A DNA stretch of 64,000 nt from Stakelama marina. Its GTDB lineage: Bacteria > Pseudomonadota > Alphaproteobacteria > Sphingomonadales > Sphingomonadaceae. The notes beneath the pieces are model-generated. The model searched no databases and was not told where the DNA came from. It saw only the letters and a list, made by a program, of their open reading frames with translations. The DNA lies in NCBI RefSeq assembly GCF_018122655.1, contig NZ_JAGRQC010000005.1:1-64000 (forward strand). The letters are read 5' to 3'. Positions 1-64,000 of the stretch are shown here, in pieces; within the stretch, counting starts at the first letter, position 1, and each line of letters begins with the position of its first letter. The translations under genes were made by a program, and so were the position numbers.

Positions 1-19
1 TCCGCCCAAAACTACATCA

Positions 20-64
20 GGCGCTGTAGTTATTACGCGCTTCGCACGTAACAACTACAGCGCC
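20..64. repeat. 21-bp inverted repeat with 3-nt loop
   Basis: Two arms, 20-40 and 44-64, are complementary around the loop TTC at 41-43. The two imperfect positions are A:C and C:A on the plus strand but G:U wobbles when read from the minus strand. An RNA transcribed leftward would therefore form an unbroken 21-pair stem. No T-run follows on the minus strand, so this is not a typical terminator. Its role is unknown. Confidence 0.65.
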
Positions 65-304
65 CGCCTTGCGGATTGGCTCGGCCCCGGTTCGGGGCCT
101 CCAGGCATGACCTGCGAAGCAACGGTCGTGTCGCCGCTCCAGCGGCTCGGGGCGGCTCGCTCCGGCGGGCCTTGGGTTGCGCCAGCCCTTCGGGCGGCGC
201 TGGGACAGGGCTTCTCGCCTGTCGGTCGAAGGATCGCATTGAGCGGAAAAAGACCCTGATCCGGTCCTTCCGGCGCCGGCCGTCCCCGGCATCGGAGACC
301 GAAG
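65..304. other. Non-coding or unassigned GC-rich stretch
   Basis: No convincing gene is visible here. The reading frames that cross it have low-complexity Arg/Pro/Gly-rich translations typical of antisense or out-of-frame high-GC DNA. It separates the hairpin at the window edge from the exonuclease remnant and may contain that gene's promoter, but no clear -35/-10 pair was found. Confidence 0.4.
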
Positions 305-1189
305 ATGGTTCCCTACAGCCAGGATGGCGATCCCATCCTCAATCGATATGCTCGCCAGCTCGAGGCTGACGCGAATAACTTCCGGGCGCTACGGCGCCTG
401 CCCTCCATCGAAGAAATGTGGTGCGTACCGACGCCGGCCGCCGGGCCGGACATCGTGCTTGGCGTCGTCGACATCGAGACGACCGGCCTAGGCGACGATG
501 CCAAGGTCATCGAGATCGCGATCACCAAGATCTCGCTGGTCGACGGGTAACTCGCCAGCATCGCGCCACCGTTAGTGATGGTGGAGAATCCCGGCGAGCC
601 GCTCGCCGACGATATCGGGACGATCACCGGCATCACCGATGCCGAACTAGCCGGCCAATCGTTCGACGAAGAGCTCCTCGCGCATGAGCTTTCCGACGTC
701 GATGCCCTAGTCGCATTCAACGCGAAATTCGACGGCCCGCACATGCAGCGCCGGTTTACCGGGCTGCGTCACCCCTGGATCTGCGCCCGCCTTGATTACG
801 ATTGGAGGGCGGCCGGATACGAGGGTCGGAGCCAGTCCGCGCTGCTCACCGAGTTCGGACTGTTCTATAAGGCCCATCGCGCAGCGATTGATGCATGGGC
901 ACTTGCTGTGCTCATCTCGATGCCTGCCCCGGATGGCCGGACCATCGCCGCGCACCTCGTCGACCGTGGTCGCGCGCTCGAATGCCGCATTGCGGCGAAC
1001 GCCGCGCCGTTTAGTGTGAAGGACGACCTCAAGGCGCGCCACTATCGCTGGAACGCGCGCGAACGCGTGTGGTCGATTGATGTCAGGCAAAACGACGTCG
1101 GGGGCGAAATCGAAGCCCTAAAAGCGATCCATCCGGCAATCCGGCCCAGCCTGTCCGACATCGATTGGTTCAACCGTCACGCCGGGTGA
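305..1189 (+). pseudogene. DnaQ-like 3'-5' exonuclease interrupted by an in-frame stop
   Basis: One reading frame runs from the ATG at 305 to 1189 and is broken only by a TAA at 548-550. The upstream part carries the ExoI motif of DEDD exonucleases (VVDIETTGL). Downstream are an ExoII-like segment (ALVAFNAKFDGPHMQRRF) and a later HRAAIDAWAL segment matching ExoIII. The C-terminus (KARHYRWNARERVWSID) resembles a small domain found at the end of exonucleases on alphaproteobacterial mobile elements. Both halves are collinear in the same frame, so a single substitution (for example from CAA or GAA) explains the break. It is probably a recent pseudogene; a downstream restart or readthrough cannot be excluded. 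It belongs to the island cargo with the relaxase-like and integrase genes. Confidence 0.7.
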
Positions 1190-1294
1190 GCGGCGCCCGC
1201 TTCCACATCACCATCATCACAATTCGACGTCCGGAACGGAGCGGCAAAAGAGGTCCGCATCCGTGCGGCGTCGCGCACATTAAAAGGAAATGAA

Positions 1295-1837
1295 ATGAGC
1301 TTCTCCAACGTCATCCAGCGCCGTCAGGCGCTTGTCTTCACCCTGCGTGTTCTGCTCGGCTACCCGCGTCATCGTCCAATTTCGAATCCGACCGCGTTCC
1401 TTGCGGCAGGTCCGATCGACGCGGTCCTACGTCGTCAGCTGCAACGAATGGCCAGCGATCTAGGCCAGGATCTTGTGGTGGTGCACCTTGATCTCGAGAC
1501 CGAGGAACCAACGAGCCTCTCGCTCGCGATCCGGCGCACCGACACCGTTGAAATCATTACCGGCTGCGAGCCCTATGCAGCGAGCGAAACGGCACCCCTT
1601 CAGCTTCTCGGCGACGGCGTCGCTTGGCGGATCGGCGAACGCCACGCGCTGACGGCGCGCAAGCCTCCGGCGGCGAAGCGTCGACCGCGCGGCATCGCCG
1701 TCGCGCGACGGCGCTGGCTGAGGGCCGCCGAACAACTCGGTTCTGTTCGCCTCGAAGGCGGCCGCCTGCTCGAGCGTGGCGCAAGCCTTGAAGCCTCGGT
1801 CGATACGAACGAGGCACTCGCGGCCGCCGCGGCCTGA
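1295..1837 (+). CDS. Hypothetical island protein, 180 aa
   Basis: This intact 180-residue frame has a good Shine-Dalgarno sequence (AAAGGAAATG) just before its ATG. No known domain is recognised. The N-terminal half is mixed alpha/beta in character (residues 60-95 include VVVHLDLETEEP). The second half is Arg/Ala-rich, with a basic run around residues 120-142, which could suggest nucleic-acid contact. It lies 105 bp after the exonuclease remnant and 66 bp before the relaxase-like gene on the same strand, so it probably belongs to the same cargo transcript. The function is unknown. Confidence 0.5.
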   Translation: MSFSNVIQRRQALVFTLRVLLGYPRHRPISNPTAFLAAGPIDAVLRRQLQRMASDLGQDLVVVHLDLETEEPTSLSLAIRRTDTVEIITGCEPYAASETAPLQLLGDGVAWRIGERHALTARKPPAAKRRPRGIAVARRRWLRAAEQLGSVRLEGGRLLERGASLEASVDTNEALAAAAA

Positions 1838-1903
1838 GCACTCTTTTAGTCAACAGTGATAACGGTGCCGGTCGATCCGGCCGGCACCGAAACGGAGAAA
1901 GAT

Positions 1904-2635
1904 ATGCACGTCACAAAGGAAGACGTTGATGCGGTCCGGCGCAAATGGGGGATGCTTGCGAATGACGACGATGCCCCGGATTTCAAGATCAGGCCGATAT
2001 CCGAGGCATGGCGATGGTCGTCGCGACGCCCGGCGTATCGAACCGCACATTGCAATGTGGCGTATATCTGGCGTGATGCATCGCCTATGGATCGGTTCGG
2101 GTCGATGCCGTCGAGTTTCGCGGAGCGACGGTTCGAACTTCGCGGTGCCGGTCTGCTCCTGCCAGCGAGTGCGCCCTCTTGGGCAGCCGAACCGTATCGC
2201 ATCTGGCAGAACGCCGACGCAGCGACCGCCGCCACCGAAGATCCCACCGCAGTCTCTGCATGGCATGTGATGATGCAGATTCCGGACCGACTGCCAGCCA
2301 CTGCATGGCGCTCGCTCGTGACCGGTTTCGCGACACGCGAGCTGATCCGCCGCGGCGCGGCGGTCGCCTGGGCGGTGCACTCCATTGAAGCAGACGGCGG
2401 ATGGATCGTCGCGCCGCACGCGCATCTGATTGTCACGGCTCGCCACTGGCGGAACGATTATCGCCACGGCAGCCGGAACGACCGGTGGTGCGGAAGTTGG
2501 GCGCGGCAACGCTCGCTCCAGATGGCGTGGCGCCGTGCGTGCACAGTCGCTTTTCATACACCTGTCAGGGGAGCGGGCCCTATAGGATCGACCGATATTC
2601 TTCGCATTTCTGAGTCAACGCCTCGGCCGAGCTGA
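1904..2635 (+). CDS. MobA/MobL-like relaxase-type protein, probably truncated
   Basis: I chose the ATG at 1904 because GGAG lies just upstream; an in-frame ATG at 1856 would lack one. The protein has about 243 residues. Its middle part contains WIVAPHAHLIVTARHW followed by a basic RHGSRNDRW segment. This resembles the His-hydrophobic-His motif of HUH-endonuclease relaxases (MobA/MobL), which nick plasmid DNA at oriT. Full relaxases are much longer. Here the frame ends in a low-complexity tail that overlaps the convergent regulator remnant by 56 bp, so the gene is probably a broken mobilisation gene. Catalytic competence is uncertain because no clear nicking tyrosine can be assigned. Confidence 0.5.
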   Translation: MHVTKEDVDAVRRKWGMLANDDDAPDFKIRPISEAWRWSSRRPAYRTAHCNVAYIWRDASPMDRFGSMPSSFAERRFELRGAGLLLPASAPSWAAEPYRIWQNADAATAATEDPTAVSAWHVMMQIPDRLPATAWRSLVTGFATRELIRRGAAVAWAVHSIEADGGWIVAPHAHLIVTARHWRNDYRHGSRNDRWCGSWARQRSLQMAWRRACTVAFHTPVRGAGPIGSTDILRISESTPRPS

Positions 2636-3157
2636 AGCCTAGAAGCGTTGCCAATGCTTCATTCGTAATTACAGGCTCGTCGTAATCCTGCGAACCTTGG
2701 CCTCCTCTAGCAGCGATACGGCGCGGGATAACGGACATTCCCCGCTCAAACCGCGACAGTGTCGCAGAACTGACGCCGGCAGCCTCAGTGCCTGCGCCAA
2801 CGTGACGCCCGCTCGAAGCCTTGCGTCCCTCAAGCCTAAGCCGAGAGACGCAATCCCGGCCTCTCGCGCCATTACGACCGTGCCCCACCGGGGGCACAGG
2901 TCATAGATTTCGACCCCCAACGCGGTGGCAATCAACAGGAGTGTTTCCGCAGACGGACGCTGTCCGCGTTCGATTCTGGCAACCGTGCGATGATCCACGC
3001 CCGCCTTTCGCGCAAGTCCGCCTTGCGAAAGTCGACAGGCCTTTCTTTTCGTTGCGATTGTTGTGCCGACCCCGGCTGAAAGCTCAGCTCGTAAAAAAAA
3101 CCGTTTCGGCGTTGCGCGGCATCTGAACCTTCCTGCCTTTGTCAGCAAATGGGGCAC
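2580..3157 (-). pseudogene. Frameshifted tandem double-HTH (XRE-type) regulator
   Basis: The gene reads right to left from 3157. The first helix-turn-helix is intact (LSQGGLARKAGVDHRTVARI). The second begins in the same frame (LRDARLRAGVTLAQA) but continues in a different frame (EAAGVSSATLSRFERG), through to a typical end at 2580 (DEPVITNEALATLLGF). Inserting one base near position 2789 restores a canonical HTH, so a 1-nt deletion has split it. As given, the longest product is 162 residues ending at 2669, with a defective second HTH. The gene is convergent with the relaxase-like gene and divergent from the integrase module, a position typical of an island control repressor. A sequencing error in one base would also explain the break. 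Confidence 0.65.
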
Positions 3158-3235
3158 GTTTGCACTTTAGCGGAAGTTGGCGTTCCAAAACAGGTCGTGG
3201 CTTCGGTCGGTTCGGCTGCGGCGAAAGGATGGAAA

Positions 3236-3571
3236 ATGAAAACACTCTCAGAAATCGCGCGCCGATGGTCGCGCGCGTCTGAAATCCAAAAGGGAATTCG
3301 GCTCGAAGCCGAGGACATCGACAGGATGAATGCGGTTGGCATCGGACTGAACCTGCTCACCGCCGCAGCAGAAGAACAGAGGAAAGCATGCGAAAGAAGG
3401 ATGACCCCATCGTCTACGAGCGGGGAAAGTATCGGCTCGTCTATGACAGGCGAAAGGATGGGACGCTCCGCACCCCATACCTCCAGGTCGAATGGTATGA
3501 TGCCGAAAAGCGCCGTGTCCGAAGCCGCTCAACGGGCACGGCGTGCCGTGAAGACGCCGAGCGCCAGCTAG
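3236..3571 (+). CDS. Small hypothetical protein upstream of the integrase
   Basis: The N-terminus (MKTLSEIARRWSRASEIQ) starts at an ATG preceded by AAAGGATGGAAA, and the first 60 residues are helical and charged. The frame overlaps the integrase start at 3388 by 184 bp, and its last third is Ser/Arg-rich sequence read out of frame from the integrase. The functional part may therefore be only the first ~50-60 residues. A short protein just before an integrase could be an excisionase or regulator, but no motif proves that. Confidence 0.35.
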   Translation: MKTLSEIARRWSRASEIQKGIRLEAEDIDRMNAVGIGLNLLTAAAEEQRKACERRMTPSSTSGESIGSSMTGERMGRSAPHTSRSNGMMPKSAVSEAAQRARRAVKTPSAS

Positions 3572-4632
3572 ACGCGATATACCTCGCCAGCGAGAAGGGT
3601 AAGGCTATCTGCCCCACATGCGGCCAGCCGCTGAACGGCGCCGATAACTACCTCGTCACCGAAGCGATCGAGGCCTATCTCGAAGCCCGGAAGGGGCGGA
3701 CAAGCATCGGTGCCATCCGACCCCGCCTGGGCCACATCGTAAACTACCTCACCGACAATAGTCTGGTCGCGACGCAGTGCAACGAGATCGATGAGGACTG
3801 GATAGAGGATTTCCGCGAATGGAACATTCTTATTCCAGTCGAGCAGGGTAACGGTTCAACCCGCGAACGGGCGCCGGGCACCGTCGAGGCCAGCGTTCGA
3901 CAGCTCGCAGCTGTCGTCAATTTCGCGAAGCAGAAGGGCCACACGCTTAAAGGCGCGCAGTTCAAACCGAAGAAGGCCGCCGAGGTTAGCCATACACCAA
4001 CCTATCGGGCCTCGGTTCAAGAGCTTGCGAAGATGTTCCGCTATTGCACCGAGCCCGCCCGCAAGGATGGTGAAAGCGACAAGGCCTATACGAAGCGCAT
4101 CGCAGGGCGCCGCCAACTCCTGCGATTTTTGCAGATCAGCGTCGCCACTTGGGCGCGGCCGGACGCAGCGCACGATGTCTCGACAGACCCCAGAAGGGGT
4201 CAATGGGATTCGCACCGCCGCCGGCTCAATCTCAACCCGCGTGGCCGTGCCCAAACGCGCAAGTATCGTCCCGTCGTTCCGATCGCCCGCCAAGTTGCGC
4301 CGCTGCTCAACGAAACCAAAGGCTATTTCGTCACGGTTTCCTCGGTTCGGCAGGCGTTCGAAGCGATGCAGGGTGCTCTCGCGCTACCGGGCGACCGTGA
4401 AGCCGGTTTGAAGGTCATCCGGCGCTCCATGGCGCAACTTGGCCGCGACCGTCTCGGGCGGACCGGATGGATCGAGGGCAAATACATGCTCGGCCACCAC
4501 AGACCGGCCATTTCGGATCTCTACGCGATCGACGAGCCGGGCGACTATCCGCTCGCTCTCGAGGTCACCGAACAGATCATAGACGAAATCATCGCGCTGG
4601 CGCCGTTGGCGTTTGGTCCCGTCCAGGACTGA
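3388..4632 (+). CDS. Tyrosine recombinase (phage-type integrase)
   Basis: This 414-residue site-specific recombinase has its ATG at 3388 preceded by GAGGAAAGC. An N-terminal beta-rich region (residues 1-60) contains a CPTC pair near 73-76, followed by a helical core-binding domain and a C-terminal catalytic domain. The catalytic pattern is visible though degenerate. There is an Arg in VATWARPDAA, a basic TRKYRP strand, VIRRSMAQLGRDRL where the HxxR box is expected (His absent), LGHH, and a Tyr in SDLYAI. It probably inserted the element ending at tRNA-Arg (7582-7658), whose 3' end faces this side. The left element border is not visible in the window. Confidence 0.75.
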   Translation: MRKKDDPIVYERGKYRLVYDRRKDGTLRTPYLQVEWYDAEKRRVRSRSTGTACREDAERQLDAIYLASEKGKAICPTCGQPLNGADNYLVTEAIEAYLEARKGRTSIGAIRPRLGHIVNYLTDNSLVATQCNEIDEDWIEDFREWNILIPVEQGNGSTRERAPGTVEASVRQLAAVVNFAKQKGHTLKGAQFKPKKAAEVSHTPTYRASVQELAKMFRYCTEPARKDGESDKAYTKRIAGRRQLLRFLQISVATWARPDAAHDVSTDPRRGQWDSHRRRLNLNPRGRAQTRKYRPVVPIARQVAPLLNETKGYFVTVSSVRQAFEAMQGALALPGDREAGLKVIRRSMAQLGRDRLGRTGWIEGKYMLGHHRPAISDLYAIDEPGDYPLALEVTEQIIDEIIALAPLAFGPVQD

Positions 4633-4752
4633 AAGGTGGACGCGACCGGCACTGAGGAGGCCCTGCTGGCCCCGGTCGATGGCCGCATTGCGCCCCAGTT
4701 GCGGTCGTTCACCGAGCCAGCCGCAAGTTGTGAAAGCAGACGTTCGTCGAGG

Positions 4753-5226
4753 TCAGGGCCCCGAACAAGATTGGGGGGGAAGGCGGCCTGACTGCTTTTG
4801 GTCCACCAGCCGACCGGCGACGCCCTGCACGACGGGAAGGATTCCGGCGAGAAGCTGCTCGATGTGGCTCGACACGCTGTCGGCGACAATTCACTTGCGC
4901 ATCGAGCCGTCGGCCTCGACGAGGCGCTTATACCAGTGCGCCAGCGCGGGCTTGTCCTCGAGCGCCGTGCGCTGCGCGACCATTCCCATCTCGGCCATTT
5001 CCGCCCGCAGCTTTGCATGGATCAGGCGGGAGGGCTCCGGTGCCGAAGCCGCAAGTGCGGGCTTCAGCTCCTCGATCAGATCCCCCTCGTCGTTCTTGTC
5101 AGAGAAAGCGATGAACACGGAGTCCGTGCAGATATAGCGCTTGCCGCTGGCGTTCCACGACGGCGATAAGTCCTCGGGTGCGAAAGCGGTTCTAATGACC
5201 GCTTGTAGGTCCTTGCTATCGCGTGC
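4753..5226 (-). pseudogene. Unrecognised gene remnant with an internal stop
   Basis: One minus-strand frame between stops at 5227-5229 and 4753-4755 reads like real protein (APEDLSPSWNASGKRYIC, then TDSVFIAFSDKNDEGDLIEE, then ALAHWYKRLVEADGSMRK). It is broken by a TGA at 4891-4893, after which it continues sensibly (SSHIEQLLAGILPVV). It has no clear start codon with a ribosome site and no family I recognise. It lies between the integrase and the patatin operon and is most simply a decayed cargo gene. Confidence 0.35.
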
Positions 5227-5279
5227 TTACCGGCGACGATTTGCCGCTTGTACGGGCACCTTAATGCGCCAAGCTTGGC

Positions 5280-6287
5280 TCAGCGCAGGCCGAATAGTTC
5301 TCTTGTCGCGTCGACGGCGCTAGGCGCGGTTGCCTCCTCGGCCAGGAACAGCAGGGTCCGTGTCGCCTCTTCGGTCGCGAGATCAAGTGCCAGCACCTCG
5401 CCTTGCGCGGGAGCCGGTGTCGCATTAACCCGCAAATAATTACGACCAAACAGCGCGGCCGCCTGGGCGGTGACGAGCTTTTCCTGCGCGTCAAGGGTCA
5501 TCGGCACCAGGTCGCCTTTCAGCCAAGCGGCGAGCCCGCGGCGGCCGATCAGCGACGGCGCTGCGCCCGCATCCGGCGCGGCAGTGCCGATCGAGAGGAT
5601 GCGGAAGTCTGGCTGCTCCACGCCGCGCAACGCGGCCAATTCGGCGCAGCCGACGAGCTCAGGCGCGTTCGCGACTAGCCCGCCATCCACCAGTGTTCGC
5701 AGATTCAGATCGACGGCTGGGAAGTAGCCGGGCGCCGCTGCGGTCGCGCGTAACGCCACGCGCAACGGCAAGTCCGCGCCAGGCGTTCCAGGCCGGAGCG
5801 ATGACATAAGGAAGGGTGCCATGCTCGTGGCACAGGTGGCGACCAGCACAAGTGGACGGGGAACATCGGCGACCCTCAGCTCCTTGTCGCCGCCTAGTAT
5901 AGCATCGATCGCCGCTTCGAGTGCCTTTGCTTTGAACTTGGACTTGAGCAGCCCGCCGAGATGGCCTTTGGGTTTGCGCGCTATCGTCATCCGACCAACC
6001 TTGATGCGGTCGTCGAAGATCGCGGGCCCATGCTCGAGTATGGCGTCACGCATCGCTGCTGGGGAGCGGCCGATGGCGAGACCAGCCGCAACCAACCCGC
6101 CCACCGACGTGCCGGCAAAGAGCCGAACCCCGGCCATGAACGTCGGTCCGATGGCACATTCAAGCCGCGCAAGAACCTCGGCTGAGAACAGTCCGCGATA
6201 ACCGCCCCCAGAGAGCGCAAGCACTCGCCACGGCTCTGGCTTCGGCATCGTCTTTACGCCAGACGGTAACTTGGTCGGTCGCCTCAT
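5280..6287 (-). CDS. Patatin-like phospholipase, CapV-like
   Basis: The 335-residue protein belongs to the patatin/FabD-lysophospholipase fold. It has the oxyanion loop GGGYRG at residues 27-32, the nucleophile elbow GTSVGG with Ser61, and the catalytic Asp in DGG at 201-203. Such enzymes hydrolyse acyl esters of membrane lipids. Bacterial members include CapV, the membrane-degrading effector of CBASS antiphage systems, but no cyclic-nucleotide synthase is present here. It is the last gene of a three-gene operon: its ATG overlaps the preceding stop by 4 bp, with GAGGA upstream as ribosome site. No signal peptide is evident, so action from the cytosol is likely. A housekeeping lipase role is possible, but the island location and antitoxin-like partner favour a toxic effector. 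Confidence 0.8.
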   Translation of the reverse strand: MRRPTKLPSGVKTMPKPEPWRVLALSGGGYRGLFSAEVLARLECAIGPTFMAGVRLFAGTSVGGLVAAGLAIGRSPAAMRDAILEHGPAIFDDRIKVGRMTIARKPKGHLGGLLKSKFKAKALEAAIDAILGGDKELRVADVPRPLVLVATCATSMAPFLMSSLRPGTPGADLPLRVALRATAAAPGYFPAVDLNLRTLVDGGLVANAPELVGCAELAALRGVEQPDFRILSIGTAAPDAGAAPSLIGRRGLAAWLKGDLVPMTLDAQEKLVTAQAAALFGRNYLRVNATPAPAQGEVLALDLATEEATRTLLFLAEEATAPSAVDATRELFGLR

Positions 6288-6727
6288 GATTCCTCAATCG
6301 CAAGACCGTAGTCTTCTCGCAGCGTGTCGTTCCACTGACGGCGCGGAGTTAGGTAGATCAGGCCTAGGTCAGCCGCGGTGGCCACAACCAGCCGCTCTTC
6401 TGCGGACATCTCTTCCGGACCGTAGCCATAATCGTGCTGCAGGTTGAGAAGGAGGACCTTACCCCAATGCTCCAGTGCTTCACCCGACACCGCGGGCATT
6501 TGCCCCCCTGACTGGACCAGCAACTTGCGGAAGTTCGCGAGGTTGGTGCGCCATTTGCTGCGCTCGGAGGCCGAGAGCTCCGCGTCGAGTTCGATATCGG
6601 CGAGAATCCGCTCGAGCGACACCGCGCTTACTGCCAGGTCTGCCAGTTGGACCGGAGACATGCCAGCGCCACCGGTCACAAGATGGTCGAGCAGATAATC
6701 GGTCGCCGCCAAATAGCGGACAGTCAT
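6284..6727 (-). CDS. Hypothetical 147-aa protein, possibly a divergent PIN-domain toxin
   Basis: This is the middle gene of the patatin operon, overlapping both neighbours by 4 bp. No family can be assigned with confidence. The layout resembles VapC-type PIN proteins: an N-terminal YLLDHL segment, a VSAVSLERILADIE helix where PIN proteins carry their conserved Glu, and a C-terminal LVVATAADLGLIYLTPRR stretch like the PIN D-x-x-IAATA...LVT region. The first Asp position is not canonical (ATDYLLD). If it is a PIN domain it would be a metal-dependent RNase paired with the upstream Phd-like protein. If not, it may be an adaptor between antitoxin and phospholipase. Confidence 0.45.
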   Translation of the reverse strand: MTVRYLAATDYLLDHLVTGGAGMSPVQLADLAVSAVSLERILADIELDAELSASERSKWRTNLANFRKLLVQSGGQMPAVSGEALEHWGKVLLLNLQHDYGYGPEEMSAEERLVVATAADLGLIYLTPRRQWNDTLREDYGLAIEES

Positions 6728-7158
6728 GCCTGTTCGACGAGCCGCGCGCGGCGGAGGAGTCCGCGTTCGGGCGGCCGATGTCGCCGTGCGGGTGACTTCA
6801 GCTCAGTCGGGGCATATGGCAGGCGTGAGACTGCGTCGGCCAACGTCAGCCCGCGGCGGTCCTCAAGGGTGGTCATCGCATCAGCCAGATTCTTAGCACT
6901 CATAATGACGATGGTCGCACCGTTGCCGGCGGTGACAAAATGGATCTCGCCCGCCGAGGCCTCGCGCAGCAGAGTCGGTAGCTGCGTCCTAGCCTCCTTG
7001 ACACCCCAGACCTTCTTGAGGCTCATGTCACCCGGCATGCGGCGGTCATGGTCGAGGTTGAGCCGGTGGCCGACGTTGATCTCGACGAACTCGGCGATTG
7101 GCGCAAGCTTGTGAATGGTCTCGTCTTCCGCGACTTGCTCGAGCGTTTTCTTTGGCAT
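6724..7158 (-). CDS. Phd/YefM-like antitoxin-type protein
   Basis: I chose the ATG at 7158 because GGTGGAG lies at correct spacing; a longer frame to 7224 has no such site. The protein has 144 residues. Residues around 52-92 match the Phd/YefM antitoxin fold: KEARTQLPTLLREASAGE followed by an IHFVTAGNGATIVIMS beta-hairpin, which normally binds operator DNA. The C-terminal tail is Arg-rich and may be the partner-binding part. It is the first gene of the operon and its stop overlaps the start of the next gene. Antitoxins of this type usually repress their own promoter, so the gap upstream (7159-7250) is the likely operator. Confidence 0.6.
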   Translation of the reverse strand: MPKKTLEQVAEDETIHKLAPIAEFVEINVGHRLNLDHDRRMPGDMSLKKVWGVKEARTQLPTLLREASAGEIHFVTAGNGATIVIMSAKNLADAMTTLEDRRGLTLADAVSRLPYAPTELKSPARRHRPPERGLLRRARLVEQA

Positions 7159-7581
7159 CGTCGTCTCCACCTGAGTCGCGATTATGGCGAGTGTGACCAC
7201 CATATGCAATGGCGGTGACCACAACCTTAACGCCCATCACGGAGGAAGGTTCGCTGCCCGGCAGGCTTTTACGAGATGCGCTCCGAAGATCGGCGGACCC
7301 AAGGGCGACGCAAGAGTTCGCGGGCAGCCGCCAGGCTGGAACCTGAAAAATGACGGAAGTTGGGACGCGGCGGCGGGCCTGAATGGCTGCTTGTGGTTCT
7401 TCCCGACTTCGAATGCCGCCGAAACGGGTGTCCGCTTAAGCTGTATCGTGACCCAATAGCTGCCAGTCGGCTGGCGGCGCAATCGCGGCCGCAGCCGCCC
7501 CGATTTCGCATGTTCCACCGCGTTTCACCGGAAACGCACCGGAACCCGAAGCGGGCGGTTCCAAAAAATTGGCGGAAAAGC
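7159..7581. other. Gap between antitoxin operon and tRNA-Arg
   Basis: About 420 bp without a supportable gene. Frames crossing it give Pro/Arg-rich translations with no motif. It should contain the promoter of the leftward antitoxin operon and probably the right attachment site of the island, since it begins directly at the 3' end of tRNA-Arg. No repeat of the tRNA 3' end was seen to the left within the window. Confidence 0.4.
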
Positions 7582-7658
<77 letters not shown>

Positions 7659-7737
7659 GTGGCGCTCGCGCTTAGCATCGGTCGAAGGGCTGCGCCAGCC
7701 CGTTTGAAGCGTTTGGCGATATTGCGTGGCCCGACCG

Positions 7738-8394
7738 TCACCTGGCAGCCTTTTCCTCCGGCGCCGGCGTCTTCTTCTTGAACGCGCAAAGGTCGGCGAC
7801 GATGCAGCGCCAGCATTCGGGTTTGCGCGCCTTGCAGACATAGCGGCCGTGCAGGATCAGCCAGTGATGCGCGTGCAGCCGGAACGGTTGCGGCGTGGCC
7901 TTGTCGAGCTTCAGCTCCACCGCGTGCGGCGTCTTGCCGGGTGCCAGGCCGGTACGGTTGCAGATGCGGAAGATGTGCGTGTCGACCGCGAAGGTTTCCT
8001 GACCGAAGGCGACGTTCATCACCACATTCGCGGTTTTGCGACCGACGCCGGGCAGCTGTTGCAGCGCATCGCGGTCGGCGGGAACCTTGCCGTCATGCTC
8101 GGCGATCAGCGCTTTGGAAAGCGCGATGACATTCTTTGCCTTGGTGTTGAACAGGCCGATCGTCTTGATGTGATCCTTCAGCCCGTCCTCGCCGAGCGCG
8201 ACCATCTTTTCGGGCGTATCGACCTGCTGGAACAGCTCTTTCGTCGCGCGGTTGACGCCGGCATCGGTCGCCTGCGCCGACAGCACCACGGCGACGAGCA
8301 GCGTATAGTCGTTGACCGATTCAAGCTCTGTTTCGGGGTGCGGATTTTCCTCTGCCAGCCGCGAATAGAACTCGACGATGTCCGCCTTTTTCAA
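7738..8394 (-). CDS. nth: Endonuclease III
   Basis: This 218-residue DNA glycosylase/AP lyase removes oxidised pyrimidines in base excision repair. The helix-hairpin-helix [11 protein letters not shown] holds the catalytic Lys, and the catalytic Asp is in AVDTHIFRI. The four-cysteine [4Fe-4S] loop near the C-terminus has the exact spacing C-x6-C-x2-C-x5-C. The start is taken as the TTG at 8394, because upstream frame sequence is dapB read out of frame and TTGAAAAAG fits the family's N-terminus. That TTG overlaps the dapB stop (TTGA), which implies translational coupling with dapB. Confidence 0.93.
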
Positions 8395-9119
8395 AGCCCG
8401 AGTACCTGGTCCATCGTGTAGCGGCCGGGCCCCTGCTTCGCGAGCCACAGCGCCGCGCGCACCGCGCCGCGGGCGAAGATGGTGCGGCTTTCGGCATGGT
8501 GCGACAGCGTGATGCGTTCTCCGTCGCCGGCGAAGACGACGCTGTGATCGCCGGCCACCGTACCGCCGCGCAGCGAGGCGAAGCCGATCGTCCCGCGCGC
8601 CCTGGCGCCCGTCAGCCCGGCGCGGCCGATGACGCTGGCGTCGGCGAGCGTGGTGCCGCGGCCCCCGGCCGCCGCTTCGCCGAGCATCAGCGCGGTGCCG
8701 GAGGGGGCATCGACCTTTTCGCGGTGGTGCATCTCGGTGAGTTCGATGTCCCAATCCTCATCGAGCCGGGCCGCCGCCTCGCGCACCAGCGCGGCGAGCA
8801 TCGCGATGCCGAGCGAGGTGTTGCCCGTCTGGAGCACGGGAATGGCCCGGGCGGCTGCGTCGATCCGCTCATGGTGCGCCGATGACAGGCCCGTCGTACC
8901 GATGACGATTGGCGTGCCTGTCGCCTCTGCGGCGTCGAGATGCGCCTCGATCGCGCCGGGTGCGGAAAAATCGACCAGCACGTCACAGTCGCGCGCAAGT
9001 GCTTGCGGATCGCCGCCATGGTCGATCCCGCCGGCGAACTTCGCCCCCGCGTCGGGAATGACATCGGCAATCGCGGTACCCATGCGGCCGAGATGTCCGA
9101 AGATACCGATTGCCGTCAT
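8391..9119 (-). CDS. dapB: 4-hydroxy-tetrahydrodipicolinate reductase
   Basis: The 242-residue enzyme reduces 4-hydroxy-tetrahydrodipicolinate with NAD(P)H in the lysine/meso-diaminopimelate pathway that feeds peptidoglycan. The N-terminal Rossmann motif is GIFGHLGRMG. The substrate-binding signature is EMHHREKVDAPSGTA, with the catalytic His and Lys. Length and motifs are normal for alphaproteobacterial DapB. It is the first gene of a two-gene leftward operon with nth, whose start codon overlaps its stop. A second DAP-pathway gene, the dapF-like one, lies at 38664. Confidence 0.95.
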   Translation of the reverse strand: MTAIGIFGHLGRMGTAIADVIPDAGAKFAGGIDHGGDPQALARDCDVLVDFSAPGAIEAHLDAAEATGTPIVIGTTGLSSAHHERIDAAARAIPVLQTGNTSLGIAMLAALVREAAARLDEDWDIELTEMHHREKVDAPSGTALMLGEAAAGGRGTTLADASVIGRAGLTGARARGTIGFASLRGGTVAGDHSVVFAGDGERITLSHHAESRTIFARGAVRAALWLAKQGPGRYTMDQVLGL

Positions 9120-9221
9120 CGACTCGCTTTCCCCAAGTTATTCGCCAGGCATCGATCATAGGCGAAACGACGCCGGCGGGACAGGGCTTCCCAGCCCGAT
9201 TGTCGCACCTATGTTGGGGGT

Positions 9222-9926
9222 GTGCGCGAGCTACGCAATATCGTCGTCCTGACCGGTGCCGGCATCTCCGCCGAAAGCGGTGTCGCGACCTTTCGCGGCC
9301 CTGGCGGGCTGTGGGAGGGGCACCGTGTCGAGGATGTCTGCACGCCCGAGGCGCTGGCGCGCGATCCCGAAACGGTGCACCGCTTCTATGACGAGCGGCG
9401 TGCCGGGCTGGCTACGGTCGAACCCAATGCAGCGCACCACGCGCTGGCGCGGCTCGACGCCGAATGGCGGGGCGAGCTGCTGATCGTCACGCAGAATGTC
9501 GATGACCTTCACGAGCGCGCCGGGGCGAAGCGGCTGCTGCACATGCACGGCGAGTTGCGCTCGGCACTATGCGCCAATTGCGGCGGGCGGCGGCACTGGC
9601 AGGGAGCGCTTGCACCCGGCCGCGATTGCGATGCCTGTGGCGAGGCGATGCTGCGTCCCGACATCGTGTTCTTCGGCGAGATTCCGTATCATATGGAAAG
9701 GATCGAACACGCGCTTGCCGACGCCGATCTGTTCGTGTCGATCGGGACGTCGGGCGCGGTGTATCCGGCGGCGGGCTTCGTCCAGAGCGCGCGCCGTCAC
9801 GGCGCCGACACGCTCGAGCTCAATCTGGAGCCGTCTGGCGGGAGCATCTTCTTCGCCGAGAGCCGGATGGGGCCGGCGGGCGTGCTCGTGCCCGAATGGG
9901 TCGAGGAGGTTCTGGGCCGGCCGTGA
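9222..9926 (+). CDS. cobB: NAD-dependent protein deacylase (class III sirtuin)
   Basis: This 234-residue sirtuin starts at GTG 9222. The NAD-binding motif is LTGAGISAESGVATFR. Also visible are TQNVDDLHERAG, the catalytic His in HMHGEL, and a zinc site of two CxxC pairs (CANC, CDAC). The stretch FYDERRAGL carries the Tyr-x-x-Arg pair that in SIRT5 and E. coli CobB recognises succinyl- or malonyl-lysine. Desuccinylation and demalonylation are therefore likely in addition to deacetylation. It stands alone, divergent from dapB and convergent with era. Confidence 0.93.
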   Translation: MRELRNIVVLTGAGISAESGVATFRGPGGLWEGHRVEDVCTPEALARDPETVHRFYDERRAGLATVEPNAAHHALARLDAEWRGELLIVTQNVDDLHERAGAKRLLHMHGELRSALCANCGGRRHWQGALAPGRDCDACGEAMLRPDIVFFGEIPYHMERIEHALADADLFVSIGTSGAVYPAAGFVQSARRHGADTLELNLEPSGGSIFFAESRMGPAGVLVPEWVEEVLGRP

Positions 9927-9932
9927 ACCGTC

Positions 9933-10030
9933 ATGCCGAAGTCGTTTCGGCATCCGCTGCGGGTCTGGCGCGGGCGTCGATTGTCGGGAACCGCGCCAAG
10001 CGGCACGGTGGACCCTGAAACGAGTTCAGG
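9933..10030. repeat. Intergenic palindromic unit (two hairpins)
   Basis: Between the convergent cobB and era genes there are two perfect small hairpins. Arms 9933-9940 and 9946-9953 form an 8-bp stem. Arms 10014-10019 and 10025-10030 form a 6-bp stem. This arrangement resembles the short dispersed intergenic repeats common in sphingomonads. It may act as a two-way transcription barrier, although neither stem has a T-run. Confidence 0.5.
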
Positions 10031-10090
10031 ATGACGACGTGGTCGGTTTTTCGCGGAGAAAGTGCAGACGGGGGCGAGCCGGAGACGGCT

Positions 10091-10996
10091 TCAGTCCGCC
10101 CAGTCGAGGCCGATTTCCTGATAGAGGCCGCGATCGTCTTCCCAGCCGGGCTTTACCTTGACGTGCAGATAGAGGTGGACGCGCGCGCCCATCAGCTTTT
10201 GCAGTTCGGCGCGCGCGGTGGCGCCGATTTCCTTGATCCGCTGCCCGCCCTTGCCGAGGATGATCGCGCGCTGGCTTTCGCGCTCGACGAGGATCTGCTG
10301 GTGGATTTCGACCGATCCGTCCTCGCGCTCCTTGTAGCGTTCGGTCTCGATCGCGCTGGCATAGGGAAGTTCGGCGTGGAGCTGCAGATACAGCTGCTCG
10401 CGCGTGATCTCGGCAGCGAGCATGCGGTCGGTCGCGTCCGACACCTGATCCGCCGGGAAATGCCACGGCCCTGCCGGCATGCGCGAGGCGAGCGCCGATT
10501 TGAGTTCGGGCACGCCGTCGCCGGTCGTCGCGCTGACGAAGAAGGTTTCGTCGAAGGCGAACTGTTCGTTGAGTTTTGCGGCATGGCCGAGCAGGCGCGG
10601 CTTGTCGGCGATATCGACCTTGTTAAGGACGAGGATCTTGGGCTCGCGCCGTTCGGCGAGCGCCTCCGCGATCGGGAGCACCTTGGGGCCGAGGCCACCC
10701 TTGGCATCGACGACGAACGCGATCGCATCGGCTCCTTCGGCACCGCCCCATGCGGCAGCGACCATCGCGCGGTCGAGCCGGCGGCGCGGATCGAAGATGC
10801 CGGGCGTATCGACGAGCAGGATTTGCGTATCGTCCTCGATGGCGATGCCCATCAGCCGTGTTCGCGTCGTCTGCGCCTTGGGACTGACGATCGCGACCTT
10901 CTGGCCGACGAGATGGTTCACGAGCGTCGATTTGCCGGCATTGGGGGCGCCGACGACGGCGACGAGGCCGCAGCGGGTTTCGGTCGATTCGGTCAT
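10091..10996 (-). CDS. era: GTPase Era
   Basis: The 301-residue GTPase binds the 3' end of 16S rRNA and helps mature the 30S subunit. The P-loop is GAPNAGKST, G3 is DTPG, and G4 is NKVD. The C-terminal KH domain is marked by IILGKGGQRIKEIG. The start at 10996 is chosen because the N-terminus before it in the same frame is rnc sequence read out of frame. It lies 10 bp after the rnc stop, completing the conserved lepB-rnc-era order. Confidence 0.96.
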   Translation of the reverse strand: MTESTETRCGLVAVVGAPNAGKSTLVNHLVGQKVAIVSPKAQTTRTRLMGIAIEDDTQILLVDTPGIFDPRRRLDRAMVAAAWGGAEGADAIAFVVDAKGGLGPKVLPIAEALAERREPKILVLNKVDIADKPRLLGHAAKLNEQFAFDETFFVSATTGDGVPELKSALASRMPAGPWHFPADQVSDATDRMLAAEITREQLYLQLHAELPYASAIETERYKEREDGSVEIHQQILVERESQRAIILGKGGQRIKEIGATARAELQKLMGARVHLYLHVKVKPGWEDDRGLYQEIGLDWAD

Positions 10997-11006
10997 TGCA
11001 GCGCCC

Positions 11007-11699
11007 TTAGCCCGATTTGGCTTTGCTTGTCGCCTCGAGTTGCGCGAGCAGCGCCTTGGCCGCCGCGGTTTCCGCTTCCTGTTTCGACGTGCCCTTGCCG
11101 GTCGCTTCGGCGAGCTTGCCGATGGCAACGCGGACCGTGAAATGCGGCGCATGGTGCGGGCCGGAGCGATCGACGACGCTATATTCGGGCGGGCGGCGAT
11201 TGTGCGCGGCGGCCCATTCCTGAAGCCCGGACTTGGGGTGGGTGGGCGCGCGCGTCTGCGCATCGATGCGGTCGCCCCACGCGCTGCGGACGAAGTCGCG
11301 CACCTTGTCCAGCCCCGCTTCGAGATAGAGCGCGCCGAGCAGCGCCTCCATCACGTCGCCGAGAACATTGTCGCTGTGCGCGGCGCCGTCGTCGCGCGCC
11401 TGCTTGCCCAGCCTGAGATGCGGCACGACGCCTGCCTCGCGCGCGATTTCGGCGCAGGTCGCGCCCGATACGAGTACGTTCAGGCGGCGCGAAAGCGACC
11501 CTTCGGGTTCGTTGCGAAAGCGTTCGAACAGCCATTCGGCGATGATGAGCCCCAGCACGCGGTCGCCGAGAAATTCGAGCCGTTCGTAATTGGCCTTGCC
11601 CTGGCTGCCATGGGTAAGCGCACGCTCGAACCGGTCGCGGTCGCTCGGTGCGCAACCGAACGTCGCCTCCAGCCAGTCGCGCAGATCGGGGTCGTTCAA
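11007..11699 (-). CDS. rnc: Ribonuclease III
   Basis: This 230-residue double-strand-specific RNase processes rRNA precursors and regulatory duplexes. The catalytic signature is ERLEFLGDRVL; the usual Ala after GD is Arg. The second acidic cluster is GDVMEALLGALYLE. A dsRNA-binding domain occupies roughly residues 155-225 (GTSKQEAETAAAKALL). I choose the TTG at 11699, preceded by the strong ribosome site GGGGAGG, rather than the ATG at 11741 inside lepB. The TTG overlaps the lepB stop as TTGA, the same coupling used by dapB and nth. Confidence 0.93.
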   Translation of the reverse strand: MNDPDLRDWLEATFGCAPSDRDRFERALTHGSQGKANYERLEFLGDRVLGLIIAEWLFERFRNEPEGSLSRRLNVLVSGATCAEIAREAGVVPHLRLGKQARDDGAAHSDNVLGDVMEALLGALYLEAGLDKVRDFVRSAWGDRIDAQTRAPTHPKSGLQEWAAAHNRRPPEYSVVDRSGPHHAPHFTVRVAIGKLAEATGKGTSKQEAETAAAKALLAQLEATSKAKSG

Positions 11700-12529
11700 A
11701 AACCCTCCCCGATCCGGTTCCAGCGCGTCGCGGAGAACCACGTCCAGGGCAACACCCAGCTCGCCGTGCCGTCGGTCGACCAGAAGTTGACCACCGCCTT
11801 GCCCTCGAGATTCTTGATCGGCACGAAGCCGATACCTTCGCCCTCTACCTGCGGAAAGCGGCTGTCCTCGCTATTGTCGCGGTTGTCGCCCATCAGGAAG
11901 ACATGGCCGGCGGGCACGGTATAGACCTGCGTGTCGTCTGCGATCGGCTGGTTGCCGAGATCGAGCACCTTGTAGCTGTACCCGCTGGGCAGTGTCTCGC
12001 GGTACTGCGGATAGTGGCAGATCGTCTTGCCGTTTTCGATTCGCTGGAAGACCGGCTCGCACGAGAAATTGGGCGTCACCGGCAGCGTGAAATCGGCGAT
12101 GCGGACCTTGGGGATCGGCTTGCCGTTGAGGATGACCTGGCCGTTCCTGACCTGCACGGTATCGCCCGGCAGGCCGATGACGCGCTTGATCCAGTCCTCC
12201 TTGTTGGCGGGCGGCGCCTTGAACACCACCACGTCGCCGCGCTTGGGCGTGCCGGGAAGTATCCGCCCGGGAATCAGCGGCATGCTGAACGGCAGCGAAT
12301 ATTTCGAATAGCCGTAATTCCACTTGGTGATGAAGATGTAATCGCCGATCAGCAGGCGCGGCAGCATCGACCCCGACGGGATGACGAAGGGCGAGATGAT
12401 GAAGCTGCGGATGATGAAGACGATCAGCACCAGCTTGACGACGAACCACGCGGTGTCGCGCGCTTCCGAATGCGGCTTGGCCGGTTTTGCCGATGCGCTG
12501 GGCGCGGCGGGATCTGCACTGTCTGCCAT
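11696..12529 (-). CDS. lepB: Signal peptidase I
   Basis: This 277-residue membrane protease cleaves signal peptides from exported proteins. A transmembrane segment near residues 25-45 (LVLIVFIIRSFIISPF) is followed by the nucleophile box IPSGSMLP. Further motifs are the catalytic-Lys box KRVIGLPGDTV and MGDNRDNSEDSR. An Ala/Pro-rich N-terminal extension of about 25 residues is probably cytoplasmic. It heads the leftward lepB-rnc-era operon and is divergent from pgi across 116 bp. Confidence 0.95.
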   Translation of the reverse strand: MADSADPAAPSASAKPAKPHSEARDTAWFVVKLVLIVFIIRSFIISPFVIPSGSMLPRLLIGDYIFITKWNYGYSKYSLPFSMPLIPGRILPGTPKRGDVVVFKAPPANKEDWIKRVIGLPGDTVQVRNGQVILNGKPIPKVRIADFTLPVTPNFSCEPVFQRIENGKTICHYPQYRETLPSGYSYKVLDLGNQPIADDTQVYTVPAGHVFLMGDNRDNSEDSRFPQVEGEGIGFVPIKNLEGKAVVNFWSTDGTASWVLPWTWFSATRWNRIGEGF

Positions 12530-12645
12530 GCGCCAATGCTCTGCTGCGCGGAACCCAAGCCGTCAAGCCGCGCGTTACCGCTGGCAAGGCCGGCCGCGCG
12601 ACGTTAGGGAAGCGCCGGCACCCCTTGGCTCGACAGGAGAATGAC

Positions 12646-14145
12646 ATGGCGAACGGCGACTGGTCGGCAATCGAGAAGCTGGAGCGCAAGCCGCTCGCGG
12701 AGCTTTTCGCGGACGATGCGAACCGCGTGTCGCTGCTGAGTCTCGATGTCGCGGGCATCCATTTCGACTGGGCCAAGACGCATCTGACCGCCGATGCGAT
12801 CGACGCCTTCATCGCGCGCGCCGATGCGGCGGGCCTCGCCGAAAAACGCGATGCGCTGTTCGCCGGCGAAACCGTCAACGTGACCGAGGGCCGGGCCGCC
12901 GAACACACCGCCGAACGCGGCGAGGGCGCATCGGACAGCGTCGATCTCGCCAAAAGCTTCCATGCCCGGATGCGCGCGCTCATCGATGCGATAGAGGCCG
13001 ATGCGCTCGGTCCCATACGCCATATCCTCCATGTCGGCATTGGCGGATCGGCGCTGGGGCCGGATCTGCTCGTCGATGCGCTGGGACGCGACAGCGACCG
13101 GTACGATGTCGCGATCGTCTCGAACGTCGATGGCGTCGCGCTGGAAGAGGCGTTTGCCAGGTTCGATCCGCAGGCGACGCTGCTCGTCGTCGCATCGAAG
13201 ACCTTTACCACGACCGAGACGATGCTGAACGCGAACAGCGCGATTTCGTGGATGCGCCACGGCGGCGTTGCCGATCCCTATGGCAAGGTGGTGGCGCTGA
13301 CCGCATCGCCCGACAAGGCGGTCGACTGGGGCGTCGACGAAACGCGTATCCTGCCATTTTCGGAAAGCGTCGGCGGGCGGTATTCGCTGTGGTCGTCGAT
13401 CGGTTTTCCCGCCGCGCTGGGCCTTGGCTGGGACGTGTTCGAGGAACTGCTCGAAGGCGCGGCCGAGATGGACCGCCATTTCCGGTTTACCGATCTGAAC
13501 GCCAACGCACCGGTGCTCGCGGCGTTCGCAGACCTGTATTACACGCAGGTCCGCGGCTGCGAGACGCGCGCGGTGTTCGCCTATGACGAACGGCTGCGGC
13601 TGCTGCCCGATTATCTCCAGCAGCTCGAAATGGAATCGAACGGCAAGGGCGTGACCGCCGAGGGCGAGAAGCTCGACCGGCCGAGCGCGCCGATCACCTG
13701 GGGCGGTGTCGGCACCGATGCGCAGCATGCGGTGTTCCAGCTTCTCCACCAGGGCACGCATCTGGTGCCCGTCGAATTCGTAGCGGCGGTCGAGCCGGGC
13801 GACGCGCTCGACCCTGATCATCACCGTCAGCTGCTGCTCAACGCCTTTGCACAAGGCGCCGCGCTGATGAAGGGGCGTGAAAATGCCGATGCGGCACGCG
13901 CCTATCCCGGCGACCGGCCATCCTCGACGCTGCTTCTCGACACGCTCGACCCGCGCACACTCGGCGCACTCATAGCGTTCTACGAACACCGCACCTTCGT
14001 GAACGCAGTGCTGCTCGGCATCAATCCGTTCGACCAGTTCGGCGTCGAGCTCGGCAAGGAAATGGCCAAGGCGGCAGGCGAGGGCGACCTCGACTTCGAT
14101 GCTTCGACCAACGATCTGCTCGCACGCTCCTTTGGCGACGACTGA
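12646..14145 (+). CDS. pgi: Glucose-6-phosphate isomerase
   Basis: This 499-residue enzyme interconverts glucose-6-phosphate and fructose-6-phosphate. The start at 12646 follows AGGAGAATGAC; the open frame upstream is not protein-like. Recognisable segments are HVGIGGSALGPDLL (sugar-phosphate loop), SKTFTTTETM, the family signature VGGRYSLWSS, and GVELGKEMAK near the C-terminus. Sphingomonads mostly use the Entner-Doudoroff route, where this enzyme recycles fructose-6-phosphate. It is followed 20 bp later by gor on the same strand. Confidence 0.95.
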   Translation: MANGDWSAIEKLERKPLAELFADDANRVSLLSLDVAGIHFDWAKTHLTADAIDAFIARADAAGLAEKRDALFAGETVNVTEGRAAEHTAERGEGASDSVDLAKSFHARMRALIDAIEADALGPIRHILHVGIGGSALGPDLLVDALGRDSDRYDVAIVSNVDGVALEEAFARFDPQATLLVVASKTFTTTETMLNANSAISWMRHGGVADPYGKVVALTASPDKAVDWGVDETRILPFSESVGGRYSLWSSIGFPAALGLGWDVFEELLEGAAEMDRHFRFTDLNANAPVLAAFADLYYTQVRGCETRAVFAYDERLRLLPDYLQQLEMESNGKGVTAEGEKLDRPSAPITWGGVGTDAQHAVFQLLHQGTHLVPVEFVAAVEPGDALDPDHHRQLLLNAFAQGAALMKGRENADAARAYPGDRPSSTLLLDTLDPRTLGALIAFYEHRTFVNAVLLGINPFDQFGVELGKEMAKAAGEGDLDFDASTNDLLARSFGDD

Positions 14146-14165
14146 CCAGCATTCCGGAGACGTAC

Positions 14166-15515
14166 ATGCCTTCCTACGACTATGATCTTTTCGTCATCGG
14201 TGCGGGCTCGGGCGGCGTGCGGGCTGCGCGTATTTCGGCGGCGCACGGGGCGAAGGTCGCGATTGCCGAGGAACACCGTGTCGGCGGCACCTGCGTCATT
14301 CGCGGCTGCGTGCCGAAAAAATTGCTCGTCTATGGCGCGCATTTCGCCGAGGATCTGCGCGATGCCGCGCGCTTCGGCTGGGAGGTGCCCGATCAATGCG
14401 CGTTCGACTGGCAGCGGCTGCGCGACAATGTGCTGGGCGAGGTCGACCGGCTGAACAATGCGTACAAGCAGACGCTGACCAACCACGGCGTCGAGATCAT
14501 CCACAGCCGCGCGACCGTTTTCGGACCGCATTCGGTGAAGCTGGCCGATGGGCGCGAGGTGAGCGCGAAGACGATCCTGATCGCGACGGGCGCGCGACCG
14601 CATATCCCGAGCTGCCCGGGGCACGAGCATGGCATCACGTCGAACGAGATATTTCATCTCGACACGCTGCCGAAGCGCATCCTGATCGCCGGCGCAGGCT
14701 ATATCGCCAACGAATTCGCCGGCATCTTTCAGGAATTCGGGACGAAGGTGACGCTCATCAACCGGACCGACGTGATCCTGCGCGGCTATGACGAATCGAT
14801 CCGCGACCGCCTGCTCCAGATTTCGATGACCAAGGGCATCGACTTCCGCTTTCACGCCGAATTCCGCGACATCAGCAGGGGCGATGACGGATCGCTGACC
14901 GTCGAGATGATGGGGCACGACCCGATCACCGTCGATTGCGTTCTGTTCGCGACCGGCCGCGTGCCCAATACCGAAGGCCTGGGGCTGGAAAATGCCGGTG
15001 TGGAGATCGACGAAAAGGGCGCGGTGAAGGTCGATGCCCAGAATCGTTCAACCTGCGACAGCATCTATGCGGTCGGCGACGTCACCAACCGCGTCCAGTT
15101 GACGCCGGTCGCCATCCGCGAGGGGCAGGCCTTCGCCGATACGGTGTTCGGCGACAAGCCCACCACGGTCGATTATGACTGCATCCCGAGCGCGGTATTC
15201 AGCCATCCGCCGATGGCCGGCGTCGGCATGACCGAGAGCGAGGCGAAGGAAAAGCTGGGATCGGTAAAGGTCTACACCTCCGATTTTCGTGCAATGAAGA
15301 ACGTGCTGGCCGAACGGAACGAGCGCGCGCTCTACAAGATGGTGTGCGACGGCGCGAACGGGAAGGTCGTCGGGCTGCACATGATCGGCCCCGATGCGCC
15401 CGAAATTCTGCAGGCGGCCGCGGTCGCGGTGAAGGCGGGGCTGACCAAGGACCAGTTCGACCAGACCGTCGCGCTGCACCCGAGCATGGCCGAGGAACTG
15501 GTGCTGCTGAAATAG
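14166..15515 (+). CDS. gor: Glutathione-disulfide reductase
   Basis: The 449-residue flavoenzyme regenerates reduced glutathione using NADPH. The FAD-binding motif is VIGAGSGGVRAARISA. The redox disulfide is in GGTCVIRGCVPKK. A second nucleotide-binding motif is IAGAGYIANEFAG, where the usual central Gly is Asn. The dimer-interface His-Glu pair lies in ALHPSMAEELVLL. It is probably co-transcribed with pgi and ends 13 bp from the convergent symporter gene. Confidence 0.94.
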   Translation: MPSYDYDLFVIGAGSGGVRAARISAAHGAKVAIAEEHRVGGTCVIRGCVPKKLLVYGAHFAEDLRDAARFGWEVPDQCAFDWQRLRDNVLGEVDRLNNAYKQTLTNHGVEIIHSRATVFGPHSVKLADGREVSAKTILIATGARPHIPSCPGHEHGITSNEIFHLDTLPKRILIAGAGYIANEFAGIFQEFGTKVTLINRTDVILRGYDESIRDRLLQISMTKGIDFRFHAEFRDISRGDDGSLTVEMMGHDPITVDCVLFATGRVPNTEGLGLENAGVEIDEKGAVKVDAQNRSTCDSIYAVGDVTNRVQLTPVAIREGQAFADTVFGDKPTTVDYDCIPSAVFSHPPMAGVGMTESEAKEKLGSVKVYTSDFRAMKNVLAERNERALYKMVCDGANGKVVGLHMIGPDAPEILQAAAVAVKAGLTKDQFDQTVALHPSMAEELVLLK

Positions 15516-15528
15516 CGGGCGGGCGCGG

Positions 15529-16794
15529 CTAGTCGGCGGCGAGCAGCGCGTCGGCCGCGCTCTCGGGCGCCTCGCCTTCTTCATCGACGATGACGGCGGT
15601 CACCGCGACGTCCATCATCACGTTGCCGATGGTGCGGATGATGTCGGGCATCGTCTCCACCGCGACGAGCAGCGCGAGCGGCGCGATCGGCACGCCCATC
15701 GCCACCGCGATCGGCGCGATCGAGCTGATGAAGCTGACCTGTCCGGGCAGGCCGACCGCGCCCATCGTCGTGATCGCCGCGGCGGCGACCCCGGCGGCAA
15801 GCTGGGCGGGACCCAGATGGATGCCGAAGACATGCGCGACATAGATTGCGACGGCGATGTTCATCACCGGACCCGTAAAGCGGAAGATCGCGACCGCCAT
15901 CGGCAGGACGACGCCCGAACTGGCGACATGCAGGCCGACCTTTTCGGTGCTGCGCAGCATTTCGGGAAGCGAGGCGATCGACGACTGGGTCGAGGCGGCG
16001 ACCGCCTGCGACGGCGCGACCGCGCGGGCGAAGCGGCCCAGCGGCACGCGGCCGAAGAAAAACGCGAGCGGATAGGCGATGAGCGAGACCACCGCACCGA
16101 CACCCGCCACGATCAGGATATAGTGAACCAGCGCGCCGAACGCCGACGTGCCGGCACGCGCGCCGACGACATAGGCGAGCGCGAACACGCCGATCGGGCC
16201 GATCCACAGCACCCAGTTGATGACGATCAGCATCGCATCGGCAAGCGCCTGGAAGAAGCCGGTAAGGCGTTCGCGCTGGTTTTCGGGCAATTGCGTTACC
16301 GCGAAGGCGAAGACGGTGGTGAAGACGATGAGCGGCAGGAAGCTGCTGTTGGCGGCCGCCTCGACCGGGTTGGTCGGGATCATCGCCTGGAGAAATTCGG
16401 AAAATGGTGGAATCGGCCCGACCGGCTTCGCCGCGGCGAAGGTGTCGCGCAGCGCCGCCGCTGCATCGCCGGCGAGCGGGAACCAGTGGAGCGCGATCGG
16501 CGTAAGCAGCGCACCGAGGATCGACGATGTCCAAAGGAGCGCGATGAAGATCAGGATCGACCGCGTTGCCAGCCGGCTCGCACGCGCGGCCTTTGCCGTC
16601 GCGCCGATCCCGGTGACGAGCAGCGAGACGACGAGCGGCACGATCGTCATCTGGAGAGCGTTGAGCCAGGCGGTGCCGACCGGCTTGATATAGGCCGACC
16701 ATGCGACCGCCGTGTCGGGGGCGAGTGCGGCGGCGCCGATGCCGACGGCCAGCCCGGCAATCAGGGCGATCAGAATGCGGGTGGCTCGGGACAT
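15529..16794 (-). CDS. Dicarboxylate/amino-acid:cation symporter (GltP/DAACS family)
   Basis: This 421-residue protein has around eight hydrophobic membrane segments plus re-entrant loops, typical of sodium- or proton-coupled glutamate or C4-dicarboxylate carriers. The Ser-rich HP1 loop [15 protein letters not shown] and the conserved substrate region [15 protein letters not shown] near residue 345 are visible. The substrate cannot be decided from sequence alone. The C-terminal tail is acidic and cytoplasmic. It is divergent from glmM across 71 bp. Confidence 0.85.
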
Positions 16795-16865
16795 GCTCGC
16801 TCTTTTTACCTTTGGTCGTTATCAACGGCTTCGACGTGTCGCGTAGCGTGAAGACGAGAGCAGGG

Positions 16866-18206
16866 ATGGCAAGAAAATATTTTGGCACCGATGGCATTCG
16901 TGGGGTTACCAACCGTCTGCCGATGACCGCCGCGATGGCGATGAAGGTCGGCATGGCCGCAGGCGCGCATTTCCGGCGCGGCGATCACCGCCACCGCGTC
17001 GTGATCGGCAAGGACACGCGGCTTTCGGGCTATATGATCGAAAACGCGCTCGTCGCCGGTTTTACCAGCGTGGGCATGGACGTGGTGCAGGTGGGGCCGA
17101 TGCCGACACCCGCCGTCGCGATGCTGACGCATTCGATGCGCGCCGATCTGGGCGTGATGATTTCGGCCAGTCACAACCCCTTCGCCGATAACGGGATCAA
17201 GCTGTTCGGCCCCGACGGGTTCAAGCTGTCCGATGCCGATGAGGAGGCGATCGAGGCGCTGATCGACGGCGAGGTGCCGCTCGCCCCCGCCGCCGATATC
17301 GGTCGGGCGCGCCGGGTGGAGGATGCGCGCGGGCGGTATATCCACGCCGCCAAGATGACCTTTCCGGAAGATCTGACGCTCGACGGGCTCAAGATCGTCG
17401 TCGATTGCGCCAATGGCGCGGCCTATCAGGTGGCGCCGTCGGCGCTGTGGGAACTGGGGGCGGAGGTCGTGACGGTCGGCGTCAGCCCCAACGGCAAGAA
17501 TATCAACGACCGGGTCGGCTCGACCGCGCCCGATACGCTGTGCGAGACCGTTGTCGCGCACGGCGCCGCGATCGGCATCGCGCTCGACGGCGATGCCGAC
17601 CGGCTGATCGTCGCCGACGAACGCGGCCATGTCGTCGATGGCGACCAGCTGATGGCGGCGATTGCCGGCGGCTGGGCGCGCGAGGGGCGGCTGAACGGTG
17701 GCGGGCTGGTTGCCACGGTAATGTCCAATCTGGGGCTCGAGCGCCATCTCGGCGCGCAGGGGCTGAACCTCGTCCGCACCAAGGTCGGCGACCGCTATGT
17801 GCTCGAGAAGATGCGCGCGAGCGGGTTCAATGTCGGCGGCGAGCAATCGGGGCATATCATCCTGTCGGACTATGCGACGACGGGTGACGGGCTGATCGCG
17901 GCGCTTCAGATCCTCGCCGAGGTTGTTCGCGCGGGCGCCCCGGCCAGCGAGGTTCTCAACCGGTTCGAACCGGTGCCGCAGCTCCTGAAGAATGTCCGCT
18001 TCGACGGCGGCAAACCGCTCGACGACGGCAAGGTGAAGGACGTGATCGCCAAGGCGGAGGAGGAACTGAACGGCACCGGCCGCCTCGTCATCCGCGCATC
18101 GGGCACCGAACCCGTTATCCGGGTGATGGCCGAAGGCGACGACAAGGCGCAGGTCGAAACGGTCGTCGATCGCATCTGCGAGGCGGTGCGGGCGGCGGCG
18201 GCATAG
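16866..18206 (+). CDS. glmM: Phosphoglucosamine mutase
   Basis: The 446-residue enzyme converts glucosamine-6-phosphate to glucosamine-1-phosphate for UDP-GlcNAc, and so for peptidoglycan and lipid A. The N-terminus [13 protein letters not shown] is diagnostic and fixes the start. The phosphoserine loop is [14 protein letters not shown], the metal loop is DGDADR, the sugar-binding loop is GGEQSGH, and the phosphate loop is [13 protein letters not shown]. The usual alphaproteobacterial partner folP is not adjacent here; it lies at 21744, after thiD, rnhB and ccrM. Confidence 0.96.
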
Positions 18207-18395
18207 CCAGCGCACGAAAGATCGCGCGCCTTAAAACCCTTCCCTCTGTAAATGTTGGGAATGCGGTGGCACAGTCTTGCCCATGCCGATCCCGTGCCGT
18301 GCCTTGCTGACCAATGACCGCGCCGTCCGGGGTGCCGCGGGAAGGCGGGGCGAGGGGGGGCGTGGTGTAAACTTCGCTAACTTCCGGGTGCGGGC

Positions 18396-19604
18396 ATGAG
18401 CGTTCCGCGCATCCTGATCGTCGCGGGGTCCGATTCGGGCGGTGGGGCCGGCATCCAGGCCGACATCAAGACGGTGACGATGCTCGGCGGGCACGCGATG
18501 ACGGCGGTCACCGCGATCACCGCGCAGAACACGCGGGGCGTGCAGGCGGTACACGCTATCCCGACCGACATGGTGATGGCGCAGATCGATTCGGTGATCG
18601 ACGATATCGGCGTCGATGCGATCAAGATCGGCATGATTGGTTCGGCGCGGACGGCACATGCGCTTGCCGACAAGCTGGCGGCGCTGCCCGACATGCCGAT
18701 TGTGTTCGATCCGGTAATGGTGGCGACGAGCGGGGCGGCGCTGGCGGACACGCCGACAATCGCGGCGTTCGAACGGCTGATGGCGCTGGCGACGCTGACG
18801 ACGCCCAATCTGCCCGAACTCGAAGCGCTGACCGACCGGGGCGTCGCGACGCGCGCGGCGCAGGTCAAGGCAGGCGCGGCGCTTGCCGAGCGTTGCGGTC
18901 GCGCGGTGCTCGTCAAGGGCGGGCACGGCGATGGCCACACGATCACCGACCGGCTGTTCAACGCGCATCCCGATCTGCCGCCGCTCGTCGAATGGAGCGA
19001 TCCGCGAATCGACACCGACCAGACGCACGGCACCGGCTGCACGCTGTCGAGCGCGGTGGCGACCGAGCTTGCCAAGGACTGGTCGCTCGCCGATGCCATC
19101 GATCGCGGGCGGAGCTTCGTCCGGCTGGCGCTGCGCGAGGCGCCGGGGCTGGGTGCCGCATCGGGGCCGATGGGGCAGCAGTCGGTGCGCCTCGACCTCG
19201 GCCAGACGCGCTGGTCGCCGATGCTCAACCAGGTGACGGTGCCGGCCGACGATTTCGCGGCGAGCGAACATTTCTACCGGTTGCTCGGCCTGAAACAGAT
19301 CGTGCGCACCCCGCCGCGCTATGCCCGCTTCGAATCGGAAGGTGGCGCGACGCTGTCGATCGAAGCGCGCGGCGAGATGGCGGGCGAGCCGGTCGTCTAT
19401 CTGGAATGCGGCGATCTGGACGTGACAGTCGAGACGCTCAAATTGCTCGGCCTGAAATTCGATAGCGATCCGACCGACCAGAAATGGGGCTGGCGCGAGG
19501 CAAGGCTGTGCGATCCGGCGGGGAACATGGTCTGCCTGTATCAGGCGGGCGAAATGCGCCGCTATCCGCCCTGGCGGCTCGCCGAGGGCGATCCCGATGC
19601 GTAG
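18396..19604 (+). CDS. thiD: HMP/HMP-P kinase (ThiD) fused to a glyoxalase-fold (VOC) domain
   Basis: The protein has 402 residues, against about 265 for ordinary ThiD. Residues 1-265 are the ribokinase-fold hydroxymethylpyrimidine kinase of thiamine synthesis: AGSDSGGGAGIQAD, DPVMVATSG, VKGGHGDG and the anion-hole motif THGTGCTLSSA. After a short linker, residues 283-395 form a VOC/glyoxalase module (LNQVTVPADDFAASEHFYRLLGL to DPAGNMVCLYQAG). The frame is continuous across the junction, with no stop or restart site. The added domain may bind a metal or a small ligand; its purpose is unknown. No TPP riboswitch consensus was seen in the 190 bp upstream. Confidence 0.88.
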   Translation: MSVPRILIVAGSDSGGGAGIQADIKTVTMLGGHAMTAVTAITAQNTRGVQAVHAIPTDMVMAQIDSVIDDIGVDAIKIGMIGSARTAHALADKLAALPDMPIVFDPVMVATSGAALADTPTIAAFERLMALATLTTPNLPELEALTDRGVATRAAQVKAGAALAERCGRAVLVKGGHGDGHTITDRLFNAHPDLPPLVEWSDPRIDTDQTHGTGCTLSSAVATELAKDWSLADAIDRGRSFVRLALREAPGLGAASGPMGQQSVRLDLGQTRWSPMLNQVTVPADDFAASEHFYRLLGLKQIVRTPPRYARFESEGGATLSIEARGEMAGEPVVYLECGDLDVTVETLKLLGLKFDSDPTDQKWGWREARLCDPAGNMVCLYQAGEMRRYPPWRLAEGDPDA

Positions 19605-19648
19605 CCGGACTTTTACCGCATGCCGCGACACGATAGTGGTGCGCGACC

Positions 19649-20290
19649 ATGCCTAGCCGTAAACATGAAAAGCTCTATCCCGCACCCGTTTGCGGCGTGG
19701 ACGAAGCGGGGCGCGGGCCGCTTGCCGGGCCGGTCGTCGCCGCAGCCGTCATCTTGCCGACACGCAACTGCCCACGCGGGCTCGACGATTCGAAGAAGCT
19801 GACCGCGACCACCCGCGCCACGCTATACGAGCGCATCCGCGAGCGCGCGGTCGTCGGCGTCGGCATCGTCGAACCCGACGAGATCGACCGGCTCAACATC
19901 TATTGGGCGACGATGAAGGCGATGACGCTCGCGGTCGAGGCGCTGGGGTGCCCGCCGGGGCATGTGCTGGTCGACGGCAACCGCCTTCCGCGCTGGAGCT
20001 ACCCGGCGACGGCGATCGTCGGTGGCGACGCGCAGGCGATGTGCATCGCCGCCGCCTCGATCATCGCCAAGCACACGCGCGACACGATCATGATTCGCCA
20101 CGCCGAAGCGCATCCGCATTATGGCTGGCATTCGAACAAGGGCTATGGCTGCCCGCACCATCTGAAGGCGCTGCGCGAACACGGCCCGAGCCCCCTGCAC
20201 CGCCGCAGCTTCGCGCCGGTCGCGCAGGCGGAACTGCCGCTTGAGCAAGGTATCCAACCTCCGCCTTTGGTGGTTCGGTCCCGGCAGTAA
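19649..20290 (+). CDS. rnhB: Ribonuclease HII
   Basis: The 213-residue enzyme removes ribonucleotides from DNA and RNA primers. The metal-binding DEAGRG motif is present in CGVDEAGRGPLAGPV. The other catalytic acids lie in VDGNRLP and ASIIAKHTRD. The C-terminal tail (about residues 195-213, QPPPLVV) is longer than in many homologues and looks disordered. It starts 44 bp after thiD and is followed by the ccrM control region. Confidence 0.95.
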   Translation: MPSRKHEKLYPAPVCGVDEAGRGPLAGPVVAAAVILPTRNCPRGLDDSKKLTATTRATLYERIRERAVVGVGIVEPDEIDRLNIYWATMKAMTLAVEALGCPPGHVLVDGNRLPRWSYPATAIVGGDAQAMCIAAASIIAKHTRDTIMIRHAEAHPHYGWHSNKGYGCPHHLKALREHGPSPLHRRSFAPVAQAELPLEQGIQPPPLVVRSRQ

Positions 20291-20376
20291 CTGCATGGCT
20301 GCGGCATTATGTCGACGCACGTGAAAGTGAGTCTTTCGCGCCACACCCCATCCCTTGTGCCTGTGGATAACTTTCG

Positions 20377-21646
<1,270 letters not shown>

Positions 21647-21710
21647 CGGCATCCTCCCTCCGGCCGAGGCTGGAGTCGCTGGCCGCAGGCGCTATGGATG
21701 CTGGCAGACG

Positions 21711-21730
21711 ATCCCGGCTGTCGCCGGGAT
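21711..21730. repeat. Intergenic hairpin, 8-bp stem
   Basis: Perfect 8-bp arms at 21711-21718 and 21723-21730 lie between ccrM and folP. They resemble the dispersed intergenic palindromes of sphingomonads, and no T-run follows. The AGGAGG-like stretch after it serves as the folP ribosome site. Confidence 0.5.
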
Positions 21731-21743
21731 GACGGAGGAAAAT

Positions 21744-22871
21744 GTGTCCGACTTCGCCAGCATCCCCGCGCATGCCGATCTCTATCTGCGGCCCGTGCAG
21801 TTCGTCGATTCGCCGATCGGCCTCGACGGCCAGGTCGCCCGGCTGGCGGGTGGGCTGGTGTGGTTCGCCGCCTATGAGCTGATCGCGGTCACAGGCGGGC
21901 GACGTGTCGTCCAGCAGCCGGTTCCCGTTGCCGGGTTCGAAGCGTTGCTCGATTCGGTCTCGGCGGCGCAGCGCGAGCGGCTGTCGCTGCTCGCCGAGCT
22001 TATTTCGGCGGCGCGCGCGCCGATCATCGCGGGCGAGCGCGTGTTGCGGCTCGATCAGCCGCTGGTGATGGGCATCCTCAACATGACGCCCGACAGTTTT
22101 TCCGATGGCGGCGCGAATATGGGCGATCCCGATGCGGCGGCGCAGGCGGGTTTCGACATGGGAACCGCGGGTGCGGCGATGGTCGATGTCGGCGGGGAAT
22201 CGACGCGGCCGGGCGCGAAGACGGTCTGGGAGGGCGACGAGGTCGAGCGCACCCGGCCGGTGATCGAACGGCTCGCGCGGTCAGGCACGCCGGTGTCGAT
22301 CGACACGCGCAAGGCCGCGGTGATGGAAGCGGCGCTGTCGGCGGGCGCGCATATCGTCAACGATGTTGCCGCGCTGCTGTGGGACGACCGTGCGCTCGAG
22401 GTGGTGGCGAAGGCCGGGTGTCCGGTCGTCCTGATGCACTCGCCCGAACCGACCAAGGGGCCGCATGGTGGATCGGGCTATGGCGACGTTCTGACGGAGA
22501 CGTTCGACTGGCTGGAGGCGCGGATCGAGGCGGTGGTCGCCGGCGGCGTCGAGCGGGCGAAGATCATCGTCGATCCGGGCATCGGCTTCGGCAAGGCGAT
22601 GCAGGACAATCTGGCGTTGCTGAACGGCCTGTCGCTGTTCCACGGGCTCGGCTGTCCGGTACTGCTGGGCGCAAGCCGCAAGCGGATGATCGGCGCGCTG
22701 TCGAACGAGGCGCCGGTGGGCGAACGGCTGGGCGGCTCGATCGCGCTGGCGCTGAAAGGGGCGGAGCAGGGCGTGCAGTTGCTGCGCGTCCATGACGTGC
22801 CCGAAACGGTGCAGGCGCTGCGCGTATGGCGCGGGATGAAGGACGCGGCGCTCGTCGGTCGGCCCGGGTGA
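21744..22871 (+). CDS. folP: Dihydropteroate synthase with N-terminal extension
   Basis: The 375-residue enzyme joins p-aminobenzoate to dihydropterin pyrophosphate in folate synthesis and is the sulfonamide target. The catalytic TIM barrel starts near residue 100: GILNMTPDSFSDGG, GGESTRPGA, SIDTRKAAV, DPGIGFGK and GASRKRMIG are all visible. About 100 residues precede the barrel, more than in E. coli FolP, and have no recognised domain. I prefer the GTG at 21744, with GGAGGA upstream; an ATG at 21729 in the same frame is the alternative. Confidence 0.92.
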   Translation: MSDFASIPAHADLYLRPVQFVDSPIGLDGQVARLAGGLVWFAAYELIAVTGGRRVVQQPVPVAGFEALLDSVSAAQRERLSLLAELISAARAPIIAGERVLRLDQPLVMGILNMTPDSFSDGGANMGDPDAAAQAGFDMGTAGAAMVDVGGESTRPGAKTVWEGDEVERTRPVIERLARSGTPVSIDTRKAAVMEAALSAGAHIVNDVAALLWDDRALEVVAKAGCPVVLMHSPEPTKGPHGGSGYGDVLTETFDWLEARIEAVVAGGVERAKIIVDPGIGFGKAMQDNLALLNGLSLFHGLGCPVLLGASRKRMIGALSNEAPVGERLGGSIALALKGAEQGVQLLRVHDVPETVQALRVWRGMKDAALVGRPG

Positions 22872-22975
22872 CGCTTCAGGGGTAATCTGGTTTCCCCGGC
22901 GCGCAGTTCGAGCACGTCTTCCGGTGCTTCGGTGCGGTTGGCGTGTGGCGGCGTGATGGGGATGTGGCTGTTCGG

Positions 22976-24001
22976 CTAAGCGCCTTGGTTGGTGGCAAAG
23001 CTGAGGTCGTGCAGCACGCCCTGATAGCCGGTTTGCGGTTTTTCATCGCGCCAGCTGCGTACAACGATGACAGTGCGCCCGCCGGCCGGAAGGAAGATGT
23101 AATCGGCGCCCTGTCCTTCGGCGCCCTCGCGTATGCGAAATCCGGTGCGGTCGGCGAGTGTCGCATCTTTCGCGCGCTTCGGACCGAAGCTGTCGCGCAG
23201 CGTGTCGATCGGCTGTTCGGCAAGCGCGAAGGCGAGCCCTGCTTCCTTTTCGGCGGTGCAGGTGGAGGCCTTTCCCGACAGGCCATAGCGGCAGCCATCA
23301 TGGCCGAGCTTCGCCGCGCGCGCGACCGGCAGCAGCTTGGTCGCGGCAAGTTCGGTCTTGTGGTCGGGCGGGAGCGACACGGTGGTTTGTACCGCGCGCA
23401 GCCGATCGGGCCGGTAGCGATAGGTGAGCGGGCCGGTGCTGCCGAGCAGCATCAGGCTGTCGAGCGTCTTTTCGGCGACCTGCGCCATGTCGTTGGCGGG
23501 GGGATAGCTGAAATGCGCGGTGACGAGCCGCATGGCGTCCGGCCGGGCGAGGCGCAAGGCGACGCGATTGCCGACGCCGTCGCGCGCGGTGGCGCGCCAG
23601 GTGGTTGCGGTACGATTGACGACGCTGACATCGCTCAGCCCCTTGCTGGCCTGCGCGATCTGGCTGGCAAAGCTCTGACCCAGCGCGTTGTGCGTGCCGA
23701 AAATGCGCAGCGATGCCGTACCGCTGCGAAAGACGCGGCCGTCATTGTTCTGCGGCGCCGCTTCGGCGGTGAAGCCGGGCGGCGTGGCGATGGCATAGTC
23801 GAAGCGGCGATTGGTGTAGCGCGCCCATTCGCCCGTCGGGGTGGGCGTCGGTGCGGGCGCTGCACGAGGCTTGTCGAGGTTCGCGGTCGGCGTATTTCCA
23901 GCAGGCGCTCGATCGGGCGAGCGTTGCGGCGCTGGTTGGTCGCTACCCTGCGAACACGCGGCCAGAGCGACAAGCGCGGCGGTCGGAAACAGGTATCGCA
24001 T
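22976..24001 (-). CDS. Hypothetical lipoprotein, 341 aa
   Basis: The N-terminus MRYLFPTAALVALAAC is a lipoprotein signal with lipobox LAAC, so the mature protein is probably lipid-anchored in the periplasm. A Pro/Ala/Thr-rich linker (about residues 20-57) precedes a folded region starting GEWARYTNRRFDYAIATPPG. Two pairs of later cysteines (DGCRYGLSGKASTC) may form a disulfide. No enzymatic motif is recognised. It is convergent with folP and lies downstream of the sigma-54 activator on the same strand. Confidence 0.7.
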   Translation of the reverse strand: MRYLFPTAALVALAACSQGSDQPAPQRSPDRAPAGNTPTANLDKPRAAPAPTPTPTGEWARYTNRRFDYAIATPPGFTAEAAPQNNDGRVFRSGTASLRIFGTHNALGQSFASQIAQASKGLSDVSVVNRTATTWRATARDGVGNRVALRLARPDAMRLVTAHFSYPPANDMAQVAEKTLDSLMLLGSTGPLTYRYRPDRLRAVQTTVSLPPDHKTELAATKLLPVARAAKLGHDGCRYGLSGKASTCTAEKEAGLAFALAEQPIDTLRDSFGPKRAKDATLADRTGFRIREGAEGQGADYIFLPAGGRTVIVVRSWRDEKPQTGYQGVLHDLSFATNQGA

Positions 24002-24051
24002 GCCCCATCAAGGCACGCGATCGGCGCGTGGTTCCGAATCGCCTGCTCTTG

Positions 24052-25479
24052 TCAGGCGGCGTGCTGGTCGATGCCGAGTTCGCCGAGCTTGCGATACAGC
24101 GTCGAACGGCCGATGCCGAGGCGGCGCGCAACCTCTGTCATGCGGCCGCGATAATGGCCGATGGCGAGGCGGATGACATCGGCCTCGATATCGCCGAGCG
24201 CGCGCAGGTTGCCGTCGGGATGAAACAGCGTGACGCCGGCATGGCCGGTCTGGCGTTCCTTGCCCGATCCACCCGCCGGGATGCCGATCGCCAGTTCCGC
24301 GATCTGCGGAAAATCGGCGCGGGTGAGCGCTTCGCCCTCGCAGAGCACCGCTGCACGGAACAGCGCGTTGTGAAGCTGGCGAACATTGCCCGGCCAGTCA
24401 TAGCTGGCGAGCAGGGCAAGCGCGTCGTCGGTAATGCCGAGCGGGCGCAGGCCCGGTTGCTCGGCGATGCGGCGCAGCAGGTGGCGCGCGAGCGGGGCGA
24501 CATCGCCGCTGCGTTCGCGAAGCGGCGGGATCGTCACCTGGACGACGTTGAGGCGGTAATAGAGATCCTCGCGGAATCGCCCGGCCTCGATTTCCTCGCT
24601 GAGCGTCTTGTTGGTCGCAGCGATCACGCGGACATCGACATGCAGCGTGTGCCGCGCGCCGATCGGCTGGATCTCGCCCGATTGCAACACGCGCAGCAGC
24701 TTTACCTGCGCATCGACCGGCATCTCGCCGACTTCGTCGAGGAACAGCGTGCCGCCATCGGCTTCCTGAAAGCGACCGATCTTGCGTTCGAACGCGCCGG
24801 TGAAGGCGCCCTTTTCGTGACCGAACAATTCCGATTCGACGAGATTTTCGGGAATGGCGCCGCAATTGACGCGCACCATCGGCTTTGCATGGCGAGGCGA
24901 TGCGGCATGGATGGCATCGGCGATGACTTCCTTGCCCGCACCGCTTTCTCCTTCGACAAGGACAGGAACGCGCGCGCGCGCCGCCTTTGCCGCGATGGCG
25001 AGCGCGGCGCGGAATTTGGGCGCGGAGCCGACCACCTCGTCGAAGGCGAGCGGCTGCGACATTTTTTCGGTGAGCGGGCGCAATTCTCCCTTCGCCTCTT
25101 CGCCGATCGCCGAATCGAGCGCGGCGAGCAGGCGTTCGGCGGCGATCGGCTTGACCAGGAAATCGGTCGCGCCCGCGCGCATCGCGCCGACCGCGTTCGA
25201 CACAGACCCGTTGGCGGTGAGCATCAGGATCGGCAGCAGCGGACGGTTGGCGCGGAGTTCGGCGATGAGCGCCGCTGAATCGCAATCGGGCGCCCAATGG
25301 TCGAGCAGGATCGCGTCGAGCGCCATCCCGTCGGGCGTGCCGAGTGTCGCCAGCGCCATTTCGGCGTCGTCGGCAAAGACCGTGCGCCAGCCACGCCGCG
25401 CGGCAATCGCGGCGACAAGCCGGCGCTGTGCCGGTTCGTCGTCGATCAGCATCAACAACCGCTGTCCTTCTCGCGTCAT
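24052..25479 (-). CDS. Sigma-54-dependent response regulator (NtrC family)
   Basis: The 475-residue activator has three domains. A receiver spans about residues 8-125, with acidic pair LIDDE and phospho-acceptor Asp in AILLDHWAP. The AAA+ domain (about 145-375) has Walker A GESGAGKEV, the sigma-54 contact loop GAFTGA, Walker B GGTLFLDEV and arginine finger region LYYRLNVVQV. A Fis-type HTH follows at the C-terminus (TEVARRLGIGRSTLYRKLGE). It therefore activates RpoN promoters in response to phosphorylation. No partner histidine kinase is adjacent, so the signal is unknown. Confidence 0.9.
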   Translation of the reverse strand: MTREGQRLLMLIDDEPAQRRLVAAIAARRGWRTVFADDAEMALATLGTPDGMALDAILLDHWAPDCDSAALIAELRANRPLLPILMLTANGSVSNAVGAMRAGATDFLVKPIAAERLLAALDSAIGEEAKGELRPLTEKMSQPLAFDEVVGSAPKFRAALAIAAKAARARVPVLVEGESGAGKEVIADAIHAASPRHAKPMVRVNCGAIPENLVESELFGHEKGAFTGAFERKIGRFQEADGGTLFLDEVGEMPVDAQVKLLRVLQSGEIQPIGARHTLHVDVRVIAATNKTLSEEIEAGRFREDLYYRLNVVQVTIPPLRERSGDVAPLARHLLRRIAEQPGLRPLGITDDALALLASYDWPGNVRQLHNALFRAAVLCEGEALTRADFPQIAELAIGIPAGGSGKERQTGHAGVTLFHPDGNLRALGDIEADVIRLAIGHYRGRMTEVARRLGIGRSTLYRKLGELGIDQHAA

Positions 25480-25632
25480 CTGCCGGAATGTCCCTGTTGT
25501 CCCGTATCTGGTCAGTGGTGATAGGCAGAATGGGTAAAGGTCAGCTTAAATCACAAAGGTCGCGGAAGGGCTTGAGGGGGCGGGACCACACGGTTATTGA
25601 TTCGTAACGAAACTATTGCCGAGGGGATTGCC

Positions 25633-25758
25633 ATGGCCGGCGAAGGCGACATGCAGGCGCATGAACAGACATATAATTCGGTCATAAACCTGCTCAAATA
25701 CGGCGCGGTCATCTGTTTCCTGATCGCGTTTTTCGTTATCTGGCTGATCGCCGGCTGA
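25633..25758 (+). CDS. aa3-type cytochrome c oxidase subunit IV-like small membrane protein
   Basis: This is a 41-residue protein whose short N-terminal soluble part (GDMQAHEQTYNSVINLLKYG) leads into one transmembrane helix (AVICFLIAFFVIWLIAG). This layout and sequence match the bacterial aa3 oxidase subunit IV family, a single helix that packs against the oxidase core. It is too short for usual gene-length cut-offs. It ends 1 bp before the GTG start of the transhydrogenase operon, so the four genes are probably co-transcribed. The oxidase core genes are not in the window. Confidence 0.7.
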   Translation: MAGEGDMQAHEQTYNSVINLLKYGAVICFLIAFFVIWLIAG

Positions 25759-25759
25759 C

Positions 25760-26884
25760 GTGAAGATCGCGGTCCTCAAGGAACTGGCCGAAGGCGAACG
25801 CAGGGTCGCCGCAACACCCGAAACGGTAAAGAAATTCACCGCGCTGGGCGCCGATATGGCGGTCGAGACGGGGGCGGGCGAAACCGCTTCCTACAGTGAC
25901 GACGCATATCGCGAAGCGGGCGCCACCGTCGGCGCGCGCGGCGACGTGCTGAAGGGCGCGGATGCGGTGCTGGGTGTGCAAGGCCCCGATCCCGACAGCC
26001 TTTCGGGGCTGGAAAACGGGGCGTGGCTGATTGCGGGACTCAATCCCTTTGGCGAACGGGCGCGGATCGATCGCTATGCCGAGCTGGGTGCGGAGGCGCT
26101 GGCGATGGAGTTCATGCCGCGCATCACGCGTGCGCAGTCGATGGACATCCTGTCGTCGCAGTCGAACCTTTCGGGGTACAAGGCGGTCCTCGACGCGGCC
26201 GCCGAATATGGCCGCGCCTTTCCGATGATGATGACCGCGGCGGGCACCGTGTCGGCGGCGAAATGCTTCGTGATGGGCGTCGGCGTGGCGGGGCTTCAGG
26301 CGATCGCCACCGCCCGCCGGCTCGGCGCGCAGGTGTCCGCCACCGATGTCCGCGCCGCGACCAAGGAGCAGATCAAGTCGCTCGGCGCCAAGCCGATCTT
26401 CGTCGAGGAAGGCGGGATCGAGGGGGAGGGCACCGGCGGCTACGCCACCGAGATGTCCGACGAGTATAAAAAGGCGCAGGCCGAACTGGTGTCGGGGCAT
26501 ATCGCCAAGCAGGACATCGTCATCACCACCGCGCTGATCCCGGGCAAGCCCGCGCCGCGCCTTATCTCCGACGCGCAGATCGCGACGATGCGGCCGGGCA
26601 GCGTGATCGTCGATTTGGCCGTCGAACAGGGCGGCAATGTCGAAGGGTCGGTGCCCGGTGAGATCGTCGAAAAGCACGGCGTGAAGATCGTCGGACACAG
26701 GAACGTGCCGAGCCGGCTCGCCGCTGATACGTCGGCGCTGTTCGCGCGCAACCTGTATAATTTCCTGTCGGCCTTCTGGGACGAAGACGCGAAGAAGCCG
26801 GTGTTTCCCGACGATGACGAGATCGTCCAGGGCGTTCGCGTGACGAAGGACGGCAAGGTCGTGAGCGAGAGGCTGCTGGGCTGA
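25760..26884 (+). CDS. pntAA: NAD(P) transhydrogenase subunit alpha part 1
   Basis: This 374-residue NAD(H)-binding domain I belongs to the proton-translocating transhydrogenase, which makes NADPH from NADH at the expense of the proton gradient. The N-terminus KIAVLKELAEGERRVAATPE matches the alanine-dehydrogenase/PntA family and fixes the GTG start at 25760. The nucleotide fold carries VMGVGVAGLQAIATARRLGA, and VVDLAVEQGGNVEGS lies late in the domain. As in many alphaproteobacteria the alpha subunit is split, and its membrane part is the next gene. Confidence 0.94.
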   Translation: MKIAVLKELAEGERRVAATPETVKKFTALGADMAVETGAGETASYSDDAYREAGATVGARGDVLKGADAVLGVQGPDPDSLSGLENGAWLIAGLNPFGERARIDRYAELGAEALAMEFMPRITRAQSMDILSSQSNLSGYKAVLDAAAEYGRAFPMMMTAAGTVSAAKCFVMGVGVAGLQAIATARRLGAQVSATDVRAATKEQIKSLGAKPIFVEEGGIEGEGTGGYATEMSDEYKKAQAELVSGHIAKQDIVITTALIPGKPAPRLISDAQIATMRPGSVIVDLAVEQGGNVEGSVPGEIVEKHGVKIVGHRNVPSRLAADTSALFARNLYNFLSAFWDEDAKKPVFPDDDEIVQGVRVTKDGKVVSERLLG

Positions 26885-26911
26885 GGCACCCGAAGGAGGG
26901 GCGACGGACGA

Positions 26912-27196
26912 ATGGATTTCATCAGCATATTGTCGATCTTCGTGCTGGCCTGTTTCGTGGGCTATTACGTTGTCTGGTCGGTGACGCCGGCGCTCCACAC
27001 GCCGTTGATGGCGGTGACCAATGCGATTTCGTCGGTCATCATCGTCGGTGCGCTGATCGCGAGCGCGGGCGCGGGCGAGGCGGTGGCGAAATGGCTGGGG
27101 CTGGCGGCGGTGGTGCTGGCGAGCGTCAACATCTTCGGCGGCTTCGCGGTGACCGAGCGGATGCTCGCCATGTACAAGAAGAAGGAACGGTCTTGA
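26912..27196 (+). CDS. pntAB: NAD(P) transhydrogenase subunit alpha part 2 (membrane domain)
   Basis: This 94-residue protein has three hydrophobic segments (residues 5-22, 30-55 and 58-80), forming part of the proton channel. Diagnostic stretches are VVWSVTPALHTPLMAVTNAI and LASVNIFGGFAVTERML. It lies 27 bp after pntAA with GGAGG upstream of its ATG. The long palindromic repeat that begins at its stop codon separates it from pntB. Confidence 0.94.
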   Translation: MDFISILSIFVLACFVGYYVVWSVTPALHTPLMAVTNAISSVIIVGALIASAGAGEAVAKWLGLAAVVLASVNIFGGFAVTERMLAMYKKKERS

Positions 27197-27343
27197 TCCT
27201 CCCCGGCACGGGGAGGGGGGCCATGCGAAGCATGGTGGAGGGGGCTCAGCCGGTGGCGCTGTGGACTGAGGGGGCGCGTGTGTGGCGTCGCCCCTCCACC
27301 ACGCGCCTGCGGCGCGCGGTCCCCCTCCCCGTGCCGGGGAGGA
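27197..27343. repeat. Long palindromic intergenic element (147 bp)
   Basis: Terminal arms 27197-27219 and 27321-27343 are perfectly complementary over 23 bp, and each arm is itself a small hairpin. Inside lie further GC-rich inverted segments. The element sits between pntAB and pntB without ending the operon. Its right arm supplies GGGGAGGA, the ribosome site of pntB. A 27-nt stretch of the right end recurs exactly at 46501-46527 inside the GTA protease gene. Confidence 0.8.
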
Positions 27344-27347
27344 ATTG

Positions 27348-28760
27348 ATGCACGAAGCAGCACCAGTCAATCCGTGGGTGGCGCTGGCGTATCTGGTCGC
27401 CGGCGTCTGCTTCATCCTTGCGCTGCGCGGGCTGTCGAGCCCCGAGAGCAGCCGCCGCGGCAACCGTTTCGGCATGGTCGGCATGACGATCGCGATCGTC
27501 ACGACGCTCGTCACGCATGACATTGCGAGCCTGCCCGAGATCGCCGTCGCGGTGCTCATCGGCGGCGGTGTTGGCTTCGTCATAGCGCGGCGAATTGCGA
27601 TGACCGCGATGCCGCAACTTGTGGCGGCCTTTCACTCGCTGGTGGGTATGGCGGCGGTGTTGGTGGGGTGCGCGGCCTATTTTAACCCGGCGGCTTTCGG
27701 GATCGCCGAAGCAGGCGTCATCTTCCCCGTCAGCCGGATCGAGATGGGGCTGGGTGTCGCGATCGGCGCGATCACCTTTTCGGGCTCGGTAATCGCTTTT
27801 GCCAAGCTGAACGGGAATATGTCGGGCAAGCCGATCCTGCTGCCCGGCCGGCATTTCCTCAATCTCGGTACATTGGCGGTTATCCTGGGGCTGATCGCCT
27901 ATTTCACGCAGGACCAGGCGCCCTGGATATTCTGGACGGTGACGGTGCTGAGCTTCGTCATCGGCTTCCTGCTCATCATCCCGATCGGCGGGGCCGACAT
28001 GCCGGTCGTCGTGTCGATGCTCAACAGCTATTCGGGCTGGGCGGCGGCGGCGATGGGGTTCACGCTGCACAATACCGCGATGATCATCACCGGCGCGCTG
28101 GTCGGCTCCTCTGGCGCGATCCTGAGCTACATCATGTGCCGCGCGATGAACCGCAGCTTCATCAGCGTGATCGCCGGCGGCTTCGGTTCCGACAGCGGCG
28201 GCGGGGCCGAGGGGGCGGAGAAGATCGACCGGCCGTGGAAGCGCGGCAGTTCCGAGGACGCGGCGTTCCTGATGAAACAGGCCGAACAGGTCATCATCGT
28301 CCCCGGATACGGCATGGCGGTGGCGCAGGCGCAGCACGCGCTGCGCGAGATGGCCGACAAGCTGAAGGAGGAAGGCGTCACGGTGAAATACGCCATCCAC
28401 CCGGTCGCGGGGCGGATGCCGGGGCATATGAACGTGCTGCTCGCCGAGGCGAATGTGCCTTATGACGAGGTGTTCGAGCTCGAGGACATCAATTCGGAGT
28501 TCTCGCAGACCGATGTCGCCTTCGTGATCGGTGCGAACGACGTGACCAACCCGGCGGCAAAGACCGACAAGTCGTCGCCGATCTACGGCATGCCGGTGCT
28601 CGATGTCGGCAATGCCAAGACGGTGCTGTTTTCGAAACGGTCGATGGGCGGCGTGGGCTATGCCGGTGTCGACAACGAGGTCTTCTACCAGGACAACACA
28701 ATGATGCTGCTCGCCGATGCCAAGAAGATGGTCGAGGAGATCGTGAAGGCATTGGATTGA
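27348..28760 (+). CDS. pntB: NAD(P) transhydrogenase subunit beta
   Basis: The 470-residue protein has an N-terminal membrane domain of about nine helices and a C-terminal NADP(H)-binding domain III. Conserved features are GGADMPVVVSMLNSYSGWAA in the membrane part, and in domain III the motif IVPGYGMAVAQAQHALREM and GANDVTNPAA near the end. The start at 27348 is set by the family N-terminus (HEAAPVNPWVALAYL) and by the ribosome site contributed by the repeat just upstream. The in-frame extension to 27282 is repeat sequence. Confidence 0.95.
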   Translation: MHEAAPVNPWVALAYLVAGVCFILALRGLSSPESSRRGNRFGMVGMTIAIVTTLVTHDIASLPEIAVAVLIGGGVGFVIARRIAMTAMPQLVAAFHSLVGMAAVLVGCAAYFNPAAFGIAEAGVIFPVSRIEMGLGVAIGAITFSGSVIAFAKLNGNMSGKPILLPGRHFLNLGTLAVILGLIAYFTQDQAPWIFWTVTVLSFVIGFLLIIPIGGADMPVVVSMLNSYSGWAAAAMGFTLHNTAMIITGALVGSSGAILSYIMCRAMNRSFISVIAGGFGSDSGGGAEGAEKIDRPWKRGSSEDAAFLMKQAEQVIIVPGYGMAVAQAQHALREMADKLKEEGVTVKYAIHPVAGRMPGHMNVLLAEANVPYDEVFELEDINSEFSQTDVAFVIGANDVTNPAAKTDKSSPIYGMPVLDVGNAKTVLFSKRSMGGVGYAGVDNEVFYQDNTMMLLADAKKMVEEIVKALD

Positions 28761-28847
28761 TCCGGGGGAGCGGTTCGTTCACGATCGCGTGAAATCGCTC
28801 GGCCAGCGGCCATGCGGGGGCGTGGCGGGCCGGGACAAGGGGGAAAT

Positions 28848-29765
28848 ATGCTGGATATCGGGGAAGCGATCGGCGCCGGGTTTCGGGTGCTGCGCGAACG
28901 GCCTGTCGCCGGGCTGATCTGGGCCGCGGTCTATTTCGTGGCGACTGCGATCATCGGCGCGATCTCGCTGCCGCTGATCCGTCAGCAGATGCTGGCGGCG
29001 CAATCGGGCGATTTTTCGGGTGCCGCGCCGTTCATGGTCGAGGTGCAGGCGCTCAACATCCTGATGGTGCTCGTCATGCTGGTGCTGTGGTCGGCGAGCT
29101 ACCGCGCGGTCCTGCGTCCCGAGGACGACCGGTTCGGCTATCTTCGACTGGGCGGAGACGAACTGCGCCTGTTCCTGCTGTCGCTCATATTCCTGATCGT
29201 CGCCGTCGCCGTGCTGTTCGCCGTTTCACTGCTGTTCGGAGTGCTGGGCGCCGGCGCGATGCTGGCGATGGGCGGCGGAAGGGGCGGCGGTGCGAGCGCG
29301 GGCGGGATATTGATCGCCGTCGTGCTGAGCATCGCATTGCTTGCCGCTATGGTCTTTCTGTCGGTGCGCTTCGCGCTCGCCTTTCCGCTGACATTCCAGC
29401 GCCGCAAGATCGTGATCGGTGCGGCCTGGCGGCTGTCGCGGGGTAGTTTCTGGGCGATGCTGGTGGCGTTCCTCGTCGTCGCGGTGATCTACATGATCCT
29501 CGCGACGCTGGTCACGCTCATCACCGGGGCGGGCTATCTGTCGATGATGGCGAGTTCGTTCAGCGACCCTGCGCACATGGGCGAGGCCGCGCGGCAGATG
29601 ATCGATTCGCGACTGGGCGGACTGACCGCGATGAGGGTGCTGAGCTGGGTGCTGAGCACCGTCGCGGGAACGGTGTGGATCGCGATGTCGGGATGCGGGC
29701 TGGCCGATGCCGCCCGGCAACTGACCCCCGATTCGGCCGAGGAAATCGCAGCGATCTGGGAGTGA
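28848..29765 (+). CDS. Hypothetical polytopic membrane protein, 305 aa
   Basis: The start at 28848 follows AAGGGGGAAAT. The protein begins with a short soluble helix (MLDIGEAIGAGFRVLRERP). About six transmembrane segments follow, separated by a Gly-rich loop (about residues 143-155) and a cytoplasmic FQRRKIVIGAAWRLSRG segment. That segment resembles membrane proteins of the DUF975/glycerophosphoryl-diester-phosphodiesterase membrane-domain type, in which paired helices repeat. No catalytic motif is seen and the role is unknown. It lies 87 bp after pntB on the same strand. Confidence 0.65.
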   Translation: MLDIGEAIGAGFRVLRERPVAGLIWAAVYFVATAIIGAISLPLIRQQMLAAQSGDFSGAAPFMVEVQALNILMVLVMLVLWSASYRAVLRPEDDRFGYLRLGGDELRLFLLSLIFLIVAVAVLFAVSLLFGVLGAGAMLAMGGGRGGGASAGGILIAVVLSIALLAAMVFLSVRFALAFPLTFQRRKIVIGAAWRLSRGSFWAMLVAFLVVAVIYMILATLVTLITGAGYLSMMASSFSDPAHMGEAARQMIDSRLGGLTAMRVLSWVLSTVAGTVWIAMSGCGLADAARQLTPDSAEEIAAIWE

Positions 29766-29847
29766 GCGTCGCGGCGGCCGGCTATATCCGTATCGGATGT
29801 ATCTCGGCTCAACCATTCCGGATCAATCGGGCATGGAAGGCGAACAG

Positions 29848-30828
29848 ATGACGAACCCGGAGTTGCCGATGCCGCCTTCCGCCAATGTCTCGGACGGATT
29901 TCGTCCGATCCCGTCGGTCTTCGCGATTCTCGGCGACGCCGCCGCCGAGCGGTCTGCGCAGGAGGCGGTGACGCTGGCCGGTGCGCGGATCGTGGCGAGC
30001 GTCGGCTTTGGCGAAGCGCGCGACCGCCTGGAGATGCAGGCAGCGCTCGACGTGATCCTGATCGATGCGATCGGCGCGCACGCGGACGATGTCGATGCAG
30101 CGCTGGGCGTCGTGCTCGATACCGCGCGCGAAACCGGAGCCCGGATCGTGGCGATCTTCGAAGAGGAGCAACTCGACGCAATCGCGGCGCCGCTGCTGGG
30201 CGAGGATGTGCAATTGCTGTGCGCACCTTCGCTGGCCGAGCGGGCAAGTGCGCTTGCGCTTGCCGGGCGGAGCGGACGCGCGGTGTTTCACGACAGCGGT
30301 CGCGAAAACGAGGCGACGCGGCTGCGGCGGCTGAACGAACAGGTCGCGGAAATCGCACAGGCGCTCGCCAAATTGACGCAGGAAGACGATTCCTACGGCA
30401 GGCAACCGTTGCGCGATCGTCAAAGCGACTATGCGCCGCCGCCGATCGCCGAAGCGGAAAGGTCAAATGCCGTGCCGACCGATGTCAGCGCCGCAGAGGT
30501 TCGCGACGTCATCCGCTTGCGGCGCTTGCGCGCGCGCTTCTTCGATGCCGGGCTGTTTGCCGACCCGGCCTGGGACATGCTGCTCGACCTGTTCGCGGCG
30601 CGACTGGAACGGGCGCGGGTTTCGGTATCGAGCCTGTGCATCGCCGCCGAAGTGCCGCCGACAACGGCGCTGCGCTGGATTTCCACGATGACCGAGGCCG
30701 AGCTGTTCGAACGCGAGGCCGACCCCCATGACCGGCGGCGCGCCTATATCGTGCTGAGCGAACGCGCCGCCGACGGCATGTCTCGCTATTTCGCTTCCGC
30801 CAAGCAGGCGCAGCTGGCACTTGCCTGA
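29848..30828 (+). CDS. Receiver-like plus winged-helix (MarR-type) regulator
   Basis: The 326-residue protein has two apparent parts. Residues 25-140 look like a response-regulator receiver fold (SVFAILGDAAAERSAQEA then ALDVILIDAIG) but lack a clear phospho-acceptor arrangement. The C-terminal 100 residues form a winged helix: VSSLCIAAEVPPTTALRWI recognition region, then a wing with EREADPHDRRRAYIVL, as in MarR family regulators. The start at 29848 follows GGAAGGCG; the longer frame to 29797 includes promoter-like sequence. It could be a phosphorylation-independent regulator. Its targets are unknown. Confidence 0.65.
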   Translation: MTNPELPMPPSANVSDGFRPIPSVFAILGDAAAERSAQEAVTLAGARIVASVGFGEARDRLEMQAALDVILIDAIGAHADDVDAALGVVLDTARETGARIVAIFEEEQLDAIAAPLLGEDVQLLCAPSLAERASALALAGRSGRAVFHDSGRENEATRLRRLNEQVAEIAQALAKLTQEDDSYGRQPLRDRQSDYAPPPIAEAERSNAVPTDVSAAEVRDVIRLRRLRARFFDAGLFADPAWDMLLDLFAARLERARVSVSSLCIAAEVPPTTALRWISTMTEAELFEREADPHDRRRAYIVLSERAADGMSRYFASAKQAQLALA

Positions 30829-30930
30829 GCCCGGCGCCCGACCCGGGCGGCCAAAAGGCGCTGTTGGTCGTTGCTTCTCGCGAGGGGCTTGCCGCTGGCG
30901 TCGGCTTGGCCTATCGCCCGCGCACCGGAA

Positions 30931-31006
30931 GGGCGGTTAGCTCAGTTGGTAGAGCATCTCGTTTACACCGAGAGGGTCGGCGGTTCGAGCCCGTCACCGC
31001 CCACCA
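30931..31006 (+). tRNA. tRNA-Val (anticodon TAC)
   Basis: A 76-nt cloverleaf with encoded CCA. The acceptor stem is GGGCGGT/ACCGCCC. The anticodon loop TTTACAC is closed by TCTCG/CGAGA, and the T-loop is GTTCGAGCC. Anticodon TAC reads valine GTN codons. The betaine-synthesis gene pair begins 200 bp downstream. Confidence 0.96.
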
Positions 31007-31205
31007 GATACCCAGCATCCTGAAATCGTTTAGATAAGCGTGCGCTTTCGAAAGTATTTTCGGAATCGTGCACACTTGGTTTGCCAATGGCCGCAGGCTT
31101 TGTTCTAATACCCGCCAACAATCCAGCGCTGCACTACCTTCCGCCCGGCCGTTTTGGCCGCGATTTTGCGGCTGCCACGCGATCGCACAACGCAAGAGGT
31201 ACGCT

Positions 31206-32033
31206 ATGCCATCAAGCAACGAACCGGGCGTTTTCGCGCCTGATGCCAAACAGGATTATGGCGACGACCCCAATTCGGTCCGTAATACGGAGCATTACAA
31301 GAACGAATATGTTCGCGGCTTCGTCGACAAGTGGGACGAACTGATCGACTGGGATGCCCGTGCCGAAAGCGAGGGGCGATTCTTCATCGACGTTCTGAAG
31401 GCCCGCGGAAAGAAGAGCGTTCTCGACGTTTCGACCGGAACGGGCTTTCATTCGGTACAGTTGCTGAAGGCCGGGTTCGACGTGACCTCGGTCGATGGGT
31501 CGGCCGAGATGCTGGCAAAGGCGTTCAAGAACGCGATGGACCAGGATCTGATGCTGAAGACGGTCCATGCCGATTGGCGCTGGCTGAACAAGGATGTCCA
31601 CGGCAAATATGACGCGATCATCTGCCTGGGGAACAGCTTTACCCATCTGTTCGAAGAGGATGATCGCCGCCGGGCGCTCGCCGAGTTCTACGCCGCGTTG
31701 AAGCATGACGGGATTTTGATCCTCGATCAGCGCAATTACGACCGAATCCTCGACGACGGATTTTCGACCAAGCACAAATATTATTATTGCGGCGACAAGG
31801 TTTCAGCAGAGCCCGAATATGTCGACGATTCGCTGGCGCGGTTCAAATACAGCTTCCCCGACGGGTCCGACTATCACCTGAACATGTTCCCGATCCGCAA
31901 GGATTATGTTCGCGGACTGCTGCGCGATGTCGGCTTTCGCAAGCTCCACACCTATGGCGATTTCATGGAAGAGGGCGAGGAAAAGGCCCCCGACTTCTTC
32001 GTTCACGTTGCGGAGAAAAGCTATGACGGTTGA
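31206..32033 (+). CDS. Glycine/sarcosine N-methyltransferase
   Basis: This 275-residue class I methyltransferase transfers methyl groups from S-adenosylmethionine to glycine, then sarcosine: the first steps of glycine betaine synthesis. The AdoMet loop is VLDVSTGTGFHS. Highly characteristic segments of the GSMT family are IDWDARAESEGRFFIDVLKA, HADWRWLNKDVHGKYDAI, CLGNSFTHLFEEDDRR and YHLNMFPIRKDY. The start is the ATG at 31206, after AGAGG. It overlaps the next methyltransferase by 11 bp, so the two steps are encoded as one unit. Betaine made this way is an osmoprotectant, best known from halophilic bacteria and cyanobacteria. Confidence 0.88.
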   Translation: MPSSNEPGVFAPDAKQDYGDDPNSVRNTEHYKNEYVRGFVDKWDELIDWDARAESEGRFFIDVLKARGKKSVLDVSTGTGFHSVQLLKAGFDVTSVDGSAEMLAKAFKNAMDQDLMLKTVHADWRWLNKDVHGKYDAIICLGNSFTHLFEEDDRRRALAEFYAALKHDGILILDQRNYDRILDDGFSTKHKYYYCGDKVSAEPEYVDDSLARFKYSFPDGSDYHLNMFPIRKDYVRGLLRDVGFRKLHTYGDFMEEGEEKAPDFFVHVAEKSYDG

Positions 32034-32847
32034 TGCAGGCGTCGCCACCGCGCGCGATTATTACGACAGCGACGAAGCCGATGATTTCTACAACACCATC
32101 TGGGGTGGCGAGGACATTCATGTCGGCATCTATGACAACACCAGCGACATTCGCGAGGCGAGCCGGGCGACGGTCGACCGCATGGCGGAAATGCTGGGCG
32201 ACATGTCGGGCAGGACGCTGCTCGACCTCGGCGCGGGATATGGCGGCGCCGCGCGGGTGATGGCCCGCGACCACGGAGCGAAGGTGACCTGCCTGAACGT
32301 CGCGATGGTCGAGAATGAACGCAACCGCGAGCTGACCAGGGCGGCGGGGCTGGAGGACAAGGTCGCGGTGGTCGACGGGTCGTTCGATGCGATGCCGTTC
32401 GACGATGCCGGTTTCGATGCTGCGTGGAGCCAGGATGCGATCCTCCACGCGCCCGATCGCAAGGCGGTGCTGCGCGAGGTAGCACGCGTGCTGAAGCCCG
32501 GCGGCGAGTTCATCTTCACCGACCCGATGCAGGCCGACGACCTGACCGATGACGGTGATTTGCAGCCGATCTACGACCGTATTCACCTGCCCAATCTAGC
32601 GTCGTTCGGATTCTATCGCGAGGAGCTCGGCAAGCTCGGCTTCGACGAAGTGGCGGTCGAGGATCGCAGCGCGCAGCTTCGCAACCATTATGCGCGCGTG
32701 GCGGAAGAACTGTCGGCACGGCGCGACGAGGTGAAGGCGGGTGATGCCTTTGTCGACCGGATGCTGCAGGGTCTGTCGCACTGGGTCGAGGGCGCCGATG
32801 CCGGCAAGCTGACCTGGGGCATCATGCACTATCGCAAGCGCGGCTGA
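32023..32847 (+). CDS. Sarcosine/dimethylglycine N-methyltransferase
   Basis: The 274-residue methyltransferase probably completes betaine synthesis by methylating sarcosine and dimethylglycine. The N-terminus ARDYYDSDEADDFYNTIWGG and the block GGEDIHVGIYDN are typical of SDMT enzymes. The AdoMet motif is LLDLGAGYGGAARVMA. Other recognisable parts are SQDAILHAPDRKAVLREVAR and the closing GKLTWGIMHYRKRG. Its ATG at 32023 lies inside the end of the upstream gene with GGAG at good spacing, which implies translational coupling. No transporter or SAM-recycling gene is adjacent. Confidence 0.88.
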   Translation: MTVDAGVATARDYYDSDEADDFYNTIWGGEDIHVGIYDNTSDIREASRATVDRMAEMLGDMSGRTLLDLGAGYGGAARVMARDHGAKVTCLNVAMVENERNRELTRAAGLEDKVAVVDGSFDAMPFDDAGFDAAWSQDAILHAPDRKAVLREVARVLKPGGEFIFTDPMQADDLTDDGDLQPIYDRIHLPNLASFGFYREELGKLGFDEVAVEDRSAQLRNHYARVAEELSARRDEVKAGDAFVDRMLQGLSHWVEGADAGKLTWGIMHYRKRG

Positions 32848-32890
32848 CACGCGCCTTTCGCTGCTCGCGTGAAGGACGGGCCGATCTGAC

Positions 32891-32924
32891 GTGCCGGTAG
32901 GGCGGGGTACCTCCCCACCGGCAC
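32891..32924. terminator. Hairpin between convergent genes, possible bidirectional terminator
   Basis: Arms 32891-32898 and 32917-32924 form an 8-bp GC-rich stem, with an inner GGGG/CCCC pairing at 32904-32907 and 32913-32916. It lies between the end of the betaine pair and the convergent secreted-protein gene. No T-run follows on either strand, so terminator function is only a suggestion. Confidence 0.35.
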
Positions 32925-32977
32925 CGATTCGGACCCAGGTCGCAATTCGGGCACATGCACCGCTGCGATTTTGGTGC

Positions 32978-33334
32978 CTAATCCACCGAGTATTCGGGCT
33001 GTCCGTTCTTGATCCGCAGCGTCAGATAGGCGTTGTCGCAAAAGTCGATGCCGCGCCAGATCAGCGGGTCGCCGCTCGAAAATTCGGCGCGTACATCATA
33101 TTTGCATTGGTCGTCGGCGCGCGGGAAAAAGACCGAAGATCGCTTGGTATCGGCAAGCTTGTCATGCTTCAGCCGGTTTTCAGCCCAGTCGGTCTGCCCG
33201 GTAGGCTGTACCTCAATCTTCGTGATTGTCCGGCCGGTCGCGTTGGTGATCAGAAAATCAAGATTCTGCGCGTTCGCTTGCGAGGCGACGCAGAGCGCGA
33301 CCAGCACCATTGTACGGCGTATCATCATGCTCAT
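32978..33334 (-). CDS. Small secreted hypothetical protein, 118 aa
   Basis: It has an N-terminal signal peptide (MIRRTMVLVALCVASQANAQ, cleavage after ANA). The mature part of about 95 residues looks beta-rich, starting NLDFLITNATGRTITKIEV and containing two Cys (QCKYDV and DFCDNAY) that could form a disulfide. It is probably periplasmic. Two start codons are possible (33334 or 33325). The family is not recognised. Confidence 0.6.
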   Translation of the reverse strand: MSMMIRRTMVLVALCVASQANAQNLDFLITNATGRTITKIEVQPTGQTDWAENRLKHDKLADTKRSSVFFPRADDQCKYDVRAEFSSGDPLIWRGIDFCDNAYLTLRIKNGQPEYSVD

Positions 33335-33402
33335 CCCCTCCTAGGGAGCGGCGATCATGCGCTTTTGTGGCTACGCCGACAAGTTCGCAACCTTGCGGAT
33401 GT

Positions 33403-34272
33403 TCAGGGGCGACTGGTCGGTGGTGATTCTGCAGAAACAGCCGGACTGGCCCTATCGTGCATCCGGTCTGCGGAGGATTGGTCCTCTGTCATGCCCTGCG
33501 GCAGCGCGATCTGATACAGATGGGGCCAGTTCTTGCCGGTGATGTACAGCCGGTGGTGACGCCGGTCCCACGCGATACCGTTTGCGACCGAATCGATATC
33601 GTGCAGATCGAGCGAGGCGACGATTGCCGACAGGTCGATCCAGCCGATCACCTTACCCGAAACGGGGGCGATGCGGGCGATGAGCGGGCGCATCCAGATA
33701 TTGGCCAATATCTCGCCATTGACGAATTCGAGTTCGTTCAGGCGCTGCACCGGCCTGCCGCGCCACGTAACCTTGAGCCGGCGCACGACGGTTTGCGTGT
33801 CGGGATCGAGGAAGCGCAGCGTGGCCGTGCCGTCCGACAGGATCAGATGGCGGGCATCGCTCGTCATGCCCCAGCCTTCGCCCGTATAGGCGAACTTACC
33901 CGTCGCACGCAGATCGGGCAGCGACCAGATGAACCCCCGGCCGCCATGCCAGGTGACGCTGAACAGCCGTTTCTTCCACGCAGCGATTCCTTCGCCGAAC
34001 AGCGGCGGCGCGATTTCGGTGCTGGCGAGGATGTGACCGGTTTTGGGGTCGATTCGGCGAATGAACGAGGTGCCCGCCTCTCCCGTGCTTTCGTAAAGCG
34101 CGCCGTCGTGAAACAGCAGACCCTCGGTAAAGGAGCTGGTGTCGTGCGGGAGGATAGCGAGCACTTTTGCCGGTTCGATGGGTGTGTCGGCGGCAGCGTG
34201 CAGTGGCGTCTCGGCAGCGGTGAAGGCCAATGGTGCGGCGCAGGCAAGCGCCAGGGCCAATGCGCGGATCAC
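33403..34272 (-). CDS. Glutaminyl-peptide cyclotransferase (plant-type, beta-propeller)
   Basis: The 289-residue secreted protein has a signal peptide (MIRALALALACAAPLAFTAA). It then shows the pattern of plant/bacterial glutamine cyclotransferases, five-bladed beta-propellers that form N-terminal pyroglutamate: HDTSSFTEGLLFHDGALYES, GEGWGMTSDARHLILSDG, LNELEFVNGEILANIW and the ANGIAWDRRHHRLYITGKNW terminal blade. Its GTG start at 34272 overlaps the stop of the upstream XRE gene (GTGA), so expression is probably coupled to that regulator. The C-terminal 20 residues after ALPQGMT look non-conserved. Confidence 0.85.
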   Translation of the reverse strand: MIRALALALACAAPLAFTAAETPLHAAADTPIEPAKVLAILPHDTSSFTEGLLFHDGALYESTGEAGTSFIRRIDPKTGHILASTEIAPPLFGEGIAAWKKRLFSVTWHGGRGFIWSLPDLRATGKFAYTGEGWGMTSDARHLILSDGTATLRFLDPDTQTVVRRLKVTWRGRPVQRLNELEFVNGEILANIWMRPLIARIAPVSGKVIGWIDLSAIVASLDLHDIDSVANGIAWDRRHHRLYITGKNWPHLYQIALPQGMTEDQSSADRMHDRASPAVSAESPPTSRP

Positions 34273-34832
34273 AGCGGGCGCACCAGCTGTACCGCGCACG
34301 CGATCCAGGGCGGGTCGGTAATTACCTGTTGCCGCGCACCGGCGCCCGGCGGCAGCAGATGCAGGCGGTTGTCGTCGCGGCCGATCAGGCGACCAAAGGC
34401 GAAGCGGCCGGCAGGGCGGGGGACGAGGATGTCGCGGTTGAGCGCTTGGGCGAATGCATCGGGGGCGAGGCGTTCGCACCAGATTTCATCGCCGGAACGA
34501 TAATCGCCCGCGCCGCCCGCAACGGTGACCGCGACCAGCCCGGCACCGGCATGGGGCGGGGTGATGCTGGCCGGGTGGCGCGGGGCCGCCGCGCTCGCGC
34601 CGTCGAGGATCGCTGCGACCGGGATGTCGGGGCGGTCGGGGAGCTGAACGAGGTCGGCGGCATCGACGTCCAGCGCGGCGGCGATGCGGTTGAGCCATTT
34701 GACCGATACGGTGCGCGTTCCCGTTTCGAGGCGACCAATCGTCTGCGCGGTGGTCGGCGGGTCACAGCGTTTTGCGACGTCTTCCAGCGTCAGTCCCTTG
34801 GCGCGGCGGACTTCGCGGATGGCGGTAATCAT
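34269..34832 (-). CDS. XRE-family HTH regulator with LexA/S24-like C-terminus
   Basis: A 187-residue protein. Residues 1-60 form an XRE helix-turn-helix (IREVRRAKGLTLEDVAKRCD then QTIGRLETGTRTVSVKWLNR). The C-terminal half (SGDEIWCERLAPDAFAQALN and FGRLIGRDDNRLHLLPPGAG) has the beta-rich layout of S24/LexA-like repressors, but I cannot identify the Ser-Lys pair needed for self-cleavage. It is likely a ligand- or dimerisation-dependent repressor. It is coupled to the cyclotransferase gene by a 4-bp overlap. Confidence 0.7.
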   Translation of the reverse strand: MITAIREVRRAKGLTLEDVAKRCDPPTTAQTIGRLETGTRTVSVKWLNRIAAALDVDAADLVQLPDRPDIPVAAILDGASAAAPRHPASITPPHAGAGLVAVTVAGGAGDYRSGDEIWCERLAPDAFAQALNRDILVPRPAGRFAFGRLIGRDDNRLHLLPPGAGARQQVITDPPWIACAVQLVRPL

Positions 34833-34931
34833 GTTGCAGTCTCGCTGAAATAACCAAATCGGTTTTTCACTTTCCTACATCAGGGCCGATCTGGCAACCC
34901 TGTCGCGAATCGAACGGTGTGGGGAGCGACG

Positions 34932-35417
34932 ATGCGCGAATTGGCGGAACGGGCGATCGACAATAGCGGCGTGCGACGCGACCTGCCGCTGAAGGGCGCG
35001 CGGCGCGGGCGCAGCGTGACGGTGAACATGGCCGAATCGCCGCTGTCCTGGCTCCGCTCGCGCAAGTTGATTACGGCGCGGCACTATGATGCAGGCGAAC
35101 GGCTTCGCGACGATTACGAACGCGCGTCGCTGGGGCCGAGCGTAACGATGCGCTGGGACGCATCTCCAGCGGCGAAGGGCAGGCGCGGACCGCCCGAAGC
35201 GAGCGATCCGACGACCGCGCAGCTTTCGGCGAAGCAGCGCTTCGACGCGGCGCTCGCGGCGGCGGGGCCGGGCTTGCAGGACGTGCTGTGGCGCGTGGTG
35301 TGCGCCGGCGAAGGCTTGCCGGCGGCGGAAAAGGCGCTCGGCTGGCCGGCGCGCGCGGGCAAGCTGGTGCTGATGCTGGCGCTCGACCGCGTAGCGGATT
35401 TCTATCGGATCGGGTGA
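34932..35417 (+). CDS. DUF6456 family protein
   Basis: This 161-residue protein carries the DUF6456 domain in its second half: ESPLSWLRSRKLITARHYDAG, GERLRDDYERASLGPSVTMRW and then GLQDVLWRVVCAGEGLPAAE with ALGWPARAGKLVLMLAL. The last part reads as a helix-turn-helix, so DNA binding is likely, as annotated for related alphaproteobacterial proteins. The start may be the ATG at 34932 or the one at 34917. It is divergent from the XRE gene across 99 bp. Confidence 0.75.
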   Translation: MRELAERAIDNSGVRRDLPLKGARRGRSVTVNMAESPLSWLRSRKLITARHYDAGERLRDDYERASLGPSVTMRWDASPAAKGRRGPPEASDPTTAQLSAKQRFDAALAAAGPGLQDVLWRVVCAGEGLPAAEKALGWPARAGKLVLMLALDRVADFYRIG

Positions 35418-35441
35418 GGGGCTTCGACCGGCGGTCGGCGA

Positions 35442-36077
35442 TCAGCGCGGGGCGCCCAGCGTCGCCTTGCTGCACTGGTCGCCCGCGCCGTGACCACCCT
35501 CCAGCTGGCCGATGAGAAGGATCCCGCCGACCACCAGCACGACGAACGCGATGGTGAGCAGCGCGAGATATTTCTCGATAAACGCCTTTGCCCATGCGCC
35601 GAACAGGCGGAAAAGCAGCCCCACCACCATGAATTGAAATCCGCGGCTGAGAATGCTCGCCCAGATGAAGGTGAACAGGTTCATGTGGATGAACCCGGCA
35701 GTGATCGTCACCAGCTTGAACGGGATCGGCGTCGCACCCTTTATGAGAATGAGCTGCCAGCCATATTCGCGCAGATAGCAGGCCGCGACCGGGAATTTCT
35801 CGGTCAGGCCGAGCGCTGCGAGCAGCGACTGACCCACGCTTTCGTAGAGGAAATAGCCGATCGCATAGCCGAACACCCCGCCCAGCACCGATGCGACCGT
35901 GCAGATCGCGCCGAAGCGCAGCGCGCGCTTCGGGTTGGCGAGGCACATCAGCCCGAGCAGCGGATGCGGCGGGATCGGGAAGAAGCTCGATTCGATGAAG
36001 GCGAAGAGGAACAGCCAGCGTTCGGCATGCGGGTGCCCCGCCTTCGCCAGCGTCCAGTCGTAAAGGCGGCGCAACAT
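35442..36077 (-). CDS. YqaA/VTT-family inner membrane protein
   Basis: The 211-residue membrane protein resembles the YqaA branch of the DedA/SNARE-associated (VTT) family. It has FLFAFIESSFFPIPPHPLLG near the N-terminus, GYAIGYFLYESVG, and the GATPIPFKLVTITAGFIHMN re-entrant motif in the middle. Two or three further helices end in LVVGGILLIGQLEG. Members of this superfamily are implicated in lipid scrambling or envelope homeostasis, but YqaA itself has no firm function. It lies next to the DUF2339 gene on the same strand. Confidence 0.8.
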   Translation of the reverse strand: MLRRLYDWTLAKAGHPHAERWLFLFAFIESSFFPIPPHPLLGLMCLANPKRALRFGAICTVASVLGGVFGYAIGYFLYESVGQSLLAALGLTEKFPVAACYLREYGWQLILIKGATPIPFKLVTITAGFIHMNLFTFIWASILSRGFQFMVVGLLFRLFGAWAKAFIEKYLALLTIAFVVLVVGGILLIGQLEGGHGAGDQCSKATLGAPR

Positions 36078-36118
36078 GGGGCGGGGTTAGCCGAGGGCTT
36101 CGCGCTTGGGAAGAGGGG

Positions 36119-38548
36119 TCAGGCGTCCGGGACGGCGGCAGGCTGTGGCCCGGCTAGGAAGCGGCCATAGGCCCAGCCGATGCCGATGAGTGCGAGGCCA
36201 AGGCCGAGGAAGGAGAGAATGCGCAGCACCCCTTCGAGCGCGGAGGCGTCGATCAGGAACACCTTGAGCGTGACGATGGTGAGAAGCGCAAGGCCGAACA
36301 GCCGCAGATCATGTCGGCCGGCGGCAATGCCGCGCCACAGCCAGCCGAGCGCAAGCGCGAGGAGCGCGGCCGAATAGCCCCAATTCTCGCCAATGCCGAT
36401 CGGGCCGGTCAGGAATGCACCATGCGCGGCCTGACGCACGGCGGCGAGGATGGCGAGGATGGTGACGAGCGCGGCGGTGCGGCGGGTGGTGATGCCGGGC
36501 GGCAACGTCCAGAACCACAAGGCGGTCAGCCCGGCGTCGGCGACGGCGAGATTGAAAAGCGGAAGCGGGCCGACCCATTGTGCGACCAGCGCGGGGTTGG
36601 CGATCAGGCAGTCGAACCACACAAAGCGCAGCGCGCCCAGCAGCAGGAGCGTCCGGCCGAGCGATGCCGCGCGGCCGGACCGGAGCAAGGCCCAGCCAGC
36701 GCCGAGACAGGCCTGCGTGATGATCGCGCGTTCGAGGAAGCCGACGGCTTCGAAGCGCGTCGTTGTGGCGATGGCGAACGGCTGCTTGGCGAACGCATAG
36801 AGCGCGAGCAGCGCAAGCGTGATCGCGGCGGTGAGCGTTGCGGCGCGGAAGCGCGCGAACTGGCGGCGATCGGCAAGCGCGATCGCTATGGCGGTGGCCG
36901 ACGGGACGGCCAGTGCGCGGGCGACCGCCCCGAGCGAGGGCAGCATCGGATAGGGGAGCAACTCGCCCATGATCGAGCGCGCGATCAGATCGGAAAAGCC
37001 GCTCAGCGGGACGAAGGCGCAGAACAGGCTGGCCAGGAAGGCGAGCGCGGGGAGCTTGGCGACATCGCCGTCGCCGGTGCGGTGCGCCCATGCCGCGAGC
37101 GCGTCCATGGCGATGGCGAGTGGGACGCCTGCCCAGGCGAAGCCAAGCAACTGGGTGGTGCCGAGCACGAACAGTGCGGCCGCCAGCGCCGCGCCGCCGA
37201 TCAGGCCGGGATCGCGCTGGCCCGTGCGATCGTGGTCGTGAACGCTGCGTGCCGCACATGCCAGCGCGGCGACGAGGAAGAGGGCGGCCCAGATCGCGGG
37301 CGTGAAAAGCCCGTCGGCGAAGGCGTAGAGCGTGGTGATCGGCAACGCGGTGCCGCCGAGCGCGACGAGCGCCCATTGGCGATGTCGGCGCGCATGGAGG
37401 TGCCCGGGGACTGCGAACAGCACCGTTGCCACCGCGACCGCATAGGGCGTGATGCTGCGCTCTGCGTGGATCAGCGCCGCGGCGGTGAGGAGGAGAACGA
37501 GCAGCAGCGCGGCCGAAACGCCCGGCAGATAGCACGCATCGCGCCATGCCAGCGCGACTGCGGCGGCGGCGAGCGTCAGGTAGAGCGCCCATGCGAGCAG
37601 ATCGAAATCAAGCGCGGGGGCGAACAGGATCAGCTGGGCGAGACCGGCGACCAGCGGCGCGATCCGCACCCAGACAGGCAGCGAACCGCCTTGCGGAAGC
37701 GAAACCGAGGCGCCGATGGCAAGCAGCACGACGAATGCGCCGACGCCCGCCATCCGGTTGTCGGCGAGCATGAAGAGCAGGAAATTTGCCCAGGCGAATC
37801 CGGCGGCGCAGGCGGCAAGCGCGAGCCAGGCCCAGCCGCGCCGGATAGCGAGGCCGAACAGCGCGGCGATCATCAATGCCAGATAGACGAGGAGCGGCGC
37901 GAGTCCGGCGGCGTCGAAACCGGCGACCAGCGGCGCTGCGAACCCGCCGACGAGCGCCATGATCGCGGTCGGCGGCCCGTGGCGCAGCGCGAGGAACAGC
38001 GCGAGCGCGGTGATCGCCAGCATGACGATGAAGGCGGAGAGCGGCGCGACCAGATGATAGAGCGCAGCGGCCATGTAGAGCGTGGCATAGGCCGACGCCA
38101 CGCCCGCACCCGAAAGCGCCTGGCCGACGCGCGGATCTTCGCGAAACAGCGCAAGGCGGTGCGACGCCTCGCTCGCCGCGATCAGCGCCAGTGCGAACAG
38201 CCCGGCGAGTGCGGTGCGCACGCCGGGGCCGAGCAGGCCGATTTCGACTGTATAGCGAACAAGGAAAAAGCCTGCGAAGACGAGTGCAGTACCGCCGATC
38301 CAGATCGGCAGGCGGCCACCGATCAGCGTTTCGAAATTGAATCGAGGACGCGGCGATTTGGGCAGCTTTGGCGCGGTCTCGCGCTGCGGTTGGACGCGGC
38401 GCGGTGCGGCGGGGGCTTTCTCCGGCTCCGTCGCGGCGGACGTTGGCCGTGCGGCGTCGATGCGCTGTTCGAGGCGTCTGACACGGCGCTGCAGGCGTAG
38501 CAGCGCGGCGAACAGGGCGCCGATGAGGATGAGAAGAAAGGCGGTCAC
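36119..38548 (-). CDS. DUF2339 large polytopic membrane protein
   Basis: A protein of about 809 residues. It begins with one helix plus a coiled basic segment (LRLQRRVRRLEQRIDAARP), then an Ala/Pro-rich linker and a conserved junction RPRFNFETLIGGRLPIWIGG. More than 20 consecutive hydrophobic segments follow. This architecture defines DUF2339, predicted envelope proteins of unknown function. I use the GTG at 38548 because the upstream residues to 38644 (Arg/Ser-rich) look like read-through of the dapF promoter region. The unusually long open frames on the opposite strand (36311-38500) are composition artefacts. Confidence 0.85.
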   Translation of the reverse strand: MTAFLLILIGALFAALLRLQRRVRRLEQRIDAARPTSAATEPEKAPAAPRRVQPQRETAPKLPKSPRPRFNFETLIGGRLPIWIGGTALVFAGFFLVRYTVEIGLLGPGVRTALAGLFALALIAASEASHRLALFREDPRVGQALSGAGVASAYATLYMAAALYHLVAPLSAFIVMLAITALALFLALRHGPPTAIMALVGGFAAPLVAGFDAAGLAPLLVYLALMIAALFGLAIRRGWAWLALAACAAGFAWANFLLFMLADNRMAGVGAFVVLLAIGASVSLPQGGSLPVWVRIAPLVAGLAQLILFAPALDFDLLAWALYLTLAAAAVALAWRDACYLPGVSAALLLVLLLTAAALIHAERSITPYAVAVATVLFAVPGHLHARRHRQWALVALGGTALPITTLYAFADGLFTPAIWAALFLVAALACAARSVHDHDRTGQRDPGLIGGAALAAALFVLGTTQLLGFAWAGVPLAIAMDALAAWAHRTGDGDVAKLPALAFLASLFCAFVPLSGFSDLIARSIMGELLPYPMLPSLGAVARALAVPSATAIAIALADRRQFARFRAATLTAAITLALLALYAFAKQPFAIATTTRFEAVGFLERAIITQACLGAGWALLRSGRAASLGRTLLLLGALRFVWFDCLIANPALVAQWVGPLPLFNLAVADAGLTALWFWTLPPGITTRRTAALVTILAILAAVRQAAHGAFLTGPIGIGENWGYSAALLALALGWLWRGIAAGRHDLRLFGLALLTIVTLKVFLIDASALEGVLRILSFLGLGLALIGIGWAYGRFLAGPQPAAVPDA

Positions 38549-38663
38549 GCTGGCTCCGGCACTGGCGCGGTGTTGTTGCACAAGCCGCGGAGCGCGCAAA
38601 GTTCGCAGTCGCGATGTGCGATTTGAAGGTGCGCGACGCGACAAGGAGGGTTAGGGGCGGAGC

Positions 38664-39608
38664 ATGCGATTCGCGTTCATCAAATGCCATGGTTCGGGCA
38701 ATGATTTCCCGCTGATCGACGCGCGGGCGATTTCGCTGGACGATGCGCAATGGGCGACGGTGGCGCGCGCGCTGGCCGATCGCGAGGGGCCGGTCGGCGG
38801 CGACGGACTGCTGCTGCTGACCGCTGGTGACGATGCGCACCCGTTCGGGATGCGGATGTTCAATTCGGACGGCAGCGAGGCGGAGACGTGCCTGAACGGC
38901 CTGCGCTGCACCGCGCGGCTGGGATTCGAGGTGACGGGGCTGGACGCAGCCCAGATCCGGCTGAAAACGAGCGATGCGCATGCCGAGCGCGCCGAGGAAA
39001 TCGCGCCGGGGGTCGAATCGATCACGACACGAGCTGGGCCGGTGGCGACCGATCCGGCGTCGGTCGGTCTGAAGGTCGATGCCGAGCGCGTCGTCGACAT
39101 GACGGTCGAGGGATTGCCGAGCGAGCGGCGTTTCACCGCGCTCGCCATCCCCAATCCGCATCTAATCGCGTTCGTCGAAGCGGTCGACGAGGCCGAGCTG
39201 GTGGCGCTGGGCGACTGGTGCGAGGCGGGACCGGCGCTGGTGCCCGGGCGCATCAATGTGAGTTTCGTCGCGCTGCGCGATGACGGGCTGTTCGTCAGAA
39301 CCTATGAGCGCGGCGTCGGGCTGACCGATAGCTGCGGGAGCGCGATGGCGGCATCGACCTTTGCCGCCGGGCTGACCGGGCGGGTGGCGTTCGGGCGCGA
39401 GATCACCGTGCATAATCGCGGCGGGCTGGTCCGTGCGCGCGCCGATGCGCCGGACGCTGGCGGGATGGTGTCGATCACCGGCAACGCGACCTTTCTGTAC
39501 GATGCGAGCATCGACGTCGATCCGGCGACGGGGGCCACCAGCGAGTTCGTGCAGCATAATCGCCGCGAGGACGAGGCGGACGCCTGGGACGCGGTGGCGC
39601 GAAGCTGA
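38664..39608 (+). CDS. dapF: Diaminopimelate epimerase-like protein, divergent motifs
   Basis: The 314-residue protein aligns in outline with DapF, which interconverts LL- and meso-diaminopimelate for lysine and peptidoglycan. It has KCHGSGNDFPLIDA at the start, the first catalytic Cys in ETCLNGLRC (canonical CGNG becomes CLNG), and AIPNPHLIAF. The YERGVG motif leads into the second Cys (DSCGSAMAA instead of ACGTGA). Both Cys are kept but their surroundings differ from textbook DapF, so this may be a divergent lineage form or a paralogue with altered substrate. GGAG precedes the ATG. Confidence 0.75.
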   Translation: MRFAFIKCHGSGNDFPLIDARAISLDDAQWATVARALADREGPVGGDGLLLLTAGDDAHPFGMRMFNSDGSEAETCLNGLRCTARLGFEVTGLDAAQIRLKTSDAHAERAEEIAPGVESITTRAGPVATDPASVGLKVDAERVVDMTVEGLPSERRFTALAIPNPHLIAFVEAVDEAELVALGDWCEAGPALVPGRINVSFVALRDDGLFVRTYERGVGLTDSCGSAMAASTFAAGLTGRVAFGREITVHNRGGLVRARADAPDAGGMVSITGNATFLYDASIDVDPATGATSEFVQHNRREDEADAWDAVARS

Positions 39609-39640
39609 CCTGAACCCAACTATCTGATAGGGCATGCGCG

Positions 39641-40528
39641 ATGCCGGCTCGTTCGTTCATCCTGCTGACGATCATCTGTTTTGTCTGGGCGCTGAACGTC
39701 GTGGTCAGCAAGGTGGTGATCGACACGATGGGCGTGCCGCCGATGTTCTATGCCGCCGCGCGGTCGCTGGTGGTACTGGCGGTGCTGTTCCCGTGGTTGC
39801 GCCCGATCCCTGCCAATCTGCTGCGCATCGCCATCGTGACGCTGTCGGTGAGCGGGGGCGCCTTCGCGCTGTTGTTCCTGGGGCTGCGATATTCGAGCCC
39901 GGCATCGGCGGCGGTCGTCAACCTGCTCGGCGCCCCGCTGACCGTGGTATTCGCGATCCTGATCCTGAAAGAGGTGATCGGATGGAAGCGCGGCGTGGGC
40001 ATCGGGCTGACCTTTCTGGGCGTCGGCGTTGCGATCGCGTCGCCTTCGGGAATGCAGGGATCGTTCGGCCTGATCTTCGTCGGCCTGTCGGCAGCACTCG
40101 GCGCCTGGGGGTCGGTGCTCCTGAAACGGATCGACGTTTCGCCGCGGCGATTGCAGGCATGGGCCGGGCTGACATCGACGGTGGTGCTGTTTCCGCTGAG
40201 CTTCGCGACCGAATCGCAGCAGGTCCACGCGTCGGTCGCGGCAGGGTGGCCATTCGTCGCGGCGCTGCTGTTTTCGGCGGTGATCGTGTCGGTGCTGGCG
40301 CACACTGCCTATTTCAAGATGCTGAAGGACTATGACGCGAACCTGATCGCGCCGCTGACGCTGATGACGCCGATGATGACGATCGCGCTGGGCGCATGGC
40401 TGACCGATGATCCGGTCGGGCCGTTCCTGGTGGCGGGCGCGGTGATCGCGGCGTCGGGCGTGCTCGTCATCATGCTGCGCCCGAGCCGCCTGATCCCCAA
40501 ATCGCGGCTCGTGCGCGCCAGGCTGTAG
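39641..40528 (+). CDS. EamA/DMT-family transporter
   Basis: The 295-residue membrane protein has about ten helices in two EamA repeats of the drug/metabolite transporter superfamily. The first repeat starts SFILLTIICFVWALNVVVSK, with the family's N-terminal W near residue 15. The second begins near residue 150 (GLIFVGLSAALGAWGSVLLK), and AHTAYFKMLKDYDANLIAPL precedes the last helices. The substrate is unknown. It follows the dapF-like gene by 32 bp on the same strand. Confidence 0.85.
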   Translation: MPARSFILLTIICFVWALNVVVSKVVIDTMGVPPMFYAAARSLVVLAVLFPWLRPIPANLLRIAIVTLSVSGGAFALLFLGLRYSSPASAAVVNLLGAPLTVVFAILILKEVIGWKRGVGIGLTFLGVGVAIASPSGMQGSFGLIFVGLSAALGAWGSVLLKRIDVSPRRLQAWAGLTSTVVLFPLSFATESQQVHASVAAGWPFVAALLFSAVIVSVLAHTAYFKMLKDYDANLIAPLTLMTPMMTIALGAWLTDDPVGPFLVAGAVIAASGVLVIMLRPSRLIPKSRLVRARL

Positions 40529-40613
40529 CGCGCTCCCCACGAAAGCTGCGCCGGAGCGAGGCATTTTGCGACCAACCGAGCATCGCCTTGCAGCAGTTGC
40601 GGGTTTTACCCTG

Positions 40614-40635
40614 AGCCCCCCGGTTGTGAGGGGCT
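40614..40635 (+). other. Short hairpin upstream of the Q-rich small gene
   Basis: Six-bp arms (AGCCCC at 40614-40619, GGGGCT at 40630-40635) lie 15 bp before the ATG of the small gene at 40651. It could be the end signal of the transporter transcript or a leader structure. There is only a TTT after it, so neither is certain. Confidence 0.3.
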
Positions 40636-40650
40636 TTCAGGAGAAGAGTG

Positions 40651-40803
40651 ATGGCCAACCGGAACAAGCAGGGCGGTCAGGGTCGTGGACAACAGGACCA
40701 GGAACGCCAGCAAGGGATGGAGCGGCAGCAGAACAAGCAGCAGCGCCAGCAGGGCGACAAGGCCCAAAAGTCGCAAAAGCCGCAGCGCGATCAGGACCGC
40801 TGA
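40651..40803 (+). CDS. Small Gln-rich hydrophilic protein, 50 aa
   Basis: This short frame has a clear ribosome site (AGGAGAAG) and encodes 50 residues dominated by Gln, Lys, Arg, Asp and Gly (MANRNKQGGQGRGQQDQERQ at the start). It has no hydrophobic core, so it should be intrinsically disordered. It resembles, in composition only, small stress-related hydrophilic proteins. It is too short for common gene cut-offs. It precedes the GTA promoter by about 40 bp and could be an unlinked neighbour. Confidence 0.5.
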   Translation: MANRNKQGGQGRGQQDQERQQGMERQQNKQQRQQGDKAQKSQKPQRDQDR

Positions 40804-40843
40804 CACTAGCGAATCCCAGGATAACCAAATAGGCAAAAACTGC

Positions 40844-40872
40844 TTGACATCGTCACGCTGTTTAGGTACATA
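40844..40872 (+). promoter_or_regulatory. Strong sigma-70-type promoter before the GTA cluster
   Basis: TTGACA at 40844-40849 and TACATA at 40867-40872 are separated by exactly 17 bp, a near-consensus housekeeping promoter. The terminase small subunit gene starts about 80 bp downstream. Known RcGTA-type clusters are controlled by dedicated activators such as GafA, so a consensus promoter here is notable. No CtrA box is evident nearby. Confidence 0.55.
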
Positions 40873-40952
40873 AGAGGAACGCTGACGAATTGCGAGTCGG
40901 GGCCGGGCGCTGGTGAGGCGCTTCGGCCCCATTCTGTATCCGGGGGGATGCG

Positions 40953-41438
40953 ATGGCGGGGACGCGGGGCAAGCGGGTGCGGCGGCAGGTGAAACGCCCG
41001 TCGCTGGCGGTGCGCAAGGCGTGCTTTCTTGAGGTGTTGCGGCAGACCGGCATTGTCAGCCGCGCCGCGCGCGAGGCCGGGCTGGCGACGTCGACGCTCT
41101 ACACGCACCGGGCAAAGCAGGCGAAATTCGCCCGCGACTGGGACGCGGCGATGGACGAAGCGCTCGACGAGGTCGAGGCGCAGCTGATCGAACGGGCGCG
41201 CTTCGGGGTGGAAAAGCCGGTTTATTATCGCGGCGAGATCGTCGGCAATGTCCGCAGCTATTCGGACCAGCTGGCGATGTTCCTGCTGAAGGCAAGACGG
41301 CCCGAGGTATACGACCGGCTGCATGGCGGCGAAGCGCGCGGCCCGGCGATGCGCACGATCACCGATGCGGCGGCGAAGGTGGAGGTGCTGCGGCGGCTCG
41401 ACCGGCTGACCGACCAGAGCGACGATGGCGACGAATGA
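40953..41438 (+). CDS. GTA terminase small subunit-like protein (gp1 position)
   Basis: The 161-residue protein has an N-terminal basic tail (MAGTRGKRVRRQVKRPS) and an HTH: FLEVLRQTGIVSRAAREAGL followed by STLYTHRAKQAKFARDWD. The rest (ALDEVEAQLIERARFGVEKP, YYRGEIVGNVRSYSDQLAMF) matches the small terminase/HTH proteins that open RcGTA-like clusters. It would help load DNA for headful packaging of random host fragments. Its stop overlaps the terminase large gene start by 4 bp. Confidence 0.8.
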   Translation: MAGTRGKRVRRQVKRPSLAVRKACFLEVLRQTGIVSRAAREAGLATSTLYTHRAKQAKFARDWDAAMDEALDEVEAQLIERARFGVEKPVYYRGEIVGNVRSYSDQLAMFLLKARRPEVYDRLHGGEARGPAMRTITDAAAKVEVLRRLDRLTDQSDDGDE

Positions 41439-42715
41439 GGTCGCGCGCAGCCGAGATCGCCAATGGCGATCGCAAGCGGTTCGAGCGGCAGACGCGCGAC
41501 TGGCGCGCGGCGCTGTTCGATTGGAGCCTATGGGCCGATCCGCGGCAATTGCCGCCGCCGGGCGACTGGCGAGTGTGGCTGATGCTGGCGGGGCGCGGTT
41601 TCGGCAAGACGCGCACCGGCGCCGAATGGGTGCGCGCGCTGGCGAAGGACGGCAAGGCGCGGATCGCGCTGGTCGGTGCGACGCGGGCCGATGTGCGCGC
41701 GGTGATGATCGAGGGCGAGAGCGGGATCATGGCCTGTGCGGGCGAGGAGGACGCGCCGCGTTTCGAAGCGTCGAAGGGGCGGCTGGTGTGGGCGAGCGGC
41801 GCGCAGGCCGCGATCTATTCGGGCGAGAGTCCCGACGGCCTGCGCGGGCCGCAGTTCAGCCATGCCTGGTGCGACGAGATCGCCAAATGGGCCTATGCCG
41901 GCGAGGCGTGGCGCAATTTGCAGATGGCGCTGCGGCTGGGCGAGCATCCGCGCGCGCTGGTGACGACGACGCCGCGGCCGATCCCGCTGTTGCGCGAGCT
42001 GATGGCGCAGGCGGGCACGGTGGTGGTGCGCGGGCGGACCGATGAGAACCGGTTGCTGCCCGATGCTTTTCTCGACGCGATGCGCGAGAGTTATGGCGGC
42101 ACGCGGATCGGGCGGCAGGAGCTGGACGGCGAGCTGATCGAGGATGTCGCGGGGGCGCTGTGGACGAGAGCGCTGATCGAGGCGGCACGGGTGCGCGAGC
42201 GGCCGGCGGTGCGGCGCGTCGTGGTCGGCGTCGATCCGCCCGCGGGCAGCCAGGGCGATTCGTGCGGGATCGTCGCGGTGGCGCTGGGGCGCGACGGCTT
42301 CGCCTATGTGATCGAGGATGCGAGCGTGGCGGCGACCTCGCCCGAAGGATGGGCGCGCGCGGCGGCGGCATGCGCGGTCAGGGCAGGCGCCGACCGCGTG
42401 GTGGCCGAGGCGAACAATGGCGGCGACATGGTGCGCAGCGTGCTGATGGCGGCGGACACCGACCTGCCGCTGAAGCTGGTCCATGCCAGCCGGGGGAAGT
42501 CGGCGCGGGCCGAGCCGGTGGCGGCGCTCTACGAAGGCGGCAAGGTAAGCCATGTCGGCGCGTTTCCGGCGCTGGAGGACGAGATGTGCGGGCTGGTCGC
42601 GGGCGGCGGCTATGAGGGGCCGGGGCGTTCGCCCGACCGGGCCGATGCGCTGGTCTGGGCGCTGAGCGAATTGATGCTGAAGCGGCAGGGGAGCGCGGCG
42701 GTGCGGGTGATGTAA
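41435..42715 (+). CDS. GTA terminase large subunit (gp2)
   Basis: This 426-residue packaging motor has an N-terminal ATPase with Walker A LAGRGFGKTRTGAEWV and a Walker B-like region with acidic pair at FSHAWCDEIAKW. The C-terminal RNase H-like nuclease starts VVVGVDPPAGSQGDSCG, with later acids in VVAEANNGGDMV and RSPDRADALVWAL. This is the RcGTA gp2 family, which cuts host DNA into capsid-sized pieces. It is intact, and it is separated from the portal gene by an unusual 2.1-kb insertion. Confidence 0.92.
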   Translation: MRSRAAEIANGDRKRFERQTRDWRAALFDWSLWADPRQLPPPGDWRVWLMLAGRGFGKTRTGAEWVRALAKDGKARIALVGATRADVRAVMIEGESGIMACAGEEDAPRFEASKGRLVWASGAQAAIYSGESPDGLRGPQFSHAWCDEIAKWAYAGEAWRNLQMALRLGEHPRALVTTTPRPIPLLRELMAQAGTVVVRGRTDENRLLPDAFLDAMRESYGGTRIGRQELDGELIEDVAGALWTRALIEAARVRERPAVRRVVVGVDPPAGSQGDSCGIVAVALGRDGFAYVIEDASVAATSPEGWARAAAACAVRAGADRVVAEANNGGDMVRSVLMAADTDLPLKLVHASRGKSARAEPVAALYEGGKVSHVGAFPALEDEMCGLVAGGGYEGPGRSPDRADALVWALSELMLKRQGSAAVRVM

Positions 42716-42716
42716 G

Positions 42717-43241
42717 CTAGTTGGTATCGACCGACTTTACTGTTCTCTCCATCGATCCGCTCTGAAACCGAGTTAGCCAACCCGAGGCGTCGATTAGCCG
42801 CCCGCCCAGAAAGGTGAATTTGATTGGGTAGCTGAAAGCGTTTTTCTTATCGATAAACTCTACGGTGACTTCATGGCGACCGCACGGGTTATCGATAGGC
42901 GTTGGTATCGACGACCACAGCTGGAAGCGATAGCTGTCAGCTTGCATGTCCGACGCCATGGCACGTGCACCAGCAAGCGATTTGCCCATCGGACGTCCGA
43001 CATCGCCGGCGCCAAGCGAAAATGTTGCGTTCGCGTCGACGACCTGCCGCAATCGTGGCTCGTTGCCCGGCTTGGAAGCCAGTTTCATTATTTCCACAGC
43101 CTTCTCACTTAACGCGGTGTTCAGTTGTCCGATCGTCGTGATGTCCGCCTCTTCGCAACCGCTCTTTGGCTGGGAAGTTTGCGCCGGAGGCAGCGAAACC
43201 GACAGCAGCGATAGGACTGCCGGCATGATCAGCGTGTTCAT
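42717..43241 (-). CDS. Secreted hypothetical protein inside the GTA cluster, opposite strand
   Basis: The 174-residue protein has a signal peptide (MNTLIMPAVLSLLSVSLPPA). The mature part, GCEEADITTIGQLNTALSEK through AFSYPIKFTFLGGRLIDASG, looks like a small alpha/beta periplasmic domain. No family is recognised. It sits 1 bp after the terminase stop and on the opposite strand, so it is not part of the particle operon. Its codon use is less GC-extreme than the flanking GTA genes, suggesting a separate origin. Confidence 0.65.
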   Translation of the reverse strand: MNTLIMPAVLSLLSVSLPPAQTSQPKSGCEEADITTIGQLNTALSEKAVEIMKLASKPGNEPRLRQVVDANATFSLGAGDVGRPMGKSLAGARAMASDMQADSYRFQLWSSIPTPIDNPCGRHEVTVEFIDKKNAFSYPIKFTFLGGRLIDASGWLTRFQSGSMERTVKSVDTN

Positions 43242-43330
43242 AGAGAGATGATGCCCTGCGTCGATGAAGGCCGCAAATTGCTATTTACCTGTTGTTCCCG
43301 TTTGTCCCTCGCGCGGCTATGGCGGGCGCC

Positions 43331-44092
43331 ATGTGTGTATTGGCGCTGGCGTGGCGGACGCATCCGGAATGGCGGCTGGTGGCCGTGGGGAATCGTGACG
43401 AATTGCATTCGCGCGAGGCGCTGGCGCTGGCGCGGTGGGAGGATGCGCCCGGGGTGATTGCCGGGCGCGATGTGATGGGTGGCGGGACGTGGCTGGGTGT
43501 CGAGGAGCGCGGGCGGTTCGCGGTCGTTACCAATGTGCGCAATCCCGACGGCCCCGACCCGGCGAAGCTGTCGCGCGGGGCGCTGGTGACGGACATGCTG
43601 ACGGACGGGAGCGGGGCAGCGCTGACGGTGCGGCCGGAGGCGTATAATCCGTTCAGTCTGATCGCGGTCGATGGCGGGCACGCGCACCTGATGACCAATC
43701 GGCCCGAGGCGCTGGTCAAACCGCTGGCACCGGGGATGCACGGACTGTCCAATGGCGTGATGGACGCGCCCTGGCCGAAGACGGCGAAGCTGGAGCGGGC
43801 GCTCGCCGGGTGGATCGAGGCGGGGAGCGGGGATACCGGTGCGCTGTTCGATGTACTGGCGGACGAGACGCCGCCGCGCGGGATGGTAGAAGGGGAGGAT
43901 GAAGCGGGCGAGCGCGAGCCGGTGGCGTCGCCGATCTTCATTCGCAATCCGGTATATGGCACGCGCTGTTCGACGGTGGTGACGGTGGATGCGGACGGAA
44001 ACGGCGTGATCGCGGAGCGGCGCTTCGACGGCGAGGGTAATGCGACGGGCGAGACGCGGATCGACTTTCGCTGGCCGGAGATCGCGGAATGA
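43331..44092 (+). CDS. NRDE-family (TANGO2-like) protein
   Basis: A 253-residue protein. The start at 43331 gives MCVLALAWRTHPEW, the usual NRDE N-terminus, in which Cys2 is the candidate nucleophile after Met removal. The name-giving motif is NRDE (VAVGNRDELHSREAL). Further conserved blocks are VIAGRDVMGGGTWLGVEERG, FAVVTNVRNPDGPD, and NPVYGTRCSTVVTVDADG near the end. TANGO2-type proteins have been linked to heme and lipid handling, but bacterial roles are unsettled. It overlaps the next gene by 4 bp and interrupts the GTA cluster. Confidence 0.85.
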   Translation: MCVLALAWRTHPEWRLVAVGNRDELHSREALALARWEDAPGVIAGRDVMGGGTWLGVEERGRFAVVTNVRNPDGPDPAKLSRGALVTDMLTDGSGAALTVRPEAYNPFSLIAVDGGHAHLMTNRPEALVKPLAPGMHGLSNGVMDAPWPKTAKLERALAGWIEAGSGDTGALFDVLADETPPRGMVEGEDEAGEREPVASPIFIRNPVYGTRCSTVVTVDADGNGVIAERRFDGEGNATGETRIDFRWPEIAE

Positions 44093-44763
44093 CGCCGCGC
44101 GAGCTGATCGACACTGCCGAGGTGCCGGGCGGCGAGCCGCTGCGGCTGTTCCGGCGCGGCGGCGACTTCATGATCGTCATGGACCGCAACGAGCTGATGA
44201 ACAGCCGGATGAGCGGGTCCGAAGAGGCGCTGAGCACGCTGACCGCCGAGCGGTTGCGCGGGCGCAAGGGCCAGCGCTGGCTGATCGGCGGATATGGCAT
44301 GGGTTTCACGCTCAGAAAGGCGCTGGGCGAGCTGGGCAGCGATGCCGAGGTCGTGGTCGCCGAGCTGGTTCCCAAGATCATCGAGTGGGCACGCGGGCCG
44401 ATGGCCGAGCTTGCCGCCGGGTGCCTCGACGATCCGCGCGTGCGCGTGGCGATCGACGATGTCGGGCGCGTGATCGGCAAGGGGCGCGGGCGCTATGATG
44501 CGATCCTGCTCGATGTCGACAACGGGCCCGACGGGATCGTGCGCGCGGGCAATGACGGGCTGTATTCGGATGCCGGGCTGGCCGCGGCGAAGGCGGCGCT
44601 GACACCGGGCGGGGTGCTGGCGGTCTGGTCGGCGGCGCCCGATGCGGCGTTTGCGCGGCGTCTGAAGGCGGCGGGGTTCGCGGTCGATGAGCGGGTGGTG
44701 CGGGCGCGGGCGAGCGGCAAGGGGCCGCGGCATGTGATCTGGCTGGCGGGGAAGCGGGGCTAG
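44089..44763 (+). CDS. Spermidine synthase-like (SpeE fold) protein
   Basis: The 224-residue protein has the AdoMet-type fold of polyamine synthases: MIVMDRNELMNSRMSGSEEA replaces the usual QYDEH entry loop. The nucleotide loop is LIGGYGMGFTLRKALGELG, the acidic strand is VVVAELVPKIIEWA, and DAILLDVDNGPDGIVRAGND corresponds to the active-site Asp region. The aminopropyl-transfer gate is not clearly conserved, so it may be a SpeE-like methyltransferase rather than true spermidine synthase. It is translationally coupled to the NRDE gene, and the pair sits between GTA terminase and portal. Confidence 0.75.
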   Translation: MTPRELIDTAEVPGGEPLRLFRRGGDFMIVMDRNELMNSRMSGSEEALSTLTAERLRGRKGQRWLIGGYGMGFTLRKALGELGSDAEVVVAELVPKIIEWARGPMAELAAGCLDDPRVRVAIDDVGRVIGKGRGRYDAILLDVDNGPDGIVRAGNDGLYSDAGLAAAKAALTPGGVLAVWSAAPDAAFARRLKAAGFAVDERVVRARASGKGPRHVIWLAGKRG

Positions 44764-44834
44764 CGGGCGGCGGCGCTTCTCGATTTCGCTCGAAGCGAAC
44801 GGGGTCCGCGGGTCCGGATTCTTGGAGAACTTGC

Positions 44835-45944
44835 ATGAAATGGTTCGGTCGGAAATCGGCCGGGCGCGATGGTGCGCGTCCGGTGTTGTCGCGGAGCGGG
44901 ACGGTTCCGCTGATCGGCGAGTGGCCGCGCAGTTACGAGGCGCAGGTGCGCGAGGCCTATATCGGCAACGCGGTGGCGCAGCGGGCGGTGCGGCTGGTCG
45001 CCGAGGGGGTCGGCGGGGCGCCGCTGGCGGTGGCGGATGACGGCCTGCGCGCGCTGGTGACGGCGACGTCGGGCGGGCAGGCGCTGCTCGAGACGGTGGC
45101 GTCGCACCTGCTACTCCACGGCAATGCCTATGTGCAGCTGCTCGGCGACGGCGCGGGCGGGGTGGCGGAGCTGTTCGCGCTGCGCCCCGAACGGGTGACG
45201 GTCGAGCCCGATGCGGGCGGATGGCCGGTCGCCTATCGCTACCGCGTCGGCGAGCGGGTGACGCGGCTGGCAAGCGAGGATGCGGGCGGCCGGTCGGCGG
45301 TGGTGCATGTCCGCGCGTTCAATCCGGTCGACGATCATTATGGGCTCGGCTGCCTGGGCGCGGCGGCGGGGGCGGTGGCGATCCACAATGCCGCGGCGAA
45401 GTGGAACAAGGCGCTGCTCGACAATGCCGCGCGGCCGAGCGGGGCGCTGGTCTATGACCCCGGCGACGGAGCGACGCTGTCGGGCGACCAGTTCGAGCGG
45501 CTGCGCGCCGAGATGGACGGGGCGTTCGCGGGTGCCGCCAATGCCGGGCGGCCGATGCTGCTCGAGGGCGGGCTTCGCTGGCAGGCGATGTCGATGACGC
45601 CGGCGGACATGGATTTCGTCGGGCTGAAGGCGGCGGCGGCGCGCGAGATCGCGCTGGCGTTCGGTGTGCCGCCGATGCTGCTGGGGCTGCCGGGCGACAA
45701 TACGTACGCCAATTATCGCGAGGCGAACCGCGCGCTGTGGCGGCTGGCGATCCTGCCGCTGGCCGACAAGATACTGGGGGCGCTGCGCCAGGGGTTGTCG
45801 CCGTGGTTCGCGGATGCGGCGCTGTCGGTCGACCTCGACCGCGTGCCGGCGCTGGCCGAGGACCGCGAGCGGTTGTGGGTGCAGGTTTCGGGGGCGGAGT
45901 TCCTCACACCCAGCGAGAAACGTGCGATCCTTGGTCTGGATTGA
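44835..45944 (+). CDS. GTA portal protein (gp3, HK97 family)
   Basis: This 369-residue protein forms the dodecameric DNA gateway of the capsid vertex. HK97-portal features include AYIGNAVAQRAVRLVAEGVG, HLLLHGNAYVQLLGDGAGG, the channel region WNKALLDNAARPSGALVYDP and the tunnel-loop and crown segment FGVPPMLLGLPGDNTYANYR. Its length is normal for RcGTA gp3. Its last 41 bp overlap a small gene on the other strand. Confidence 0.92.
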   Translation: MKWFGRKSAGRDGARPVLSRSGTVPLIGEWPRSYEAQVREAYIGNAVAQRAVRLVAEGVGGAPLAVADDGLRALVTATSGGQALLETVASHLLLHGNAYVQLLGDGAGGVAELFALRPERVTVEPDAGGWPVAYRYRVGERVTRLASEDAGGRSAVVHVRAFNPVDDHYGLGCLGAAAGAVAIHNAAAKWNKALLDNAARPSGALVYDPGDGATLSGDQFERLRAEMDGAFAGAANAGRPMLLEGGLRWQAMSMTPADMDFVGLKAAAAREIALAFGVPPMLLGLPGDNTYANYREANRALWRLAILPLADKILGALRQGLSPWFADAALSVDLDRVPALAEDRERLWVQVSGAEFLTPSEKRAILGLD

Positions 45945-46098
45945 CGGGGATGCGGCAGACGCGGGCGTCGGCGTCCCAGATGCCGCCTGCACGCTCGCAT
46001 TTATAGTCGAAGACCGCGTCCGACCACCAGAGCCAGGCAAGCAGCGCGGCGAGCACCGCGAGAGCCATGAACAGGATTTTGCCGGTCGAGGGGCGCAT
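45904..46098 (-). CDS. Small membrane protein on the opposite strand within the GTA cluster
   Basis: A 64-residue frame: MRPSTGKILFMALAVLAALL forms a single N-terminal transmembrane helix. A short outside part follows with two Cys (FDYKCERAGGIWDADARVC) in the spacing C-x12-C, a pattern I associate with tiny conserved alphaproteobacterial membrane proteins. No strong ribosome site precedes it. It overlaps the end of the portal gene by 41 bp. The function is unknown. Confidence 0.45.
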   Translation of the reverse strand: MRPSTGKILFMALAVLAALLAWLWWSDAVFDYKCERAGGIWDADARVCRIPVNPDQGSHVSRWV

Positions 46099-46144
46099 GC
46101 GCTGCTGCGTAGGCACGTGACCGCGATCGGGCAAGGAGGTTGTG

Positions 46145-46453
46145 ATGACCAACGAGCCGGTATTGGCGCAGTTGCTGGACCAGGCCGAGGACGAGGGCGC
46201 GGACCTGGTGACGCTGCGCGCGATCGTCGAGGAAGCGGGTGAACTGGGCGCGGCGCGGGCGCTGAAGCGGCTGGGGCTCGAGGATTCGGCGGCGGCGAAG
46301 GATATGGCCGAGCTGCGCGAGCTGCTGGGCGCGTGGCGCGATGCCAAGAAGTCGGTGGTGAAGGCGCTGATCGGCTGGATCGTGCGGATGGGGCTGGCAC
46401 TGGTGCTGGTCGGGCTGGCGGTGCGGCTGGGGTTCGGGGGATGGGTGAAGTGA
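46145..46453 (+). CDS. DUF6127 family GTA-associated protein
   Basis: The 102-residue protein starts at the ATG at 46145 after an ideal ribosome site (AAGGAGG). A helical charged region (VLAQLLDQAEDEGADLVTLR) is followed by the conserved ELRELLGAWRDAKKSVVKAL and a C-terminal transmembrane segment (MGLALVLVGLAVRLGFG). It is in the gp3.5 position of RcGTA-like clusters. A membrane anchor is unusual for a particle component, so it may act in assembly or release. Its stop overlaps the protease start as TGATG. Confidence 0.75.
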   Translation: MTNEPVLAQLLDQAEDEGADLVTLRAIVEEAGELGAARALKRLGLEDSAAAKDMAELRELLGAWRDAKKSVVKALIGWIVRMGLALVLVGLAVRLGFGGWVK

Positions 46454-46929
46454 TGGCTGAGCTAGTGTTTCGCGGCGGTCCCCCTCCACCGTCCTGCGGA
46501 CGGTCCCCCTCCCCGTGCCGGGGAGGATATGTGCGCTTTGCCGGTTATGCGGCGGTGTTCGATGCGCCGGATCGCGGCGGCGATGTGGTGCGGCGCGGGG
46601 CGTTTGCGGGGGCCGGGCGCGAGGTGCCGCTCTTGTGGCAGCATAAGGGCAAGCCGGTCGGGCGGATTTCCGTGCTGGGCGAGGATGCGCGCGGGCTGCG
46701 CGTGATCGGAGCGGTCGACGAGGCGAAGCTCGGGCGGCTGGTACAGCGCGGCGCGGTGACGGGGCTGAGCTTCGGATACCGCGCGCGGGCGATACGCCGA
46801 GGAACATACCGGGAACTAGTCGGGCTCGACCTGATCGAGGTGAGCCTGGTGGCGCAACCGATGCAGCCGCTGGCGCGGGTGCATGCGGTGGTCGGGGGTG
46901 GCGGGGCTGCCCTCTCCAACTTCGCCTAG
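46453..46929 (+). CDS. GTA prohead protease (gp4, HK97 type) with in-frame repeat insertion
   Basis: The 158-residue maturation protease cleaves the N-terminus of the capsid protein. The domain begins RFAGYAAVFDAPDRGGDVV. The catalytic His is in LLWQHKGKPVG and the Ser in TGLSFGYRARAIRR. Between the start (MAELVF) and the domain are about 20 residues (RGGPPPPSCGRSPSPCRGGY) encoded by a palindromic repeat whose core at 46501-46527 matches the end of the pntAB-pntB repeat exactly. The last ten or so residues are also repeat-derived. The catalytic region is intact, so the enzyme is probably functional. Confidence 0.88.
   Translation: MAELVFRGGPPPPSCGRSPSPCRGGYVRFAGYAAVFDAPDRGGDVVRRGAFAGAGREVPLLWQHKGKPVGRISVLGEDARGLRVIGAVDEAKLGRLVQRGAVTGLSFGYRARAIRRGTYRELVGLDLIEVSLVAQPMQPLARVHAVVGGGGAALSNFA
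46501..46527. repeat. Copy of the pntB palindromic repeat inside the protease gene
   Basis: These 27 bp are identical to 27317-27343, the terminal hairpin arm of the intergenic element before pntB. The copy is in frame and adds a Pro/Ser/Gly/Cys-rich segment to the protease N-terminus without a stop. Confidence 0.8.
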
Positions 46930-46976
46930 GCGGCTGCGCCGCCGAGGCTTCGTATCCCCTCCCGCAGGCGGGAGAG
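46910..46976. repeat. Palindromic repeat at the protease-capsid junction
   Basis: This GC-rich palindromic unit begins within the last codons of the protease gene. It includes a 7-bp hairpin at 46959-46965/46968-46974. It resembles the other sphingomonad-type repeats in the window. The capsid ribosome site (GGGAG) lies just after it. Confidence 0.55.
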
Positions 46977-46996
46977 GAAAAATGGGAGAATAATAT

Positions 46997-48055
46997 ATGA
47001 GCGATACGGATATGGGCGTGCTCGAGGCGAGCTTTGCCGAGGAAGAGGCGAAGGGCGTGCGCACGCCGCGGCCGATGCTGATGGGCGGCGGTGAGCCGGG
47101 CGGCGATGCGTTCGGTAGCTTCCTGCGATCGGGTGCGGGCGCGCTCGAGATGAAGGCGATGTCGGGGGCGAGCGGAGCCGAGGGCGGCTATGCCGTGCCG
47201 CAGGAGATCGATCAGGCGATCGATGCGACGCTGAAGAGCATCTCGCCCATTCGCAGTATCGCCAATGTCGTGCGCGTCGGATCGGCGGGATATCGCAAGC
47301 TGGTGGCGAGCGGAGGCACGCCGTCGGGCTGGACCGCCGAGACCGCCGGGCGGCCCGAGACTGATACGCCGGTCTTCAACGAAATCGCGCCGCCGATGGG
47401 CGAGCTCTATGCCAATCCGGCGGCGAGCCAGGCGATGCTCGACGATGCCGCGTTCGACGTCGAACAGTGGCTGGCGGGCGAGGTGGCGATGGAGTTCGCG
47501 CAGGCCGAGGGGGCGGCGTTCGTCAGCGGATCGGGCGTCAACCGGCCCAAGGGGTTCCTCCAGTCGCCGGTCGACAGCGCGGGCGATGCGACGCGCAGCT
47601 TCGGCACGCTGCAATATGTCGCGAGCGGTGCCGATGGCGATTTCGGCAGCGATCCCGACGCGGCGCTGATCGACCTCGTCCAGAGCCTGCGCAGCCCGTA
47701 CCGGCAGGGCGCGGCGTTCGTGATGAACTCTTCGGTGCTGGCACGCATCCGCAAGATGAAGACCGCGGACGGTGCGTTCCTGTGGCAGCCGAGCCTGGCG
47801 GCGGGGCAGCCGGCGACGCTGCTCGGCTATCCGGTGGTCGAGGCCGAGGACATGCCCGACATCGGCTCCGGATCGCTGTCGGTGGCGTTCGGTAACTTCA
47901 AAGCGGGCTATCTGATCGCCGAGCGCGGCGACACGCAGATCCTGCGCGACCCCTATTCGAACAAGCCGTTCGTCCATTTCTACGCGACCAAGCGCGTCGG
48001 CGGGATGGTGTCGAATTCGGAAGCGATCAAGCTGATGAAGTTCGCCGCGGCCTGA
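46997..48055 (+). CDS. GTA major capsid protein (gp5, HK97 fold)
   Basis: A 352-residue HK97-family capsid protein. The first 60 or so residues form the charged scaffold-like segment (SDTDMGVLEASFAEEEAKGV) expected to be removed by the gp4 protease. The mature domain begins near MSGASGAEGGYAVPQEIDQA and contains GTPSGWTAETAGRPETDTPV and EGAAFVSGSGVNRPKGFLQS. It ends with the P-domain and A-domain segments (LLGYPVVEAEDMPDIGSGSL, GDTQILRDPYSNKPFVHFYA). An intrinsic terminator follows 18 bp after its stop. Confidence 0.95.
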   Translation: MSDTDMGVLEASFAEEEAKGVRTPRPMLMGGGEPGGDAFGSFLRSGAGALEMKAMSGASGAEGGYAVPQEIDQAIDATLKSISPIRSIANVVRVGSAGYRKLVASGGTPSGWTAETAGRPETDTPVFNEIAPPMGELYANPAASQAMLDDAAFDVEQWLAGEVAMEFAQAEGAAFVSGSGVNRPKGFLQSPVDSAGDATRSFGTLQYVASGADGDFGSDPDAALIDLVQSLRSPYRQGAAFVMNSSVLARIRKMKTADGAFLWQPSLAAGQPATLLGYPVVEAEDMPDIGSGSLSVAFGNFKAGYLIAERGDTQILRDPYSNKPFVHFYATKRVGGMVSNSEAIKLMKFAAA

Positions 48056-48073
48056 TCGGTCGGGACGGATGTG

Positions 48074-48105
48074 GGGGCGTCGGAGCAGGTCCGGCGCCCC
48101 TTTTT
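48074..48105 (+). terminator. Rho-independent terminator after the capsid gene
   Basis: An 11-bp GC-rich stem (48074-48084 with 48090-48100, one G:U pair) closes a 5-nt loop and is followed by TTTTT at 48101-48105. It lies within the GTA cluster, just after the capsid gene and before the head-tail genes. It probably lowers expression of downstream tail genes relative to capsid. Confidence 0.8.
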
Positions 48106-48133
48106 GTTGCCGGATTGGCTGGGGGACAGGGCG

Positions 48134-48706
48134 ATGGGATTGAGACCGGCACGTGGCGGAGCGGTGGTGCTGGACGACGCCGATCGCGCGGCGGCACTGG
48201 GCGAATTACGCGAGTGGCTGCGCAGCAGCGGCGACAGCGACGCGGTGCTGGCGACGCTTGTCGAGACCGCGCTTGGATTGGGCGAGGCGTTTCTGGGGAT
48301 GGCGTTGATCGCGAGGGATTTTCGTGACGTGATCCCGGTGTCCGGGGCGTGGTCGGCGCTGGACATGATGCCGGTGACGACGATCGGCGAGGTGCAGGGC
48401 TTGCCGGCGGACGGCGCAGCCTTCGTGCTGACGGCGAGCAGCTATGCGATCGATATCGATGGCAACGGCATCGGCTGGGTGCGGGTGATGCAGCCCGGAT
48501 CGGCGGGGCGCGTGTCGGTTGCCTATCAAGCGGGCGTCGCAAGCGACTGGGCGAGCCTGCCGGAACCGGTGCGGCAGGGCGTGGTGATGCTGGCGGCGCA
48601 TTTGCGGCAAGCGGCCGACGGTGTGGGGGCAACGCCGCCGGCGGCGGTAACGGCGCTGTGGCGGCCATATCGGCGGATGCGGCTGAACCACGCGGTACGG
48701 GCATGA
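48134..48706 (+). CDS. GTA head-tail adaptor (gp6-like)
   Basis: The 190-residue protein starts at the ATG at 48134; an upstream in-frame GTG lies within the terminator. Its mainly helical N-terminal half (ALGELREWLRSSGDSDAVLA, VETALGLGEAFLGMALIARD) and the later WASLPEPVRQGVVMLAAHLR fit the gp6-type connector that docks under the portal. The middle AFVLTASSYAIDIDGNGIGW is the beta part of the fold. It ends in an ATGATG overlap with the next gene. Confidence 0.82.
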   Translation: MGLRPARGGAVVLDDADRAAALGELREWLRSSGDSDAVLATLVETALGLGEAFLGMALIARDFRDVIPVSGAWSALDMMPVTTIGEVQGLPADGAAFVLTASSYAIDIDGNGIGWVRVMQPGSAGRVSVAYQAGVASDWASLPEPVRQGVVMLAAHLRQAADGVGATPPAAVTALWRPYRRMRLNHAVRA

Positions 48707-48912
48707 TGGCGCGGCTGACAGGGCGCGGGCGCAAGGCCGGCGCGCGGGCGGTGGACAGAAAGGCGCGCGAGATCGCGGCGGCGGTTCGCGAGGCGGCGCC
48801 GGGCGTGCGCGTGGCGCGCGAGGGCGATGACGTGGTGCTGAGCGGGCGCGGGGTCTGGCGGCGGAGGCTGGGCGATCCTGCGCTGCGCTGGATCGGGGGG
48901 ATGTTGCGATGA
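48703..48912 (+). CDS. Short GTA protein in the gp7 (stopper) position
   Basis: A 69-residue basic protein (MARLTGRGRKAGARAVDRKA; then EAAPGVRVAREGDDVVLSGR). It overlaps the genes on both sides by 4 bp and so is certainly translated within the operon. RcGTA gp7, the head-tail stopper, is longer, at over 100 residues. This gene holds its place but shows no clear similarity. The VVLSGRG segment resembles short head-tail joining proteins of other phages. It may be a minimal stopper or a different adaptor. Confidence 0.7.
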   Translation: MMARLTGRGRKAGARAVDRKAREIAAAVREAAPGVRVAREGDDVVLSGRGVWRRRLGDPALRWIGGMLR

Positions 48913-49310
48913 GCGTACGGAGCCTTTTGCAGGCGGCGCTGGTGACGGCGCTGTCGGGCGCGCCCGAGGTGGGCGGCACGGTGACGGGCGTGTTCGACGC
49001 GCCGCCGCCGCGCGCCGCGTGGCCGTTCGTGCTGGTCGAGGAAACGGTGCTCGCCGATTGGGGCGCGAAGGACATTGCCGGGCGCGAGGGGCGGGTGCTG
49101 GTACTCGCCGAGGATTCGGGCGAACGACCGGTGCGGGTGCGCGCGCTGTGCGATGCCATTCGCGATGCGCTGAGCGACATGCCGCGCGACCTGGGCGAGG
49201 GCTGGCGGATCGTGACGGTGCAGCCGCTGAAAAGCCGGGTGGTGCGCGCCGGGCGCGAGCGCTGGACCGGATCGGTCGAGGCACGCGTGCGGCTGTTGCG
49301 GCTCAACTGA
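48909..49310 (+). CDS. GTA tail terminator (gp8, DUF3168)
   Basis: The 133-residue DUF3168 protein caps the tail tube at the head side. It is recognised by SVRSLLQAALVTALSGAPEV, PPPRAAWPFVLVEETVLADW, the central REGRVLVLAEDSGERPVRVR and SRVVRAGRERWTGSVEARVR. The start overlaps the previous stop (ATGA). The length is typical of the family. Confidence 0.88.
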   Translation: MSVRSLLQAALVTALSGAPEVGGTVTGVFDAPPPRAAWPFVLVEETVLADWGAKDIAGREGRVLVLAEDSGERPVRVRALCDAIRDALSDMPRDLGEGWRIVTVQPLKSRVVRAGRERWTGSVEARVRLLRLN

Positions 49311-49339
49311 GATTTTCAACACGAACGAGGAGATGCGCG

Positions 49340-49747
49340 ATGGCGGCGGAGAAGGGCAGCGCCTTTCTGCTGAAGGTGGGCGATGGCGGCGATCCGGTGG
49401 GCTTTGCCACCGTGGCGGGCCTACGGACCACGCAGATGTCGGTGGGCGGCGAGATGGTGGCGATCACGTCGAAGGATTCGGGCGGTTGGCGCGAATTGCT
49501 GTCGGGCGCGGGTGTGCGGTCGGTAAGCATATCGGGGGCAGGGGTGTTCACCGGATCTGCTGCCGAGGGCCGCGTGAAGGCGAATGCGCTGTCGGGCGTG
49601 CTCGACGATTACCGGCTGAGCTTCGAGAGCGGCGAGACGATGACGGGCAAGTTCCTTGTCACGCGGCTTGATTATGCCGGGGATTATAATGGCGAGCGCA
49701 ACTACACGCTGAGCCTGGAAAGCTCCGGACCGGTGGTGGCGGCGTGA
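49340..49747 (+). CDS. GTA major tail tube protein (gp9)
   Basis: This 135-residue tube subunit begins MAAEKGSAFLLKVGDGGDPV after AGGAGATGCGCG. The fold continues with the TVAGLRTTQMSVGGEMVAIT strand pair, DSGGWRELLSGAGVRSVSIS, and DYAGDYNGERNYTLSLESSG at the end. This is the phage major tail tube (TP901-1/HK97-type) family found in RcGTA. It overlaps the next gene as TGATG. Confidence 0.92.
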   Translation: MAAEKGSAFLLKVGDGGDPVGFATVAGLRTTQMSVGGEMVAITSKDSGGWRELLSGAGVRSVSISGAGVFTGSAAEGRVKANALSGVLDDYRLSFESGETMTGKFLVTRLDYAGDYNGERNYTLSLESSGPVVAA

Positions 49748-50115
49748 TGGGGGTGGCTGGTGCGACTGCCCGCCGTGCTGACCCTCTCCCCACCGGGGAG
49801 GGGGGATCTGGCGCAAACCCCGCGCGGGGCGAGGCGGCGATCCGCGTGGGCGGCGAGCAGGTCGTGCTGCGCCCGAGCTTTGCCGCGCTGGTCGCGGCGG
49901 AGGAGGAACTGGGGCCGCTGTTCGCACTCGTCGAGCGGGCGGCGGCGGGGCGGCTGGCGCTGAGCGAGATGGTGGCGCTGTTCTGGCACTGCCTGCGCGA
50001 ACGGCCCGAGGGGCTGAGCCGCGATGACTTCGGAGAAGCGGTTGCGGCGCAGGGTCTGGCGGCGGCGACGCCGGTGCTGAAGCTGCTGCTGGGGCAGATA
50101 TTGGCGGGGCGGTGA
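49747..50115 (+). CDS. GTA gp10 tail-assembly chaperone, with repeat-derived N-terminus
   Basis: A 122-residue protein. The conserved GTA gp10 domain starts near residue 32 (RVGGEQVVLRPSFAALVAAE) and ends with TPVLKLLLGQILAG. The preceding 30 residues (ADPLPTGEGGSGANPARGE) are encoded by a palindromic repeat (hairpin 49786-49800), in frame. The start is the ATG at 49747, overlapping the tail-tube stop. Such chaperones load the tape measure into the growing tube. The core is intact and probably functional. Confidence 0.8.
   Translation: MGVAGATARRADPLPTGEGGSGANPARGEAAIRVGGEQVVLRPSFAALVAAEEELGPLFALVERAAAGRLALSEMVALFWHCLRERPEGLSRDDFGEAVAAQGLAAATPVLKLLLGQILAGR
49786..49800. repeat. Palindromic repeat inside the gp10 coding region
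   Basis: A 6-bp GC stem (CTCCCC/GGGGAG) with a 3-nt loop, within a C-run/G-run typical of the intergenic repeats elsewhere in the window. Here it lies within codons 14-18 of the chaperone gene. Confidence 0.55.
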
Positions 50116-50312
50116 TGGACGCGCGGTTTGCTGACGCCGCCGCGCGGCTGGCCGGCGTCGCCGGGGTGATGTTCGGATGGTCGCCCGATGCCTTCTGGGC
50201 GGCGACGCCTGCCGAACTGGGCGCGCTGGTAGGCGCGCTGCGCGGCGATGCGGGCGAGGGGATCGACCGGGCGGCGATCGACCGATTGCAGGAGATGTTT
50301 CCCGATGGATGA
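50115..50312 (+). CDS. GTA tail-assembly chaperone gp10.1 (phage_TAC type)
   Basis: This 65-residue helical protein (DARFADAAARLAGVAGVMFG; FWAATPAELGALVGALRGDA) matches the small chaperone between gp10 and the tape measure of RcGTA clusters. The start may be the GTG at 50112 or the ATG at 50115; both overlap the gp10 stop. Its stop overlaps the tape-measure start by 8 bp. Confidence 0.8.
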   Translation: MDARFADAAARLAGVAGVMFGWSPDAFWAATPAELGALVGALRGDAGEGIDRAAIDRLQEMFPDG

Positions 50313-50871
50313 GGAAATCGAACGGCTGATCGTCAGCGTGCGGGCCGATACGCAAGGCTTTGCCCGCGACGTCGATACGATGCGGCAGTCGCTGGACGGG
50401 CCGTTCGCCGACGGGGTCGGACGAGCCGGGCGGTCGCTGGAAACCGCGCTGTCGCGCGCGCTGCGGACCGGCAAGCTGGGCTTTCAGGATCTCGAGCGCG
50501 TGGCGACGGGGGTGCTCGATACGATCGCGACGAGCGCGCTCAATTCGGGGCTCGATGCGCTGTTCGGCAGGTCGGGCGGGGGCGGCGGCATCCTGTCGTC
50601 GCTGCTGGGCGCGGTGGTGGGCGCACCCGGTCGCGCGACGGGCGGGCCGGTGTCGCCCGCGCGACCCTATTGGGTCGGTGAGAGCGGACCCGAGCTGTTC
50701 GTGCCGACGGCGAGCGGAAGCATCGCGCCGGCGCAGCAGGGCGGCGCGGCGCGCGACGTGCGGGTGGCGATCACGATCAACAGCGGTGGTGGCGAGACGT
50801 CCAAGGCGCTCGCCCGGTCCAGCCGGCAGGTGGCGCGCGCGGTGAAGGCGGCGCTGGCGGGGGTGGAGTAA
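50305..50871 (+). CDS. GTA tape measure protein (gp11, short)
   Basis: The 188-residue tape measure of a short-tailed siphovirus-like particle. Its N-terminus (EEIERLIVSVRADTQGFARD) and GFQDLERVATGVLDTIATSA helix are followed by Gly-rich and APGRATGGPVSPARPYWVGE segments and the conserved GESGPELFVPTASGSIAP. Such a short tape measure predicts a short tail, consistent with gene transfer agents. The ATG at 50305 lies within the end of the preceding gene. Confidence 0.85.
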   Translation: MDEEIERLIVSVRADTQGFARDVDTMRQSLDGPFADGVGRAGRSLETALSRALRTGKLGFQDLERVATGVLDTIATSALNSGLDALFGRSGGGGGILSSLLGAVVGAPGRATGGPVSPARPYWVGESGPELFVPTASGSIAPAQQGGAARDVRVAITINSGGGETSKALARSSRQVARAVKAALAGVE

Positions 50872-50926
50872 CGGCATTTTACGGGGGAGCGGGCGCGTTG
50901 GGGGCAGAGACTGCCCCTCTCCCTTG

Positions 50927-50948
50927 CCCTCTCCCCGAGGGGAGAGGG
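50927..50948. repeat. Perfect 10-bp palindrome before the gp12 gene
   Basis: Arms 50927-50936 and 50939-50948 are perfectly complementary around a 2-nt loop. The right arm (GGGGAGAGGG) lies 4 bp before the TTG start of gp12 and acts as its ribosome site, as seen with the repeat ahead of pntB. Confidence 0.7.
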
Positions 50949-50952
50949 AATC

Positions 50953-53262
50953 TTGGGCTATTCGCTGATGGCGGCGCGTGCCGGGCAGCGCGAGGGGGTG
51001 GTCTCTCGCTTCGACCCGGCCTTCTGGACGGTCAATTTCCCGCGGCCGATGATGGCGAGCGTCGTCACCACCGCGCCCGGCGGCTTGCGCGTCGATTGCA
51101 CCTTTTATCGCAAGGGCGATCTGGCGGGGCTGATCTGGGCGGCGGAAGATGCCGACGACCATCCGCTGCTCGCCTATGCCACCGACCGCGACTTTCGCGG
51201 ATGCCGACTGTCGTTTCGCTGGCGGTCGTCGGGGCTCGCGGCGCTCGACAGCGTGGCGGGGGCGGTGCTGACGATCGAGGGCCGCGATCAGGGCGGCGCG
51301 GCGCGATCCTGGTATGTGCGGCTGTGGAACTATGCGAGCGGGACGGGCGAGGATGCGGCGGTCGCCATCGACTTTGCGAATGTCGATGGCGGCTATCTGT
51401 TGCCGGGCGAGGCCGATCCGGTCTGGGCGGGCGATGTCGACCGGATGTTCGTGTCGCTGGTGTCGCCCGATTATGCCGAGGGCGATGAAAATGCGCTGGT
51501 GGCGCCGGTCGAGGCATGGGCCGAGCTGACGGAGATTGTCTGCGAGGGGCCGGGCGCGGTGTTGGCGATCGGCGATGGGGTGATGCCCGAACACGGGCTG
51601 TCGATCGCAACCGGTTATGACGACAGCTATCACATGACGCCCGAGCGGTTGCTGCGGAACGCGCTGCACCTCGGCTATCGCGGGTCGATCAACCACTATG
51701 TCGGGATGAGCCATTATTTCCGGCTCGAGGCGCTATATGGCGGCTATTATATAAGTCTGGCGGGTGGGGTGCTGAATGCGCCGTGCGCGGCGTGGCACCG
51801 CGATTTCGCCGAGCGCGCGGCGGCGCTGGGATACGGGCTGATCTGGTCGCTGTCCTACGAACTGCTCGACCAGCATTGCTGGAACGACTGGAAGCAGCGC
51901 GCGGCCGACGGATCGCCAGCACATACGGGGTGGCAGCCGCCATCGGCGTTGCTGTCGCCGGCGCATGACGGGGCGATGGGATATCTGCGCAGCGTGGCGC
52001 GCGCATTCGTCGCGATCGGGCGCGATGCGGGGCTGGCGGTGCGGTTCCAGGTCGGTGAGCCGTGGTGGTGGGTAATGGCCGACGGGCGGCCTTGCCTATA
52101 CGATGCAGCGGCCAAGGCGGCATTCGGTGGCGATCCGCCGGTCATCGCGAACGTGCGCGCGCCATTGTCGCAAGCGGAGACCGATCTGCTAGACCGGGCG
52201 GGCGAGCTGTTGGCGGCATCGACCGCCGCGCTGTGCGATGCGGTACGCGAAGAAGCATCGGGGGCGGAGGTGTTGCTGCTCGCCTATCTACCGACCGTGC
52301 TCGATGCGCAGGCACCTGAGCTGAAGCGCGCGAACCTGCCGCTGGGATGGCAGCGTCCCGCGTTCGATATCCTTCAGCTCGAAGATTACGACTGGGCGGC
52401 GACGGGCAATGGCGCCGCGACCGCACGCGGTGTCGCGGCGGCCGAGGCGCGGCTGGGCTATCCGCCGCAGGAACAGCATTATTTTTCAGGCTTCGTGCTG
52501 CGCGCAGAAGATGCCGGGCAGTGGCGCGCGATCGATGCCGCCGCCGAGGCGGGGCGGGCTCGCGGGGTTGCCGCGACCTTCGTCTGGGCGCTGCCGCAGG
52601 TGATGCGCGACGGATATCTGCATTTCGACGAGGAGACAGACGTGCAAGCGTTCGACGATGTGCTGTTTCCGCTGGCGCTGGGACGCGAGGCGGAAGTTGC
52701 TCCAGAGGTGTCCACGGCGATCGTGACGAGCGCGGGCGGGGCGGAGAAGCGCAATGCCGACTGGTCGTCGGCGCGGACGCGCTACGATGTCGGACCGGGG
52801 GTGCGGTCGGAAGAGGATATTGCCGCGCTGCTCGCCTTCTTCCGTGCGCGGCTTGGACCGGCGCGGGGGTTTCGATTGCGCGATCCGTTCGATTGGGCGT
52901 CGGGCGACGGCGATGCCGTGTCGCCGACCGACCAGCCGATCGGAACGGGCGACGGAGTTGCCGTGCGGTTCATGCTTGCCAAGCGCTATGGCGAAACAGT
53001 GCGGCGGATCACGCGGCCGGTGGCGGGCAGCGTCCGGATCGCGGTCGATGGTATCGAGACGCACGGCTTCACACTGGAAAGCGAAGGCCGGCTGCTGCTC
53101 GACGATCCGCCGGGCGAGGGGGCGGCGGTGACGGCGGGGTTCCGCTTCGACGTGCCGGTGCGCTTTGCCGAGGACAGCCTGTCGGTCAACCGCGCGACCT
53201 TCATGGCCGGAGCCGCGCCATCGGTCCCGCTGATCGAGATTCGCGAGGGCGGTGATGGCTGA
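50953..53262 (+). CDS. Enlarged GTA gp12: N-terminal glycosidase-like region fused to DUF2460
   Basis: A 769-residue protein. RcGTA gp12 is only the DUF2460 distal-tail domain (roughly 200 residues), which is here at the end: EKRNADWSSARTRYDVGPGV, FFRARLGPARGFRLRDPFDW and FMAGAAPSVPLIEI. Residues 1-200 form a beta-rich module (FDPAFWTVNFPRPMMASVVT; DFRGCRLSFRWRSSGLAALD). Residues 200-590 resemble a TIM-barrel glycoside-hydrolase-like domain (NHYVGMSHYFRLEALYGGYY, VRFQVGEPWWWV, FDILQLEDYDWAATG). A carbohydrate- or surface-binding role in host recognition is likely. The TTG start at 50953 has a repeat-supplied ribosome site; an ATG at 50968 is the alternative. Confidence 0.8.
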   Translation: MGYSLMAARAGQREGVVSRFDPAFWTVNFPRPMMASVVTTAPGGLRVDCTFYRKGDLAGLIWAAEDADDHPLLAYATDRDFRGCRLSFRWRSSGLAALDSVAGAVLTIEGRDQGGAARSWYVRLWNYASGTGEDAAVAIDFANVDGGYLLPGEADPVWAGDVDRMFVSLVSPDYAEGDENALVAPVEAWAELTEIVCEGPGAVLAIGDGVMPEHGLSIATGYDDSYHMTPERLLRNALHLGYRGSINHYVGMSHYFRLEALYGGYYISLAGGVLNAPCAAWHRDFAERAAALGYGLIWSLSYELLDQHCWNDWKQRAADGSPAHTGWQPPSALLSPAHDGAMGYLRSVARAFVAIGRDAGLAVRFQVGEPWWWVMADGRPCLYDAAAKAAFGGDPPVIANVRAPLSQAETDLLDRAGELLAASTAALCDAVREEASGAEVLLLAYLPTVLDAQAPELKRANLPLGWQRPAFDILQLEDYDWAATGNGAATARGVAAAEARLGYPPQEQHYFSGFVLRAEDAGQWRAIDAAAEAGRARGVAATFVWALPQVMRDGYLHFDEETDVQAFDDVLFPLALGREAEVAPEVSTAIVTSAGGAEKRNADWSSARTRYDVGPGVRSEEDIAALLAFFRARLGPARGFRLRDPFDWASGDGDAVSPTDQPIGTGDGVAVRFMLAKRYGETVRRITRPVAGSVRIAVDGIETHGFTLESEGRLLLDDPPGEGAAVTAGFRFDVPVRFAEDSLSVNRATFMAGAAPSVPLIEIREGGDG

Positions 53263-54064
53263 CTGGCTGGCGGGCGCGCTGACGACGATGACATTGTGCT
53301 GGAGGCTCGACCGGCGCGACGGGGTGACGATCGGGCTGACCGCGCATGACCGCGACCTGATGGTCGGCGGCCTGACCTATCGTGCGGCGCCGGGGATGAC
53401 GCCGTCGGCGGTGAAACGCAGCGCGGGGCTGGATGTCGATACGATGGATGTCAGCGGTGCGCTGGGCCATGGTGCGATCGCGGAGGCGGATCTGCTTGCC
53501 GGTCGCTGGGACGGCGCGCGCGTGACGCTGTTCGCGCTCGATTGGGAATCGCCTGACGAGACGATCGAGATCGGGCGCGGGACGATCGGCAATGTCGAGA
53601 TGCGCGAGGGCGCCTTCACCGTGGAGCTTCGCGGGACGACGGCGCGGCTGAACCGCGCCGTGGTCGAGGAAACTTCGCCCGCCTGCCGCGCTGAGCTGGG
53701 TGACAGCCGGTGTCGCGTCGCGATGGCGGAGCGGCGGCGATTTACCCGGGTGGTGTCGGTGGAAGATGTGACGGTGGTGCTCGACCGCGCGGAAGCGGCA
53801 GCCAATGCCTATGGCTGCGGCGTCCTGCGCTGGTTCTCGGGCGCCAATGCCGGGCTCGACGATGCGATCGCCGCGTCCGACGGCGCGGTGCTTACGCTGC
53901 GTCGTCCGCCGCGGTTCGACGGGGCGGGGGCGCTGGTCGAGACGATCGAGGGATGTGACAAGCAGCTTTCGACCTGTGTCGAGCGCTTTGCAAATGCGAT
54001 CAATTTTCGGGGCGAGCCATATCTGCCGGGCATCGACCTGCTGACGCGCTATCCCGGCGCATGA
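53255..54064 (+). CDS. GTA hub protein (gp13, DUF2163)
   Basis: The 269-residue DUF2163 protein of the baseplate hub. It is recognised by TLCWRLDRRDGVTIGLTAHD and MVGGLTYRAAPGMTPSAVKR near the start, LNRAVVEETSPACRAELGDS, the Cys-containing TIEGCDKQLSTCVERFANAI and FRGEPYLPGIDLLTRYPG at the end. RcGTA gp13 binds an Fe-S cluster through conserved Cys; several Cys here (CRAELGDSRC, GCDKQLSTC) fit that. It overlaps the previous and next genes by a few bases. Confidence 0.9.
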   Translation: MADWLAGALTTMTLCWRLDRRDGVTIGLTAHDRDLMVGGLTYRAAPGMTPSAVKRSAGLDVDTMDVSGALGHGAIAEADLLAGRWDGARVTLFALDWESPDETIEIGRGTIGNVEMREGAFTVELRGTTARLNRAVVEETSPACRAELGDSRCRVAMAERRRFTRVVSVEDVTVVLDRAEAAANAYGCGVLRWFSGANAGLDDAIAASDGAVLTLRRPPRFDGAGALVETIEGCDKQLSTCVERFANAINFRGEPYLPGIDLLTRYPGA

Positions 54065-54501
54065 CCCGTGCAGAGCGCGTCGTGGAGGCGGCGCGCGGCG
54101 CGGTGGGAAGCCCGTTCCGGTTGCACGGGCGCGATCCGGTGCGTGGGCTCGATTGCGTCGGACTGGCGGCATGGGCGCTGCGCGGCGGCGGGGTGCTGGC
54201 GGAGATTCCGCAAGGCTATGCGCTGCGCAGCGGTGATGCCACGCGGGCTTGCCGGTGGATGGCAGCGGCGGGGTTGGTGCCCGGCGAGCGACCTGTGCCG
54301 GGTGATGTGCTGCTGCTGCGTCCGGGGCCGGGACAGTTGCATCTGGCGATCGTGACGGATGACGGCATCGTCCATGCCGACGCATCGGCGCGGCGCGTGG
54401 TCGAGCGACCGGGAGAGGTGCCTTGGCCGCTGATCGGCTGCTGGCGATTGCGCGAAAGGGGAGAGGAGTATGGCGACGCTGGTTCTGACGGCGGCGGGTA
54501 G
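54061..54501 (+). CDS. GTA NlpC/P60 cell-wall peptidase (gp14)
   Basis: This 146-residue NlpC/P60 cysteine peptidase is predicted to cut peptidoglycan cross-links during DNA delivery. The nucleophile is in GLDCVGLAAWALRGGG and the catalytic His in GQLHLAIVTDDGIVHAD. Supporting motif: RPVPGDVLLLRPGPG. The start overlaps the gp13 stop (ATGA), and the 3' end overlaps gp15 by 32 bp. Confidence 0.92.
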   Translation: MTRAERVVEAARGAVGSPFRLHGRDPVRGLDCVGLAAWALRGGGVLAEIPQGYALRSGDATRACRWMAAAGLVPGERPVPGDVLLLRPGPGQLHLAIVTDDGIVHADASARRVVERPGEVPWPLIGCWRLRERGEEYGDAGSDGGG

Positions 54502-56638
54502 CGTCATTGGTGGGCCGATCGGCGGTGCGATCGGCGCGGCGCTGGGACGCGCGATCGACCGCGACGTGCTTTTCGCTCCGAAGCGGCGGGAGGGGCCGCG
54601 ACTTACCGAACTGGCGGTTCAGACATCGTCCTATGGTGCGCCGATCCCCAAGCTGTTCGGCACGATGCGCGTGGCCGGTACGGTGATCTGGTCGACCGAC
54701 CTGATCGAGGCGCGGAGCACCGAGAGCGGCGGCAAGGGCCAGCCGGAGACGACACGCTACAGCTATTCGGCGTCGTTCGCGGTGCTGCTGTCGGCCCGGG
54801 CGATCCTGAACGTCAAACGCATCTGGGCCGATGGCAAGCTGCTGCGCGGCGCAGGTGGTGATTTCAAGAGCAGGGTTGGCGCGTTCCGCTTGCATGGCGG
54901 CGGCGAGGATCAGCCGGTCGATCCGTTGATTGCGTCGCTGGAGGGTGCAGCGGTGACGCCCGCGCATCGCGGAGCGGCATATGCCGTCTTCGAGGATTTG
55001 CAGCTTGCCGATTTCGGCAACCGCATCCCGTCGCTGACCTTCGAGGTCGAGGCCGATGGCGGCGATGTCGATATCGGTGCGATAGCGGGCAGCCTGACCG
55101 GGGGTGAGGTCGTCGGAAACGGCGGGCTGCGCTTAAGCGGCTTTTCGGCCTATGGGTCCGATGATCGGACAGTGATCGAGATGCTCGCCGAGGCGGGCGG
55201 TTGCTGGTTTGCAGGTGGCGCGAACGGACTGACGATGTCGAGCGGACGCGGCGCTGCCGTGACGCTGAGCGACGACGGCGCGCGGCCGCCCGGAGCGGAG
55301 GCGGCCACGCGCGAGAGAAAGATCGCGGCCGCCGATACGGTCCCCGACATCGTATCGGTCCGGCATTATGATCCGGCGCGCGATTATCAGGCCGGCATCC
55401 AGCGCGCGGTTCGGCCCGGCGGCGGTCGCGCCATCGCGGCGCTCGACCTTCCGGCGGCACTGAACGCGGCGTCGGCGAAGGCGGTGGCCGAGGCGGCGCT
55501 CGGCCGCGCCGATGCCGAACGACTGCACCGGCGTGTCGCGGTGCCCTGGGACTCGATCGGCATCGGACCGGGTGCGCGTGTGCGCATCGCTGGGGAGGCG
55601 GCGCTGTGGCGGGTCGTCGATTGGTCGCTCGAGGCAATGCTATTGGTGCTCGACCTTGCGCCGATCGGCTATCCCCCGCCTGTCGCTATCGCGAGCCCGG
55701 GACGCGTGCTCGGCGCACCCGATGCGCTGATCGGGCGGACGGTGCTGGCGGCATTCGAACTGCCGCTGCTCGACGACAGCCTGCACTCCGCCCCGGTATT
55801 GGCGGTGGCGGCGGCGGGAGAGGGCGCGGGATGGCGCCGCTCGGCGCTGCTCATAAGCGAGGATGGCGGCGCGAGCTGGCGCCCGGCCGGAGGGACGGCG
55901 CTGCCTGCGGTGATCGGGACGATCGTGACACCGCCCGGCACAGCCGTGGCGGCGATCGAAGATCGGACCAATTCCGTCGAGGTCGAGCTGGCGCACGATT
56001 CGATGGTGCTCGGGCAGGCGGACATGGCCGAGCTCGATGGCGGCGCCAATCTGGCGATGCTGGGGGATGAACTGATCCAGTTCGGACGCGCCGAGCAGAT
56101 CGGGGCGCGGCGGTGGCGGCTGACGGCGCTCTGGCGGGGACGGCGGGGAACCGAGGGCGCCATTGGGGCGCAGCAGGTGGGAGATGCCTTTGTTCTGCTC
56201 GCCAAGGATAGTGTGATCACGATGAGCCTCGCGAGTGGAACGACGGGAAATGTCGTCGAGGTCGAGGCATCAGGTGTCGGCGATGTTCCCGATCCCGCGC
56301 ATGTCGATGTCGCGATCACGGGGAGGTCGATCGTACCTCCGTCGCCGGTTCATCTGAACGCCATGAACGGTGCGGACGGTTTGGTGGTGGTGCGCTGGGT
56401 ACGGCGCAGCCGGATCGGCTGGCGCTGGATCGACGGCGTCGACGCGGCGCTCGGCGAGGAGGCGGAGCGCTATGCCGTCACGGTCGAGCGAGCGGACGAT
56501 GACAGCATCGTCATCGAGACCGGCCAGCCCGAACTGACCCTGTCGGCCGCCGAACGCGGATCTGGCCCGGCCCGCGTGACGGTGCGGCAGATCGGTTCGA
56601 ACGGCCAGTCGCAACCGGCGTCGATCATCCTGGACTGA
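54470..56638 (+). CDS. GTA gp15 tail protein (megatron homologue), short form
   Basis: A 722-residue tail-tip protein. It opens with a Gly-rich hydrophobic segment (MATLVLTAAGSVIGGPIGGA), then the phage-tail region LAVQTSSYGAPIPKLFGTMR and YSYSASFAVLLSARAILNVK. It ends with fibronectin-like or beta segments (PVHLNAMNGADGLVVVRWVR). RcGTA gp15 is about 1,300 residues and includes a TIM-barrel-like domain; no such domain is visible here. A comparable domain appears in the gp12 homologue instead. The rest of the gp15 fold seems complete and the frame is intact. Confidence 0.82.
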   Translation: MATLVLTAAGSVIGGPIGGAIGAALGRAIDRDVLFAPKRREGPRLTELAVQTSSYGAPIPKLFGTMRVAGTVIWSTDLIEARSTESGGKGQPETTRYSYSASFAVLLSARAILNVKRIWADGKLLRGAGGDFKSRVGAFRLHGGGEDQPVDPLIASLEGAAVTPAHRGAAYAVFEDLQLADFGNRIPSLTFEVEADGGDVDIGAIAGSLTGGEVVGNGGLRLSGFSAYGSDDRTVIEMLAEAGGCWFAGGANGLTMSSGRGAAVTLSDDGARPPGAEAATRERKIAAADTVPDIVSVRHYDPARDYQAGIQRAVRPGGGRAIAALDLPAALNAASAKAVAEAALGRADAERLHRRVAVPWDSIGIGPGARVRIAGEAALWRVVDWSLEAMLLVLDLAPIGYPPPVAIASPGRVLGAPDALIGRTVLAAFELPLLDDSLHSAPVLAVAAAGEGAGWRRSALLISEDGGASWRPAGGTALPAVIGTIVTPPGTAVAAIEDRTNSVEVELAHDSMVLGQADMAELDGGANLAMLGDELIQFGRAEQIGARRWRLTALWRGRRGTEGAIGAQQVGDAFVLLAKDSVITMSLASGTTGNVVEVEASGVGDVPDPAHVDVAITGRSIVPPSPVHLNAMNGADGLVVVRWVRRSRIGWRWIDGVDAALGEEAERYAVTVERADDDSIVIETGQPELTLSAAERGSGPARVTVRQIGSNGQSQPASIILD

Positions 56639-56655
56639 ATAGGAGGGCTAGTGAA

Positions 56656-57162
56656 ATGAGTGAGGACCAGACCGACCGGCTGGCATTGCCGATGCTGCGC
56701 GCGGGAAAGGCGCAGAAAGAGGTTTCGCACAACGAGGCGCTGACGCTGCTCGACATGCTGGTGCAGGCGAGCGTCGAGGCGGTGGGCGTGGACGATCCGC
56801 CAGCCTCTCCACAGCCAGGGCAGTGCTGGATCGTCGGAGCCGCGCCGAACGGAGCCTGGGCGGCGCATGCGGGGGCACTTGCATGCTGGACGCCGGGCGG
56901 ATGGCGCTTCGCGGCGGGGCGTGCAGGAATGCGGTGCTGGTCGCTGGCCGACGGGTTCGCGGTACGGTTTGATGGTGACGGCTGGATTGCGGGTGATTTG
57001 GCGGCTGCGCGCGTTGTGATCGGCGGCAACCAGGTGGTCGGCCAGCAGCGCCCTGCGATCGCCGAGCCGGCGCCGGGCAGCAACGAGGACGCCGAGGCGC
57101 GAGCTGTGATCGGTGACATACTCGTCGCGTTGCGGACACACGGATTGATCGCGGAGGGATAA
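56656..57162 (+). CDS. DUF2793 fibre-like GTA protein
   Basis: This 168-residue DUF2793 protein closes the cluster. The signature RLALPMLRAGKAQKEVSHNE is followed by ALTLLDMLVQASVEAV, PQPGQCWIVGAAPNGAWAAH and WTPGGWRFAAGRAGMRCWSL. In RcGTA-like systems such proteins are linked to capsid or tail fibres that bind host surface polysaccharide. It lies 17 bp after gp15 with AGGAGG upstream. Confidence 0.88.
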   Translation: MSEDQTDRLALPMLRAGKAQKEVSHNEALTLLDMLVQASVEAVGVDDPPASPQPGQCWIVGAAPNGAWAAHAGALACWTPGGWRFAAGRAGMRCWSLADGFAVRFDGDGWIAGDLAAARVVIGGNQVVGQQRPAIAEPAPGSNEDAEARAVIGDILVALRTHGLIAEG

Positions 57163-57269
57163 AGCTGTGTTATTCCAGCAACACTAGGGGAATTTGTGCG
57201 CTTGCAGGGAAACTAAGCTTTATGTAGGGAGTTGGGGCTGTCCGTAGGACGTTTTGAAAGGGGATTAAG

Positions 57270-58403
57270 ATGCGGAAGCTTGCCGTTACTTTGGCGCTTG
57301 CTACCACCGCGCTCAGCACTCCCGCCCTCGCCCGCGATAATTCGTGGTATGTGGGCGCGGACGGTGGCGCAACGATCGTCGAAGACATTAATTACGATAT
57401 CGGTTCGGCAGGAACCGGTACGGTCGACAGTAACTATGGCTGGGATGTCGATGGCCATATCGGTTATGATTTCGGGGCGTTCCGCCTTGAAGCCGAGGTC
57501 GGATATCGTCAGGCGACGGTTGACAGCTATAGCTCGACCACCACGACGCCTTATTACACGCCGGCTGGAACGCTGGGTTCTGCCAATGCCGGTGTATTTG
57601 ATTATGCTGGTGGCAAGACGTCGGCGCTTAGCTTCATGGTCAACGGACTGCTCGACTTTGGCCCCGATGACGGTATCCAGGGTTTTGTCGGCGGTGGTGC
57701 CGGTGTGGCCCGTATCAAGGCCGATCAGTACCGGTTGAACAATCGTGGCCCGTTCCTCGACGACTCGGACACAGTGTTCGCGTGGCAGGCACTGGCAGGC
57801 GTTCGTGCGCCGCTGACCGACCATCTCGACGCTACCCTGAAGTATCGTTTCTTCAACGCGGACAATGTCAAGCTGGTCGACGTGACCGGCCGTCAGTTCG
57901 ATGGTCGATTCCGTTCGCACAGCCTGCTGGGCGGTCTGACCTACAACTTCGGTGCGCCGACGCCTCCGCCGCCGCCGCCCCCGCCGCCGCCACCCCCGCC
58001 GCCTCCGCCGCCGCCGGCCCCTGCGCCTGCGCCCGCTCCGGAGCCGGTCGCATGCACCCCGGGACCGTATATCGTGTTCTTCGAATGGGATAAGTCGAAC
58101 ATCACTCCCGAGGCTGCGAGCATCCTCGACAACGCGATCTCGGCATACCAGAACTGCGGCAATGCGCAGGTCATGCTGGCGGGTTACACCGACACCTCGG
58201 GTCCCAAGACCTACAACCAGGGTCTTTCCGAGCGTCGCGCCCAGTCCGTCCGGGACTATATGGCGCAGCACGGTATTCCCGACAGCGTCATGACGACGCA
58301 GGGCTTCGGCGAAAACAACCTTCGGGTTCAGACCGCCGACGGTGTTCGCGAACTCCAGAACCGCCGGGTGGAAATCACCTACGGTCCGGGTTCGGGCATG
58401 TAA
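57270..58403 (+). CDS. OmpA-family outer membrane protein
   Basis: The 377-residue protein has a signal peptide (MRKLAVTLALATTALSTPAL, cleaved after ALA). An eight-stranded OmpA-type beta barrel covers about residues 22-225 (NSWYVGADGGATIVEDINYD to FRSHSLLGGLTYNFGAP). A remarkable Pro-rich linker of roughly 30 residues follows, with about 20 Pro in a row at 58 kb. The C-terminal OmpA domain binds peptidoglycan: IVFFEWDKSNITPEAASILD, the TDTSGPKTYNQGLSERRAQS motif and ENNLRVQTADGVRELQNRRV. It is an abundant surface protein. A strong intrinsic terminator follows. Confidence 0.95.
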   Translation: MRKLAVTLALATTALSTPALARDNSWYVGADGGATIVEDINYDIGSAGTGTVDSNYGWDVDGHIGYDFGAFRLEAEVGYRQATVDSYSSTTTTPYYTPAGTLGSANAGVFDYAGGKTSALSFMVNGLLDFGPDDGIQGFVGGGAGVARIKADQYRLNNRGPFLDDSDTVFAWQALAGVRAPLTDHLDATLKYRFFNADNVKLVDVTGRQFDGRFRSHSLLGGLTYNFGAPTPPPPPPPPPPPPPPPPPPAPAPAPAPEPVACTPGPYIVFFEWDKSNITPEAASILDNAISAYQNCGNAQVMLAGYTDTSGPKTYNQGLSERRAQSVRDYMAQHGIPDSVMTTQGFGENNLRVQTADGVRELQNRRVEITYGPGSGM

Positions 58404-58430
58404 GCACCGATCCTTCGGGATTGAAATTGA

Positions 58431-58460
58431 GGGAGGCCGGCGATCCGGCCTCCCTTTTTT
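58431..58460 (+). terminator. Rho-independent terminator after the OmpA-family gene
   Basis: Perfect 10-bp GC-rich arms (58431-58440 and 58445-58454) with a CGAT loop and six T at 58455-58460. It stands 28 bp after the OmpA-family stop codon. This is a textbook intrinsic terminator. Confidence 0.95.
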
Positions 58461-58688
58461 ATGGGTGCGTCCGCCTGTCCGACGCGGCTATAGGGGCGGC
58501 GCAACGATCGGCATGTGAACGCCAGCCTTTAGCCAGTGCTTCATGTCGGGGTTGGCAACAGAAACTGTCTTCGGCCAACGACTGCGGTCAACCAGCGCGC
58601 TGATCGTGAAAATAGGCTGAGGCGGGCGAGCGATCTGGTCGCTGGACGGGACTCGACGAGATGTCGATCCGGGACCGACCAGCAGTCT
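58461..58688. other. Intergenic stretch after the terminator
   Basis: Nothing convincing is visible: no frame with family-like sequence, no tRNA, and no strong promoter. It separates the terminated OmpA-family transcript from the convergent YgfZ-like gene. Confidence 0.4.
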
Positions 58689-59414
58689 TCAGCTCAGGGC
58701 TGCCGCCAGCCAATCGGGTATGAAGGCATCCCCCAAATCCTCGACCCGACGATGTTCGACCATCAAGCCGATTTCGGGATAGCTGGTCCGGGTCCGTGGG
58801 CCCGCTTCGCCCAAAGGTGCGACGACGAGTCTGCGGTTTACCTTGGAGCGATAGTGCATCCTGGCGGTATTTTCCTGACCGATGAAGCACCCCTTGTCGA
58901 AGCGCACGCCGTTCAGTTCGCGTGCATTGCATTCGAGCCAGAGCGTTTTGTCGCTTCCGAGTTCGGCCACACCCTCGGTCACGCCGAGGCGAAGTCGGTG
59001 TTCCAGCCAGTCAGTTGCTTCGTCCCCGCGACCATCCGACAGCCACCGGTAACCGAGTGTACCCAGACGCGGATCGGGAAAGCCATGCCCGCTGGTGCGT
59101 GACCAGTGCACCGATCCCTCGATTGCTTCGATTGTGACCGGACGGCGGAGCCGATACAGCGAGAGTCGGCGTGCGAGCGCTTCGCGCTGCGCGGCCTCGC
59201 AATCGATCAGAACCGCATCGCCATCGTCCCAGAGGATGAAGTCGAATAGCGCCTTTCCCTGCGCGGTCAGCAGCCCTGACCAGCGTGGTGCCTCGGGTGA
59301 AAGGCCCAGCACGTCCTGCGTCACCAGTCCCTGAAGAAAGTCGCGGACACCTTCTCCGCTCACGCGGAGCAGTGCGCGGTCGGCAAGCCAAGTTCCCGGG
59401 GTGGTATCGGTCAT
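58689..59414 (-). CDS. ygfZ: YgfZ/GcvT-type folate-binding protein
   Basis: This 241-residue protein of the YgfZ family supports iron-sulfur cluster assembly using tetrahydrofolate. The hallmark KGCFIGQENTARMHYR (K-x-C-x2-G-x-E pattern) is intact. The N-terminal ALLRVSGEGVRDFLQGLVTQ and GLLTAQGKALFDFILWDDGD match the GcvT-like fold. The ATG at 59414 is preferred; two codons upstream is a TTG. It is divergent from dihydroorotase across 29 bp. Confidence 0.9.
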   Translation of the reverse strand: MTDTTPGTWLADRALLRVSGEGVRDFLQGLVTQDVLGLSPEAPRWSGLLTAQGKALFDFILWDDGDAVLIDCEAAQREALARRLSLYRLRRPVTIEAIEGSVHWSRTSGHGFPDPRLGTLGYRWLSDGRGDEATDWLEHRLRLGVTEGVAELGSDKTLWLECNARELNGVRFDKGCFIGQENTARMHYRSKVNRRLVVAPLGEAGPRTRTSYPEIGLMVEHRRVEDLGDAFIPDWLAAALS

Positions 59415-59443
59415 CCGCAACAGGTAGGACGCGGGGACCGACG

Positions 59444-60784
59444 ATGAAAGGGCTGAACGTGGCAGGATTCGATCTCAAGCTGACGGGTGGAACAGTCCAC
59501 CTTCCCGGTGGACCCGTGGTCGCCGATATCGGGGTGCGCGACGGACGCATCGCGGAGATTGGCGCGACGGGGGATGCGGGCGAGACGCTCGATTGCACCG
59601 GCCTGGATATCCTGCCGGGCGTTATCGACACCCAGGTTCATTTCCGCGAGCCGGGGCTTGAGCACAAGGAAGACCTGGCAACCGGCAGCCGGGCCGCGGT
59701 GATGGGCGGCGTGACCGCGGTATTCGAGATGCCGAACACCAAGCCGAATACCGACAGCGAGGCGGCGATTGCGGACAAGTTGTCGCGCGCCAAGGGGCGG
59801 ATGTGGTGCGACCATGCCTTTTATGTCGGCGCGACATCGGCCAATGCCGATGCGCTTGTCGAGCTGGAAAAGCTGCCGGGAACATGCGGCGTCAAGATCT
59901 TCATGGGTGCATCGACCGGCGATCTGCTGGTTTCCGAGGACTCGGAGCTGGCGCGAGTCCTCGCCTCCGGACACCGCCGGGTAGCGATTCATGCCGAGGA
60001 CGAGGACCGGATGAATTCGCGCGCCGGCGAACGCCGCGAAGGCGACCCGTCATCGCATCCGGTATGGCGCGACGATGAAAGCGCGATGCTCGCGACACGG
60101 CGCATCCTGAAGCTCGCACGAGAGGCGAAGCGGCGTATCCACGTACTCCACGTCACCACGCCTGCCGAACTGGAGCTGCTGTCGCAGCACAAGGACATCG
60201 CGACCTGCGAAGTAACGCCGCAGCATCTGACGCTCGCTGCCGAGGAGGCCTACCCGGCGGTCGGCACCTATGCGCAGATGAACCCGCCGATCCGTTCAGC
60301 AGCACATCGCGAGGGGTTGTGGTACTGGCTCAACCAGGGTGTGCCCGACGTGATCGGATCGGACCATGCGCCGCACACGCGCGAGGAAAAGGCGAAGCCC
60401 TATCCGCAGTCGCCGAGCGGTATGCCGGGCGTGCAGACGCTGCTTCCGCTGCTGCTCGATCATGTGGCGAATGGCCGAATGACGCTTGAACGGCTGATCG
60501 ACCTGACGAGTGCAGGCGCGCAGCGAATCTTCGGTATCGTCCGCAAGGGCCGGATCGTGACCGGCTATGACGCCGATTTCACCGTCGTCGACCTGAAGCG
60601 GCGCTGGACGATTGAGGAAAGCTGGCTTGCGTCGCGCGCGGGCTGGTCGCCGTTCACGGGACGCGAGCTGACCGGCATGCCGGTCGGGACGATCATCCGC
60701 GGGCGGCGCGTGATGTGGCAGGGCGATCTCGCCGATCGGGCCGAGGGCGAGCCGATGCGTTTCGAAGCGACGGCGTTCGGCTGA
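59444..60784 (+). CDS. pyrC: Dihydroorotase
   Basis: The 446-residue amidohydrolase cyclises carbamoyl-aspartate to dihydroorotate in pyrimidine synthesis. The first metal motif is VIDTQVHFREPG, so the usual His-x-His is Gln-x-His, a variant I recall as common in alphaproteobacterial members. The carbamylated Lys is in GVKIFMGASTGD, later His ligands are in HVLHVTTPAELE, and the final Asp is in SDHAPHTREEK. The start at 59444 is set by MKGLNVAGFDLKLTGGTVHL; the longer frame upstream is antisense to ygfZ. It meets the convergent RarD gene with no gap. Confidence 0.9.
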   Translation: MKGLNVAGFDLKLTGGTVHLPGGPVVADIGVRDGRIAEIGATGDAGETLDCTGLDILPGVIDTQVHFREPGLEHKEDLATGSRAAVMGGVTAVFEMPNTKPNTDSEAAIADKLSRAKGRMWCDHAFYVGATSANADALVELEKLPGTCGVKIFMGASTGDLLVSEDSELARVLASGHRRVAIHAEDEDRMNSRAGERREGDPSSHPVWRDDESAMLATRRILKLAREAKRRIHVLHVTTPAELELLSQHKDIATCEVTPQHLTLAAEEAYPAVGTYAQMNPPIRSAAHREGLWYWLNQGVPDVIGSDHAPHTREEKAKPYPQSPSGMPGVQTLLPLLLDHVANGRMTLERLIDLTSAGAQRIFGIVRKGRIVTGYDADFTVVDLKRRWTIEESWLASRAGWSPFTGRELTGMPVGTIIRGRRVMWQGDLADRAEGEPMRFEATAFG

Positions 60785-61696
60785 TCAGGCGCGTTCTCGC
60801 CGGGCGCGGCGGTGGTTGGCGAGCGCATTGCCGGTGAAGACCGCGAGGCCGATCCAGATCAGCCCGAAGCTGGCCGCCATGCGTACCGTGAATGCCTCTC
60901 CGAAGACGAAGACGCCGAGCACGAATTGCAGCGTGGGTGCGATATATTGGAGTAGCCCCAGCGTCGCATACCTTAGCTGGCGCGCGGCCGACGCGAAGAG
61001 CAGCAACGGGAGTGCGGTCGTGACCGCGCTGAAGATCAGCAGCGCGTCGATCCCGGGGCTGCTGCCGAACGCCAGCGAGCCATGGGCGCCGAGCCAGATG
61101 AGATAGAGCAAGGCGATGGGGCTGAGCAGCAGCGTTTCGCTCGCCAACCCTTCGAGCGGGCCGATCGGCGCCAGTTTGCGGACCATGCCATAGAAACCGA
61201 AGCTGCATGCAAGCGTCAGGCTGATCCACAAACCCCCGGGGGCTGCCCAGGCCATGGTCGCGACGCCGCTGGCGGCTAGTGCCACGGCAAGCCATTGCAG
61301 CCGGTCGAGCCGCTCGTGAAAGACGAGCATTCCGAGCAGCACATTGACCAGCGGATTGAGGAAGTAGCCAAGGCTCGCGGCGACGACGTGGTCGTGATTG
61401 ACTGCCCAGATATATGCCAGCCAGTTGATCGCAATAAGGGCTGCGCTGGCCATCATCAGCCGCAGCACGGCAGGCGTTTTCAGATAGCCGATCCACGCCG
61501 CGAGCGAGCGCCGCCACGCAACCAGCGTGATGACCAGAAGCAGCGCCCAGAGAATGCGGTGCGCGACGATTTCGGTCGGCATCACCGACGCCAGCGTCTT
61601 GAAATAGAGCGGCATCAGCCCCCAGAGCAGATAGGCGCCCATGCCGTGCGCGACGCCGCGAAGCGGCGCGGAGGAGGATGCTGATGATGCGGCCAT
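60785..61696 (-). CDS. rarD: RarD-like EamA-family transporter
   Basis: The 303-residue protein has ten membrane helices with the RarD signature: GVAHGMGAYLLWGLMPLYFK, VMPTEIVAHRILWALLLV, INWLAYIWAVNHDHVVAASL and GYFLNPLVNVLLGMLVFHER. RarD proteins are DMT permeases linked to chloramphenicol sensitivity, with unknown native substrate. The last gene base abuts the dihydroorotase stop, so transcripts must converge here. Confidence 0.9.
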   Translation of the reverse strand: MAASSASSSAPLRGVAHGMGAYLLWGLMPLYFKTLASVMPTEIVAHRILWALLLVITLVAWRRSLAAWIGYLKTPAVLRLMMASAALIAINWLAYIWAVNHDHVVAASLGYFLNPLVNVLLGMLVFHERLDRLQWLAVALAASGVATMAWAAPGGLWISLTLACSFGFYGMVRKLAPIGPLEGLASETLLLSPIALLYLIWLGAHGSLAFGSSPGIDALLIFSAVTTALPLLLFASAARQLRYATLGLLQYIAPTLQFVLGVFVFGEAFTVRMAASFGLIWIGLAVFTGNALANHRRARRERA

Positions 61697-61773
61697 TGCG
61701 GCCCGCTACACCGGACGGGCCGCCGACGCCAAAGAAGAATTGCCGATTTCGCCGAAGGTAAAAGTTTTGCGTG

Positions 61774-62631
61774 TCAGAAAGGTAGCCAGCGCTGCTTTTC
61801 GGTGAACTTCATATATCCGATATTCGCGCCGAGCCGCCAGCCGACGCCCATCCGCACGGGGATGAGGACGACATTGCCGCTGCGCAGATAGCTCGCCGAA
61901 AAGCCGCCGACGAAATAAACCCGGCCTTCGGCCTGCGGGAATCGCTTGTAGAGCTCCTGCGTGTCGTAGAGATTGTACACGAGGACGAAGACCTTGGCCG
62001 CGTCGCCGCCGACGTCGAAACCAACCGACGGGCCGGTCCAATAGACGGGTCGTTCGCCTTCGATGCGGTGGTGCATGATGCCGGAGCCGTAGCGCAGGCC
62101 GAAGATGAAGGCACCCGAAGCCTCGCGCCCGGCGATATAGGCGTTGGGTTCACCCTGATCCGAAAGGATCTTCTGGATGATTTCGGCCAGCCCGGCGGCG
62201 CCCTTGCCGAATACGCCTTCGGCCGCGCCGATCAGGTCGTCGCGCTTGTAGGTGTCGGCGCTTTGTGTCGTCTCTCCAGGCGTCGGCCCGGTTGGATTTG
62301 TCGGATAGGATTGCTGCGGCGCGGCCGGAGCCGGTTGGTTCTGGCTCTCATTTTGTGGCGCGGGTGCGTAAGGGTCGGCCTGCTCGGTCGGCTGCGACGG
62401 CGCAGCCGTCTGATTGTCCGCAGACGTGTAGGGATCGGAAGCCGGCGGAGTGTACGGCGTCGTCGATTGCGGTGTGTAGGGGGTCGTTGGCGTGGTTTCC
62501 GACTGCCCGTTCTGCTGCGTCGCCAGATCGCCGTCGATGACGTTGTTGGGATCGACCGTGCGCACCTGCGCGGTTGCCGGAGCCGCCGCTGCGAAGACCG
62601 CAAGCAGTCCGATTAGCCATGCCTTGCGCAA
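61774..62631 (-). CDS. EipA/DUF1134 envelope protein
   Basis: This 285-residue protein has a signal peptide (MRKAWLIGLLAVFAAAAPAT). A long Thr/Pro/Gln-rich, disordered region follows (residues 25-125, repeats of TPYTP and APSQPTEQADP). The DUF1134 domain then runs from TYKRDDLIGAAEGVFGKGAA through QGEPNAYIAGREASGAFIFG and YWTGPSVGFDVGGDAAKVFV to the C-terminus. DUF1134 proteins (EipA in Brucella) keep the envelope intact under stress. The low-complexity linker is unusually long and probably spans the periplasm. Confidence 0.85.
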   Translation of the reverse strand: MRKAWLIGLLAVFAAAAPATAQVRTVDPNNVIDGDLATQQNGQSETTPTTPYTPQSTTPYTPPASDPYTSADNQTAAPSQPTEQADPYAPAPQNESQNQPAPAAPQQSYPTNPTGPTPGETTQSADTYKRDDLIGAAEGVFGKGAAGLAEIIQKILSDQGEPNAYIAGREASGAFIFGLRYGSGIMHHRIEGERPVYWTGPSVGFDVGGDAAKVFVLVYNLYDTQELYKRFPQAEGRVYFVGGFSASYLRSGNVVLIPVRMGVGWRLGANIGYMKFTEKQRWLPF

Positions 62632-62795
62632 AATTCCCTCCCCGATGACGCAAACTTGCCGTTCAATATGCGAAAGCCGGCTTGCGGCGCAATGAACGGA
62701 CGACGACCCGAGTCCGATTTACGCCGAGCGGCGATGAAAAGCGCGGTTGATCGGGCGACGATGCATGGCTATAGCGCCGCTTCCGGCTGCCATGC

Positions 62796-62888
62796 GGAGA
62801 CGTGGGTGAGTGGCTGAAACCAGCGGTTTGCTAAACCGCCGTACCGGGATTACTGGTACCGAGGGTTCGAATCCCTCCGTCTCCGCCA
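62796..62888 (+). tRNA. tRNA-Ser (anticodon GCT)
   Basis: This 93-nt class II tRNA has acceptor stem GGAGACG/CGTCTCC, discriminator G and encoded CCA. The anticodon loop TTGCTAA is closed by GCGGT/ACCGC, and it has a long variable arm and the T-loop GTTCGAATC. Anticodon GCT reads AGC/AGT serine codons. An integrase gene begins 191 bp after its 3' end, so this tRNA is the likely integration site of the next element. Confidence 0.95.
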
Positions 62889-63079
62889 GCCGCCGGTCTT
62901 CGGCGAGCTTTGACGAACCGCCGCAATTAACAAAAACCGCTGAAAAACGGCGCTTTATGCGGGTGAATTATCCGCGGTCGGTCGCGATCGTTCGTCCCAG
63001 ACCGTAGATATTTTTATGACCACTTTTATGACTAGCTTTTTCCGAATATGTGCCGCATACCTTATTCGAGGTTCTCAGG

Positions 63080-64000
63080 ATGCATGCTCGCGGAAAGCTT
63101 CACGTTCGCCAGATTGCCGGTCTGACGAAGCCGGGTGTCTATTCGGATGGCGGAGGACTCTATCTGCGGGTCAGAAGGACCGGTAGTCGGTCATGGCTTT
63201 TTATCTGTATGATCAATGGAAAGCGCCGGGAAATGGGACTCGGATCCCTTCTCGATGTCTCCCTCGGACAAGCGCGCGCCAAAGCACTTGAAGCTCGGCA
63301 GCTCTTTCTGGAAGGCCGCGATCCTATCGAAGAACGGCGAGAATCGAAGTCGATCGCCGCAACTACGACAGTTTTGTTCGGACCATTCACCGAAGCACTG
63401 ATTGACGATATTGAATCCGGTTTTCGAAACGAAAAGCATCGTAAGCAGTGGCGGTCGACGCTACGTACGCATGCGGCGCGACTGTTCTCCAAACCCGTTG
63501 ATGAGATCCAGACAGAAGATGTCGTCGAAGTTCTGCGACCGATTTGGTTGGAACTGCCTGAAACCGCTTCGCGCGTTCGTGGCCGCATTGAGCGCGTGCT
63601 CGATGCAGCGAAGGCCAAAGGTCATCGGAGCGGAGAAAATCCGGCGCGCTGGCGTGGGCATCTCGATCTTCTGTTGCCGCGACGGCCTAAGGTGTCGGTT
63701 GAGCATCATGCAGCACTACCCTTTATTGAACTAGCTGCTTTCATGGGCGAATTGCGGAGGAGGCCCGCGATCGCTGCACGGGCGCTCGAATTTACGATTT
63801 TGACCGCTGCACGCTCTGGCGAGGTTCTCGACGCGACTTGGGGTGAAGTGGATCTGCGTGCCGCTATCTGGACAGTTCCAGGAGAACGAATGAAAGCGGG
63901 TCGCGAACATCAGGTGCCTCTGAGTGAAGTGGCCTTAAGCTTGCTGAACTGTTTGGCGAAAGAATCACGCTCGGCCAGCGATCGGATTTTCACCAATACA
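63080..64000 (+). CDS. P4-type tyrosine integrase (partial, runs off the window)
   Basis: The frame is open from the ATG at 63080 to the last base, giving 307 residues. The N-terminal DUF4102-type arm-binding domain is clear: IAGLTKPGVYSDGGGLYLRV and RREMGLGSLLDVSLGQARAK, then EGRDPIEERR. The core-binding domain follows (FTEALIDDIESGFRNEKHRK). The catalytic domain has begun, with the first Arg in TAARSGEVLDATWGEVD; the HxxR and Tyr boxes lie beyond the window. Placement right after tRNA-Ser is typical of island integrases. Codon usage here is less GC-rich than the core genes, supporting recent transfer. Confidence 0.88.
   Translation, partial: MHARGKLHVRQIAGLTKPGVYSDGGGLYLRVRRTGSRSWLFICMINGKRREMGLGSLLDVSLGQARAKALEARQLFLEGRDPIEERRESKSIAATTTVLFGPFTEALIDDIESGFRNEKHRKQWRSTLRTHAARLFSKPVDEIQTEDVVEVLRPIWLELPETASRVRGRIERVLDAAKAKGHRSGENPARWRGHLDLLLPRRPKVSVEHHAALPFIELAAFMGELRRRPAIAARALEFTILTAARSGEVLDATWGEVDLRAAIWTVPGERMKAGREHQVPLSEVALSLLNCLAKESRSASDRIFTNT

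Follow-up and report, generated by a model that had tools for sequence, protein, structure and literature searches.

Genes and palindromic elements of the locus

The window, i.e. the whole 64,000-nucleotide stretch of Stakelama marina DNA that was analysed, harbours a head-tail cluster of the GTA type, made up of portal, DUF6127, HK97 protease, capsid, tail tube, GTA-gp10 and the gp12 region, and the ordered homologues of portal, protease, capsid, tail tube and GTA-gp10 make it RcGTA-like. The DUF6127 gene (PF19622; 46142-46453, plus strand), the upstream partner of the protease gene, ends with a TGA codon (46451-46453) that overlaps the protease start. Two overlapping starts in the protease frame are found there (46450-46455, plus strand), GTG at 46450 as part of GTGA and ATG at 46453 as part of TGATG. 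The HK97-type prohead protease (gp4; 46453-46929, plus strand) matches PF04586 over residues 28-145 and TIGR01543 over residues 29-146; the family models start only at residue 28 or 29. A possible alternative start, GTG, lies at 46531-46533 on the plus strand. The gp10 gene (GTA-gp10, PF11836; 49744-50115, plus strand) similarly has a GTGA/TGATG start that overlaps the stop codon of gp9.

Four palindromic elements are present between 46.47 and 50.95 kb, two of them in frame within genes. The first is a half element at the protease N-terminus (46477-46527, plus strand), which follows the starts at 46450/46453, precedes the conserved core at 46534 and keeps the frame. The second, a C-rich hairpin shorter than the protease half element, is found in frame at the N-terminus of gp10 (49780-49803, plus strand). 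Another element (46912-46978, no strand assigned) provides the protease gene with its final codons and with its TAG stop at 46927-46929; by eye, a relative's locus, L095, has a similar sequence. The fourth (50909-50948, no strand assigned) is intergenic and out of gene frame. It lies in the gp11-gp12 gap, whose 87 nt are a multiple of three, and its 3' arm, GGGGAGAGGG, adjoins the TTG start of gp12 at 50953.

A full-length palindromic element of 147 bp (27197-27343, no strand assigned) occupies the gap before a pntB-type gene, whose top NCBIfam match is NF006974 (E 3e-171, under the curated cut-off of that model). It folds as a single long palindrome (z -7.8 against shuffles), and its 3' arm, GGGGAGGA, stands 4 nt 5' of the ATG at 27348. 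The 27 bp at its right end (27317-27343) are identical, letter for letter, to 46501-46527 in the protease element; the match stops at those bounds, and the chance expectation for such 27-mers is about 4e-6. A search of Rfam over 26-54 kb returned one tRNA and one sub-threshold match, neither of them at the palindromic elements.

The preliminary description of this DNA had claimed the 27-bp identity with the end of the pntB element, a related palindrome in frame in gp10, an element over the protease end and another ahead of gp12, and all four placements hold. Its broader claim that the repeats invade the GTA genes in frame stands for the protease and gp10, but not for the gp12 element.

Absence of the insertions in relatives

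We assembled 130 protease-bearing loci, the window included, from several searches, one of which kept the best 80 of 170 while another gave loci for 30 of the 49 genomes that matched. Removal of identical cores left 102 distinct loci, and the DUF6127-protease spacer was measurable in 98; the four others are L103, which has a run of N, L109 and L121, where DUF6127 was not found, and a fourth that is probably L189. The commonest spacer, found in 40 of the 98 loci, is 5 nt long, as in ATGAGCGTG ahead of the core. Spacers are shorter than 17 nt in 68 loci, at least 17 nt long in 30 and at least 50 nt long in 23.

Stakelama flava (L042), the nearest relative found and the nearest row to the window on a tree of portal and capsid, reads ATGAGCGTG at this place and lacks the insertions of the protease N-terminus, gp10 and gp12. 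Relative to this species, the window has 75 additional nt (25 codons) in the protease and 60 (20 codons) in gp10, where the spacer is 98 nt long in the window and 38 nt in S. flava. As for gp12, its start overlaps in S. flava (5 nt, compared with 87 nt in the window). The earlier proposal that the protease palindrome is an in-frame insertion rather than ancestral protein sequence is thus borne out: the N-terminal segment is far from being present in all homologues.

Frame conservation at the DUF6127-protease junction

The length of the DUF6127-protease spacer ranges from -1 to 260 nt, yet it is 2 mod 3 in all 98 measured distinct loci. An ATG, GTG or TTG overlaps the DUF6127 stop in 95 of them; the three loci that have no such overlapping start count against a coupled start. 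Every one of the 30 spacers of at least 17 nt, which represent 16 distinct lengths, is in frame and open from the start that overlaps the DUF6127 stop. Moreover, 7 of 31 insert-bearing loci, a count that still includes duplicates, have no ATG, GTG or TTG behind the overlapping start and ahead of the core. Loci classified as coupled are in frame almost by definition, and the case rests on the unconditioned counts.

On the portal and capsid tree (91 rows, 19 carriers), the presence of an insert of at least 50 nt requires at least 15 changes. If every change were an independent gain with a one-third chance of being in frame, the frame lock would have a probability of about 7e-8. These 15 changes lump gains and losses, and independent gains may be fewer given that inserts merge at lower identity: the number of clusters formed by the 23 inserts of at least 50 nt falls from 17 at 70% identity to 9 at 60% and to 5 at 55%. 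Their stems are of several kinds, CCCCTCCCGC, CCCTCTCCCC, CCCCCGC and CCTCCCC, the last being that of the window. Four of the 23 (L089, L096, L107 and L117) have no stem of at least 6 bp, nor have five of the seven shorter inserts (at least 17 and less than 50 nt), and the stems of L088 and L093 were matched by 67 and 23 of 500 shuffles. Stop codons are somewhat scarce in insert DNA, with 101 of 138 frames open as against 85 for shuffles.

Pro, Gly, Ser and Arg abound in the tails that the inserts would encode, and hydrophobic residues make up 17% of the inserts as against 34% of the cores. In an AlphaFold2 model of the protease built with 39 sequences, the mean pLDDT is 49 for residues 1-10, 56 for residues 11-20 and 90-97 for residues 31-140. 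The half element falls in a stretch that the model leaves unstructured and of low confidence. The first strand begins at residue 27, right behind the insertion, and all 37 invariant columns of the protease alignment are at residue 29 or beyond. With the frame kept in every relative measured, the insert probably adds a floppy tail rather than breaking the protein.

Other junctions of the cluster

Long portal-DUF6127 spacers (remainders 2, 0 and 1 in 10, 9 and 9 cases) and long gp11-gp12 spacers (9, 13 and 14) are spread evenly over the three frames, and therefore the repeats are not by nature multiples of three in length. Together with the constant remainder at the DUF6127-protease junction, this suggests that the protease is started at an ATGA or GTGA codon that overlaps the stop of the gene before it, and that insertions there survive only when in frame. 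The protease-capsid spacers of all 96 distinct loci show an excess of remainder 2 (44, 22 and 30 for remainders 2, 0 and 1) despite few overlapping capsid starts. This excess counts against our interpretation. In some relatives, including L091, L096 and L100, a G+C-rich sequence followed by a T-run was seen by eye just 5' of the capsid start, resembling an intrinsic terminator within the GTA cluster.

Long gp9-gp10 spacers are found in 26 of 72 loci, 13 in frame and 13 not. Eleven of the 26 keep the overlapping start and are in frame, and of the 15 others 13 are out of frame; that these 13 have no coupled start is partly true by definition. They have their own ATG before the core, mostly with a purine-rich stretch ahead of it (by eye). 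The gp9-gp10 gap of L091, L094, L096, L100, L102, L108, L111, L113, L116 and L117 holds a similar insertion, about 200 nt of repeats with a new ATG; by eye, it replaces the gp10 start that overlaps elsewhere, and its carriers form a group to which S. faeni belongs.

Copies elsewhere in the genome and possible mobilisation

The preliminary description had proposed a whole-genome search for the repeat family and its size classes; the genome holds dispersed copies of 147, 130 and 132 bp as well as partial copies, few in number. The 132-bp (44-codon) element (C12:45620-45751 of the same genome) lies in frame in the gene of the dihydrolipoamide acyltransferase E2 (L124:1124-2500), in the linker between the lipoyl (residues 5-77) and E3-binding (175-199) domains. 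As this element is internal to the gene, a misplaced start cannot account for its in-frame insertion. With E2 loci excluded from the matching bank, the linker DNA of relatives matches other fetched DNA in 19 of 29 loci, compared with 6 of 29 for a catalytic-domain stretch of the same length.

A codon-usage gene caller put six of ten places in the genome between genes and four within called genes, namely E2, a C1 copy (L123) and the weak matches L135 and L136 (E 0.009 and 0.23). We read the ORF at the C1 copy as spurious antisense. By eye, the GGGGAGGA arm precedes a possible start with the spacing of a Shine-Dalgarno sequence both at 27336-27350 and in this C1:488868 copy. Paired palindromes separated by about 400 bp were also seen between called genes (C1:529306/529717 and C1:574537/574942).

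Mobilisation by a RAYT was rejected, as the genome has no match to the Y1 (REP-associated) transposase PF01797, which was found in 4 of 61 genomes of the genus. The 147-bp element has the terminal inverted repeats TCCTCCCC/GGGGAGGA, as expected of a MITE.

Enrichment of the repeats in the GTA cluster was not established, and we do not claim it. The genome itself has three hairpins in 15.6 kb (41.4 to 57 kb) and 11 in 680 kb elsewhere, a background that omits three of 37 stretches (L164 and L177, picked for known hits, and L175, a weak match). In relatives, there are 63 hairpins in 350 kb (20 GTA regions) and 35 in 630 kb (35 other stretches), two of these GTA regions, one holding 14 hairpins, having no background stretch. 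Among the 18 paired genomes, eight are up, six down and four level (one-sided p = 0.054). The first hairpin definition missed two of the GTA elements of the window, and the second, used for the counts in the genome itself, missed one.

Interpretation

We consider it likely that the elements are REP-like palindromic repeats, dispersed and belonging to several families, which insert around gene junctions and into flexible parts of proteins in sphingomonads. Translational coupling would start the protease at the ATGA or GTGA codon of the DUF6127-protease junction, and a repeat landing right behind that start would survive only when its length preserves the frame. Once retained, it would be translated as a disordered N-terminal tail, presumably a neutral ballast, while genes with a new start of their own, such as gp12 and part of the gp10 genes, would be free of the constraint.

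The repeats might instead be extragenic 5' leaders of genes whose starts are misplaced, with the 3' arm GGGGAGG serving as a portable Shine-Dalgarno sequence, for instance for the GTG at 46531. Indeed, GGGGAGGA, here from the half element, stands before that codon as it does before pntB, GGGGAGAGGG precedes the gp12 start, and the available text of PMC3733652 cautions that REPs placed at N-termini may in many cases be extragenic. The codon-usage caller also chooses starts 3' of the inserts, at 46531 for the protease and 49846 for gp10, which counts against a translated tail. In our view, the frame test outweighs these calls: leaders would leave the frame random, while it is kept without exception in the measured loci, and some insert-bearing loci offer no further start codon ahead of the core. 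The insertion inside E2 also argues against leaders, as does, by eye, the separate purine-rich stretch before the ATG that follows gp12 inserts in many loci. We therefore regard misplaced starts as rather unlikely and have demoted the portable Shine-Dalgarno sequence from a general rule to a secondary possibility. The GTG at 46531 could still give a second protease product of ancestral length.

That the N-terminal segment is ancestral and was lost in other lineages is extremely improbable. Similar tails do occur in some relatives (the cluster L067/L075/L080/L098), but most loci lack the segment, its carriers are scattered on the tree, and the sister rows L066 and L178 have different stems. Selection might also have retained the tails or RNA hairpins to tune coupled re-initiation, and hence the dose of the GTA protease. 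The location directly behind the coupled start and the invariant frame fit this idea. However, the family and length of the inserts are highly variable, most loci have short spacers, and the protease, gp10 and gp12 stretches have only a mild advantage in fold energy over their shuffles (z -1.9, -1.3 and -1.6), so we find such tuning very doubtful.

Survival of the repeats behind a coupled start, our preferred reading, has several implications. The frame relation to the upstream gene provides a natural test to tell translated from extragenic N-terminal repeats. This reading also suggests that the frame of a GTA protease is under selection in many species and that this protease relies on translational coupling. 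Disordered tails and linkers are thereby marked as sites where repeats turn into protein, and annotators should be aware that N-termini encoded by repeats can be genuine in sphingomonads. One may speculate further that unrelated repeats land at the junction time and again and are kept there because the tail or hairpin sets the protease dose or delays head maturation. They would then be domesticated regulators of gene-transfer particles, an idea that we deem unlikely.

Comparison with known systems

Palindromic repeats in frame within genes are already known as Rickettsia palindromic elements (RPEs) and intragenic REPs, sphingomonads included. The available text of PMC10969869 and PMC3733652 describes RPEs as dispersed palindromes of about 150 bp, in frame within unrelated genes. 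The likeness to Rickettsia drawn in the preliminary description is one of behaviour: in-frame insertions that relatives lack are apparent for the protease, gp10 and the E2 linker, but here the elements are GC-rich, belong to sphingomonads and include several families at one site, behind an overlapping start in a GTA cluster. According to the parts of the review PMC10969869 available to us, prokaryotic MITEs are short non-autonomous repeats able to fuse in frame with genes, a further likeness.

The GTAG/CGTC-tagged REPs also resemble our elements, being described in the available text of PMC3733652 as small palindromes that occur alone or in pairs close to gene ends and at times within ORFs. 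The same text reports intragenic REPs in, among others, S. alaskensis and E. lithoralis (as printed), and CGTC families seemingly without a dedicated transposase. In contrast, the full element of the window (TCCTCCCC...GGGGAGGA), the one inspected by eye for the tags, has neither GTAG nor CGTC at its start or end. A few search terms run over PMC9836097 gave no mention of palindromes. Among the non-subscription papers listed, judged by their titles and the beginnings of their abstracts, none concerned repeats inside GTA genes or a frame lock at coupled junctions. N-terminal cases were left as possibly extragenic in the available text of PMC3733652, whereas the frame test used here covers one such junction. 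The recurrent frame lock at a coupled GTA junction did not turn up in the literature searched.
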